Part shown: positions 1 to 64,000 of the stretch, one piece after another
How positions within the stretch are numbered: position 1 is the stretch's first letter
How the letters are laid out: every line of letters starts with the position of its first letter
Assembly: GCF_964204865.1 (NCBI RefSeq)
Contig: NC_135263.1
Coordinates: 17,343,426-17,407,425 of the forward strand
Length of the DNA: 64,000 bases
Reading direction: 5' to 3'
DNA from: Styela clava
Lineage: Eukaryota; Chordata; Ascidiacea; Stolidobranchia; Styelidae
Notes under the pieces: generated by a model
What the model saw: the letters and a program-made list of their open reading frames with translations, nothing else
The model's database searches: none
Told to the model about the DNA's origin: nothing
Made by a program: the position numbers and the translations under genes

Positions 1-3000
1 AACAATAAAATACGACGACACATGGAGTGCTTCTTTACGCCGCGGGCAAACAACGCAGCGTTTGATTTTGTCTGCAAAGTGTCATTCTGGTGAATCAAAT
101 AGGCGATCGTCTGCGCACTGAACACCTTGCCGCGTTCTCTTTTATGAACCCCAAAAATTTTTCAAAATTTGCACGTCAATTTCCCATCCATTTGTTGGCT
201 ACTGTCTCCAAATTTTACCCCATGATAAACGTGGGTAAATTGGAAAATGAATTGCAATGTATATACACCAATCAAACTTTTTTGAACATCACATCAACTT
301 GCACGTTATTTCTGTGATGCATGACTTTAATCAGCGCGTTATTGAGCATTTTGCTTCCAAGAAACCGCGGCGTGTTGCATATATGTTCAAGCAGTAGAAG
401 TCTAGCATCATATATATCTATGAGTGAGCGACGCATTTCCTTATCTTTGCATTACCTTTCCTTTCTTCATAGTAACGTTTTAAACCTTATTTTAGGTTTT
501 GTCTGCTTTCCCGAAGTTTCTGTTAATATGTCATTGTATTTATCTGGGTAACTATTGCCTTTCCTTTTGAAAGAGTTTTCAAAATAAACTATGTCTATAT
601 TTATTAATCCCTTGACTTGGACCGGTTTTAAAGACACTTTCTTATCGTTAAAAATTGTCGCTTTTGCCGATTGGTTGTTACCGATGGAATGGTTTTTATA
701 CTCATAAAATGATGGGAGAACTTACAGCGCTCATCCTGTCCCCGTAGATGGGGGTGACTTGGTCCCGCAGTAGCTTGCCCCGGTTGTCAAAATGACCACG
801 CGCCGCCACTGGTGTCCATTATAAATCAACTATTTACTCAATCACAAAAAAAAAATTATATTTCAATTATTTAACATTGAAATAAATCCTCAAACACACT
901 TGGCAATGTTAAATGCCAGTTGTGTTTAGGCTGAATTGCTCTACATTCGAGACCCTTTGACTTGATATACTAATCTAGTACTATTCCCTAGAAACCATTC
1001 TTCTCCTATTCATGTACAACTCGCCAGTGATGCTTTTTATATTCATATTTTGTGATAATGAAATTACGATACTGCATTATATTTTGCTGTTACATCAACT
1101 CATACTATTATAATTATTTACATTTTTATTTATCATTCACTTGTCTTCTTATATACTACTTTGACATCCCTCTACAAGCAAAAAAATGTTGATTATTATG
1201 CTGAAATAATGCTTGTTAGGTCCTAATAACTATTTTTTCCCCTCCTAACTAGACAAATCAAAGCAGATCATGTTCGTAACATCTTCAATGCGTACCTATG
1301 CCATGAAATGAAGCATTTCTGCTAATTCATCACATATGCGTATAAATTATTTAAATTCATTCAGTAACCTTTGGAATCTCTTCAGATTTTGAAATCCCGC
1401 TCCACATAAATAAATAAAAATGAATTACTCTAGCATTCCCCTCCCCAATTTTATTCTTCCATTTTGAGAATATAATTTTAAATTCTAGAATATTCCTCCC
1501 CAATATTTTAGTCATCTGACACTGTGGATCTTAAACATAATAGCTTAAAGGGGGGGGGGGGGGGGGGAGTTGACTTTGATGACCGTCTGGTCGTATCACT
1601 CCCTCCTGTCTATACCAAACTAATTTATTTCTTATTGTTATTTTTATTATTATTACGATGACTGTTAATTTTGGTTGACGAAAAAATAAATCTCTCTCTC
1701 TCTCTCGGCTGTCTTTATTTAACATATTGTTATCGAAATTTCATGCGCATATTCTCTGTCCAAATATCGGGTTCAGTTCGAAAAATAGGAAGGAATTGAC
1801 GTTAACGATACCGGTACAAATAATTCGAATTTAGACTAATTAGTATTGGTTTTACATGCGATACGTCTGCCATCAATGGGAATCAGCGGAAAACGAACGC
1901 ATTCACCTTCAGCATGTAGGCTAGCGCTGCGCTACACAGAAACAACAGTAACGAGAACATGTTTGTGTATTATGCTGGAAAAGCGGGACTTTTGGCTGAC
2001 TTATCAGGACGGCGGGACAAAACGCTGAAAAGCGGGACTGTCACGCCTAAAGCGGGACGTATGGTAAGCCTATATATATACAGTATATACCTGTAACTTC
2101 ATTTGTAATCTTTTGCTCTAGTCTAAACAAATGTATAAAAAAACAAAATTCCTAATCATCGGCTGTCTTGAACGACTCTCATTGCATGCATGTTAACTTT
2201 TCTCGTTTCCGCAAGGCACATGATTCTTCACCTGGAAACAGATTAACTTATTTTTAAATACTCTCTAATCTTTGTCATTTCTTTCAATGGTTTCAATAAA
2301 AATATATCATTGATTCGAAACTATCTATTTGGCGAATAGCCTACTATCATGAAGTGACTTCCAAGTGCATTTAGATTCGATTCCAAAATGAGAATATATA
2401 TTCTCATTGGATGCCAACACCAAACTCTCGAATACGGTTGCTATTTCTGAGTAGCACTGGAATAGTCTTCGCAACAAGATTTGTTTTATGGCATTATATT
2501 TAGGGTTGTAAAACTTCAAGCCGTCAACCCTAGGTCTCTCACCCACTCACACGTACAACATTGCTGAACAGCACAACGAAAAGGGTTTATCTGCAGACTT
2601 ATCTCATTTATCAAGCGACAACAGAGCGAACAACAAATATTGCCTACATCGTGTGATGAATCAATATAAAATTAAGAGGCATATTGAACCAAATATAACT
2701 TTGAAATACTGACTCCCTATTGATCCTTACTATATATACACTCAATATTTAAGATACAAGTAAGTTGCATTATAATGTCTATATTTGAAAAGAAGAAAAC
2801 ATCCCCCTAATTTCGACAATAAGTATGTCTCTTCTTGCGGATACAAAGGAATGGATGCTCGGAGTCGAAACCTTCGACAATCTATCCACCACATTAGGGT
2901 CATGGAACAAATCTTCATTTTGAATTGTAACTTGCGTTTTTGTTCCTTCATCTCATTTCCAGAACACACATAAATGTATGTGACGAAGTGTCGGTACTCA

Positions 3001-3316
3001 AAAAGTAAAGTTCTTGTTTGAAACTGGCCATGGTTATTTTTGGTAGGGGATTGGTGGAAATAATCACTAGTTTCAAAATCAGTAATCAACATTTAAAAAC
3101 GATATATATATATATATATATTGAACGTATGATATGAAATTATGCATAATCGTGCTTCCCACACAAAAACATGCACCGCTTGACAAAGCCGTATATTGAA
3201 TGATCATCTCCCTGAATGTATAATCGAAAGTCTTCATACATTCATCAAACTTGAAAAGATTTGCAAAGTAAAGTCTCTGCTTTCATGTCAAAGCACGAGA
3301 GAAATTATCCACTTAG
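1..3316. other. Non-coding flank without a recognised gene
   Basis: No reading frame here has a recognisable domain or an exon chain with matching splice sites. Low-complexity tracts are present: a G run at 1550-1567, a CT repeat at about 1691-1706 and an AT repeat near 3099-3120. A stretch at about 1978-2063 repeats the motif GCGGGAC several times with varied spacing and resembles the end of an old DNA transposon. I could not find its partner end. The side nearest 3316 must contain the 3' untranslated region of the minus-strand corin-like gene. Confidence 0.5.
1550..1567. repeat. Poly-G/poly-C homopolymer
   Basis: An uninterrupted run of 18 G on the plus strand. Similar C runs occur at about 3990-4003 and 12688-12705. 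Such runs are prone to length error in sequencing and assembly. Confidence 0.9.
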
Positions 3317-5922
3317 TCACGTTCCGTTTCTTTCAATCGTAGTCCGAATCCACTTGGAGAAATAGGCAATGTTAGTGTAAACACCCGGTGCGCCGTTTGG
3401 TAAACACGCTGAACCCCAACTTGTTACGCCCGCAAGATACCACTGTCGTAGCTTTGGTTGCCAACATGTCATAGGACCACCGCTGTCGCCCTGTAAAAAT
3501 AATTCAATAGTACAGTAGAAATTCTGATGGAAAAAACATTATGGTTTAATGAAAAATTAAATATGATCTGAGTTTTGATCTGCGTCATCAAATCTATTTT
3601 CTTGTTTGTTTTTGTTGTCATGTAGTGTTGTAAAAACCCAATGGTCCCAACGGAGGTGAGTCTTCTCAGGCCACAGGCATAGTCAAAAATTTCAACGTTT
3701 TTTTTTTTATATATATGCAATTTTGCAGTAAGACATAAATTCATACGCCTTTTCCAACACTATTTTACTCTAATCTTGAACGATTCACCGAAAACCGAAC
3801 ATTTCCTGGCGTGCTATTAATAATCCTTTCACCAAACGAGCTGGGTGAAAATGCGCACTTATATGCCTTGGATAACTTCTCCAGCGAAGTACATATGTAG
3901 AGCGATTCTAAGATATTGTTAGATAACAGCGGCTACTTTTATCTGGCTTTGTTCGGAGCAGAAAGCACATTACGTCATTATATGAATACCCCCCCCCCCC
4001 CCCAAAAGAAAATTTGAACTGGATACGCTCTTGTTCCCCTTCCTAAACCTTTGGCATACTTACACTACAAGCATCAATAGATCCATACTGTCGACCAGCG
4101 CATAACATTCTGTTCGATATCATATGCTTTGGAAAATATCTTTGGCATTCGAGGCTATCAGTAATATGAACTGCTCCCTCTTGAAGCTTTTGTGATCCCC
4201 TGGATGATTTCCCCGTGACGCCCCAGCCTGCAAAACATCAGATCGTGGTATTTAAAATGCTGCCCAAAAATGACAATTTTGTTCATCAAAACGTTTTTTT
4301 CATTATTATTACTGCAGTGTATAAGCAATCATCTACAAGCCAAAAACACACATAAAGTAACATATATAATATATACAAACAGTGACACCTTAGGAGGTTT
4401 CTGCAACAAATCGTAAAGTTAATTCATATTATTGAATATATGCAGTAACATTTGGTCTGAACTGGAGGTTAAACCATATATATATTAAAATTGAGTTGCT
4501 TTTTTGACTCCTGTTGTTTAATTGTGAATAATTGGTTTCCAAGATGTGATGGAAATTTTGCTCCATAAATGATCTTAGGCTACTTGTTGACAAAAATATT
4601 TTTTCAATAGATAAAATCAAACCTGCTATGTAACAGTATGCTCCAGGTTTAGGGGGAACGTCAGAAAAACATATTGGCATCCGATGCTGGTTCACAGGTA
4701 TATTTACTTTGATTAGTGCTATATCGAAATCCATTGAACTTGAATCAAACCTTTTAAAAATGAAGAAACGGTTAATGGATTTGCATATGTAAAGTCAACT
4801 TCAAGTTGGGAAAAATGTCCGCCTGTTTGCTCTAACAATATTTGACTACATTATTAAATAAACAAAAAGAGCCAGAATCACTCGTACTTCGTACCCACAA
4901 GACATCATCATACTGTTCATATAAACTATATTTTATTCTGCAACTAACTTTGTTAGACACATTTATTTTGTTCAATGTTGTCCAAGAATTTGTGGGAAAA
5001 AAAGTTAAACAAAATGAAGTCACAAATTAAAAAAATTGGTGATATCAATAAACCTGTACCTCGAATGCATTACGATTTCAGAAATATTTGCAATTATTTC
5101 TTGGTCTTTAGTATGAATATTCTGAGAAGTTCTTCCAAATTTTACTCTCCAATTTTCTCGCTGGTCTCGCCTATGGAGGAAAATATGAATTTTTTGTCTG
5201 AGGAGACCAACTATTATATAATAAAGCTTGCAAATATAAATATAATTTCTTGACAAAAGTCTGCAATTCTTGTTACAGAAAAAAAACATAATGTAACAAA
5301 ACCCTTGAGTTTTCAATTGCATTAGCGATTCAGGAAAAGGTCACGGGGTAAATTTTTTTGTCCTTCGGAAAGCGAAACGACAACAAAAGTGCCGTAGAAT
5401 GGTGGAAGTAAATAGGAATCGTAGTTTTGATATTCATACATATTTGCAATCTTGCCAAGTTCAACTTAAGGGCATTGTTTAGGAAATATAATAGCAGATT
5501 ACTCGGAAAGTGTAGTTTGGAAATTGCTGAATATATTATATCATAATGATTTAAATATTGAAGTGACGACATAAGACCACATTCTCAAACATATATTAGA
5601 TCTTTGCGAGTAAACAAATATTCAAAATTCAATAAAAGGAAAGAACAATTACAAAACTTACCCGTGGAAGCAGTGAGCTGCAGATACTAGCCACTGGCTG
5701 CTGAGCATTGTAGCTCCACAAACATGTTTTTTTCCTTGGAGGGACAAGGATGCTATCCAAGGCCAAAATTCTGCGCGCGCAGTTCTGCCACCAAATATTT
5801 TTGCCTCGATTTTGTATGAAAATGCATTCGGAGTATTGTCGTTGGGAAATAGCATTCTTTTCCCGCACATTGCAGGTTTGCAACTCAAGTGCACGAGGCG
5901 ATTATTTTGACAAGGAAAAATT
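3317..5922 (-). other. Trypsin (S1) domain exons of the corin-like gene
   Basis: Five exons (5662-5922, 5054-5170, 4623-4750, 4064-4227, 3317-3490) encode the catalytic domain, about residues 1556-1794 (239 aa, normal for S1). The zymogen site reads EAK|IFGG, so activation cleavage would follow Lys1555. The triad is complete: His1597 in SAAHC, Asp1649 in DFDIALIK, Ser1740 in GDSGGP. The S1-pocket residue six before Ser is Asp1734 (DACSGDSGGP), which predicts cleavage after Arg or Lys. The KLQEG and YCYIAGWG stretches resemble vertebrate corin. Stop TGA is the complement of 3317-3319. The splice junction falls directly before GDSGGP. Confidence 0.93.
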
Positions 5923-8900
5923 CTGAAAAATAATTACGGTATGTCAAATTTTAATGTGATATCAATCAAAACTTAGAAACGTTTTATCAAGTATATATCA
6001 CGGGCTTTAAATTTTTAGCCTTACAAATAATTGCAGCACTAATCCACATCAAATTCGATGTAAATGAAAACTGTAAACCGACTCAACTAGTATAGACAGA
6101 TATATGATCAACCATACAATGCATCAGTTCTTCATATCACATCACCTTTTCATGAACGATTCCTGAACAAGTTTCACTCTAGCTTTTTTTTTAATGTGAA
6201 CCGAGTATCCCACTTCGCTCTGAGAATGCATCGTAATCAAATGCAGAGCCTCACTAAGAAAAAAGGAGATAATAAATACTTGGTCGAATACAGAATGTGA
6301 TTCTTAAAAACGCGATTAGACTTGATTCTTCATTCAAAGGGGCAAATTGACAAATCGTTGGCATTACGTATTTTAAGCATTGCGTGGTCATGGAAATCTG
6401 CCTCTTTCATATCTATAACCACGATTCATAACAACAGTTTGAAGTAGCCTACCTGTATTTCATTTGACTGCAAGCCAAATGACTCAAAAGAGGAGCCCAT
6501 TCTTCTGCACAAATCGGGCTCCATCTGCCTCCGTGATATGCGATTAGAATTCCTGAGGACTCATGGGTAGACCAGTCAACGTGAATATAAGCAGCAGAAT
6601 TCATATAAAGATGAATACGATGTCTCGGCACGAGTTTTACTACAGAAAATATAAAAATAGTGTATCGTATCATATAATTGGAAAAAATGAAATTCTGCCA
6701 ATACCATAAACATTTGTTCATTTCAATAAATTTTACACTTTCAAAGCATATGGCTAATCAATAATGTTTGTTGCACAACATCCGGGTACATTACACCAAG
6801 TTATTGCTAAAGTTTGGGTAAAAAAGTAAACTAGTTGTGATGCACGTTTGGAGAATGCTACAATCAAATATATGGACAGGAGTTAGATATAAAACGTGAA
6901 AATTAAAAAGTCTATATATTATATAGTTTATGTCTTATATAGTTCAAAGAGCTTCATTAGGTACTTTACAAACTGTTTTAGAAAAATGAAGTTAACTTAA
7001 TTTTTATTCGAGCTTACTGCATCTATCTTCATCGCTCCCGTCAGGACAATCTTTCACTCCATCGCACCATTTATCAAAATCTATGCATGAATAATCATCA
7101 CATACTTTTTCGTCTCGAGTGCAGTTGTCTATTAAAACAAAAAAACAAATTACCATATTATGCACTACTTGCTTATGCAAACACACAAAAATATCTCTTC
7201 ATTTTCCATACCACAATGCAATTCATCGCGCCCATTCGAGCAATCAATATGTCCATCACATCTCCAATCCTTCGGCACACAGTGACCGTCGTTTGAACAA
7301 GGGAACCTGGAATTTTTTTTAATTGAATAAATACCCTAAAATGGTATTCTGTTTAATTTATGAGATTTATCGTATCTTGTTATACATAGAAACATCGTTT
7401 TTCCTAATTTTTTGTCAATATACCTGCATTTTCTACTGACCTCCCCATTATTTCGCAATCACACGTGACTTCATCAGAGCCGTCAGCACAATGTTTTATG
7501 CCATCACATCTAGAAGACAACGGTAGACATTGACCTGAAGATGTGCATCGAAATTCTTCTGCAGTGCAGAAGGCTAAAATAGAATTTTGCTTTTATGTCG
7601 TCACGCGCATTTCGTTTAGTCAAATGATTTTTTCAGAAAGTTTGCCATGAAATTTTAAATTTTGAAGAAGTTCTAAATAAAAAAAAAATTAAAATTTATG
7701 TACCTTGCTGCATAGTCTCCAAATCTAGACACGTTTTTGCGCCGGTGGCATCAATTGGGTTTGATATTTCAGAAGGCATCGATCCACAAGATAAAAATGC
7801 TGGCCAAGATAAAGATACGGATCGTAAAGTACTTTCACAAGATGAGCGAATAGATTGGCATAGTTCTCGACAAGGAAGTAATCTGGTAGGTAAAATTTCA
7901 ATTTAATAAACACACTACACATATGAGCATAGGTGACGCGCAAACTCGTGTGGAAGTTTAGTGCGTTTTATTATTACCTGGAAGCATGCTTTTGCTTCAT
8001 GAAGTAAATAATTCGATTGATAAACCAGTAGTTTGCCAATTGCTTCGGAAAAAATACGATTATTCCAGAGCAACCCCACTAACAAACTGTTTTACGTAGA
8101 TTTATTAGGTAATAAAAAGTGTCAAAATTCCGAAAAGTGGACAACATAAAATCATTAACATAAATTTGAATGTCGTTAAAAATCAGAATTTAATTGATAA
8201 AAAACTTTGAATGTCCTAATAATGAAAAATAAGATATTACTGCAGGGATTGTACTTGCCTTGGTGGTGTGTAGGCTGGCATTCCGGTGATATTCATGGAA
8301 CATTGCAATCTTTTCCCTCTCCATGTATTTAAATGCGGTGGAGGAGCGAAGATCGAACATCCAAGTTGTCGCAAAAACGGATGACATCTAAAATACATAA
8401 GCTGTGATAAATATAAGATCTTGGTTCGTTCTTTAAAGATTCGTTCTATAGTTGTGTTTACCTTGTCTTAACAATGGCGCTAAACAAAGTGTATTCCGGA
8501 CTTGCAGCTGTTTTAGCTTGTACTCGATGATCCAAAAAATTAGGAAAAGCTGTGACGTTATATGAAGCATCTCTACATACATCCAGTTGAACAGGTTCAC
8601 ATCTACCTAAATGTAAATTAATAAAAACAAATTCAGTAAAATGACCGTTTTGGCAAATAAATTGTTCTTTATCCGCTTTGCTTTGGGTATCGGGAGTTTA
8701 TGTCGAATACGACGGTGGAAATGATCATTGGAAATGACAAAACATTACACACACCTAGCTGATGACCCTTTCCGATATTACCATCATATCGTTTATGAAC
8801 GATCGACTTCTGGCGATATCAGATCGCCTCGGCGTACCTGGACCTACTTTTCCCTCTATCATTGTATTATTCGCTGCGAGAGTTTATTAAGGGTTTCGCT

Positions 8901-11900
8901 ATCAAGAAACAGTAGTGTTTTTACCCTAAACTGCCCTATTATATAAACAGTGTGCATTTTCAGGATGGCGGTAAATGAACACGATTGCTTGAACAAAATC
9001 GAAAAGATGTTGCGACCAGCAAATCATAAAGCTGACCGTTTAATTACTTTCTTAATCGGTATAACGATTAAAATAGCATAATACAATATTCAAATTATTA
9101 CAAAACATAACAAAATATATTTTATCTAGAATATTGTTAAAAACTATTTTTTGTGTCATTTTGGAATATAAGTATAACTTACGGCAATTTTTTTCATCTT
9201 CTCCACGAAAACAATCTTGTTTTCCGTTACACACCGACGAAACTGGTATGCAATTTCCACCACATGATATTTCATACGCGTTACATCCTGAAAATAGTTT
9301 AGAAATGTCTACATAAGTATATGCAATTTATCCACACATAGTGAGCTCTAGTTTCATTTGTTTTTTTATATTAAGCAATGCAATTGGGAATTTTATAGAA
9401 GTGGAAGGAACACTATATGTCAACTGCTGAAGATTAATTATTTAAGATGAAGATAATTAAAATGGACGTTAATCTTGTTTACTCTTAGTATTTGTGAGAT
9501 ATAAAAATAAAAAATAACTTGATTTTTACTTTTGTCGTGCCAATCAATTCTGCAATAAAATACTAAACTTGGCATATTTGTGAAAAACTGGAAATTAAAT
9601 ACGAAAAGATAGTTTACTTGTTCGTGCGCATGCGTTTTCGTCGGAACCGCCGGGACAATCGTCCTCTCCATCACATTTGTAGATCAACGGAATACAAAGA
9701 TTATGTCCTTCACATTGCAGCATTCCTCGACTTTCACAGCCTGTGTATAAACTCAGATCAAATTTTATACCATATTGGGATTTGAGACAAATTTAGAATT
9801 AGGGCCTAACGTCCACTTCGGTGTATTTCCTTATTAACGAGCCTTATTACCTGGCATACCTGCCTGATATTATTTGCTCTAAATACCAATTTCAATTTGA
9901 ATATTCATGAATCAACAATTTTCAATTCTAATTTCTAAACATTTATTCCATAAACAATACACGAAGCTATTACATACTGCAAAATCTTTCATCTTCTGCA
10001 TTGTCGCAATCTACGTCACCATCACACCACCAAGATGCGCTTATGCATTGTCGCGTGATGTCACAATTACGAAGACCCGGTCTGCAGATACCTCAAATAA
10101 AATGCATCATTTAACGTCATAATAATGTAATTTAATTTGAAAAAAGAACTCACACATAACGTCTTGCTTATTATGAAGATTACTTAATATTTATTGCGCA
10201 TGTCTTCAGAAAGCAATGCATAACGAACAAATATCTTAGATTGTACTAAAATATGATTTGAGATCATAAATATTTGGTATCGAAAAATGAGCAGAATATA
10301 ATTAAATTAGCTAGTTCAATTTGTATATTTTCGGCTGTTATTTTGTTTTCGTAAATTAAAAAAATATATATATATGGTCAGCTTAGTGACTAGAGCAGCG
10401 TTTCTCAAGCCGCAAAAGATTCTCAGCTGTGCCGCAGAGCTTTTTGGAATTTTAGAAAATAAGCTGTTCGTATTACACATATGCATGAATGCATCGGGCA
10501 AGCTTGTGAGACTTGAGTATGCAGTATTAGACTGGTAATGTTATTGCATTTGCCTTTGCGTTGTAGAAAGAGTAATTGTCACGTTATAATTGTTTTGTTA
10601 TGTCATAATGTAAGTGTAAACAAGACGTCCACCTTCCACCAGGTTGACTTGCGCGATTAGTAAGGCTAACATGAAAGCAAGTTTGGGAGAGTTTTGGCTA
10701 TCTGCTTACAAATTCTATTCAATCATCGGAGCAAAAGTCATCAAAATAATCTAGCCATTTGCATCTTCATGGCTCTGTGAACACGGATTTTCTGCCATTA
10801 CTGAACTTAAAAACGAAAAAGGGAGCGACGGAACCTCGTTTCAATTGTTTCACAAAACAGGCACACATATCGTATTAACATTTAAAAAAATAATTTGTTT
10901 AGAGCTAACTTTATTTTTTACAAGTGTGCCGCCAAAGTTTGAGAACCACTGGGCTAGAGCTTCGTACTTTAGCTATGCTGGAATAGCATGTTCAATTTCG
11001 CAGGTCCAAACTCCATGCCATCACCGCATCCATGGTGTAATAAAATGGTCGATATCGAAACGCGAAAATTCCAGTCCAGCCAAAAATAGTAGCTCTTCAC
11101 ATATTATTGGATTCTTGGACGAAGCCCTTTTCAACAACATAGTCAAACTTAAAAAAAAATGGTCGATATCGAAACGCGAAAATTCCAGTCCAGCCAAAAA
11201 TAGTAGCTCTTCACATATTATTGGATTCTTGGACGAAGCCCTTTTCAACAACATAGTCAAACTTAAAAAAGTATTGCTGTCTACTTGATAGTACAACGGG
11301 CAGTAAAATATAATTTATGCTTTAGTATTGAAAGAGTATGACACAACATACTGCAGTTTCGTTCGTCTGATCCATCGGAGCAGTCGTAATATCCGTCACA
11401 TCTTTCATCAGATTGCACACATTGACTATTATCACAATGAAACTGTCCTGCTGAACATTCTGGTAGAGAGAAAATTATTTAACAAATCAGAAAATAATTC
11501 GTATTTCAGCGAAAACGAATTATACATGTTGTAATGACTATTTAGAAATATTCTGTTATAAAATTACTTAAAAATATTATCATGAAAAAATTACGTCATC
11601 TATTGTTGAACGATCAATGACATTTCCTTCATTACGTCGAAATCGATCAATTATTCAGAAAGCTTTGAACCAAAAATCGATTGCTGGAAAGCTTCAGCAC
11701 AACATGTCAAAGGATCAAACACAAAGTTTAAGATCCAAATAGGTTTATATTTACTTTTTGTGTGGGACGTAATGGTTTTGCACTTGATTTGCGTGAATCA
11801 TTTCCGGGTCGAGGACATTTTGCCCTCAATTTTCGTTATAAATTTGTTTCAATATGAGAACAGTATGTCCAAAATATTGTGGCCAATTTATTCTTGAGTT

Positions 11901-14900
11901 TTAAAACTTCTTTTTCGCACTGAAAACGCTTTTTTTCATTATATTCTTTAAAATGTAACCAATCACGCAGAAATATGATTTGTCGAGCCGGCATCTTTTT
12001 CACGTATTCTTCGCTCGTTTTCTTTCATAATGACGTAATAATACATTCAAAATATATTTCACAATTTGGGATTCAAAGACTTCGTACAAGTATTTTACTT
12101 TTTACAATTGTGACATTTTCTTTTACATCAAGGCCATTGAATTAAATTACGAGGCCAATCTTTAGCGAACGGCGAAGCGATAGAATTGCAAATCAATATC
12201 AAACTAAATTTCCACTAAGAAACAAATTTTTTTGCAACAACGGTAAACTGAAACAGCTTACTGGTTGTATGTGTGGCAATTATTGAACTAATAAAAACAT
12301 TATTGTATTGTAACCTTGTATAAAATATTTTAAGATTTCAAACTAATATGTGTATAAAAACGTAATGTTTCCATGAAATATCTCAGTAAATTTCACTAGA
12401 AATGTACCTCTAAATAGATAACCTAAGCCAGTGATTCTCAAACTTTTTAGGCCACGCCCCCTTTTTAGAATTTGTCAAATTTCGCGCCGCACCTCAAAAT
12501 AACTAGCTAATAATAAGCTACAAATAACAAATAGTGAGGCAAAACTATGTTTTATTCAAAAACACGTTGAAAATACGTGGATGGAATCGCAATCTCTAAA
12601 CAATAAAAAAATATTTGGCGGGTAAGATCAATTCTAATTTTTTTTTCTATTTTTAATCAGTTTCACGCCCGCTCAAAAAAATTGTAACCCCCCCCCCCCC
12701 CCCCTTGTGGGGCGCTCCCCACTGTTTTGGGAACCACTGTCCTGAACCATTTATATATGTTTGAAAAGTTCCCACAACCGCTAAAACTTGTTAAATTGCT
12801 ATAAAGGTTTTGACGATGTTTGGTGATATGGTAAGAATTTCTCGATCGCATAAACCTTATAATACTTGCCAACTTACCGCACCCAATTTCATCTTCCCAT
12901 TGTCCGCAGTCATTCTGGCCATCACAAGTCCAATTCCAATCTAGACAAGCTTTGGTATTACATTGGAAATATCCTTCACCACAGTCTGTTGTGCTAAAAT
13001 TTTTTGACGAATCTGTAAGTAAAAACATGACAACGCATTTTTACTGATAATGACGGATGCTCAATTTTTCCATGGGAGATGATTGTTCACAAACGGTTTG
13101 ATGCCATATCGACGAAGGATGGTTCACGCGCCGTTAGTCGGCTTGGGGTGTCATCAAATTCCATGCACCTGGAACAATAACTAGCGTCTAGTTACGGATC
13201 CGACCTGATTTGTTACCTATATAAGAAGCGGTGAGTCGCCACAGGATTAGGCCACTTTGTCGTCTTTCCCATTTCTTCGGATAAAAACCATTAATCTTAT
13301 TTTAGCCATGGATAGATGCGATTGCGTCAACGAATGTGATGATACAATCGTGCAGCCTTTCAGATGCGCTCTGATATAATATGATTGTTTGGCAGCATTA
13401 AACTATGACTGGACATCAAGTTGTTAGTTTTGTGGTGCCAAGAGTGGTTCTCTTACTCGTAATCGAAATAGAACAAAGAAATTGCCAATATAAAGCAATA
13501 ATTTACGCTTACGGGGTAGAAATATAGAATATGAAAGGCCAACATAAAAAATGCCACAATGGAATCACACCAAAACTAGAACGACCTGCATTTGCTTTAA
13601 TTATATTTTTACCTGATGAAGTAGGATTTGGTGGTTCAAATTCTGCATTTGCTTCACCAAGAATCCAAGAACACTCGCTGTTTTTTAGCTCAATTGTATT
13701 ATGGTTTTCGTTTCCTGAATAAAACCGTGGGCAAATGATTTCTGCTAATGTCCTACTGTCGTGAACAGCTTTGATTCCAGTTGCAACAACAAAATCGGGC
13801 GAAATAATAGTTTGTTTCCCGTTCAGAATACCAAGGAAATCTTGTTCCATTAGGCCATTCTGCATAGTTCCAAAATTGACTCGCTCGTAACTTTCATATA
13901 TTGACTTCATTTCCAACAATGTTCGCTCGTTCGCACAAGCTGTCATAGCGTCAATACACCATGGAATACAAATACCTTGGAAGGAAATGATTTTAAAATT
14001 TATGTATATTACAGAGTGTTATCTTAATCATGAAAATGTTTTTAAACCAGCACAAGGTTGGAAAGTAGTTGCGCGCTGTCTTTGCGTGCTTCTGTATAAG
14101 TAAATTTATAATAGAAGTGTTCGTGGTTTGACAAAGCCAAGAAGCTCAGGCCGTAGATTGCAACTGTGCAGTTCATTTTGTTCAAGAACGATAGTTGTTT
14201 TTTGGCATGAACATTTGAGCTTTAATGAAAAAAATACATAGTACATTCACTAGATCCGTGTGAACAAACTGAAAATCAAAACTTGGAATAAAACTTACCT
14301 TCTGTTTTTCTCCTTAAATTATCCAAGGAAATGTTCCTTGATGTATAGTCACACGGTGGATATCTCAGATGACACGCCATACGTTGTACGGATGTTATAT
14401 CACAAACAAGTTTATCCGCCGATTTCGACAAATGACTTGCTGGCATCCAATTTACAGTTCTTTTAAATAATGACTTTCCACCAGTGGAACCTTTTGCTCT
14501 ATGGTGGGCGGAAAAAATGGGAATTCCAACAGAACGAAGAAGTATATCGTATAATTTTAGGAACACTTTTTGTCTATCTGAATATTTGGTAATAAAGGGA
14601 GTGAAGTCATAAGGTAAGATAGCTTCACATTTAGGATTTGTAATTCTTACGCATGATAATTCGTCGTCATCATCTAAATTGCCTATGAAGTCGTCCGTCG
14701 AAATTTCTAAACTTCTTGCATAATCATTATCCTCAAACGGGTCGGTATTGTTATTTTGCAACATTTCAGATGACGCATAATTATCGCGGCTGTCTTGGTT
14801 TTTGATCAAACTTTTTCGTGCCTCAATCATCTGAAGAATATCGGCAGAAGATACCTGATTAGTTGATTTAAATTTCATGTTGTGCCTTTCCAGAAAATGA

Positions 14901-17900
14901 TCGCTGTTTCGGTATTGGATTTTATCTCCATTAAAATTTGACTTTGTGAGTTCTGGATTGCTCTCAACACCTTGTTCCGAATGATTTCGAACATTTTGCT
15001 CTATCAAAACTATCGCGGGTGGAGTTGGTTTTGATTTTCTGGTAAATCTTAAACGTGATTCAGTTTTATTTCCTTTATCTGATTTACTTTGCTTGTTAAC
15101 TGAAGATTGTCGTTGCTTTTTACGATTGCGGTTTTTTCGTCTACTGTTTACTTTCTTTTCTCTTGAATTTGGTTCCTTGGTTTTTTTTGTAGGATGTTGA
15201 GAATCGGTAGAAACATAGTTCACAATACCAGTCGATGAGATTGCCACTTCGGCGGTCGAATTTATTTTATCGTCACTCACATTTCGAGTTGTGATACTCA
15301 TCAATGTTTCTAATGTTATTGTCGTGTCTGCACTGATGGTCGATATAGCGGGTTTAGCTAAATTATGAGAGGTCACAGTTCCGATATTCGGTTGCATCCC
15401 TGGAAAAGGGCAAAGCAAATGTAAATTTAAAGGTGAGACTCTGTATAGAACTATGTCTCTATTTCAACTCTAAATTATACAGCAGTGAACAATATACGTG
15501 TGATACATTTTACTGGGTCCCGGTCAAAAATATCCGCACTTTCTATTTTATCTAACCCAAACTAATATAAAATCAAACGAGAGCAATCAAATTTTTTATC
15601 TTAATCATGAATAATGTTGCTTGTTCTTGAAAAATCGAGCTTCTACATTGAAAAGAGAATGCATACGAGTCAACGAGGATTTACCTGATGTAAATACGCT
15701 TTGGGTGTCATTTTCTATAGAATTGGCCGTAGTCGCTGCTGGTGTCAATTTTCCGCTCGATCTGTTCAAATCAAATTATATTTTACTATTCTAACCTAAT
15801 CGTGAAAATATGTCTTCTTCGAAAAATAGTATGTTTGATGCTCTCTGTCAACTCACGTGAATGCATAATCCATGTCTACAGTAGTATCTTTGGCAAAGTT
15901 GGGAGGCGATTTTGTTGTAAAAATTTCTTCAATATGGATGTTTTTGTTGTCTGCGCTACTTGGTGAAATTATTCCTGTTTTAATGAAAAAATATTTGAAA
16001 CATTGAAATCTAACCAACTTAAATATATTATTTTCAATGTTTATTGAATTATTTAATTAATTATGCGATAGCTTTATTTAGCGCACTGCCTGTTGGCGAT
16101 TAATATGGGCAATATGTTTGTGTGGTGGCCAGCGTAGTCAGTTTGGTACAGAATGCAATATACGAGTTTTGGTCGATAGAAAATTTGATTTCCATGAAGT
16201 TTATATGATGCTTTGACCGTATACCATTGCAATTTTTTAAATTTCCTATTTTGAAACATGTAAAAGCAGCATTGTAAATTCAAAACTGGGCGTTGGAAAT
16301 CACAAAATTAGATAATATTCAGGATTTAAGCACAAAATTCTTTAATAATCTGATGTCTTTGCATCCATGTATAAATACAACAATAAATAAATGGGACTGT
16401 GGCCAAAGACGCGAGCCGTGGCAGTTTCCATTATTAAATAAAGTCTGGGAATAATTGAATTAAATGCGTCTTGATTCAACGCCATATGTAACAATATGGC
16501 TTGTGGCCCAATCTGATATTGGCTTTAACCAAGTAGAAAATTGGCCTTGTATACAGTTTTTCAAACCGTATGAGCTGTGGTAGCGTAATAAAAAAATTTG
16601 CTAAAGTGGGATCTCTAGTCTCTAGTGGGTATATCAAATATGCTTTCATATTAGATCCGTTCGACTAATTCAAATTTTTGGCATATATCACCGCCTTCCA
16701 AGTATTGGCAACAGATTGCAAGTTTGTGGCATTGTAACTCGTCAATTCTTGTATTTTGCAGCGGTGAATATTATTTATTTTCTAACAGTACATTAAATAT
16801 AATAAAAAGACGAAGCAATATTTTTCATAATATGGAAAGTACAATACAAATACAAGAAACCGCTATATTTACTAAAAAAGAATTTAGGACCTGGTAAATT
16901 TGGAAAATACGATTTCGGCATCTCGATAGAACACTATAGTAATATTGAACCACATAAATACAAAGTTCCTCACCGAAATAAGATAGTCCAAATAGAGAGG
17001 CACAAATAATTGCTACGACCGATGGGACCAATAAGAGCGCGAACACACATTTCCTGTTATTTCCCGACATTGCTCCGTTCGTGTTATGTTTTGAGCCCCC
17101 TAAAACAAAGAAGCAATGTTTGCGCAATAAAAAATTTACTTAAAAAAAGAAATGTACCGCATGCTTTTCACTTAAATATTATATAAATTTTAAAAATATG
17201 AAACCGATCAGTGGTGTTCAGTGAAATACAGTAAATCTTCACCAAACAAACCCCCGAGACGGTCGTTCTTATTCTAATATATATATATATATGTGGCTGC
17301 TCGCAGTTCTAGTAGTCTAATATTATCATGCTAATATTAATAAATAAAGTTAGTATAATTAATGACTCACTTAACGGTTTCAGAGTATCGGCTTCAGCGG
17401 TGCTTGATAAATAAAGATTAGAATCAAATTCACTGTACTCCGAGCGGTAGGCTAACATAATGTTTGAACTGCAGAGTGGCTCGGTATCAAATCTTCCCGT
17501 ATTCTGCCTAACAAATCGAGGATTTTCCGATTCGTCAATAACTTTCTCGTCGTTGAATGAATTACAAGCGCTACAGTTATCGCTGACGATACTTTTCTTT
17601 TGCAATGTTTGACAATCGATGGTGTCACGCGCAGTTTTTCCAATGCTTGGGCAAGAACCATTATCCCGATCGATACAGCCACTTGCATTTGCGTGATCTT
17701 CTATCATCGCATGCTCCCTGCTTCCATTAGTCAATGAGTAACGGGGTGAGATTTGATCAAAATCACGTGTGCCCTCGTTCGCCTCGATAGGTGACGTAAC
17801 TCTCTTATATTCAGTTTCCATTTTTCGCTCTTGATTGAAATTCTCGCAAATAAGTGAATGGTCTAACGTCTTCGGTGTTTTTAGTGCGATTGCAGTTTTA

Positions 17901-18625
17901 TTCATGTCTTCTGAAGATTGTCCGTACTCAAAGGCAGCGTCTGGTAATTACAGATTTCAATTTGGTATTAGATAAAACTCAATGAACATTGAAACAAATT
18001 GTATAATACATCAAAGAATTGGTATTATTATCTTGCGAACTTATTATTTTCTGCAAGTTTTCTCAGAATTTTATCATATTTCTAACATTTCATTCTGAAG
18101 ACGAATCATACCTTTATTCGATACTTTGACATTTTGTAAATCAGATATCTTAGGAAGTTTGCGCCCAGTACTCCTATTGGCATCGGATGAAAACTCAGAC
18201 TCCATTTTCGAACAAGTCTGTTTTGACGAATCCTCAAGTCTATGGCGTTTTCTGTCAGTATGCGCAGCCATATTTAAGTTATTATTACGCGCAAGAGACA
18301 AAGATTCACTATTGCAAAACCGTTTTATTGCACATGGCTCGCTCACTGTTCGCCGTATTTCTCGCATGACTGGTGAGACAAAACGCAGTGGTGCTCCTGG
18401 AGGTGGATCCGGAGGAGGTGGTAAAGGTGTCCGAGTAGAGTTGCTTCGTAGATTTGAAATCGACGGAGGTCTTCTCTTTTTGTATCTGGGTTTCCCGTCT
18501 TTTCGACGCCTCTCTGATACAGATTTTGTCCGTTTTGCATGCAAAAATGTTGAGTATGTGCTGTAGTCATGAACATCAAATTTTGGTGATCCAGGGTCCG
18601 TTGAAACATCCGGCTGCGAATCCAT
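3317..18625 (-). CDS. CORIN: Corin-like type II membrane serine protease, 25 exons
   Basis: Corin is a membrane-anchored trypsin-fold protease; in vertebrates it activates pro-atrial natriuretic peptide at the cell surface. Exons, 3' to 5' of the gene: 3317-3490, 4064-4227, 4623-4750, 5054-5170, 5662-5922, 6146-6253, 6453-6639, 7018-7128, 7212-7306, 7441-7573, 7704-7882, 8259-8387, 8462-8606, 9183-9287, 9618-9740, 9978-10091, 11352-11459, 12878-13012, 13613-13975, 14299-15399, 15685-15761, 15857-15974, 16974-17099, 17371-17940, 18112-18625. All junction phases agree, giving 5,385 nt and about 1,794 aa. The order (cytoplasmic, TM ~379-403, Fz1, LDLa1-5, Fz2, LDLa6-8, SRCR, trypsin) is that of vertebrate corin. 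The start is the first ATG in the most 5' exon; an acceptor-like TACAG lies 7 bp before it, so a 5' UTR intron or leader trans-splicing is possible. The protein is much longer than human corin (1,042 aa) because of its cytoplasmic and stalk regions. A direct ortholog is likely; substrate is unknown. Confidence 0.9.
5662..6639 (-). other. SRCR domain exons of the corin-like gene
   Basis: The domain spans exons 6453-6639, 6146-6253 and the start of 5662-5922, about residues 1416-1530. Visible SRCR features are [12 protein letters not shown], then LACSQMKY, and a closing [18 protein letters not shown] in which the last Cys probably tethers the prodomain to the protease after activation. In corin this scavenger-receptor domain directly precedes the protease, as here. 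The junctions are phase 2 and match on both sides. Confidence 0.85.
7018..7573 (-). other. LDLa repeats 6-8 of the corin-like gene
   Basis: Three exons (7441-7573, 7212-7306, 7018-7128) each encode one LDL-receptor class A repeat, about residues 1304-1415. Each keeps six cysteines and the acidic calcium-binding end: [20 protein letters not shown] and [10 protein letters not shown]. The link [11 protein letters not shown] between repeats 6 and 7 resembles the equivalent link in vertebrate corin. An alternative downstream donor for 7441-7573 was rejected because only the GTCAGT donor preserves phase. Confidence 0.9.
7704..8606 (-). other. Frizzled-like domain 2 of the corin-like gene
   Basis: Exons 8462-8606, 8259-8387 and 7704-7882 encode a Frizzled cysteine-rich domain, about residues 1153-1290. 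It starts [11 protein letters not shown] with YNVTAFPN, continues [16 protein letters not shown] and ends [16 protein letters not shown] with WPAFLSC. About 28 residues are inserted between APP and LPCRELC relative to the family pattern. The intron after exon 8259-8387 uses a GC donor (CCAAG|GCAAGT); it is the only nearby donor that keeps the frame. Confidence 0.87.
10396..10951. mobile_element. hAT-like element remnant in a corin intron
   Basis: The ends are CAGCGTTTCTCAA and TTTGAGAACCACTG, imperfect inverted repeats of the hAT type. Near-identical 8-bp flanks (GACTAGAG at 10388-10395, GGCTAGAG at 10952-10959) look like an aged target duplication. Inside, around 10770-10825, a degraded frame on the plus strand reads like the end of a hAT transposase ([14 protein letters not shown], compare CExGFSAxT). 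It is a dead, internally deleted copy. Confidence 0.75.
11047..11274. repeat. Tandem duplication, two 114-bp copies
   Basis: A unit starting GGTCGATATCGAAACGCG occurs at 11047 and again at 11161, then both run into CAAACTTAAAAAA. The copies are essentially identical, which suggests a recent duplication or an assembly artefact. It lies in a corin intron beside the hAT remnant and is open in more than one frame by chance. Confidence 0.88.
12429..12739. mobile_element. Short hAT-like MITE in a corin intron
   Basis: The ends CAGTGATTCTCAAAC and GGGAACCACTG form hAT-type inverted repeats about 310 bp apart. The flanking 8-mers (ACCTAAGC, TCCTGAAC) match only partly. A C run of about 18 lies near the right end. 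No coding capacity. Confidence 0.6.
13613..15399 (-). other. Frizzled-like domain 1 and preceding stalk of the corin-like gene
   Basis: Exon 14299-15399 encodes a long Ser/Thr- and Lys/Arg-rich stalk (about 469-715) and then the first half of a Frizzled domain: [17 protein letters not shown], later [18 protein letters not shown]. Exon 13613-13975 supplies the closing cysteines ([15 protein letters not shown]) and a linker of about 100 aa. The stalk has a dense basic stretch ([13 protein letters not shown]) that could be a proprotein-convertase site; this is inference. The stalk is far longer than in vertebrate corin. Confidence 0.82.
15685..17099 (-). other. Transmembrane and juxtamembrane exons of the corin-like gene
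   Basis: Exon 16974-17099 carries the only clear hydrophobic segment of the protein ([20 protein letters not shown], about residues 378-403), preceded by basic residues, as expected for a type II membrane protein. Exons 15857-15974 and 15685-15761 encode a short extracellular Ser/Thr-rich linker. They have no known domain and were placed by splice-site quality and matching phase on both sides. Confidence 0.78.
17371..18625 (-). other. N-terminal cytoplasmic exons of the corin-like gene
   Basis: Exons 18112-18625 and 17371-17940 encode about 361 residues before the membrane helix, far more than the short tail of vertebrate corin. The region has a proline run ([15 protein letters not shown]) that could bind SH3 or WW domains, an Arg/Lys-rich patch before it, and many Ser residues. 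There is no recognised domain. The first exon ends in phase 1 and joins the second in frame (VSNK-D-AAFEYG). It is less certain than the rest because no homology supports it. Confidence 0.65.
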
Positions 18626-20886
18626 CCTTTTCTGTACATTTATCAATTAGTCCGCATCAAGTGAAGGAAATCACCTTACATACCTGCACTTTTGTACAAA
18701 TTCAAAGTCTGCGTGTAGCGCGTACGAATCGATAATCTCGCATCAAGCGATAAAACAATTACACATTTCCCATGAGAATTTGATATCGCACAAGTGCTCA
18801 AGTCCGTTTTAGAAAAAGTCAAATGATCGGAACGATTCAATTCCGCTTTATTGAATAAAAAATTATCTAATATGGTGCGCGGGGTATTAAAATATTAATA
18901 TATATATTTATATTGTTTTGGATGGTCATAAATGATTCAATGGTCATCAGAAGCTTAGCATTTCACTATTATCATTTTTATTGTTCAAAATAAGATTCTT
19001 ATTAATTGAAATACGGAAAGGAATGATTGCTGGTAAATATGGCTCTTTTTTATATTTAGTTCACTGAAGACTAGTAAATATTGTACTGGCAAAAGGTAAG
19101 GAATTTTGATACGTTTAAATTTTTTGAAGCGCTCCGTTTAAAACAGTTTTATTTATGATTCTTTGATTATAATAAACCTATGAAAAGGTCAATGAAATCC
19201 ATTATAATCGTTTGCTTTATTTCGCGTTACTTCAAGTAAACATCATCGTTAGTGAAATGCAGTGGGTTATTTTTAGAATGTGTTTGAAACTTCAGTCCAC
19301 CGTCAAGGATAAAAACGGATGAAAGCGGGAATAAAGTACTCAGAAGTGCAAACAACTTTTATAACAATTAGATTCAAAACGTACAAACATTATCAAAATG
19401 CTCGTCTATAACACAAATGAAACTTAAGTTTCACTTCTACACTCACAAGATTTATTTTCGAAACATAAAATCGCAATATGATTAACTATTATGCAGATTT
19501 GTTTATGGAACATATTTTTTGGCCGTCCCATGGGATTCCCGTTGGAATACAATTCAATAAAAATTATTGAATTTATGAAAATTTAGATTTGTTGTCCACT
19601 AAATAGGACTACATGTACATAAAGACATGCAAAATGACAAAATTTATTGACTTTAGATATGAAACTTCAAAAGTATTGTCTAATATGACATTTCATTCAA
19701 AATTCAGTATCACAGCCCCCTCTGCCAAAACTACTCGAAAAAGTTTTCAGTGATCGGTCAAACTCTTTTTCATCCCGGAAACGGCTTTTAAACGATAAAA
19801 CCACAAGAGTGTGAATTGATTGACAGTTACCCGTCCCATACCCCAAAAAACACCTTTTTCTGCCTCGATCGCAATAAAAAAAATTCTGGGTTATGTGGAC
19901 GCAATACCAGTTTCTTATTATCGTTACCATCACTTACGGCTTACGCTATACTATACGCGCTGTGATTTCTGACTCTGTATACGGACTATCGCGCTACCAC
20001 GTTCCTCGCCATCATGTTAAAGCTCGGACATAATGTTAATTTTGTTGATGCACAAAACCTAACCTTATATAAAATTGCTCCGCTTGTCTCTATTACCCCC
20101 TTGTCCATTGAGAAATACAAATATCTGCTGTCTTATCCCATTTCATGGAAACGTCCCATGGGCAAGCCTGCTAACATGTCACAACAACACAATTTGCGAG
20201 ATTATTTGTTATTTAGTGTTAGCTAAATTGATATGAATTAAATGCACAACTTGAAACAAAAAATTCGTGGGTAAAAATTTGAGAAGGCCTATGTACAAAT
20301 ATTCACGCGTGCAAAAAAAAGTTTTAATTAGGTTATGTTCTAATAGATATTGCTGACTTCCTGAATTGTGGTTCTCTCCTGCATGGCTCCCACAAGTTCA
20401 TACGTTATGAAGCTGTATCTTGAGATCCCAACAGAAAGGGATAATAATTTATCATGCATATGTGACAGGAGTGTGTGTGATATCATCCAACCTTTAGGTG
20501 AACCCCATATGATATAGATATCACTTGTCTGACAATTCTTCATCACACTGATTGTCAAAGTGAATTATAAAGTTTTTGAAGTATTGACTAGGAATACATA
20601 ATAATAAATAGGTCGCCACTGCATTAAACCAAATTTTATGATGATTCTTACTTGCCTTCTGGAAAATGCCTCCTTGAATGGAGGACGAACATTTGAGATG
20701 GACATGCGATCAAATCTGTTGCTTTACAAGTGTGTTTTTGTATATAACCAACAATAAGCGCCTAAAATTGGTGGGGCTGAAGCAGTCCCGCCAGTCTTCA
20801 GGTAAAAAATCTTAAAACTGTACATTCAACCGTAAACTCTTTGTCTAACTATACATGTATTCTAACTGATGTAGCGTTCTTATTTG
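18626..20886. other. Non-coding region upstream of the corin-like gene
   Basis: Should include the promoter and 5' UTR of the minus-strand corin-like gene. I see no coding exon. I could not assign a TATA box or transcription start with confidence. Confidence 0.4.
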
Positions 20887-21116
20887 GGTGCTCCCGAAGT
20901 ATGCGAACCAAGATGGCGGACATCAGAACGTAACATGGGTAACAGGTTAGGCGATAATTTTTTTCCAATTTTCCTTATTTTAGTCCTATTAGCAGTTCGA
21001 AGACTAGCCAAGAGCCTCCCGTAGTATTTATACCTAAAATTATGGCCTAACCCTAACCTAGTACACATATTACATTCCGATGTCCGCCATCTTGGTTCGC
21101 ATACTTCGGGAGCCCC
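20887..21116. mobile_element. 230-bp MITE with 8-bp target duplication
   Basis: Terminal inverted repeats of more than 35 bp (left GGTGCTCCCGAAGTATGCG, right complement GGGGCTCCCGAAGTATGCG) bound a non-coding centre. The element is flanked by a perfect 8-bp direct repeat CTTATTTG at 20879-20886 and 21117-21124. An 8-bp duplication fits hAT or related superfamilies. Confidence 0.85.
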
Positions 21117-21815
21117 CTTATTTGTATAAGAGTCATTCCTTATTGTGGGTCCTTTATTCATTTTAGTGCGTATCAACCCATTTATGACTATTGCATGGTG
21201 TCAAATATTCCCTAATATCCATGGTCATTATAAACAGAATGAATAAATATACAAACATAACAATGAGAAGAAACATATCAATCAATCATTTATTTTTTGT
21301 AATAGATTTTAATATCCCATACAATCAGAACAAAATTTAATGAAAATAAACTACATTCAGATAAAATGTTACAAAGTTTATTAGTTTTTCGCAATCCTGA
21401 CTCTGGGATAATATTAATTTATAGCCTACTATGAAAACTTGAGTGTAAGCATACCAGAAGATCAGTCTGCTTTGATCTGTTTCATTGTTTCACTAAAAAC
21501 ATTCTGATTCATACTAGAAACTGTGGTATCATATGATTTTTATTAAATCTGATCTGGTGTATTAGTCTAGTCAGCCAATACGGACGCAGTCATGGTGCGC
21601 CATGGTGCTCTGTTATATCCTAAAATAAATCCATGAGTTCGACCCGGATTGCTCGAACGAGTGAGTGCCCAAAACATCGTTCCAGCTGTATTTGTGTATA
21701 AAATTCCTCAAAAACGACACATAAATACCAGAACGAAGCCGCTTCCCTGGGCTTCAAGATATGCCAAAAAATGGTGTCAGCACTCAAGCATACCGTTGCA
21801 GCCGTGAGCGAACTA

Positions 21816-22280
21816 CAGGGAGTCCTCGACTTACGACGTTGTTCCGTTCTTGAGACGCGGTGTAACCCGAATTTCAGTGCAAGTCGGAATATCCAAAATA
21901 GCGTACAGTATCACTGAAACTGTGTACCATCATTGATGACTACATAATGGATAGAAAACTCATTGTTACCGTCGCAGACGTCGCACGCTTGAGTGGCCTT
22001 CTGTAAAATCGTATTCTGGAGGCTCAAACCATAAGGTATCAATGGTACCATGTGACTGAAGCTTAGTGATTATTCGTTCATAATCGTAATAGTTCGAAAT
22101 TGTCCACGTCATTTACGATGTAAATGACGAAAACCAATGAGCCCAAAGCACTGATTTTCTTGATCACAAAGATCCAGTTTAAGGGCTTAGATATTACAGT
22201 ACAGTATTATCTTTTTATGAAGTGCGTTCGTAACCTCGGAACAGCGTAAGTCGCGACCGTCGTAACCCGAAGACTCCCTG
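21816..22280. mobile_element. 465-bp Tc1/mariner-type MITE
   Basis: Inverted ends CAGGGAGTCCTCGACTTACG and its imperfect complement (CAGGGAGTCTTCGGGTTACG) are flanked on both sides by TA, the Tc1/mariner target. No transposase remains. It lies just outside the large MULE block. Confidence 0.8.
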
Positions 22281-22598
22281 TATATCTATATTTTAGTTCA
22301 CACACAACCACCGGTTGGATACGACCAAAGCGTATATATAATATATTGGATACGACTTCCTTAACCATGAACTTCACGCATCAGCTACGTTAACTATTTC
22401 CGCACCCGACGTGGACTGGTAGCGGTACCGGTAACCGAAAGAGAAGCGGTGGTTTACCATATGATTATAATGTATAAGCAGTCTAATCTGTCTCTTCTCC
22501 CCTCCGGGATAAATAAAAATTTCTTTGCCTATCCGGATAGTGAAAACTAGATATCCGAAGTAGTGCTGCTCCGGTTCGATCCATTGAACTGGAAATAG

Positions 22599-22608
22599 GC
22601 TACATCTC
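22599..22608. repeat. Left target-site duplication of the MULE block
   Basis: GCTACATCTC directly precedes the left terminal repeat. The same 10 bases occur at 33661-33670, directly after the composite block. MULE duplications are typically 9-10 bp. Confidence 0.75.
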
Positions 22609-22844
22609 ACCAAAGTTACCATAGCAGACATCTCTCAGCGGACATCTCTCTCGTTTTCGGAACGGTAAAATAGCGTTGCCAGAAAACGATTCAACATGGC
22701 ACTTAAATGCCGCATCGGAAAAAAAGGAAAGCTAGTCGCAAAGTACTTGCCAGATTTACGGCGAAATTTTGCTACACTCGGAATTACACGAAACTTATCT
22801 GTAATTTCCGATGGCCGGGCAGATTTTTGAAGATGATATAAAAA

Positions 22845-23862
22845 AAGAACTTATATTGAAGTCATCCTAATTCAAGTTTTATGAAATTTATATGTTGGGA
22901 ACATATAATATTACATTGTCAAACATGACCAAAAAGAAATTTCACATTAAAATTAATAAATGTCGGCATTTTAACCCCAAATTCTGTACTTTTCGATTAG
23001 GTGCCCCACTTTTAGATAAGATATCTCAAAAAAACATATTGTGAAGTCATTTGGAACCAAGTTTCAGAAAAATTGTATGTCGAGAATATATAATAATATC
23101 TTGTTAAACATGGCCCAAACAGGAATTTTACATCAAAATTAATAAATATCAGTATTTCAACCCCAAATTTTGTACTTTTCGATTACGTGCCCCACTTTTG
23201 AATAAAATATCCTAGAAGAACATATTGTGAAGTAACCTCGAACCAAGTTTGAGAAAAATTGTATGTCGGTAACATATATTAATATCTTGTTAAACATGGC
23301 CCAAACAGGAATTTTACATCAAAGTTAGTGAATATCGGCATTTTACCCCGAAAATTTGAACTTTTCGATTACGTGCCCTACTTTTGAATAAAATATCCCA
23401 AAAGAACATATTGTGAAGTAACCTCGAACCAAGTTTGAGAAAAATTGTATGTCGGGAACATATATTAATATCTTGTTAAACATGGCCCAAACAGAAATTT
23501 TCCATCAAAATTAGTGAATATCAGTATTTCAACCCCAAATTTTGTACTTTTCGATTACGTGCCCCACTTTTGAATAAAATATCCTAGAAGAACATATTGT
23601 GAAGTAACCTCGAACCAAGTTTGAGAAAAATTGTATGTCGGGAACATATATTAATATCTTGTTAAACATGGCCCAAACAGGAATTTTACATCAAAATTAG
23701 TGAATATCGACATTTTAACCCAAAATTTTGGACTTTTCGATTACGTGCCCCACTTTTGAATAAAATATCCTAGAAGAACATATTGTGAAGTAACCTAGAA
23801 CCAAGTTTGAGAAAAATTGTATGTCGGGAACATATAATAATATCTTGTCAAACAGGAATTCT
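22845..23862. repeat. Left subterminal array, 186-bp units
   Basis: Between five and six direct copies with a period of exactly 186 bp: the marker TTTCGATTA falls at 22991, 23177, 23363, 23549 and 23735. Units are A/T-rich and about 90% alike by eye. They are the reverse complement of the array at 30233-31132, so the two arms could pair as a large foldback. Confidence 0.93.
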
Positions 23863-24165
23863 TGTCATCCTAATGCCAAATCAAACCATATCATTTTAAC
23901 ATAATTGGGCATCGTTTTATGCTTGTTCAGTAGTAGCTTGAAAGGTGATGCATTAAGATATGTCATGCGTAACATTACCATTGTTATGTAACTGAGTAAG
24001 ATCTACTGTTACGTAATAATCATAACATTTGTGAGCATGCCGTATTTGGCAGTTGACATTCTTTCCTGAGGAGCCTTCACCGAATCTGCTACGGTATTCC
24101 GGTCAACTACTGAGGTAAGTATCCTTTATTGTGATTAACATTCGTAACATAGATTACAGGTAAAC

Positions 24166-25672
24166 ATGAGGGGATTCCGAACACGACCCGTCGCTTATCC
24201 AAGAGGAGCTGCCACTGCGAGTGGTAAGCAAACCGCGTACCTCCGCAGCCCAAAAGAACAACATCGTCCACACCTTCTCCTACTGTCGGACAGCAATATA
24301 CGGAACATCACATTTCCGAAGGTGAGCTGGGTTTAATGGATTATAGGCATGAAATGTTTTAACCTATCTGCTCTATTTGTTACAGCGAGGTGACTTATTA
24401 TAATAGTAATTTTCTATCCCAAGGGTGAACCCCCATCCGCCCCATAATTGATTATAATAGCATATATAGAAAGTGACGCATGTATCAGTACTAGTGTACC
24501 GGAAAATACATGACAACCTTAGTATGAGTTACAAATAGGTCTATCACAAATAGCAAAAAACATTTACCACCCCCAAATATGAATTTGCTCCTTCACCACA
24601 CCCAAACGTTAATGGAATGTTTAATATTTATGTAATAGTAAAGTTGTACCCTACGTTAATAACTGCGATTTCAATACAGGTTGTTTCTCCGTCGCCTTCA
24701 TCTCCGTTCTCACTATCGTCTATTTGTTTGCCCGGCGGGCAATTACGACATGGTGTGGCGGAGATTTTGGGGACGGAGGCGTTCCCCGAAGTCGACTACC
24801 TCTTGTTGGCTCTGGGGACCAACGACGTTGCAGGATCTGGTGGCTGGGGCAAACAATCCCGAGAATACGCCGAGAAGCTGATTGGAGCGAGTCAGCAGGC
24901 TTATCCGGGAGTCAAGGTTTGTTTTAGAAGTATATATATCTACTCATTATCTAGTCCATATATATTTCTGTAGATATGTAAATAATTCAAGCATCAACAA
25001 AGTGCAATTAAGATTGTTTTTTGATGTTCATGTTGTTGAAAGAATTGCTTATCTCGGCAACTAATGGACTTTCCAACTTCAGTAGGCCTTCTTGAATATT
25101 AAAAAACACATTTTATTACGTTTTTCTCGACCATTAGACTATTTTTGCTCTCCAATGATTCTTGCAAATTCTCTGACCGCAACGCACCAGAGCCGTGACG
25201 CATGCTTTCACGAGCTGTAATCGTAATATATATAAAATATTTTTTGGATGTTCACTTATTGGTTAACAGCCAATTTATTAAGGAGAATACATGCTGTATT
25301 TCTAGATATTATTAGCGAAGATATTGCCCCAGTCAAATTGTTCCACTGCGGCAGCAAATAGGGACATGGATGCAATTGGCAAACTGCGCTCTCTACGCCT
25401 TCTCGACCTTGACGTTGGCAGTAATCCTTCGTACTGGAGCGACGATTTACATCAGTCGGATCGTGGATTGGCGCGATACATGCAGATTCTCGAGTCTGTA
25501 GTAGCAAGAATCGTACGAAAAGGTGAGATGTTTATGATGTCATTATTCTTTATATTGTATTTGTATTCTAAATTGTGAGTGAATAATAACTCGAGCAAAT
25601 GCTAACATATAAAACCAAAAATATTTTTAGACAACACTCCCGAATCTTCGAAAACAACTACAAAAAGGGCAT
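24166..25672 (+). CDS. SGNH-hydrolase-like protein inside the MULE element
   Basis: Four exons splice in phase: 24166-24321, 24680-24916, 25306-25522 and 25631-about 25672. A possible 5' leader exon ends with donor GAG|GTAAGT at 24114. The product has SGNH blocks: LLLLSDSN (Ser nucleophile), LLLALGTND (block III) and DDLHQSDRG (Asp-His pair), with ILLAKILPQSN between. It would be an esterase/lipase-fold enzyme; the substrate is unknown. It lies between the left array and the transposase on the same strand, so it appears to be cargo or part of the element polyprotein. The junction after exon 4 (donor GCAT|GTAAGT) is unresolved; it may splice into the transposase frame at an acceptor between 25760 and 25841, or the unspliced frame ends soon after. 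Confidence 0.75.
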
Positions 25673-25766
25673 GTAAGTATGACTCTTCCGTGTATTTGAA
25701 GTATGATTTCCCTGTGGTAGACTCTTCTGTTGGAACTGAGACTAAATTAATCCCTGCTTCCAGTAG

Positions 25767-28700
25767 ATCAATTCCTCGTCGAAGGAAAAACTTCACCTGG
25801 AAGCCCTTATCTTTGACTCTGTTTCTTCTTCTACCACACAGCCCCATCCTCCCCCCATTTCTTTGGTGTCCTATGCCAATGCGGTTACTCGGCCAAAAAC
25901 TTCAGTTACGCTAAAACCTGCAAAATGTTTGCGGCCTGCTCCTACCCGACCATCTTACGCAGCTGTTGTTTCACGTGGACTTCGTAAGGCCTGTCCTGTC
26001 GATGTTATCCGACCTGTTTCATCAGATTTGGAGACAAAGCTTCCCTTGTATCCACGAAGGCTTAACACTTATTCTGCACCACCCAGCTCCGAAACTATAC
26101 CTTCAAGGAGCCTGGAACGAACTGATGTCACCGGTCTTTTCACAACTGTTAAGAGTAGAAGATCAACAATGACGAAAATTTCTCAGCATACTTTGCCAAT
26201 GAAGAAGACAGCGAATCAACTTTGTAAGACTGTGGTCTATACCAACGATGTACATCCAAAGTCTTTACTTCACTCTACTTCATTTTCGAAACAACGTCAC
26301 CGTGGACAGAAGGTCTCTTCGGCCTCATCTTTCACTCCTTCTGTTGTTTCTCGTGGTGCTCCTGGGCCTGCTTCTAATATTACTTTGCTGCACGGGAATG
26401 GGCGTCCCAAACATACTAGCAGATCTTTCTTTTCTACTCCACCCTCTTTTAGTAACTCTGAGCATTTTGATAAGAAGAGTCCCATTCCACGGAAGAAGTT
26501 ACCGAGATCATCTTCTTCTGTGAAAAATGTTCAATCCTATTTAATTTATAAACAGTCGGGCGGTGTGTTTTCCGAAAACAAATTGTCAATTCAGTCGTTG
26601 GTATGTGCAATGAATGATATGGGATCATTTAATCCAAATTCCCATGCAGACTGGGTCAAATTAGCAAACGTTATTTGGAACACAAAATTTGCCAAAGGTG
26701 AATTGAAAAATTATATTCGAAAATTGCGACACTTTTGGAACAAGAACTCAAAAAACCTAAAAGGCAATGAAACATCAATTTCTGACACATCGGGCGATGA
26801 AGGATTTAAAAATACCAAACGGGATGAACCTTCTTCTGACTTTTCTCCTGAAACTAAAATTATAAATTCGACTGCCAAAATTTGTCATAAAAAAAACACA
26901 CCGCCTACGCCGCCCAAGACCTTAGAAGAAAGCTGCGAAAACATATTCGATCAGGTTAGTAAAAATTCAGAGATATTTTTAGATGCGCATGGGAGTGATT
27001 TTCATGTAGGTGCTCAAAGTTCAGTGCAAGCACATGGTATATGGAAACGTGAAAATCCAACAAAGAATGCCACATTTAAAATGGACACCAAAAATTGGAA
27101 CAGTCTTTTTAATTCCGTTGCTGGGCGAAAAATAAAAAATCCCAATTGGGCTGATGTTTTCAGAAAATTTATTAAAGAAAGTGACCCTTACTGTTCATAT
27201 GCATTTCGATGGCACACAGTAAATTCTGGAATATTGGCAAATCGTATTTTTGCTTGTAGTGGGCATTGTTGCTTTACAGGTTGCAGTCGTAAAATTTCTG
27301 TAGTATCCTATCGGAAAGACCCCCGCATGTTTCATATTTCATACACAGACAAGATTCGCCATATTGGGTTAAAATCAATGAGACTTAAAGGTAAACGTAG
27401 GAAAGAGTTTCAGGAAAAATTGGTTCATGTTCTCCCTCGTAAGATTTATTTAAAAAAGATAGGTGCTCTCTCGTCTGAAGTCTTTCATTCTGGTAACAGG
27501 GACGATGCCCCATCCCAAGCTGTTTTAAAAAAGGCACGTCATGAATCTAGGGTTATCCGTGTCCCCAACCCCGGCAACCAATGGGATTCGCTATATTCAC
27601 TGAGAAAGTTGCAGTACGAAAGGTCCAAAAATCAAGTAATTCGTGGAACCTTGCAGCAAATTTCAAGGGTTCCTTCGGGGATTATGTTTTGGTCAGAGGC
27701 TTCGGTAAAAAAATTCATTCAAAATTCCTCTATTGACATTATATACATTGACGCTACTGGTGGAATTTTGGCGTCCGGTGGGCATAGTCCATACTACGTC
27801 TATGAAATTGTTACGCGTCATCCACAAAAAGGAAAATCACCCCTGGCCGTTGCCACGTTTGTAACAAATCGGCACAATATTCCAAATATTTCGAACTTTC
27901 TCATGCAATTCCGTTGAGATGTTTCCAAACTAACTAAAAGATTCCCCGCGAAAGTTTTTATATGCGATGGAAGCATGGCCCTTATAAAGTCAATAATTCA
28001 GGTTAACATGCGGGAAAGTTTGGAATCTTACATTTCGCGATGTTACGCTGTCATTGAAGGTACCGCAAATTTAGATATGCTTTCACGCCCCTATCTTCAT
28101 TTATGCACGAGTCATACCATGAAGAATTTTAAACAGTTAGCTTGTAAACTACCAAAATTAAAACGTGAACTAATGCATATATTTGGACTACTCGTTTGTT
28201 GCGGAGAGTTGAAAACAGTCCGTAAAATTGTTTATCATTTCACTATTTTATTAATTTGCCAAAATTCTAATTTTATGCATGATAGTTGGACTTACTTGCA
28301 AAAGCAAATTGAAAAACAGAACATTCCTGTGCCTTCTGATGGTGAATTAGACCTAGGGACATCGGATGAACTTTTACCAGATGAAGATTTGAGCGAGATA
28401 AATCCTCTTACGGAATTAATGAATTGCGACATTTCGTCAGCCATTGAAATAGCAAGTAATGCAGAAATTTTGGGTTCCAACAATTTTTACTGCCCGGAAA
28501 TATTGTCCAAATTTAAAACGTTCTATGTCCCGAAGATATGTCTTTGGGGAAGTTTGATGGTAGGTGATTTGGGAAGATATGGTAATTCAATTGGCTATTT
28601 GAAATATTCGACTTTTTATGCAAAAGTCTCAGCTTCTGAGAAACAAAACATATCGCGAGATAATCGCACTCAGGGAATCATGGAAAAAAGTCAGCAGGAA

Positions 28701-28949
28701 CTAAAGCGAACTCGTTTAAACAACAGACGATTTAAACGTCTTGACGAGATTGCTATAGTTTATGATGAACTCCATGACTCTCTGATTAGGGAATATGAAG
28801 ATAATTTGATTGTTTGTCCAAAAAAAAAAGGAAAGTTGAAAACAATGACCAAATTGACCAAGAAATTGAGAAATGGAGTAAACGATCCCGAATTCAGGGT
28901 AAAGACAAATGTAAAGGAGTGTATCTTCAGCCCCCCATTAGACCTCTAA
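25767..28949 (+). pseudogene. MULE transposase frame interrupted by one TGA
   Basis: A single frame is open from 25767 to TGA at 27915-27917 and resumes in the same frame to 28949. It covers a low-complexity Ser/Pro-rich N-terminus, a Cys-rich patch (CSGHCCFTGC) likely to be a DNA-binding finger, the first catalytic Asp in YIDATGG (27750-27752), the second in ICDGSMALIKS (27966-27968, just after the TGA) and the LCTSHTMKN motif typical of MULE transposases. The TGA lies between the two catalytic Asp residues, so ordinary termination would give an inactive protein. I name it MULE from these motifs and the 10-bp duplication. At 28820-28829 a run of ten A's marks the point where the coding frame shifts to that of the next segment. 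Confidence 0.8.
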
Positions 28950-29833
28950 AGATGTTTCGCCCTCAAGAACTTTCTAATAACGATAGCCCAATTCTAATAA
29001 AAGCTGACGAAGCGTCTACTACACAATCTATGATGTTGCGGTTCGTCTCACCGAAAATTCCATCCCAAAAATTTGTACATTTATCTGATGTCGATCATAA
29101 AATAATGAATTCCAAAACTAATTTTAGAAGAGACTGGTTTACTTCGGATATTATGAACACCGCACAATTAATTTTGTCATCTCGGTATTCTGAAGTAGAC
29201 GGGTTGCAAAGCACGACTTTTTATACAACGCTATCTGGCCCTAAATTGTATGTTACTTCTGAAAAATTTGTTCAAATTTTATTTGTGCACGAAAATAACT
29301 GGGTAACAGCATCAAATATATTCACCGCCGACCAAAATACTATACAGATTTATGATAGCTCTTATATGAAGTACAATGAAAATGACAAATATGCGATTTC
29401 GCTTTTTATGCGGCCAAGGCAAGGAACAAATAAAGTACAAATTGAATTCCCCGTTGTCCAGCAACAAACTTTAGGTGCATCATGTGGCCCATTCTCGATT
29501 AGTTTTTGCATAGCCCTATGTAACAAAATACGACCAGAGCATATCCTATTTGACGAGAAAAATCTTAGGAAGAAAATATGCGATGGTATAGTCTCTGAAA
29601 ATTTTTCGTCGGTATTTAACATCAACAAGAAACGTGTTATACCCGCGCCCAGGCGATTGGAAATTCCGATTTTTTGCAACTGCCAACTGTCTTACATTGA
29701 AAATCAGACCATGATCGAATGCACTTCATGTTTAAAATGGTACCATCCAAAATGTTGTAGTATTCCAGTGCCAGTTGAGGCACTGAAAAACAGCGAAATA
29801 GAATGGAATTGCAAAAAGTGCATTCGATGCTAA
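28814..29833 (+). CDS. Ulp1-like cysteine protease with C-terminal PHD finger
   Basis: This frame overlaps the end of the transposase frame and lies one base back (-1) from it. The first part resembles C48/Ulp1 proteases of transposons: VHENNWVTAS, IYDSSY (Asp), VQQQ (Gln) and SCGPFSISF (Cys nucleophile). The usual His-Trp pair appears as Asn-Trp, so activity is uncertain. The last 55 residues form a C4HC3 PHD finger: CNC, CTSCLKWYHPKCC and CKKC. There is no good ATG at the start; the first codon is TTG, which fits a downstream segment of one long protein rather than a separate gene. Ulp1-like proteases cut SUMO-type conjugates and PHD fingers read histone tails; roles in the element are inferred. 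Confidence 0.75.
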   Translation: MSKKKRKVENNDQIDQEIEKWSKRSRIQGKDKCKGVYLQPPIRPLKMFRPQELSNNDSPILIKADEASTTQSMMLRFVSPKIPSQKFVHLSDVDHKIMNSKTNFRRDWFTSDIMNTAQLILSSRYSEVDGLQSTTFYTTLSGPKLYVTSEKFVQILFVHENNWVTASNIFTADQNTIQIYDSSYMKYNENDKYAISLFMRPRQGTNKVQIEFPVVQQQTLGASCGPFSISFCIALCNKIRPEHILFDEKNLRKKICDGIVSENFSSVFNINKKRVIPAPRRLEIPIFCNCQLSYIENQTMIECTSCLKWYHPKCCSIPVPVEALKNSEIEWNCKKCIRC

Positions 29834-30232
29834 ATTACATGCAAAGCAATATTCAACTAGATATGATCATTTACATTCTCATTTTTTCTAGGTACATCAT
29901 TCAAGTCAGACGAAGGATCAGTCTGTTTTACCTATTTGGCTTAACATGCCCTTTGCCAGGTTTTTCTCTCTTGGTCTAGTCTATAATATTGAGATGAAAA
30001 CCGCCACGATGGTTGGCACCTTGACGTCGTGGTGTGGTGCCTTTATACTAAGACCAACCATTTTAAAAAAATTTTTTTTTTAAATATGAGATAGATCCCT
30101 AGTATGAAAGAACGAGATGATTTCACAATTCGTTTATGTTATCTTACTTAAATTGAGGCACGCCATTATAATGTATACAGTATCCTGGGTTGTGATAGCG
30201 TTGTTTATTAATTTTTAGTCGGATTCTTATTT

Positions 30233-31132
30233 GGGCCATGTTTGACAAGATAATATTATACGTTCCCGACATACAATTTTCCAAAGCCTTGGTTCGAGGT
30301 TACTTCACAATATGTTCTTTTGGGATTTTTATTCAAAAGTGGGGCACGTAATCGAAAAGTCCAAAATTTGTGGTTGAAATACTGATATTTATTAATTTTG
30401 ATGTAAAATTCATGATTGTGCCATGTTTGACAAGATATTATTATATGTTCCCGACATACAATTTTCCTCAAACATGGTTCGAGGTTACTTCACAATATGT
30501 TCTTTTGGGATATTTTATTCAAAAGTGGGGCACGTAATCGAAAAGATCAAAATTTTGGGTTAAAATGCCGATATTTACTGATTTTGATGTAAAATTCATG
30601 ATTGTGCCATGTTTGACCAGATATTATTATATGTTCCCGACATACAATTTTTCTCAAACTTAGTTCGAGGTTACTTCACAATATGTTCTTTTGGGATATT
30701 TTATTCAAAAGTGGGGCACGTAATCGAAAAGTCCAAAATTTTGGGTTAAAATGCCGATATTCACTAATTTTGATGTAAAATTCCTGTTTGGGCCATGTTT
30801 AACAAGATATTAGTATATGCTCCCGACATACAATTTTTCTCAAACTTGGTTCGAGATTACTTCACAATATGTTCTTCTAGGATATTTTATTCAAAAGTAG
30901 GGCACGTAATCGAAAAGATCAAAATTTCGGGTTAAAATGCCGATATTCACTAATTTTGATGTAAAATTCCTGTTTGGGCCATGTTTAACAAGATATTAAT
31001 ATATGTTCCCGACATACAATTTTTTTCAATCTTGGTTCGAGGCTACTTCACAATATGTTCTTTCGGGATATCTTATTCAAAAGTGGGGCACGTAATCGAA
31101 AAGTACAAAATTTGGGGTTAAAATGCCGTTAA
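30233..31132. repeat. Right subterminal array, 186-bp units, inverted
   Basis: About five copies of the same unit in reverse orientation. The marker TAATCGAAAAG places CG at 30353, 30539, 30725, 30911 and 31097, again spaced 186 bp. It ends just before the right terminal inverted repeat. Confidence 0.93.
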
Positions 31133-31960
31133 AATGCCATGGTAAACCGTTTTCTGGCAACGCTATTTTATCGTTCCGAAAACGAGAGAGATGTCCGCTG
31201 AGAGATGTCTGCTAGGGTAACTTTGGTCGGCTGACGGACAACTCGACTACACGGACAACTCGACTACCTAGAGGCCTGGTGAGTTGTCCGTCTTTTGGCA
31301 TTTTCTACGGCGGTGTTTTAGGTCTATAGAAATGCGTAGCAGTAGTCTAAACTCGCCTACGGCAGTCGCCAGACAGGCCGTCAACTCACCAGTCGAGCAA
31401 ACGCTCTGCGACGTGACGTCATCGATGCTCGAGGTGAAGACAACTCGACTACCGAGCAACGAGAGGCAGACAACTCACCAGTCGAGCAATCGCTCTGCGA
31501 TATCGATGCTCGAGGAGAAGACATTGCTTTGCAAAACGCAGACTCAAGAGTTGCATAGAATTTACTTAGTGCCGACTGATATTAGTTGTAAGCCAACTCA
31601 CCACCTGAGTAGTCTACCAGCCGACAGCCACGTTCCATCTGCTGAGATACAACAATCGGGTTGGTGTCAGGGTACTTCCACTCAAACGTTACGTCCTGTT
31701 TTTTTATTAGCCTGTACTGTTCCCTTGTCATTACCACATCTGAATCATTAAAACATTTGCGATGAAACCAATTTCGACAGACGTCACAGATGAGTCCCTC
31801 CTACTTCATGGAAACGTTGTCGTCAAATCTCTTGCACATATTTGGAGTAGTCATCTTGAATTCTTGCGTAGTTTTTGTGGAGTTAATATACCGTTAGTCG
31901 TCCTCGTTTCAGTATAAAACTGTGATGAAAACGACCTCGGCTAATGAGTATTTACGTTTG

Positions 31961-32057
31961 TAAGGTGTCAGGCCGGCGATAATGAGGCTTCAAACTCGGC
32001 GATAACCGAGCAGTAATCTCGGCGCGCGGCTTCATTATCACCGATCTGACACCTTAT
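31961..32057. repeat. Small palindromic insertion inside the second MULE
   Basis: AAGGTGTCAG followed by GGCGATAATGAGGCTTC on the left is mirrored by GGCTTCATTATCACCGATC and TGACACCTT on the right, leaving a loop of about 35 bp. It looks like a miniature foldback element. No coding content. Confidence 0.6.
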
Positions 32058-32217
32058 CTAATCTCCGTGCATGGATATCACTTCACTCAGGCCATCATAA
32101 AGAATGTGCGTCACAATAATTTGCCTCGCCTATACAACAAGTGAGTGGTTAACCATATTTATATATGTCTTTGTACATCTTTCACTTCTTTTGTATTAAC
32201 ATGTTTTTGTTTTAGGG

Positions 32218-32732
32218 ACGCTGGAACAAGAGACCTGATCAAGCATGTCATGGTGCTGTGCTATATACCAGCTATGTTTATTACGTCCAGATTCAAATCA
32301 CTGAAAGAAAAGATGCAAACTCAAGAACTTCGCCGAATATTTTCAAAACACATGGCTATACAACAGTGTTTGGACTCCCAATGATTGGTCAGTATTCGAC
32401 GTAGAAATAAGAACCAACAATCATCTAGAAGGTTGGCACCGTCATTTTAACAGTATAACTCGGAAAAACATGCCTTTTTACAGTTTAATCTCAACAATGT
32501 ACGAGGTAAGTATAGGGATAGAGGCGGACGTTGTGGAGATTTTGGAAGAGAATGTTGTGGGGCGTGTCAACGGCAGGTATGCGGAAGCCAACGAGAGGGT
32601 GCAACGTGTCTGGGAACAATTTAAAAAAGAAGAGTTATCTGTGGACTCTCTTCTTCGAAGGTGTTCAAGGATCTACGGGCGCAGTATTGCAAAGAGTAAG
32701 TATGTAACGCAGCAAATTTCCCATAACGTTTA
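32218..32732 (+). pseudogene. MULE transposase C-terminal fragment, frameshifted
   Basis: Two overlapping frames together read as the end of a MULE transposase. One gives LCYIPAMFITSRFKSLKEKM; after a frame change near 32330 the other gives YFQNTWLYNSVW, DWSVFDVEIRTNNHLEGWHR and an alpha-helical tail to the stop at about 32731. The TNNHLEGWH motif is characteristic. The catalytic N-terminal part is absent, so this copy cannot be autonomous. Confidence 0.78.
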
Positions 32733-33660
32733 GTATTCAAATAAAATTCATTATACGTAACGAAAAAGAAAACAAAACCTTCCATCCATTGAATTTCCCC
32801 ATAACGTTTAGTATTTAAATATCACATTAAATTCATTAATCGTAACAAAAAGTAAACATCTTTTATCCATTCTTCGGCCCAGTTTCTTTGCCAGGCGTAG
32901 CGACAGTGCCTATCTGTTCCTGGTTTTCTTCTGCAAAAAGAAATTCCAACTCTATGACTGAAACCTTGCCGTGGTGAGTTGGCTTACAACTAATATCAGT
33001 CGGCACTAAGTAAATGCTATGCAACTCTTGAGTCTGAGTTTTGCAAAGCAATGTCTTCTCCTCGAGCATCGATATCGCAGAGCGATTGCTCGACTGGTGA
33101 GTTGTCTGCCTCTCGTTGCTCGGTAGTCGAGTTGTCTTCACCTCGAGCATCGATGACGTCGCAGAGCGTTTGCTCGACTGGTGAGTTGACGGCCTGTCGG
33201 GCGAATGCCGTAGGCGAGTTTAGACTACTGCAACCATAGACTACCGAGCTCACGTTCATAAATATTTAAGTGTTACTGTGAAGTATAAAGGTTTTAATAT
33301 ATTTAAAGGTGCTCATTCAAAACATTTAATACCAATAAAGTTTAAAAAAATTAAACGAACACAGTCCTATAAATCAACAGTCTAACTTCGCTAACGTTAC
33401 TCCAATTTCGTCTGTAGACTGTATTTCTATTCATACAACATGATCAAAATAAGCCACTTATACAAATAAAAATGCTTTCTAGAGCATATTTATGTATTTT
33501 TCTCAACATTTGAGCACTAAAAATATCAAAAACGCATTTCTATAGACCTAAAACATCACCGTAGAAAATGCCAAAAGACGGACAACTCACCAGGCCTCTA
33601 GGTAGTCGAGTTGTCTCTGGTGATTTGTCCGTGTAGTCGAGTTGTCCGCCTCCCCTTTGG

Positions 33661-33670
33661 GCTACATCTC
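33661..33670. repeat. Right target-site duplication of the MULE block
   Basis: GCTACATCTC, identical to 22599-22608, follows CTTTGG, the complement of the outer element's end. This supports one insertion event for 22609-33660 with a second element later inserted at the right terminus. Confidence 0.72.
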
Positions 33671-36600
33671 CGTGGTTCGATCAGGTGATCTTTAGAAGCA
33701 TGGCTACTGTATTTTCTTGACTCTCTATCTGTACCTAGTATGTAGATTGCTCAGCCATAGCGAAATTCCATCTGTCTATACCTGTATACTGCTAAACCAG
33801 TATGACATGCCGAATTTTTTTAATATAGGTACCGTAGGCTACCGTACAATACCGGTACAGCGTTTAGAATAGGGATACAGGTTCTGAATTTACTTTTTAA
33901 TACTACCGGTACCGTACATACCGGTATGCACATCACTTTTGCTGGATCGTTTTTTAAAAATCCAAACGCAGACCCCCCACAATTCTATGAAAATAGAATT
34001 CATTGCAGCATTAAAATAGGTGATAAACCACCAGTAAAAACTCAGTGGTACCTGTACTGTAACATTTCTTTGTCGTGCCTTATTAAATTTGACTTGATAA
34101 CTTGTTATTTATTAACTCAGTAACTGTACTTTTTACAGATAAAAGTTATTGTCATTGGGTTTATACTTTTTTACTAGGCTAGACCTACTGCACTAGCATG
34201 TCTGCCTGTAGACTGCTGAGACTGGTACAGTAGATGAGGATAATAAATCTGTCGTCTGGTCATTGGATGATGATGATGATGATGATGATGCACTGAACAT
34301 GTTATTTTAAAATTAATAAAGGTGCATATTCTATTTATACAGGTTATAATGATTTATTATGCAAATTATACTTATTGTTATTACAGTACGGCACACTATC
34401 CCGAATCCGGATTTGCGTCTACATTCCGGAAGAGCCAAAATATGAATAGGCGTCTGTGAAACGGGGGGCGTCGAGTCGTCTGCGAGCTCGATGCGTGAGA
34501 ACGTCAGATGTCTGGATATGACGTCAAAGAAAGTCACGCACAGATCGGCAGTTCGGCACGGCTCTCGAATTTTGCTAATTTGATTTTCGTTTTTTACCGA
34601 TGTATACTGACCTATATGGTTAGATATACGATGTATTTCTGAATCATTATATTCAGTCTACTGTTGGTAGTGCCTAATTAAAATAATTTCGCGTAAATGC
34701 AATTGTCTGTGAATAAAATAATTACTTTTAAATAATATCAAGAGATTACAAAATTATGCGTTTCGATTAATACGTCTACGAGTCCAACTAATTTTATTAT
34801 GAGTGTTTGTGACTACATGACATCGTTTGAATTGTCGTATAACGAAGTCAAAACGATGCACGATATCGAAGTTTTTTTTTCAATAGTTAAATTAATATCG
34901 ATAGTGAAACTTTGTATGCCCGTTAATACCTGTAATTACAACAATTTAACATAGCATCTTCGGTTATTTAGAACTGAAACTTCCAGAAATGTAAAATAAA
35001 AGCCTCGATGATTAATTGGATTAAACTATTTTGCCAATTTGATTCTTGTTTTTCACAGACTACGCAAGTTGATCATTTGCGGCATACGAATGCATCAATG
35101 CGGCATTATATTAATTTGATTCTTGTTTTTCACCTATCTATTCTTGCATAAATCACGCAAATTAACATTTGCGGTATATGATTGCCTCGACGTGGCATTG
35201 AATTAAAATATTCTTGTATTCCGTATACTTCGAAGTTAAACATTCGCGACATATGAATGTATCGATGCCGCATTATATTAGTTTGAATCTTGTTTTTCAT
35301 CGATCTATACTAGTATAAATTACGCAAATTGAACATTTGCGGCATATGAATACATCGATGCGGCATGTGTTACATTATTTTGCTAATTTGATTCATGTTT
35401 CTTGCCGATCTATTATTGTGTAAATTACGCAAGTTGATCATTTGCGGCATATGAATTAAATTATTTTCGTATAGATTAACATTTGTGGCATATGAATGCC
35501 TCGATGTGGCATTGAATTAAATTATTCTCGTATACCGTAACTTTCGGAAGTTAAACATTTGCGGCATATGAATGTATCGATGGGACATTATATTATTTTG
35601 AATCTTGTTTTTTACCGATCTATTCTAGTATAAATTATGCAAACTGAACATTTGCGGCATATGAATACATCGATGTGGCATTATATTAAGTTATTTTGCT
35701 AATTTGATTCTCGTTTTTCGCCGATCTATTCTTGTATAAATTACGCAAGTTGCACATTTTGCGGCATATGAATGTCTCGTTGCGGCATTAGATTAAATTA
35801 TTGCTTTATGAACTTATTCATCTAATGCTATATCGAGGCATTAATTTTACTGTTTATCGATTGTGTGTTATCAAAATGTAATTTTTATTATCTCTGATCC
35901 ATTTATTATCGTTAACACGCCATCCTATCTACATTGAAAATGAGAGAAACACGGCACGCCAAGGTTTACGTCGAGGGTCGAGGAACGGCCGATGCGTGCC
36001 TGCGTGCGTCGATTGAAATTCAGTGACGTCACACGCCGTCAATCGTTTTTTGCTCATTTCTCTCGAACGCACCGGTAAAAATTTTTTTACATCGGTAGAT
36101 CTGATTATTTTTTCACGAGGAATTCAATGATGATGGTTTTAGATTGCGCTTTTTGTTAGTTTACTGCGCTGCTTCAATTTATCGATATCGGGAGACAAAA
36201 TCCGCCAGACGTACATCGAAGGAGGGATATTCGATCACCATTAAAATAGGTTTCTCTAAAACGAGAGATTGTCTCTCGATCTGTAAAGTGTGCCGTACTG
36301 TATTAAACTAAATCAAAAACTGAAAAAATTGAATTTTTATAATCCCTTAACTTTTTAGTTGTGATATAAATTAAAGCAGAGAAAATCATTTTTTGTGTAT
36401 AATTTGACAACCTGCTATAAATCATGAAGTACATGTAATAAAAATTTTCGTTTAGATTTTTTTTCGACAGCCAAGGCTGTACATAAATACATAACTAATT
36501 ATACCCTGAATTATTATTTTTTTTCTTGTTATCTTAGTATTCATCCATAGGTAAAGAATATTGTATATAAATTTGATATACCGGTAATACAGCCTCTCAA

Positions 36601-38433
36601 AAATAATTATTGTAGTCTTAAAACTGAAATTATCATACATAGCCTACAATATGACTAAATCAGTATTAGATTCTGCAAAATTTATTTGAAATAAAATTGA
36701 AAATTAAGATCAAGTTAATGATATTAGAAATGTGTATTGGTAAAAGTTATGAAATTGCTATTTATCTCGGTTTATTTTGCTTTTTTTACTTGGAAATTTT
36801 TTTTTAGCCTAGTCAACTTTCTGCAAATGAATCTCTACTTGCTAAGATTCGTCATTGTTCTTGGGTAGAAATAATATTATATATCAGTACTCCTTTTTTT
36901 TCACAATATTATGATTTGTGTCAACGTGACTTCATGAAAAAATGTGATAGTTGTTTTACTAATAAAACAGATTGACAATTTTTTTCAAAATTTATTATAA
37001 CCTACTAGATAATTCCTACATGACACTTCACCACATATTCTAATAAATTGACAACTCGATCAGATGCTGTTTGTCAAGTTTTTCTATTGACATTTGTCGA
37101 TTTACTCTGAATATCTTCGTATATTTAGCATAGAATAGTGGTATTTTTTCAGGTTCAAAACTATCAAGTCATCGTGGTAGTTTCCTAGCATGGCAATGGC
37201 CAAAATCAAACCTTGATATTTTACTATTTCATCAGAGAATTTTCCATGAATCATATTTGAGGAAAATACTAAATTGAATATTAGTTGAATGTTGAGCCAA
37301 ATTCGTATTTTACAGTTATTAGATCCTGCAGTCAGGCTATTCATGAGCTAATCGTAATATGTCAAAAGCTTAAATCGGTAACCATGCTAAATGTAAAAAT
37401 TACCGTAAGTATTAAACAGTATTTCAGTGAAGAACAAAATTTGAGCTTTTTGGCCTGTCTGCTTCACAAAATGGAAGTTGCAACATTTTATTGCTTGGAA
37501 TCGGGAAATGCTTTCAGTAACTTCAAAAGTAAAAAGTAAAACCAAGTATTTAACTACTCGGAATACATTCTGAGAAAATATATTCAAATATGGAATATCG
37601 AATACATTATAAATTGGGGCAAATTTATGCGGAAAATTACATAAAGGTTACTGTTTTCTCTTTGTTGTTTGTTACCAGTTGAGATATCATATGTTTAGAT
37701 CTGCTTGTCTGACGGCTCATAATCCCTAATTTTTTAGAAAATTACTAAATCAACTATATTGAGTATAATAAATTTCGAATGAATCAAATATTCGATTCGT
37801 TTTGGACATTTCTAAATGCGTGTATAATACATTATACCACTGCTACTCTTTTATTCAAGGATTAAAGTTCTACTTGTTTTAAATTTTTGTTACTTTGGAA
37901 TTGGCACATATAATCCCAACTGATCCAAAGATGATTCTGATTCTCTCTACTAATCTGAATTTTTCAAGTCTATTCATAATTTTTCTGATGAATGCCATAT
38001 TATTTGAATATTTTGTTTCTTGTTTCAGTCATATGGTAAGTATAATAGTGGGTAATTGACAAGCTATACAAAATCAATTCAGATACATTGTCCTTTTGGT
38101 TAAAATAATATTATCAGATGCTACTATCAGGAGAAATTTAAATACTTACTTTCACTAAACCTAGTTAATACCTATCTTTATATTTCATGCAGTGTACACC
38201 TGCTTGCAGCATGCATTGCATCACGCGTACAGCACGGTCAAATTCTTGACACGAAAGCAAAAGAAATGGCCTATATGATACCAAGTCTAAAAACTGTATG
38301 CGGTTGATAGCAATCGGCCATTGTTCAAATGAACTGTAAATTGAAAATACAACATGGACTATATTAGAATAAATGGCCATGAACTTTAATCAGACATTTT
38401 ATGTCATTTTTAGTAGTAGGTTAGATATCACAA
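33671..38433. other. Non-coding region before YTHDC1
   Basis: No recognised coding exon. It contains many short TACCGGTA-type motifs near 33830-33925, a GAT trinucleotide repeat at about 34266-34290 and a degenerate tandem cluster at 35050-35800. The right part probably holds the promoter and 5' UTR of YTHDC1. Confidence 0.45.
35050..35800. repeat. Degenerate tandem-repeat cluster
   Basis: The phrase CATTTGCGGCATATGAAT or a close variant appears about nine times (near 35075, 35166, 35241, 35335, 35439, 35480, 35556, 35649 and 35754). It is followed by CATCGATGCGGCATTATATTA-like and GATTCTTGTTTTTC-like segments. Spacing varies from about 40 to 105 bp, so it is an old, rearranged satellite-like cluster. 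Confidence 0.8.
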
Positions 38434-40242
38434 ATGATGCCACAAACACGGCAAAGTAAGAGAAGGTCAGCGCCTTCCAAAACATCCCCACCTAAGCGTC
38501 GGAAAAGTACACCTGCCGAAGAAATCAAGGATGTATCACCGATAAAAGATGAAGAATACCAGGATAATAATGATCCAGATGATGACGATATCCTGGAGAG
38601 TGATGGCGAAGAGGAGATTATTGAAGAAGAGATTGATCAGGAGCCGGATGATGAGCCTGCAGTTGATTCCAGGGACAATGATTCTCCTCAACATGATCAG
38701 GACATTGATCTTAACCTTGAACATGATGGAGAAAATAATGAAGACAATGGAAACGAAGATTTTGATACTCGAAGCGAAGCTACATCAGACTCAGGGCGTT
38801 CAGCGGGGGCTGAAAATGATGACGAACCTGTATATGATGACGACTATGAAAAAGAAACATATGATGATAGACGTAGCAGTGATGATAGAGATAGCCGTGG
38901 TATTTCACCAATTGTTTTTAATCGTTCGGATACTTCAGATGAGGAAGAAGATGTTGCCCCACCAGGCGAGAGTGAAGAGGAAAAGCCTAAAAAGAGCATA
39001 GTCATTCCACCAGCTGAAATTCGTACTCAGCGCCGAGATAGACATAGTAAAATGTTAAAGTATCTATTTCGAGATGCTAGATTTTTTGTTATTAAAAGCA
39101 ATAATCATGAAAATGTTTCACTTGCTAAAGCAAAAGGGGTGTGGTCGACACCGCCGAGCAATGAACACAAGCTGACTAAGGCTTTCAAAGAAAGCAGAAA
39201 TGTCATTCTCATTTTCTCTGTTCGAGAAAGTGGTGCCTTCCAAGGTTTCGCTCGTATTTCCACTGAAGCAAGACATGATTACGGACCCATTCATTGGGTT
39301 TTACCAGCTGGTTTGAGTGCGAGAGCACTTGGAGGTGTTTTTAAAATTGATTGGATGTGTCGAAGAGAACTTTCTTTTATCAAGACTGGTGATATACGTA
39401 ACCCATTTAATGATAACAAACCAGTAAAAATCGGCAGAGATGGACAAGAAGTTGAACCCAACGCAGGAAAAGTTTTGTGTTTAGAATTTCCTCATGATGA
39501 TGGAGTAGATTTAGAATCGATTATACACAGAGTAAGAAAGAGGGAAAAGGAAATGGGCAATGTACGTTATGAAGTTCCTCGTTATCCAGTTCCTGATAAT
39601 GGCCCTAGGAGTAGAGCTGCTAGAAGTGGACGAGGCAAAGATTTTAACAGAGGTCCAAGAACTTTTCCAAGGCGGGATGATGGTGGGGGAAGAGATCCAC
39701 GCTCCTATTCAAAAGATAATTATTCTCCTCGTTTTAAAGACTTCAGAAGTCGCGGAAGATTTCAGGGAAGAAGGAATCAACATAATGATGGAGGTTATCA
39801 ATATTTTCGCAATTTTTCTTCTGATCATGTCAGAAATGAATACGAGCAGCCAGCTAGTTCCTACCCTAGCCTTATGTCAACATTCACAAGCTATCAATCT
39901 TCTAATTATCAAGATGTTCCGCCGTTGATGCAGCAATATGTACAAAGCCCATACCAAACATCGAATAAACCTTCCTCAGCTGTTATAAGCAAGTACAGTG
40001 ACGGTTCTCGAATTTCCTCGCGTACCAATGACTCTAGTTTAAAAAGCAGTTCTTCGATATCTAGAAGTTATGATTCTCGAGCACATGCTGCAGCTTGTGA
40101 TGATTTTGTGCGTCGTGTTGCAGCGGGAAGAAGTGGAGCCGTGGCATCATCATCAAGTCGTTCAAACGAGCGGTCACAAGGACGTGAGCACACAAGCCGA
40201 TCCTCAAGATCTGAGAGAGAAAACAGACATAGCAGAAGGTAG
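38434..40242 (+). CDS. YTHDC1: YTH domain protein 1, nuclear m6A reader
   Basis: YTHDC1 binds N6-methyladenosine in nuclear RNA and steers splicing and export. The 602-aa frame has a Lys/Arg start ([11 protein letters not shown]), an acidic region to about residue 190, a YTH domain at about 208-350 and an Arg/Gly/Ser-rich tail (about 375-602). The methyl-A cage is kept: Trp in GVWSTPP, and Trp and Leu in [26 protein letters not shown] and [11 protein letters not shown] match the vertebrate protein closely. The start is the first of two adjacent ATGs; acceptor-like TTTTTAG lies about 20 bp before. The whole coding region is uninterrupted, whereas the vertebrate gene has many introns. Human YTHDC1 is 727 aa; this is somewhat shorter, mainly in the tails. 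Confidence 0.93.
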
Positions 40243-42808
40243 AGATTATCACAAATTGTCCAAGTATTTCTGGACAAGGGGATGCCAACATTCGTGATTT
40301 TCTGAACGATTTTAACTGTTTTATATCACGGCATAAATTCAATCGACCAATGTTGTACCATATTGGGAATGTTACTCATCATGATTGCAAGTATATTCCC
40401 ACCCCCCCACTTGTGTGATGTAATTTCTTTCAGCTAGACTAAATTGCAGATTTACAGGCAGCAGGAAAAACTTGGCTACCAATATCTGACAAAGCTTCAT
40501 GCTTGAACGAGTAAACTATTTCATGCTATATGTACCATGTTTATATTGGCTATCAAATACAAATCAAAATTTTACATGGAGAAGTCATTCTATGAAGAAC
40601 ATTGCAACATTCTCATAATATTTTATAAGTATTTGCTCTTGAAATTGTAACATTTGGGCCTCTCACTTGATTCTCATTAATCTATAGTAAATTTTAATAC
40701 CCATTGCATATTATACTTTTTCTAAAGTATCCAGTTATTAAAGGTATACACAACTGAATGTGTTCATACACCATCACTATTTTGAACCCTAAATTTTGTC
40801 AAATTGAATTCATAAATTGTTATTGTCTTAAATTCAACCTAATGATTTTCCTATATTCATACATAACTGAATCAGAATCTGTATAATGTCTAACAAACTC
40901 CTGCTCCACCTGGATGTAGGTATTAATTTTTTGCCTCATTTATATGCAAAGCGGCATTTTTTGCATACCTATTTTATCTTATTAACCCTATGAAAATAAT
41001 GAATCGAAATCGTTTATTTTATTTCGGATCTCAAATGCAGAAGACTATTCCGTCAGCCAAGTTTTCACTGCCTGCCAGTTTATTTAACAAAACTCTCCTG
41101 TACTTGCTTTGCAACTTTGCATGAAGATTTTTTTGACAACATGCTCTCCTAAATTGGGACTAGTAGCTTACTCAAAATGGGGATATCTTGAACTGTTAGT
41201 AGTGAACAATTTTGAATCTTGCTTCGTGTTTTTTTAGATAACATTTGTTTTAACCATGTTATGACTTTGTGTATTCACACATTTCGCAAATCATTGCCGA
41301 AAATTTAGTGTCGTTGGTTACATCGATTGGTCATTTTTATACTGTACTGCCGATACTTGTTAAATACATTTGTAAAATTTGTGAAAAGATTTTCATGTTC
41401 CGGTGTGGTAAGTGGTCTGGCCGTAAGGATTCCATCGCTTGTGAACTTCGCCCGGGAAATGTACACCAGCAGATTTTTTCAGCCAAACGCAAATTGGAAG
41501 CACGGACGTTTGCACCGTGGGAGCAGATGCCCACAGTTGCGAAATTCCTAGGATATATATATATAATATATATTGCAAATCAAGTCTCTTGGACCACCGC
41601 GCTGTGTTGTCACTCATTTTTTTGAACCAAACAGCAAAAACGTATAGATAATTGCACTTACAGATATACACACTCCATCAGAGTAATGAGTAAACAAAAA
41701 AATTGAGAATGCGAGATAACGCTGAGCAGGTCGTTTTCAACTCTTATGCTCCATTTTTCTGTTGTCTCGTCATCTACATCAGGGGTGGCCGAGAATCCCA
41801 GCGCAGTAATTTCGTTCTGCCGCGCACTGCATAAGTATTGACAATTCTGTGTTCGTTTAAAATGTTGTGTTCTTTTCTATTTTTCCTAATTCTTCGCGCA
41901 TACCTTTTTTCGGAGCTCACATGGCCTTCTATTCCGCGCAACTAATCAAGCTCTTAGACTTTAGAGGAAGCGTTGCACCAGTTAGAGACCAATAGCCGCA
42001 TTTCGTACAACTTAGAGAGAACGTTGCACCAGTCAGAGACCATGAGCCGCATTATAAACTAGAACACATATGAAAAAATTGCTTTCATCTTTAATTACTG
42101 AACCAATTGCTTTGGTTGCCAATTTGTAGTGGTCAAGGTTGTACTTTCGCTCAAGGGCTACTTATATATATCAACAATCGTTCAATTCACGTTGAAACTG
42201 AATCATGAACAATGGATCGTCGTTACAGGACCGTTGGCTGCCTCCCGATAAAGCTACTGGTAAGTTTCCGCAAAGGAATTGGGATTAATGATAAAATATT
42301 TAGTTTTTCTTCCGTGCCCACATATATTTAAGATGAGTAATTATAAGTTTTTCACTCCACAATCTGTGCAATGAAATAAATGATGGAAACAAAATAAATA
42401 ATACTGATTAAAGAATCCTAAACCTTAATCAAAATCAGAAAAAAAACGGCTAGATTCTATTTTAGCTTGACGTTTTTAAAGAGAGAATCCATGGTGAATA
42501 TTTTACACTATATGGCAAGTTAGTAATAGTAGTATACGATACTAGGATACCAAAGAAGTACCAATACTGGTAGCTATAAAGAAAGAAGTACTTCATGAAT
42601 AGACAAATGGATATTTACCGATAAAAATATTTAATTACCCCGGTCGTAACAATCGCTTCCGTTCAAAACAACCTAATTTGCCCTCATACTCAACGACTGC
42701 TCATACTAGACTATTTTAATAATATATATAATTTGCTATACGACGTTAATTAAAATTACGTAATAAAAAATATATGGCCTATATCTTCATAGAATCTTTA
42801 ATATACGC
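40243..42808. other. YTHDC1 3' flank and intergenic DNA
   Basis: The first part must hold the YTHDC1 3' UTR. No clear exon is seen. A hAT-like end (CAGGGGTGGCCGAGAATC) occurs near 41782 followed by two similar GCACCAGT-AGAGACCA segments near 41975 and 42030. Open frames near 41269-41671 overlap on both strands and show no domain. Confidence 0.4.
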
Positions 42809-43012
42809 GACGGTGTGGCTCAACGGGCTAAGCGTTAGGAATACTCTCGCCACCGCACCTCTAATTACTCTGCGTGGGTTCGCAGGTTCGAATCCCATGC
42901 AGGGTTAGGGTTATGTGCGAGAGGATTGCTGGACTCCTCGCCGCCGTTGGGTGGTTCACGTAACCGCTTGTCGGTTACGGCTTCCTCCACCATCAAGTCC
43001 ATGCTTTCAAAA
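42809..43012 (+). mobile_element. tRNA-derived SINE
   Basis: The head resembles a tRNA gene with an A box (TGGCTCAACGGG at about 42816) and a perfect B box (GGTTCGAATCC at 42885-42895), the internal RNA polymerase III promoter. The body continues for about 110 bp (GTGCGAGAGGATTGCTGG, GTAACCGCTTGTCGGTTACG) beyond a tRNA length, which marks a SINE rather than a tRNA gene. The tail is A-rich. Exact ends are uncertain. Confidence 0.75.
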
Positions 43013-43176
43013 ACAATATAACTAAGTATATGCTTTGCGTATTAATAGGAAACAAAAAAAACGGAAATGGGTCCAATTTGTGTGTGATATTCATTGGATA
43101 CGTTTGGTAAAACTTTGGTTCTAAAACATAAAATATTGTAATTAGCGCGTTACCATATATTTATAGGCTTACCATA

Positions 43177-45086
43177 CCGTAAAACCGGCTAACTTCGGAT
43201 GATTTCACTATATTTTGAACAATATCTCCGCCGCATGTTGTTCAACTGAAGCCAAATTTGGAATATAATACATTGTGGCTATTCTCGTCTTGATAAAGTC
43301 GGTTCCATATCCATCAAAGCCTTTTTTCATTGAAATTATTGTCTTTATTCGTCTATTCTAAAATTATCTAACTTCGGATGGCCACTTTTCTCTTTGCGTC
43401 AACTCGTCGTGAGAGAGAAATGTCTGCGTAAGCAATGACGCGTGACAACGTCGCTGAATAGACCTTACGCCGCCACGACCTGTCTTGCGTGTTGAATACT
43501 GACGTTTGTACGTGACGTTACTACGTGACGTTACTCTTGCCGCTTCGCGAAGCTTAACTATTTATTCTTGTGTCCTTTATTATAACTCGTATATATTTCA
43601 CTAACTACTCCTAATTTATTGCAAAATGCTAGTTCGTTCTTTTATGATCGTTTATTTTCAATGCAAGAAAAGGATTAACAAAAAAAAAACGGAAGAATTG
43701 AAAGTACCTAACACTGGTGTAGGTTGAAATTGAAATGCAATATGGAACAAGTAAAGAATGAACAAAAATTAGACAATTAAAAATAAACGGATGAATCGAA
43801 TGAAACACTGGCAAAAGTAAAAATTGAAATCAAAAAGCAATATGGAACAAGTAAGGTATGAACAAAAATTCGACAGTTAAAAATAAACAGATGAATTGAT
43901 GGAAACGCTGGCAAAATCAAGAATTGTAATCATTTCCACATGGGTTAGACGGGTCTTTGCAACAGTTCTTGTGGAACCAATGTGTTTCGCTGCAGCTTTC
44001 GCAACCGACCCATTCCACCTCAATTTCCGTACTTCCATTTGGATCATTCCATAATCCACAAGCAGAGCAGGTTTCGTCTTGATTATCACTTTTCATATTT
44101 TCTGATTTTCTCAGAGCTCCCCGTTGATCGGCTCGGCAGAGGTTCCTGCCCGGTGTGACTTTCGATCCTCGCTTTCGTTTCACTTAATAAAGTCAAATGA
44201 CAATAAACGGATAAAAACGTCAAAAAGAAACTTTGCCACTTTTTTTCATTTTGCGCCTCACCTGTATGTGGTCCAACCTCCTGCTGTGTGCATGTATGTA
44301 GAGTTCTACGCTCACCTGTTAACGATATTATTATCATCTGCCGACATATCTAATCTACAGACATATCTAATCATTATGATCGTATAGATACATGTTTCAG
44401 GCCTAACGTATTACCAATTGCTACGATATCTATCGGTGTCGGAGGAAGTATGCAAAAACAAAAATCGACAAATTTCATATGCATTAAGCGTATGCATACC
44501 CATATTTTTAAATAGGATTTTTTTTTGTAGGATTTAGTGACTAGGATCATGGATAAGCATAATTTTTAAATTTCACAAAACTGGGCGCCGCGATGTCTGG
44601 CGTTCAAATGTCGCAGCGAGTAACGCACGAGCTACGCAAAGTGACGTCGGCTACGAAGAGAGAGAACGGGATTTGCGTCGTTGACGTCACGCTGTACGTA
44701 ATCATCAAAACGTCGATATTTTGATGTAATTTTTAAATCAAAATAATCGATTTCACTCGAATCTCGTACGACACCTTGTGATCACTGTATTTTTTTGTAT
44801 ACATTGTGTACGCTCTCTAGCGCTTGGCGGTGATTTGACGAAGGTAGCGTCTGTAGAAGTCACGATTTGAGCCGCTCGAAAAAACGGTGTCATTTTTTTG
44901 GTAAAATATGATTTTTTGAATGATAAAAAATCAAATCGAGCGATTGGAGGCTACGGCAGATTCAGATATGTGAGGCCTTACTATAGAAACCGACAGAAGC
45001 GCAATACGACGAAATTTAGTTGAAATATGAATGATTGAAAATTTCATCCGAAGTTACAAGGCATCCGAAGTTAGCCGGTTTTACGG
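43177..45086 (-). mobile_element. 1.9-kb TA-flanked element, pogo/Tigger-like
   Basis: Inverted ends CCGTAAAACCGGCTAACTTC at 43177 and its complement ending at 45086 are flanked on each side by TA. A second copy of the CTAACTTCGGATG motif lies inside each end (about 43367 and 45046), as in Tc1/mariner-class elements with doubled transposase sites. The only informative frame is a PHD-like Cys-rich stretch on the minus strand. I see no DDE domain, so it is non-autonomous. The pogo assignment rests on the TA target and PHD-like tail and is tentative. Confidence 0.72.
43917..44183 (-). pseudogene. PHD-like zinc-finger fragment of a transposase
   Basis: The 88-aa frame has a basic start and then CSACGLWNDP, VEWVGCESCSETHWFHKNCC and a final Cys, the spacing of a PHD or related finger often found at the C-terminus of Tigger/pogo-type transposases. 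The rest of the transposase is not visible. It lies within the TA-flanked element, so it is read as a remnant of it. Confidence 0.6.
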
Positions 45087-48000
45087 TACGTCTCGTTTTA
45101 TACGGGACAGTCCCCCTTTTTAACGTCTTGTCCCGGCGTCCGAGCTCGTATCTAATTTCTAGTAGTTGTCTATTTCTATTAATATATTTTAATTATAAAA
45201 TTCGCCAAAACCATACGGTACTCCCCGCCAATAACAGTATTTTTATAATTAAATCACCCGATTTTTTTAAACTAGATATTAGAACCTTGGGTGTCGCTAC
45301 TCTAAACCCAGATTTGGCTTCCCTTCCACAGTGAAATTGTACGATTACCACTTTCAAAATATTGTATGTAATTGTTTTTTACTGGTTGGATAAAATAACC
45401 TTGTCGCTCACTCGACATATTTTTAGTCGTAAACCTCGTTTTCGCGATTTTGAATGCTTTTCGTTAGTTTTTGGTCGTGATTCCGAAGTATGAATCAAAC
45501 AAGAGAGCTACGCACAAATATATGGACACGTTAGACCAGAGCGAATCAGTCCTTACCGGTACCTTTGACGCTACCGGTACCCTCAAAAAAGTTCTGAATT
45601 TCCAGTAGCAAGAATTTTGCAGAATCAAAACGTACAGCCAGTCATGACACTGACTAAAATCCGTGTTCCCATGGATAAAAAATAATACAGCAAAATTTTA
45701 GACGAAATATCAAATTTCATAGAATTCACGCAAAATTTTGAAATAAATAAAAGTAATAGCCTTCTAGCAAAAAAATTAATCTTTAACCACTGAAAATTTC
45801 AAAGCAATTGGTCCAGTATTCGAAGAGAAAAGCGACTTTTTAAAAACGTGTCAAAGAACAAGAACAACAACATAATATTGAACGATCGTTATGTCCACTA
45901 CGTGTCCAATAAGTCAATCATCATTTTGCCTTCTTAGGAGTTGTAGTTTAATTACAGTAATGAAAAAGTAGCTGTGATAAAATAGGCTAAAATTCTCTAC
46001 CGGTAGGCAACGTTTTCTGCGAAGGATGCACTCGTCCATTCGTGGCGCGTGCTTTCAGCGGTACTGTTGCTGTGTACGTTTCTCGTGCTAAAATGAACGT
46101 CAAACGTGCATTATGCCTAAAGTACAAGTCACATTAACTTGTGTACTGCTTACATGCGAATATTCATGAGAGCAATTGTTTTGCCAGCAGCTAACCTCAG
46201 GATAGTTGGTTATAAATCATATATATTTGTTCTTAATCTATGGACCTTTCCCCGACCTTTGCCTCCCGAAAAATTCTTCCTATACTTTATCATTGCAAAA
46301 TTTTCGTGGCTATATTGAGAGTGCTTTTGCGAGTTGGCGCCGGTAAAATGGGGTATGTGTTTCAAACCATCAATATGATTCATCGCATATAACAATCTGT
46401 TTTTTTAAAAGTACCGGTAAAGAATTTTAGCCTAGTCTATCACAGCCATTTCTATACTAATTTTTTATTACTGCAATTAAATTAAAACTCCTAGGAAGAC
46501 AGAGTCATCATGGAATTATCTGATTTATATTTAAGTTTCCGAAACACAACTGAAAACTATCGAATACAGTTCAAAAACGCGAAAACGAGGTAGTGTTTAC
46601 GACCACGTTTGAAAATCTGTCTGAGTGAAAAAAGTGTTTGAGCGTAAATATATACTACTACCATAGCCATTAAATAATGGCTCTGCTACTACGGTCTGAG
46701 CGGATGCGAAAAGGGGGCATTGTTACTTTCCTTTCTGCATCTTGCTGATTGGCCAATGTCACGAAGTAAACAAGGAAGTCGATGCTCGGGGAAAGGTCCC
46801 TATTCTGCGGTATAGAATTTAATATTCGAGACTTCAGAAATGTAGAATTTATATTGTTGGATGGATTTCCCAACTTTTGGGAGTCTATTGTGTTGACAAA
46901 AATATTTGTCCGGCCCGTTTCAACTCAGTTTGAGTCATACCTGGCCCGCGGTCAAAAAAGTTTGGTGATCCCTAGTTTAGTTTAGCCGAATAATTGACCT
47001 TTGACTCATGCAAAGTTGCAAACACATCCCCAGCGTCGTTTGATCGTATCACTGTATTAGTATTACCGGTATTAGTATTTATTTACGGTTTGATAGTCGG
47101 GACTCTTGAGCATAGACCATGCTCCGAGTCAGTCAAAGCATAAGTTGGGATGTTCCATTTGAATAATTTTACACTTGTACATTCAAGTTTTCTCAAATAG
47201 GACAATATTGTGTTAGTTGTACACACAGAATGTAGGTTTTAACGCGCTTTCGGTAGATTTGCACACGATATCAGGCGGTGTGACTCGTTCACTGATTCCA
47301 TGCCGTGACTTCGGAGTTTGCACGCCGTTCTCTGGTGCTTGTTATGTGGCAGGCATAGTACCGTACCCTATGTCTGTATGTATTGATCGTAGCATCCGCC
47401 ATCCAGTCGTGGTTCTTGCATAGTTTCGTACGGTACCGTACCTACTGACAGACTGACCTAACGTCAGAACGTACCGGTACTTGACACTGACCTCTGTTGT
47501 GAGTTGTTTGTGTAGCCGAGTTGTCCGTCGCCCCTTGCAGTGGGCGTAGCATAACAAATTTTTTACATGTCAATCCTAACCCCTACGGTACCTGACTATG
47601 CCATCCAAAGTTACGCCATCTCCGCCAAAAATTTTTCTCTACGACGTCACAATCACGTCATAGAGCTTGCCAAAGTTAAAGTGGCATCTGCGCTCATAAT
47701 AAAGAACTGACAAGTGGCTTGCGATCTCTCTCATATCGAGATCGTTGCGACAAAAAAATGAGAGAAATCGCTTGCTCGATTTTGGATGTTGTCTGTGCCT
47801 CTTGGATGACGATTCGTATAGTTTGATGGGCTCTAATACGTCACTGTGATGTCCAGAAAGATTGCCACACCGCCAAGCTTGTTAGCTTACTTGATCGAAA
47901 AACTGGCTAAACTATTTATTAAAAAAGGCCTGTGATTGTATGAGGAAAATAGTTTTTATATATAATGCATGTAATATAAAAGGCCTATATTTTAAACGAT

Positions 48001-48238
48001 TTCATACTTTAGTTTTTTCTTCCTACTTGATGGTAGGTACTCAAATTCTTTTACAATCTGATTATTGGTGATCATAAATTAAATGTAAATCGGAATACTA
48101 GCTAGTACTATCATATTTGTGGAAGTGCCAATGCATTGGCAATGCTGCTATTCTGTACATCATTTTCAAATATGGCCAACTTACAACAAGTCGTTTGTTT
48201 TTTTTTCAGAAAAATTTAGAATAAAGAAATTTAGCAAA
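45087..48238. other. Intergenic DNA with transposon fragments before PLRG1
   Basis: No recognised exon. It contains frequent ACCGGTAC-type motifs, a hAT-like right end near 46893-46975 (GGCCCGCGGTCAAAAAAGT), a MULE-arm fragment near 47500 and an acceptor-like T-rich tract directly upstream of PLRG1. Confidence 0.4.
47498..47535. mobile_element. Solo fragment of the second MULE's terminal arm
   Basis: GAGTTGTTTGTGTAGCCGAG followed by TTGTCCGTC closely resembles the right terminus of the element at 33621-33648. No matching opposite end is seen nearby. It shows the family has other copies in this genome. Confidence 0.55.
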
Positions 48239-49606
48239 ATGGAGGAAGTAACAAAGCATTCTGTACATACATTAGTCTTTCGTTCTTTGAAACGTTCACA
48301 TGATATGTTTGTTTCTGATCATGCTGCACCATTGCCAGTCAATGAAATAGCTGCAGCAATACGCCGAAACACGAAGATGCGAAATGAATATGGCCCCGTA
48401 TTACACATGCCAACTGCGAAGGATATTAAACAGGCATCACAGGTACAGCAGCAAGATAAACAAAATACACAGCAACACAACCAGATGGATAACGAAGTAA
48501 AAGCATCAAAACTTGGAGCACAACATACACCAATTGAGGACTCAAGTAGCCAAGCGTTGGTTGCTGTTAATCAAAACACCAAAGCATTGGCTACAATGAA
48601 AAAAGCGTCAATAATGCCGAAACCTAAATGGCATCCACCTTGGAAACTTTATAGAGTCATAAGTGGCCATCTTGGATGGGTTCGGTGTGTTGCCTTTGAA
48701 CCAGGAAATGAATGGTTTGTTACAGGGTCAAACGATCGTACTATTAAAATTTGGGACTTAGCAAGCTGCAAATTGAAGCTTTCTCTCACTGGGCATATAA
48801 GCACTGTTAGAGGACTGGCAGTTAGTTCGAGGAATCCATATTTGTTTTCATGTGGAGAGGATAAACTGGTAAAATGCTGGGACCTAGAACAGAATAAAGT
48901 TGTTCGTCACTACCACGGACATTTAAGTGCCTGCTACGCCCTTGACTTACATCCAACTATTGATATTTTGGTCACTTGCGGACGAGACTCCTCTGCAAGA
49001 GTATGGGATATGCGGACAAAATCAAATATCATGACTCTTGCTGGTCATTCTAACACTGTTGCAGATGTAAAATGCCAAAGTGTTGAACCCCAGGTTATCA
49101 CAGCATCTCATGATTGTACTGTCAGGCTGTGGGATCTTGCTGCTGGAAAAACAAGGGCAGTGCTTACAAATCATAAAAAAAGTGTACGGTCAATAGCACT
49201 TCACCCTAGACAATACACATTTGCAAGTGCTTCTCCTGACAACATCAAACAATGGAAATTTCCAGATGGGAATTTCATACAAAATCTTTCTGGCCATAAT
49301 GCCATAGTAAACTGTTTAGCTCTCAATTCAGATGGAGTTTTAGTGTCTGGTGCTGATAATGGAACTCTTCATATGTGGGACTGGAGGACAGGACATAATT
49401 TTCAGAGAACAAAAGCCCCTGTTCAGCCTGGATCTTTGGATAGTGAAAGTGGAATTTATGCTGCTGCATTTGACCGTAGTGAGAGTCGCTTGGTAACTTG
49501 TGAGGCTGACAAGACAATAAAAATATATAAAGAAGATGATGAAGCCTCTGAAGAAACACATCCAGTTCAATGGAAACCAGAAATAATCAGAAAGAAGAGG
49601 TTTTAA
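48239..49606 (+). CDS. PLRG1: Pleiotropic regulator 1, spliceosomal WD40 protein
   Basis: PLRG1 (yeast Prp46) is a core member of the Prp19/CDC5L complex, needed for spliceosome activation in the nucleus. The 455-aa product starts [20 protein letters not shown], has a Gln/Asn-rich linker to about residue 130 and then seven WD40 repeats, with [50 protein letters not shown] and [12 protein letters not shown] clearly visible. The end [14 protein letters not shown] is typical of the family. The frame is open further upstream, but ATG at 48239 is chosen because it matches the family start and a strong acceptor tract (poly-T then CAG) lies about 30 bp before it. The coding region has no intron. Human PLRG1 is 514 aa. 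Confidence 0.95.
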
Positions 49607-51234
49607 AAGTACCTTACCACCCTTAACTCCAGTTTTTTATCAAAAGTTTGGATAAATAGAAATTATTCGAACATCGGTGTATCGGTATCAAATATCAATC
49701 ATATGCACCAACCAATCTGTAAGCATTGCATTGGAGATTTGCAGAGGAGGAGATACACCCTTATTTGTTCGGACTTTACCATATTCCCATTCAGGTTCAT
49801 GCTACTAGAACAATAACTATTATCATACCCAGCTTGGACTGGTAATCTGACAAGAGACCTGGTTTGTCATGTGGACTTGTTCGTCATAATTTTTCAACAT
49901 TCTTATCCTGCAGAATAAATTGAAAAAATCTTCATTTGTTCATGACTTATCTAGCAATGTCCGCATGATTTTATTTCAGGAATCAGTTCAAATCAACTTT
50001 TAGCTGCGAGTTTAGAAGTTCAGATCTAGATATGAATAAAATTCTGCCATTCCTCAGGCTTACTATGAATTTCGACCTCTTTGCATTTGCATTTCTAAAA
50101 GTATAGATAGATACTATTGTGCGAATTCAGAAAAAAATTTCATCTAGAACGTCTTATCAGAGAATTTAGAATATTCAGTTGGTGAATTTATTTAATTCGT
50201 TACGAACATGGTCAACGTTGCTTGTTAGCGTGTGCATAGTTTACAATTTAAAATCGCTGATTACTACCGCGTTTCCCCGAAAATAGGACTCAACAAACAA
50301 GGGTCCTATTTCAATTTTCTTTGGCACTAGATAGAGCTTATTTTGGGGGATGTCATTTATTTTCATTTATCAAAAACAAAATTACAAGAAGAGAATTACG
50401 AGAGTTTTAAGTATACAAAATATGAAAACCGTTGTTCATTACTGGTGTTTATAAATAACATGTTTTTAATTGAAATTTTTACACATTTTCTCCTGCTAGC
50501 AGTCCATGTATTATGAGATTAGTTGGCCAGCTGTTTTTCAGGTGTATTGACTCAATTTGATTGCTTTATTGACTAATTCGGATTCAAGGATGGGAAATGA
50601 ATCCAAGGAAGCCCCAATCGAGCAGTGAGTCTACCCTTCGACAAGTTGAGTGATAGCAAGTCTTAACATTTAGAAAAACAAAATGCGTATTATGAGCGGA
50701 GGGAACAAAATCAATATAAAAGTTCAAAGCTAATCAGAAATTGCGTCCACAACTTCACAAATTTAAAAAACAAATAGGGCCCGTCTTCTAGTGGGTGCCA
50801 GATAGTGAGATTGTTGCGATATCCATAGAAAATACGGATATACCGAAAATAGACAGAAAAGTAACAAACCCAAATTCTAAAACGGAGATTTAATACGCTG
50901 CCGACTTTGCTAGATTACGGTACCTTACATACATAAACAATCAAACCAAACTCATTCAAAATATTAAAAGTAGAAAAACGGGAAAATGTTGGTAATAGGC
51001 TATATGTCTAGTTTAGTGTCGTGTTTTACTTGAATGTCAAGCCAAAATACAGTAGTAGCATAGTTACCTCATGATGAATCATTATGAGGTAACCATGGTA
51101 GTAGTAAGCGACTGCGACCATGACATCGTAGAACCTAAGAATGCTCTTGTGACATCATAGTTCCCAGCAATAAATATAATAATAATAAAGTTACGTTACA
51201 AAGTCTTCCGTTCCGTCGGTTCAGTCGACGAGCA
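49607..51234. other. PLRG1 3' flank and intergenic DNA
   Basis: Contains a likely poly(A) signal and, at about 50270-50350, a CGTTTCCCCGAAAATA segment with a partial inverted partner (TTATTTTGGGGGATG), typical of the end of a small dispersed DNA element. No coding exon is seen. Confidence 0.4.
49914..49919 (+). promoter_or_regulatory. Candidate PLRG1 poly(A) signal
   Basis: AATAAA about 310 bp after the PLRG1 stop, on the same strand, followed by a T-rich stretch. Position is plausible but other sites are possible. Confidence 0.35.
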
Positions 51235-54200
51235 ATGGCGGCGGGACCGGTGTCCGGACAAGACTTTTCTCAAGAATTGTCAGAAGTCCCGGTCTTTATA
51301 TATGTTGCTAGTTGCTGCTTGATAACTATCAGTGTGATCGTTGCATCTTGGCTCGCATACAAGAGAGATTGCAAGCAGTTTTGGGTAAGTATCGAGCGGT
51401 AGAAGTAACTTATTACTTAAGTTGGTCAATGACCTTTATTTCCGAATGAGGGAAACTAAAATAGCTATAGGCCTAGTGTGTATCATAATTTGTGCTTTCT
51501 GATTAAACTATTTAAATGAACACTTATTTAAATGTTGAAGAATAAAGTGACCACCGCTGATTACACAAAAGAAAGAATAGTTATAGGACGGTGATTCACG
51601 GATATCTTTCGCCCTCCTCAAAAACGATTATTAAATGATTAGCTATTACCAAGCCTGATCCATGCTAGCAAATGGCTGAGAACCGATATTCGCAATAAAA
51701 TTTTAAGCAGTACGATACACCAGATGTTTATTCATGTTTAACCCGAATATGCTTATTCAACAAAATATATTTTACAGCACCATGCTGTGCGCTTACCTTC
51801 TCGCATGCCACAACCGTATTGGTATATGATTTCGATTTCCACGGGATGTCGACCCTGGGCAGGACATGAAGGAGATATTTTTCTTCGTATGGTTGGTATG
51901 TGAAATTGTAATAATTCCAATATTGTTACGCTGCCTGTTTTTTTTGGTCATGTTTTCTACATTACTAACATATATTTATCGTGTGAAAAGTAAATGAGGG
52001 GTATTATGTCCCCTTCCCTCATTTATAGAAAAGATATAAAGTTAAATAAATTATAATTGCATTAAGAAACATCAGATAATCTTACCTCTAGCACCTCTTT
52101 TTTGCTGTGCAGTGATTGCAAATTTACGTAAACTAAATATTGGCGATGCCTTCAATTAACTTCCCATGTACTTTTGTATAGTAGGTCTATATCTGGAAAT
52201 ATATAGTAGTATATTCGAATTGTGTCAACATGCGACTGTCTGGCTTCGGGTCATGGCGTTTTCAATTTGTATAAGACGCCACGATTTGTGGCAATCAAGC
52301 GATTTTAGTTTTAAAGTAAAAGCTGGAATGCCTTTCTACATTAGTGATAGCTCAGAGTCAGTCTAGTGAGAAGGTACTTAACTTTAATTATGTATCAACT
52401 ATTCTGCATTCCATCAGGTTCACGAGCAGATAGTCGGACGTTTATAGTCAATGGCGAGGTTCATTCTCGACTGTGGGAAGCCGATTCGCATCTTTATCTC
52501 TATTCATCATCGTGGCCTCTAGGAGAAATTAATTATGTTATTGTTGCATGTCGGTCTGCCAGCCGTAAAAAACGGTGGTATTTGAGCAGCGTGCAAGTAA
52601 AATTTGTTTCATTGGATCCCGAAAAAGAGAAGGTGGGTGCGAAGGTTCCATTACATTTGAACCCACGTACATTTGAACCCATGACAATTGCACCTGTATG
52701 CTATTGCACCTATGGAATTTTTTTTGTTTCACGGATAGTTAAACCCATACAAACCCTAACCCATGGGTTTTAGCACCCGCATATAGATTGAACCTGTGGA
52801 TATACGCATGGGTTCAAATGTACATGGGTTCAAATGTACGGTCACCGTGTGCGAAAAATACCGTTCACGTTTTCCACTCTTACTCTATGTTTATATTTAT
52901 AAATTCAAATTTGAGTCGAAAAGGTCCGAACTGTATATTGATATAAAATATATGGTATATAGTCCATTATTGGAAAAATGATATGTAATTCGTATGTTTC
53001 ATTTGTATAGTGCAGTTGTAGTTGCACACCCCTGCACTATACAAATGCGGTCCACAAGTAAAACTTGTGCGACCCGCGGAGAAGCGTCACTTCTAAATGG
53101 TGGGCGGCCAGCGACACGAGTTTTCTAATTTAATCCAGTATGTGCGAGTAATCCTAATTCCTTTGCGTTGCAATGCCTATTTCTGAGCTTGTACAAAGCG
53201 AACAACGCATGTCACAGGATCAATAACCAAAAATTTTGTGTCTGCAAGTACTAGAAAGCATATTATCAAAGATTGCACACCCCTGGTATGGTGCGTTGAC
53301 TTGTATATATAAAGATAAATCAAAAGCGAGTCTTGATTTATTTTAAATAATATTTAATCTGATCGTCTGAGTAGAACCATTCTGCTCCACTTACAGTTTG
53401 CTTATTTACAATTAATATATATTATGCACACAAATTCAATTTGTGAAAATAACTTGTTTATTTTGCTTTGCGTGATCATGATAAATTATCTCCCAAGGAA
53501 TGGTATTTTCCATACCACGAATGGATCGAAGTATTTCACGATCCAGTGAAAGTTACACTTTGTAACGTGAATCACGATCACGATATCAACAGAAGATTGA
53601 TGCTTGGATGGCTTGGTCGGTGTGTATCAGGTGAGTTAAATATTTGATTATCAACGTCAAAAACCTTTAGGCAAATGGGGACCAATATTGTGGCAACCTA
53701 TGTGCAGTGCAGTGTTTCTCAACCTATGGGTCATGCCCAAAACTGGGTCGCCTGAAAAGTTCCATGACTTTTTTTTTTTTTTAAAAACTCTGAAAGTTAC
53801 TAATTTTATTTTATAGTGAATTTAATTTTATTGCTCAATAGTAATTGCATGTATGGGGAGTATCACTGCGTAAAAAATTGAAAAAGTGAAGCCACGCGTC
53901 GGTTCCAAAAACTCTGATAGAAAACACGCGCAGTTATCTCACTTTAAAGTAATTTTTAGAGAAATAAATGTTCCAGAAAATTGATTGTTTCATATTATTT
54001 ATATTATTCGTATAATTTTGGTCACGTTTAGTATTTGAGCATATCCTTCGTAAGATTTAACAAAATTCATTTTTTCTAATGTGGGTCGCGTAAAAAAATT
54101 GGGGGCCACTGGTTTAGTGTCATTACGTTTTTTCGCAGGTCCGACAGTTTATTTTTCACTGTATCACAAATTAGAATTGGCATAGTTTTTATTTTCACAT

Positions 54201-54737
54201 TTGCAATTGTCCATGACGTGACATGCCCATGACAATTTTTTTTTCATTTTCTTGAAATTGTAGATTTTCATCTGTGGACCTCCATCTTCACACCTATCAA
54301 ATATACAAGCTTTCGACGCAGCGACAGAATTGCATGTATATCTGCACAATTTGCTGGATCATTAATGTATATTGTCGTAATAAATGGCATGATTCCACAG
54401 TTGGGTGCTATTGTTTTGGGATTATTTGGTGCATCCTGTGCTATTGTTCCAGTTGCAACCGCGGAAGCCGTACTACGACGTGTAGAATGGAAGCGAAAGA
54501 TTCTTTTGGAAGATGTTAGATGGTATAAAGGTGCGTTTCTAAAAAATCCTAGCATTATCTTAATGATCTAGATTTGTTATTGTAATAACTCAAAAAATTG
54601 TGCAATATAATTAATGACAGCGGCTGAAGAGGATGACGAGAGTCAAATCACAAAACCTAGGACTTATCGACAATACGTATTAAAACCATCGCATAAGAAA
54701 ATGAACTACAACCTCATGTTTCAGGACGAAAATCCTC
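51235..54737 (+). CDS. Polycystin-1-family protein, N-terminal part (TM, PLAT, two TM)
   Basis: Six exons join in phase: 51235-51384, 51778-51895, 52418-52632, 53498-53630, 54264-54530, 54621-54737. The start MAAGPVSGQDF is followed by a membrane helix (about 19-43, FIYVASCCLITISVIVASWL). A PLAT/LH2 domain follows (about 60-185: YWYMISISTGCRPWAGHEGD, LWEADSHLYLYSSSWPLGEI, RWYLSSVQVKF, EWYFPYHEWI). Next comes HLWTSIFTPIKYTSFRRSDR and two more helices, the arrangement seen after the GPS site in PKD1, PKD1L and PKDREJ proteins. The large ectodomain and GAIN/GPS region are missing: the first exon begins at a good ATG (GCAATGG). The last exon ends in phase 1 (DENPR) and continues, probably into the exons at 57493-63741. 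Small transposons sit in its introns. Confidence 0.7.
52652..52839. mobile_element. Small inverted-repeat element in a PKD1-like intron
   Basis: The left end TACATTTGAACCC is doubled (ACGTACATTTGAACCCATG) and mirrored on the right as CATGGGTTCAAATGTAC, also doubled, about 190 bp in all. It begins 20 bp after the donor of exon 52418-52632, so it sits close to the splice site. Superfamily unknown. Confidence 0.65.
53006..53050. repeat. Short palindrome in a PKD1-like intron
   Basis: TTTGTATAGTGCAG and CTGCACTATACAAA form an exact inverted repeat around TTGTAGTTGCACACCC. A second CACACCCCTGG end occurs near 53275, hinting at a hAT-like element of about 280 bp whose limits I cannot fix. Confidence 0.5.
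53710..54111. mobile_element. hAT-like MITE in a PKD1-like intron
   Basis: The ends CAGTGTTTCTCAACC and GGGGGCCACTG are of hAT type and about 400 bp apart. Flanking 8-mers GTGCAGTG (53702-53709) and GTTTAGTG (54112-54119) agree at six of eight positions, consistent with an aged duplication. GGGTCGCC/GGGTCGCG repeats occur near both ends. Non-coding. Confidence 0.65.
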
Positions 54738-55197
54738 GTAAGTAATATTGATACGTTTATTAGGAGTTTAGTAAATACATATACAGGGAGGCCAAAACGT
54801 AGTAGTACGGATATCTAATCTTTCAGAGTACCGGTTCCATACCGTAGCCTTCCCGAGTTCGACTGATGACCAAATCGCAGCGAACGCGGAACTGCAGAAG
54901 TTGCAAATTTTTATTTTTCATGACGTCAGCAAACCCCAAAAAATAATCACGGTACGGTGCGCATTTTTATTTTAAATACTTCATCACACAAAATACTGAA
55001 TCCCATAGAGCCCCCACATAACATTTTCAAAATAAATACAAAAACATTTCGTGTCCAATAATTTTCGCTCAGTTAAAGTCATTTGTTCGGACTTTTAATC
55101 TTTGATACTATGAATGAACTTTTGCGTATCTCCAACCCACTTTCCGAATTATACGGTTGTACACATGAATAATTACTATTGCTTGTGAAATGAAAAT

Positions 55198-56040
55198 TTA
55201 TTTTTTTGATTTTTTAAGTTTTTTTACAGAAAAAATTTTAGCAATTCTACGGAAAAATCCTTTCTTTTTCTTTGGTTCTTCCTTCGTCTCTGCAATACCA
55301 GATTCTTCTTGTAGTATGTCAGAATCTTGTGTTTCGTTCACAATGGGTTCGCTTGACAAAATGGCCTTTCTTATCTCAGTCTCCAAACTGTGTGATGATG
55401 GTATTGTTGTGTCTAATAAAATAGGTTTGTCTTCAGAACATTTATCGTCGGTATATTTGTATGACGATTCAGGTATGTTTTCGAACGGATTTGGCCAAAT
55501 GTCTTCTTCACTCTTTTTAACAAGCGAGACAGATTCTATCTGTTCATTCTCTGAATGGTCTTGCTGCAACTCAACCTCGATGCGTTTCGTAGGTTCCAAT
55601 TGTCCTGTATCTGTTTTGTTCAAGTTGTCTAGGTTTTCTCGTTCATGGGAATCCAAAGGCGGCGATAGAGCACGTAGCGTGAATATTCTGGGTATTGCGT
55701 AATTGCTTTGGTTATTATTGTCCCAAAAAGTACATCCATTTTGGACAGCCCTGAGTGCAAATATCGCATTTGTACTTTCTTCAGGCCAAGTGACACGAAA
55801 CGAGAATAAATCAATTGAATTGTCTCCTTCTTCCCAGAAAGCTTCCACATCGGCAAAGTTTTCCCATTGATTAAATGTTATTCTGGAGGATACATGTTTC
55901 TCATAAGCGAGATTATGTACTCCAATACGACCAAGTATCTCTCTTTCATCCCAAACTAGATCTGTGAGCGCCACATTTGTGGCATACACCAATTTTCTCC
56001 TTTCCTCAGTATTTGATGATAATTGCTGAATGACATCCAT
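55198..56040 (-). CDS. PPP1R3: Protein phosphatase 1 glycogen-targeting subunit, CBM21 domain
   Basis: These subunits bring protein phosphatase 1 to glycogen and activate glycogen synthase. The 280-aa frame has a CBM21 carbohydrate-binding domain at about residues 30-125: ILGRIGVHNLAYEKHVSSRI, then TFNQWENF, DLFSFRVTWPEE and FALRAVQNGCTFWDNNNQSN. WDNNN is the family hallmark. Upstream, RRKLVYATNVALTDLV aligns with the PP1-binding RVxF region but reads KLVY, a weak version. The C-terminal half is acidic, ends in a Lys-rich tail (KKLKKSKK) and has no known domain. The gene is intronless, and AATAAA overlaps its stop codon. It lies in the opposite orientation between the exons of the polycystin-like gene and the exon chain to its right. 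Which vertebrate PPP1R3 member it matches is not clear. Confidence 0.85.
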   Translation of the reverse strand: MDVIQQLSSNTEERRKLVYATNVALTDLVWDEREILGRIGVHNLAYEKHVSSRITFNQWENFADVEAFWEEGDNSIDLFSFRVTWPEESTNAIFALRAVQNGCTFWDNNNQSNYAIPRIFTLRALSPPLDSHERENLDNLNKTDTGQLEPTKRIEVELQQDHSENEQIESVSLVKKSEEDIWPNPFENIPESSYKYTDDKCSEDKPILLDTTIPSSHSLETEIRKAILSSEPIVNETQDSDILQEESGIAETKEEPKKKKGFFRRIAKIFSVKKLKKSKK

Positions 56041-57492
56041 AGTTGCAGATTACAACCAACATAGATCAAATTTTCTAAAAAATGAAATATTCTTCCTTAT
56101 TTACCATAATTATTTCATCTGTGTGACGTCACAATAGTTGCTGTTGACTGAAATCTGATTTCAAACTCTGTGTGTCATAATTGAATCGTTACCTTCTGCA
56201 GGATGTAAGACAAAATAAGTTATTTAAACAGTAGCGATGGAGATAGGTAACCGGTCAACCGTTATTAAATGGTTAACGGTTAAAATGGAGGTTTATGATG
56301 AATATATATAAAGATTAACCTGAACTTATTTTTATTTCGTGGTTTTTCATTCAACATAATATCACTAATCGGTTTCGTAAACGCCATAAAAATGCAAACA
56401 ATAGCCTGTGTTTGAGCAACATACCTCCAATGTTTTAGCTCAGACCAGAACAAAAAAATCACCACCACCACCAAAAATAGTTCAAATAACAAACTGTTTT
56501 CACACACTTATAAAAAATAGACACTTTTACATTTACGTGGACGGCGAGTATTAGCGCGATTCGGAAATGTTTTAACGGATTGGACGATGCCGTTTTACAA
56601 GAGTTTCTGATGGTAATTTATTATGGATTTGACCCGAGAAACGATACCGCGGTCTTGCGTCACTCTGAAACAAGATCTGTAAATTTATATCCCATCAACT
56701 ATCAACGTAATAAAAAATATACGTGAGTAGCGTTGCGACGGACTCAAAAAATCGAAATCCAATCCAAATTCAGAAGTTGAATGCTTCCACAGCTGCCCAT
56801 TTACTACCTTTCACCGAAGCATACGAAGTGTCCAAATCATTCCTTTCTACGTTTTGTGTGGAATCTCGCCGCTTTTTTGAAAAGAGAGTTGAATACAATA
56901 TTTTTTCGAATAAAAATATAAGTGTAAATCTCAATTAGTATTCAATGGTAGCATAAATTTTGAAAGAACAGATTTTGACGCTTGCGAGAATCAACAGCGC
57001 GCTTTTGCGACGGATAGAAACTTGGAAAGAACAACGGGATCGCAAATGTTCTAATGAAGAAATATTCTTTCTTTCGGTAACCAAGCATTTACGCTTGCGG
57101 AAGAAGTATGGAACAACAAAATTTCTCATAGACGGGCAAAAAAAGAACTGCCCCCGATTCAATCGTAATTCTATAATAGTCATTTTAAGAAAGGCTACTG
57201 AAGATCATTCAGCAATTTCGAGTTCAGTCGAAATAACATAATAAAAACTGAAAGTTTGCCACATAAGGGATATTTAATATTTGAATACAAAATTTAAATT
57301 AGTTGGCATCTCATGGAAAAAAGGGGTTATCGCGAATCTCCATTCACGCAAAGGACCGATCTCGCAAAACGTTCAATCAGAAATCTGTTTTCGCAAATCT
57401 AAAAATACACAAGAATTCTTTTCGCAAATATTACCCCTATATAATATATATCCTATTCTTCGTTTCACATACAATTTCATTTTCTCGAATAG
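56041..57492. other. Non-coding DNA, promoter side of the PPP1R3-like gene
   Basis: Probably contains the promoter of the minus-strand PPP1R3-like gene and an intron of the plus-strand gene. Short frames at 56723-57241 exist on both strands but lack domains and splice sites that fit. It contains the composition CCAATCCAAATTC near 56758, with no clear meaning. Confidence 0.35.
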
Positions 57493-60400
57493 GCAAGAGG
57501 AAGAAGAAGGATAAAAAGTTGACGGAAATAATTGAAGACGATGGCAAATTTTGGCATTGGCTTGATCCAGGTGATATATCATTCAATTCATCATGAATGT
57601 ACTTGTGCACTTTTAACTAAGAAATTTATGTATAGCGTATGGTAGAATACGTGAATTTTTATTTAATTCACATAAGCCCAGATAAAACCTAGGTTGTGAG
57701 ACATAGTTGGCCTCATTGATCTGATGATGAACCACCAAAATGTGCGAAGGATTTTAAAATGTTTTAACCTCAACAAGATTTGTATCTCTTGCTACTATCC
57801 TTGCTACTATCAACCAGGGTATGTTAATTCTAGGTGCAAATTATTAAATTCGGTCATTATAAATTATAATCGTGTATTTTAATGATATACTGTATGATTG
57901 CTACACTAAGGTTAGTAAAGTTACTTTAATTGTTCATTTGTACTTAGTTTAAAACAGGGGTGTGCAACAGGCAGCCTGAGGGCCACGACCTGGCCCGCCA
58001 AGTCAAGTGTGGCCCTATTTGAGACTAACTTTTCCCATCAAGCATAAAATCCTAATGCGACAGTTCATGTTTAAAAAGGCGTTCACATGGGCAAAAATTC
58101 ATAATGTATTTCTTGTCTTGTAGTTGCATTGAATCTTTCGCTGCTTTGCCAGTGCATATATTACTGTAAGGCTAAGTGACAGCCGCATTCTCTTCTCTTT
58201 CCTTACCTGCTAAATTTTTTGTGTGGCTCAGCTAGATGTCTGAAGTTGGTTAGATGATTTCAGTTTTGATCACAAAATCTTGAGTTTGAGTTAATATTCT
58301 TATATTTACCCAGACTAGGTCACCTGCAACCTGTTAAGTTTAGGTCCCAGCAATATTTAAGACTGGTCCGGCAATCGGCCCATTATTTTAATTGAAATAT
58401 AAGTTTTTATTTCTTAGACATTGATCTTCCACCTGTGATTGAAAACAGTCAATCTACAATAAACGTAGTGGAGACAGAATCGAAAAAATCAGTTCAAGAA
58501 GAAGAAGAGGATGAAGAATATACAGAGGACGAAGACGAAGATACTTGGGTATTGATTTGCAACATTGACAATATTGCAATTGGCTGGCTTGTAAACTCTA
58601 CTGTATATATATATCTACACCAGACCAGAGGGCAATATCTGAATATACCGCACAACTTCGACAGCAGACATCGGGGCCCAATATTTTTTAATGCCTTCTC
58701 TTATCTGTTAGGGGGCTGGGTGCAAGACAATTTTCTCAGACTGGGGAGACTCAGCTTGCACATGAGCACTTGCGGACTGATGTTCGAGTTGCTGGAAATA
58801 TCGAGTTGTTCGATGGTCGGGCTCTCAGAGTCACCATAATTTTACATTTTGGCCCATTGCGTTTAACAGTTGTACGTCCATAAAGTGTACGCTAACTAAA
58901 TATGCAGTGTTTTCGATGTGTGAAATACAGTCATACCAGGCAGTTGAATAACTGTCGTCTTTATCACAGAGTCAGTCACCTGCTTAGTCACGCACTTGAC
59001 TCGGATGGGTTGATTGCCCAAAATCCTTATATACTTGGTAGAATGTGCAAAAGAATATTGTTATTTGCAAAATAGTTCGTATTTGGTTAAATTTATTTTC
59101 ATTCCTTAACAAACAAAAATAATCCATTTATGAAAAACTGTAATGGAAATACCAATGAAAAAAAAAGTGTACTCATTTATCTAATCTTTATCTTATTTGT
59201 TACAAGACAGGAAAATTAAAGAAAAAAATGAAAAAGCTTGTTCCTTGGAAAAGTCAAGAAGCAGAAGGTAAGTATTCAATGAATAAATTTAATAGATTAA
59301 TTCACTTTGTTCGATGCCAGGATCATATTAATTTTGATTTTCATATTTTGACAGATTCGGATGCATTAGAACCTGATCAGAAACTTTTGGCAAAAGATTT
59401 TCCACCAGGCAGTTTACCCCCAGAATTGACAGCAACCAAAGCTCACCAGATGGAAAACATCATTCGACCTGTAGCTGTGGAAGATATCCAGGCAGTCAGA
59501 GTTTCTGATGAATTTGGAAGAGAAGGTGTTGTTGACTCAAACAGAAGCGAAGATTCAGGTTTTTTGTATTAAAAAAACAAAAATTTTACATTTGGTGTGA
59601 CTATTATTTGTAATAGGCTGGATGGTCATATAGCAATGAGTCACAACTCAAACAACTTGAGACAATGGTACAGCTATTCTATGATAAAAGAGCGTTCGGA
59701 ATGCATAGTCGTCTGCAATATTGACTAGATGTATTTTTCTTTTGTTTTTGCGCCTGAATTGTCAAAGATTCACAATGTCCTATGATTAAATATTCAAAAA
59801 CGAGCAGAATAGATGCAAATTTCAGTTTGGTATCAGCACAATATTGCTTATGTCTTTATTAAATATTGCATATACTCATCATGTATTGTATATTATCATA
59901 TACAGAGGATGATGAGAAAGGCAAATCCAAGGAGGAAACTATCCTTTACGTTGGAGAAGGTTTTTTGGTTCAGCCGGTTTCTGTGTGGCAGGTATGGATG
60001 TGCATGAAATATCAATAAACTGCAATAGAATTCTTCAAATTTGTTAATTATGAATTTGTCATATATTCAGGTTGACAGCGATTTTTCTATCGACAGTTTA
60101 GATCTGAAGGGAACAGACTTATCTGAATTTACAGCTATGGAGTCTATGCCTGCTGCTGAATTCGAAGGATTTAAGTAAGCAAATTGTACTCACTCTAGGT
60201 TTTCTTTAGGAATTACCCTTTGACGACACTAACTTGCCGTGTGTAGCCTTTCACATTTGCAAAAAATTGTGTCAAATATCATACTTACTAGGACTCAAAC
60301 CTTAGTTTTCTTTACAACAGTCTTTGTCACATATACGTATTTGCATTGCACAATGTAATTCACGTCATAATGCAATGCTATTTAACTCAATTAGAGACTA

Positions 60401-63400
60401 CTAAGTACTTGATGCAATAACTTGTGAAGTAATCATGTATGTACCATCATGTTAAATAATATATTCATTACACTTCTCTTTACAGGAAAAGAAAAGTAAC
60501 TGCTAGCAAAACAGTTGAATTCACGCAATCTGAAATGCAAATTCGAAACATGATGGATCTGGGAAGAAGAGGAGGAATTGCTGAAATACGTAAGCTTGCA
60601 TGAATTCCAGTTCCATTCGCATATAAAAACTTCAAGAAAGGGAACACTTAAAATTGTTTGAAATTGTTAGATGGTTTCAAGCAGGGTCGGTCGAGTCAGA
60701 AAAATTTACCATCGACTCTGGGTGGAAATTTGGCTACGCTTTCTGACTCCAAGTTAGGCAAAATTATGACTCCGATTCTGTGCTGCACAAATTTTCAACT
60801 TTGACCCCAGCTTCGAACTCCTAAAAAACATATTTTGATAAAAAACAAAACTCTTGCATACGCAAACTTCTTTAACAGACTAAGAGAAATGCTTAGTAAA
60901 GTTCATTCTTCTCCAGTTTTCTTGGAAAATTCTGAATTCTTTTATCACCATTGAAAGTCTGAAATCCTCACTTCGAGATGAATCAGAATTTTGACTCTTG
61001 CTGCTGCCCCTAGGGCAGGAGTGGGCAACCTTTTTCGGCTCGCGTGCCAAAATCGGCTAAATTTAGCGATAAAATTCTTCCGCGTGCCCACCAATATTAA
61101 AAAGAAAAACCGCTATCAGCGGTAATGCAGCAGCAGAAGTCTCACTAATATAGAATAAGAAAAGTGATCAAATCTATTTGCCGGACTGATATTTTGATGG
61201 TTTTATATTTGGTAACTTTCAAAGAAATACACGAACTACTTTCTGGTTTCATCTTTCAGGCTACACCTGTTAAGAGACTTGATAAAGTTAATAACTGAGA
61301 ACAGAGATTCACAAGCATATGTAGATGAAAACATACATGATAAATGCAGTTGCTAAGTTTTTAAGACACGGAAAATTTTCGGCAATGGCGTTCCAATCAC
61401 GCAATAGTTCGTTTTCTGCACTTCACTCTTGTATTCCCTTCCCTAATCGTTTATATTTCTTTCGAAATCAATTTATAACAGTAAGGTAGCAAGTAACTCT
61501 AACCAACATGAGCTATACTTCATAAATCAGGCAGAAATGAAGAAAAAGGGAGTCACAGACGAACTCTAGTACTATATTACGTAAAAATGTAGCCAAATGA
61601 ATGCTGCGCTCTTCTCGACAAAATTTTTCGGCACCTCACTCTTTTGTTACGTCATAATATATTTCTTTGTAGCTATATGTCATGAAAGAACAAAAAGATT
61701 TGAAATAAATAACGGATTGTTAACAAACCATAATGAATAAACAAACACTGAGTTTCATCAGATATTTCAGAGTCTTGAAATTTTTTATCTGAAGGAGAAT
61801 GATCTCTTGTTTGCCGAATAAAGAGGCTCGCGTGCCAGAGGTTGCCCACCCCTGCCTAGGGAGTCTGAAAAGGCACTCACTAAAAACATGCCAAACCCTG
61901 ACTTCATTGCCCCGGTATCAATTCCTAATTTTGTCCCAATTTTATTCTGTTCCTGTCCAGGTCGTCTGAATTCTCCACATAAAATGTTGGGAAGTTCACT
62001 TCAAATATGACACTATATTGGTGCACAGTTAAATTGCACTTTCATTCACTTTTACTAACGTATTGTAATCCTGTGATCAATGATAAAATTTGATTCATAG
62101 TATCATAAAATCATCATAAAATATATCACAACTTTGTGAAGTGTTGGTTAATATGTCAAACAATATTCTATAAACTCAAAGGTGACACAGTGTCGGATGA
62201 TGCTGATAAATGGGGAGAAGATAATTATGGAAACGAAGATGAAATTCCTCTTCCACGAAAGATTAGTTTATTGACTGCTGAAGAAAATGAGCTGGTTAGT
62301 GTCAGAGCCATTGAATTTTTAACAAGGCTAAAATCTCATGATTGTAACAAAAATTTAAAAAACTGAGATTGATTAGGAATAACATAATCCTTTTCATGGA
62401 AAGAGAATATGGTATTCTTATTTATCACTTTAATTCTATGTTGTTCAAGCGTCCTTGGGATGAAAAAGGCATGTAGTACATTCATCAAAAATATAAATAC
62501 ACCTTGCAGGTCAGTTGGGTTTATTATGATCGATGTGTCCATGGCAACAAGTGGTTGAAACGAGAAACACCTTTATCTTCAGTTCTGGTGTCAACAGAAG
62601 ACTCTGGAGGAGTTCGAGATGTTGATTGGTGGGAAGTTGATATCAGCTCGGATGGGGAAGATGGATCAATTCGAAAATATGCTGATGTGTGTAAGTAGGA
62701 TAAACATAATAGGGTAAAATGACTTGTTTGGAAAACACTGGCATAAACTTATTTCAGAACAATTTCTCCTAAAACACTAAGCGTTTGTTAAGAGTTAAAC
62801 AAAATTGAACTATAAAAATATCACCATAGTCAAATATGAAGACTACGCTACTGCCCAGCTCGCGCCCCTATTATAGCAAGTCATGCAAGTTGGTGTTCAC
62901 ACCATAAATTTTGACTCTGAAGATAAGTATTCAATTGTTGCGACATTTCTGATACACAAAATGTTGTATTCGATGAACTATGTTGGATTTTGCATTTCAG
63001 TTAGATCAGAGGACTATTTCAAAAAAAAAGACGCAGTTCGAGAGCTTCGAAAACTTTATCCAGAACCAGTGCCGAGAGAGAGGGTAGGTAGTTATTACCG
63101 GTATATATAACTCTTGGGATGCCATTACTGACTACCATAAAAATTTTGCATATACATTGGTATTCTTGATTGGTATTTCAATTACACCTTCATCAAATAT
63201 CAATGTCTCAAATCTCAAAGTTGTTTTTTTCCTGCGTGTTATCTTGAGGCTTTTGCTTATGAACATCTATATACTTTAGTGGTATTTTAAATTGAAAAAA
63301 TATTAATTCTTTCCAATACAAACTTAGATAATAATTTTTTTCACTGAATAATGCATTTCAAATCACATTTTTGGCTTCAAAATATTCTAGATCGAACTGT

Positions 63401-63741
63401 GCGTCGTACAATATTCTACAGGTACAAAATACCTTTTTTACATAAAACTAATGACTGCCATACCTCAGTGTAATTGTAGGGCTCTATCATGACCATCTGT
63501 CAAGGTCCTGGATATTTCATAACCATGGCTGAAACAAAACATTTTTTTTCAGATATTCTCGATGTTGATGTTTCCTGATTACGTCACAAAGCTCAGTCAA
63601 GCGTATGATCAAATGGTTGTTGATCCAGAATGTTGGTCTGCTCTTGCTCATTTCTATGCAGAATGGGCAGATTCTGATGATGGCCCTCTGTTATTTTGTG
63701 AAGCTTGCATTAATGTAGCAAAACTTTCAACTGGCGGAAAG
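57493..63741 (+). CDS. Unrecognised exon chain, possibly the rest of the polycystin-like gene; partial
   Basis: Eleven exons splice in phase: 57493-57570, 58418-58548, 59207-59267, 59355-59558, 59906-59991, 60071-60174, 60486-60589, 62182-62294, 62510-62690, 63001-63083, 63553-63741. The chain runs off the right edge. The first exon needs two bases to complete a codon and the last polycystin-like exon (54737) leaves one, so a single gene is possible; chance would allow this one time in three. The product is acidic and soluble in appearance: EEEEDEEYTEDEDED, SLPPELTATKAHQMENII, ISLLTAEENELVSWVYYD, DVDWWEVDISSDGEDGS, RKLYPEPVPRERIFSMLMFP and DPECWSALAHFYAEWADSDD. I see no membrane helix and do not recognise the family. 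If it is one gene, this is a very long cytoplasmic loop. If separate, its start lies between 54800 and 57490. Confidence 0.65.
57964..58030. mobile_element. One end of a hAT-like element
   Basis: CAGGGGTGTGCAACAGGCAG followed by CTGGCCCGCCAAGTC resembles the terminal part of many hAT elements. I could not place the opposite end, though GGTCCGGCAATCGGCCC near 58366 is a candidate. It lies in the intron before exon 58418-58548. Confidence 0.45.
61016..61854. mobile_element. 839-bp non-autonomous hAT-like element
   Basis: Inverted ends CAGGAGTGGGCAACC and GGTTGCCCACCCCTG, with GGCTCGCGTGCC repeated near both, bound a non-coding body. CCTAGGG occurs on both sides (61009-61015 and 61855-61861), a likely target duplication. 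It sits in the 1.6-kb intron between exons 60486-60589 and 62182-62294. Confidence 0.8.
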
Positions 63742-64000
63742 GTTAATCGTTAACAATTTTATACATTTGAAAAGATTTTTATTCCATCCAACGCTATAAA
63801 ATTTGAGAAAAGTTCCATTAGACCTGCATCCATAGAGTGATGAAAATAGGCACAGCGCTCTAAACCGAGATAATAAAATTTTGCATGGACTTTTCCGTTT
63901 TCTCAGCTCATCGATATATCGAATTGAAAATTAATCTTGATGAATCAAACTATTTTGCATTTTGAAGAATATTGTTGCATTTTCATTTTTTTTTAAATTT

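Follow-up and report, generated by a model that had tools for sequence, protein, structure and literature searches.

Rehavkus-1_TC and Rehavkus-1_HR form the outgroup in a tree of MULE transposases, and Rehavkus elements are described as making a 9-bp target duplication, carrying a PHD finger in the transposase and having a minisatellite near the 3' terminus; that text makes no mention of Ulp1, hydrolase, esterase, peptidase or SGNH (PMC6446971). Rehavkus-1_TC is 9.5 kb long and its inverted termini contain a 164-bp satellite, mostly in five and eight monomers (PMC10218199). Ulp1 domains occur in MULEs/MuDR of hydra, lancelet and plants, C-terminally in the DDE transposase protein, and Ginger1-9_HM has both Ulp1 and a PHD finger in that position; esterases are not mentioned in this source (PMC2836005). 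Among mobile elements, retroelements are known to carry esterases, which are suspected of working through lipids or RNP localisation, and fish Helitrons have them as genes next door. Going by the title of a 2003 paper, Kapitonov and Jurka reportedly found both esterase and PHD domains in CR1-like elements. The ORF1p esterase of the retrotransposon ZfL2-1 is active and binds lipid (PMC3905857). The texim genes are intron-bearing SGNH genes linked to fish Helitrons, most teleost Helitrons being without texim (PMC4021074).

The element analysed here, element 1, occupies positions 22609-31227 of the window, the whole 64-kb stretch of DNA under analysis. Its features, and those directly flanking it, are as follows (exons are predicted).

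22600-22608, no strand: 9-bp target-site duplication CTACATCTC, left copy, adjoining the left terminal repeat
22609-22707, + strand: left terminal inverted repeat, first letters ACCAAAGTTACC, a terminus also found in other genomic copies
22873-23854, + strand: left array of a 186-bp unit, 5.3 copies
24166-24321, + strand: SGNH exon 1, with the start codon and the Ser motif SDSN at 24286
24680-24916, + strand: SGNH exon 2, with PGG at 24731 and GTND at 24815
25306-25522, + strand: SGNH exon 3, with DDLH at 25441
25631-25716, + strand: linker exon (exon 4) from SGNH to transposase, 3' border tentative with several phase-compatible donors
25842-28829, + strand: transposase coding exon, 5' border tentative
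27744, 27960, 28101 and 28674, + strand: transposase motifs D, D, C..H and E, respectively
27915-27917, + strand: in-frame TGA inside the transposase
28820-28829, + strand: run of ten A at which the reading frame changes
29288-29488, + strand: Ulp1/C48-type protease core (HENNW ... YDS ... QQQTLGASCG)
29678-29821, + strand: C-terminal PHD finger (PF00628, E 1.9e-6, above cut-off; PHD structures match)
30231-31128, - strand: inverted right-hand array holding 4.8 copies of the 186-bp unit
31129-31227, - strand: right terminal inverted repeat
31228-33661, borders approximate, no strand: second, nested MULE-like element (element 2), not part of element 1
33662-33670, no strand: right copy of the target-site duplication CTACATCTC

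The borders given in a preliminary description of this DNA proved exact to the base, as the 99-nt inverted repeats at the two ends (93% identical) begin and finish there. CTACATCTC is present twice on the + strand of the window, 9/9 letters each time, and not at all on the - strand; its right copy lies directly beyond element 2, and its displacement to that position is explained by the nesting of element 2 in between. The terminus recurs at other genomic copies together with 9-bp duplications: the copy L085 is flanked on either side by AGCGGTAAC (9/9), and L079 by CAATT on both sides (5/5 readable on the right). The 186-bp units also recur in other copies, and at the copy C3 the unit is 193 bp. 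With its 9-bp duplication, its satellite-bearing inverted ends and a PHD finger in the transposase protein, above cut-off in the window and in L088, the architecture matches that of Rehavkus, a likeness drawn from the described features.

SGNH/GDSL hydrolases have catalytic Ser, Gly, Asn and His residues, and often an Asp as well. The spliced SGNH-type esterase claimed earlier was borne out by three predicted exons, all bordered by GT-AG, whose phases are 0, 0 and 1. Their spliced product matches Pfam Lipase_GDSL_2 with an E-value of 8.9e-7 and 30.0 bits (30.0-31.4 over tests), slightly below the curated cut-off of 32.9 bits; the exon 2 frame alone reaches 20.3 bits, the homologous copy in L081 lies above the cut-off (41.9 bits) and that in C3 slightly below (32.8 bits). 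The catalytic S, G, N and H are invariant in all three aligned subfamily representatives, and the Asp three residues ahead of the His is present in two of the three. It is missing from C3, a copy of the L087-L089 subfamily that reads NGRLH here, and the selected function in that copy may hence be other than catalysis. A PDB sequence search with the SGNH sequence returned no matches, and one with a three-row SGNH profile gave weak matches only, the best (E 0.046) being an acetyl esterase. The domain probably acts as a weak esterase or an acyl/lipid-binding module.

MULE transposases are marked by DDE residues with a C/D-x2-H motif between the second D and the E. The window transposase has the spacing D-72-D-239-E with C..H between the second D and the E, and these positions align and are conserved in L082, L088 and L094; the alignment of the catalytic residues extends to relatives of down to 27% identity. 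The motifs quoted earlier for a MULE transposase (YIDATGG, ICDGSMAL, LCTSHTMKN) are present as given, and from these motifs a catalytic role of the residues appears likely. In the window, L082, L088 and L094 no ORF matched a Pfam transposase profile (E ≤1), nor did the read-through ORF (E ≤5) or two pieces of the core (E ≤10), and the transposase ORF alone had no match in a PDB sequence search. The Ulp1-like assignment found support in the motif H..W / YDS / Q..CG of the window copy, a motif that arose in 5 of 50000 shuffles, and in a homologous ORF of L082, 66% identical in this region, which scores above the cut-off for Peptidase_C48 (E 1.3e-5; 25.6 bits, cut-off 20.7). The Ulp1 region itself gave no Pfam match in the window copy or in L088 and no match in a PDB sequence search. 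The proposed PHD finger was recovered in the window, as listed, and PF00628 is also matched in L088 (1.7e-5, above cut-off) and L082 (5.5e-4, below). Single-sequence structure predictions of the Ulp1-PHD region and of the transposase core had a pLDDT of 31. SGNH, transposase, Ulp1 and PHD follow one another on the + strand inside one element, as had been described. The window copy is damaged, by the in-frame TGA and by the frame change at the poly-A run.

Rather than being a separate gene, the SGNH region most likely forms the N-terminal domain of the transposase, with the splicing predicted. Downstream of exon 3, the only open frame in 25631-25830 is the continuation of that exon (no stops, versus 4 and 6 in the others). 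In each of the three copies L087, L088 and L089, which are near-identical and represent one subfamily, the SGNH exon 3 frame leads to a predicted 136-bp GT-AG intron with matched phase, and the joined SGNH-transposase reading comprises 1150 residues without a stop. The alternative, two genes of one element with separate promoters, appears unlikely. It would account for the window, where the frame changes after exon 4 and the joint to the transposase is ambiguous (16 candidate introns), and for a Met 26 residues into the transposase frame of L081; splicing into one transcript is moreover a prediction. Against two genes stand the phase-matched open reading in the three copies and the window transposase frame, in which 134 codons are open ahead of the first ATG.

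The presence of SGNH was checked at 20 further places in the same genome; the window, these places and L094 together take in 42 of the 69 transposase matches, and L094 is the one read among ten places that have long open frames at low identity (31-33%). SGNH lies upstream of the transposase in the same orientation at 10 of the 20, in three diverged subfamilies, with all three exons at six, and in the diverged copies L081, L082, L087, L088 and L089 it occupies the corresponding place. Where SGNH is absent (10 of 20), the terminal array has taken the place of the 5' end in seven cases and reaches, or nearly reaches, what is left of the element; one case (L092) has an internal deletion, and the other two are L085 and L091. 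Copies lacking the SGNH exons had been named beforehand as the sign of a chance neighbour or a secondary insertion: the ten with SGNH speak against chance, and the ten without show that loss is possible. Two of the latter, L078 and L092, retain most of the transposase N-terminal region (from residues 14 and 62, respectively), and SGNH is therefore probably not needed in cis.

Across the three subfamilies, whose transposases are 42-72% identical, the SGNH start, MRG(F/Y)RTRP, is conserved and the two intron positions are identical, the window splice positions being shared by L081, L082 and C3. Over three pairs, SGNH identity is 69, 54 and 49% versus 72, 44 and 42% for the transposase. SGNH dN/dS values of 0.16 (L080) and 0.18 (C3, dS 2.7) are near or at synonymous saturation and thus rough, and L081 and L082 gave a pN of 0.196 and a pS of 0.783 with synonymous sites saturated. 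This substitution pattern shows purifying selection on the predicted SGNH frame across the three subfamilies, at dN/dS values that are approximate. Because related copies share position, introns and selection, SGNH is an old, selected part of the lineage and no chance neighbour.

A host SGNH gene picked up recently by the window copy alone, as passive cargo with its introns in the manner of a Pack-MULE, would be in keeping with the G+C content of the SGNH exons (0.523, compared with at most 0.425 in 2000 sampled transposase windows of equal length), with the introns retained in this copy and with the tendency of MULEs to acquire host gene fragments (PMC6446971). Such recent capture is highly improbable and was rejected, as the diverged subfamilies have a homologous SGNH that agrees in start and intron positions and is under purifying selection; ancient capture of a host SGNH gene is the probable origin. 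Even less credible is delivery by a secondary transposon inserted into element 1. Nesting does happen at this locus, as element 2 demonstrates, but no direct or inverted repeats of at least 20 nt were reported in 23850-26200 and the arrangement is found in other subfamilies, and this origin was likewise discarded. Searches for relatives yielded none in viral contigs and none in prokaryote genomes; for 53 pattern loci in viral contigs, tblastn returned four weak matches (best E 0.28), all four away from the pattern site and attributed to chance.

We consider it probable that element 1 belongs to a Rehavkus-like, MULE-type cut-and-paste transposon encoding a predicted single spliced polypeptide in which SGNH is maintained by selection along with the transposase. 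The long transposase transcript would begin in SGNH and be spliced to give, in order, SGNH, linker, N-terminal region, DDE catalytic core, Ulp1-type protease and PHD finger. The DDE core would cut at the observed ACCAAAGTTACC ends, and insertion would create the observed 9-bp duplication. By analogy with their families, a chromatin tether for the complex is the probable role of the PHD finger, and removal of SUMO, or of a tag like it, from the transposase itself or from host repair proteins that of the Ulp1 domain. SGNH probably helps the transposase to localise or assemble, in the way suggested for the ZfL2-1 esterase. Copies without the 5' end retain termini and, at those where it was legible, a target duplication, and hence can plausibly be mobilised by protein made elsewhere.

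The C-terminal Ulp1 is shared with the Ulp1-bearing MULEs/MuDR and Ginger1-9_HM, the latter also having the PHD finger, whereas Ginger2 duplications are 4 bp and those of element 1 are 9 bp (PMC2836005). CR1, L2, RTEX and Penelope resemble element 1 in having an SGNH hydrolase in a mobile element, but they are retroelements with the esterase in ORF1, while that of element 1 is on a DDE transposase. Texim likewise ties an intron-bearing SGNH to a DNA transposon; there, however, the transposon is a rolling-circle Helitron and the gene is described as lying near the Helitron coding region instead of being a domain of its protein. SGNH as part of the element, proposed in the preliminary description as perhaps a distinct lineage, is thus upheld by three subfamilies, shared introns and purifying selection, but the architecture proved specifically Rehavkus-like.

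That acyl-ester hydrolysis or acyl/lipid binding takes part in cut-and-paste movement, through a selected N-terminal SGNH domain in a distinct Rehavkus-like lineage, is a proposal to which we give even odds. If a selected esterase is indeed fused to a DDE transposase, its role cannot depend on reverse transcription, and the role of esterases in transposons would become testable in a second, unrelated mechanism. CR1/L2 retrotransposons, for their part, acquired this kind of enzyme too. Together with the ubiquitin-hydrolase set of a sister family, the set of esterase, Ulp1 and PHD finger suggests that these elements collect modules directed at host proteins that carry modifications, or at chromatin.

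The inverted ends of element 1 bear out the preliminary description of one element bounded by inverted repeats, and a second element is nested at its right end:

22609-31227: element 1, its outer 99 nt inverted at 93% identity
31228-33661: element 2, MULE-like, with inverted internal stretches

A 186-bp unit is tandemly repeated in both arms of element 1, 5.3 times in one and 4.8 times in the other, with the two arrays inverted relative to each other; the units are 81–95% similar between arms and 84–97% similar inside one arm. The 9-mer CTACATCTC adjoins the left end and occurs only once more within the 64 kb, at 33662. Element 2, both (inverted) ends of which contain GGACAACTCGACTAC, fills the gap between the right end of element 1 and this duplication. 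Immediately preceding the right-hand duplication is TTTGGG, almost the same as the TTTGGT that terminates element 1; insertion of element 2 between element 1 and its duplication would produce this pattern. Because of the inverted ends and the 9-bp duplication, the right copy of which is displaced by element 2, 22609-31227 is most simply regarded as having moved as a single unit. Element 2 itself shows an imperfect target duplication (TTTGGTC/TTTGGGC) and a C-terminal transposase fragment at 32305-32733 (TNNHLEGWHRHFN), for which the sole Pfam match was DDE_Tnp_IS1 at 0.023, below the cut-off.

Related transposases were compared at 20 other places in the same genome (L074–L093), which include copies of the window subfamily, of an L081-type subfamily and of a third subfamily (L087–L089; one copy of it is termed C3). 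The terminus ACCAAAGTTACCCTAGCAGACATCTC is common to the window-subfamily copies L077, L079 and L084, to L080, and to the L081-type L083, L085 and L092; the window element has it at the right end, with a one-base difference at the left. L085 has AGCGGTAAC on each flank and L079 has CAATT, as far as readable.

The predicted combination of a spliced SGNH hydrolase, MULE transposase, Ulp1-like protease and PHD finger was also recovered, beginning with three SGNH exons (motifs SDSN, PGG, GTND and DDLH):

24166-24321: exon 1, phase 0
24680-24916: exon 2, phase 0
25306-25522: exon 3, phase 1

Against Pfam Lipase_GDSL_2, the spliced product scores 30.0 bits, up from 20.3 before splicing. None of 50000 shuffled sequences matched a four-block SGNH regular expression, which was composed after inspection of the sequence; an Ulp1-core expression matched 5 of 50000. 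Across 25631-25830 the continuation frame of exon 3 alone is open (0 stops vs 4 and 6 in the other frames). The transposase contains D-72-D-239-E plus a C..H motif, followed C-terminally by an Ulp1-type core and a PHD finger. Since 134 open codons precede its first ATG (chance 0.004, first-order model), the frame points to a coding start further upstream. The window copy contains a TGA, and its frame also changes at a stretch of ten A (28820-28829) ahead of the Ulp1 domain; this change could be a mutation, an assembly error or slippage.

In L087, L088 and L089 the frame of SGNH exon 3 is open (391 aa), and in all three a predicted 136-bp intron (borders GTAATA/TAACAG, matching phase) leads from this exon into the transposase frame. 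The downstream frame of 1267–1278 aa encodes transposase and PHD, and the join reads 1150 residues without a stop. L082 has an uninterrupted frame of 1423 aa, in which Peptidase_C48 exceeds the Pfam cut-off and PHD falls short of it. L087–L089 lie on three contigs and are 99.5–99.9% identical across nearly 10 kb, and are therefore recent. Segmental duplication is a possible source of this near-identity, as the element (>18 kb at C3, 193-bp unit arrays on both sides) extends past the fetched stretches.

After SGNH exons 1 and 2, the introns (GT-AG borders) sit at matching positions in the window, L081 and L082, and these positions correspond to those of the C3 copy. The start MRG(F/Y)RTRP and the residues S, G, N and H are invariant in the three aligned representatives. 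Identities for SGNH and transposase, respectively, are 69 and 72% (window–L081), 54 and 44% (window–C3) and 49 and 42% (L081–C3, the last figure spanning most of the long ORF); the two parts diverge together. Relative to the window, SGNH dN/dS is 0.16 for L080 and 0.18 for C3 (dS 2.7), and 0.66 and 0.76 for the close, decaying copies L075 and L076; for L081 and L082, pN is 0.196 and synonymous sites are saturated. These comparisons show SGNH to be old and under selection. Because it is old, selected and diverging with the transposase, its high exon G+C (0.523 vs ≤0.425 in sampled transposase windows) is not considered a sign of recent arrival.

A search of the 376.6-Mb assembly returned at least 69 transposase matches, and 10-kb stretches around the 20 places were inspected for SGNH. 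SGNH lies upstream of the transposase in 10 of the 20 places and is absent from the other 10. All three exons are represented, wholly or partly, in L076 (decayed by stops and a frame change), L081, L082 and L087–L089, where exon 1 is truncated by the stretch start and was supplied for L087 by a further stretch, L095. Smaller remnants occur in L075, L080 and L083 (in L083 the array runs into exon 3), and repeated fragments in L093. The latter (G000:C2:5192300-5202290) contains exon 1-like fragments repeated three-fold, plus Ulp1 pieces, at ~423-bp spacing beside transposase pieces, and appears to be a decayed array built from element parts.

Among the places without SGNH, the 186-bp array ends ~15 nt or less from the first retained transposase residue in L074, L077, L079 and L084 (residues 145, 145, 469 and 494), and in L078 ~110 nt before DNA matching the region downstream of SGNH. 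The 193-bp arrays of L086 and L090 end at 3876 and 3984, homologous to L087 position 3907, beyond its SGNH exons. Upstream of 3601, L091 no longer aligns to L087, and all that L085 retains between its good termini is a piece of the transposase. L092 has no counterpart of L081 1767-4255, the segment containing the SGNH exons; because ~860 nt of non-array DNA separates its array from the break, an internal deletion is indicated. The 5′ end has repeatedly been replaced by terminal satellite arrays up to differing points (L074, L077, L079, L083, L084, L086 and L090). The junctions of L074 and L077 are identical to the base, so both descend from one derivative, and hence array-extended deletion derivatives appear to multiply. 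L078 and L092 retain the transposase from residues 14 and 62 yet have no SGNH, an argument against that domain being strictly required in cis.

The genome-wide search also returned at least nine further places at 31–33% identity, with open frames of 783–1894 aa. A distant sister family (L094, G000:C8:13400200-13409000; ORF 3607-8799; transposase 27% identical, E 2.7e-42) has an N-terminal PHD-like finger (2.0e-4, below cut-off), a DDE core, an Ulp1-like stretch judged by eye and without Pfam match, and a ubiquitin carboxyl-terminal hydrolase (PF00443, 2.1e-11); SGNH was not found within the examined stretch. Elsewhere in the window, PLRG1, a spliceosomal WD40 protein, occupies a single uninterrupted frame at 48230-49606, two stretches of which are highly similar to solved PLRG1 chains, and a 114-bp tandem pair (11042-11270, 100% match) lies within the open frame 10755-11288.

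The PHD finger, 9-bp duplication and satellite-bearing inverted ends are shared with Rehavkus as described in PMC6446971 and PMC10218199. PMC2836005 reports Ulp1 in hydra and lancelet Mutator elements, and together with PHD in Ginger1-9_HM. SGNH has been reported from CR1, RTEX and Penelope elements (PMC3905857), rotifer LTR elements (PMC5408684) and terminons (PMC6431247), and beside fish Helitrons (PMC4021074). Among the open-access literature matches listed, none joins SGNH to a cut-and-paste transposase, although this does not prove that no such case exists.

Termini, duplications, domain order, selection and shared intron positions are shown by the data. In the mechanism proposed, the DDE core would perform cut-and-paste transposition, PHD would contact chromatin and Ulp1 would strip SUMO-like tags, while SGNH may have an esterase or an acyl- or lipid-binding role. 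As the Asp is lost in the C3 copy, SGNH of that branch leans towards binding, or towards a putative Ser-His enzyme.
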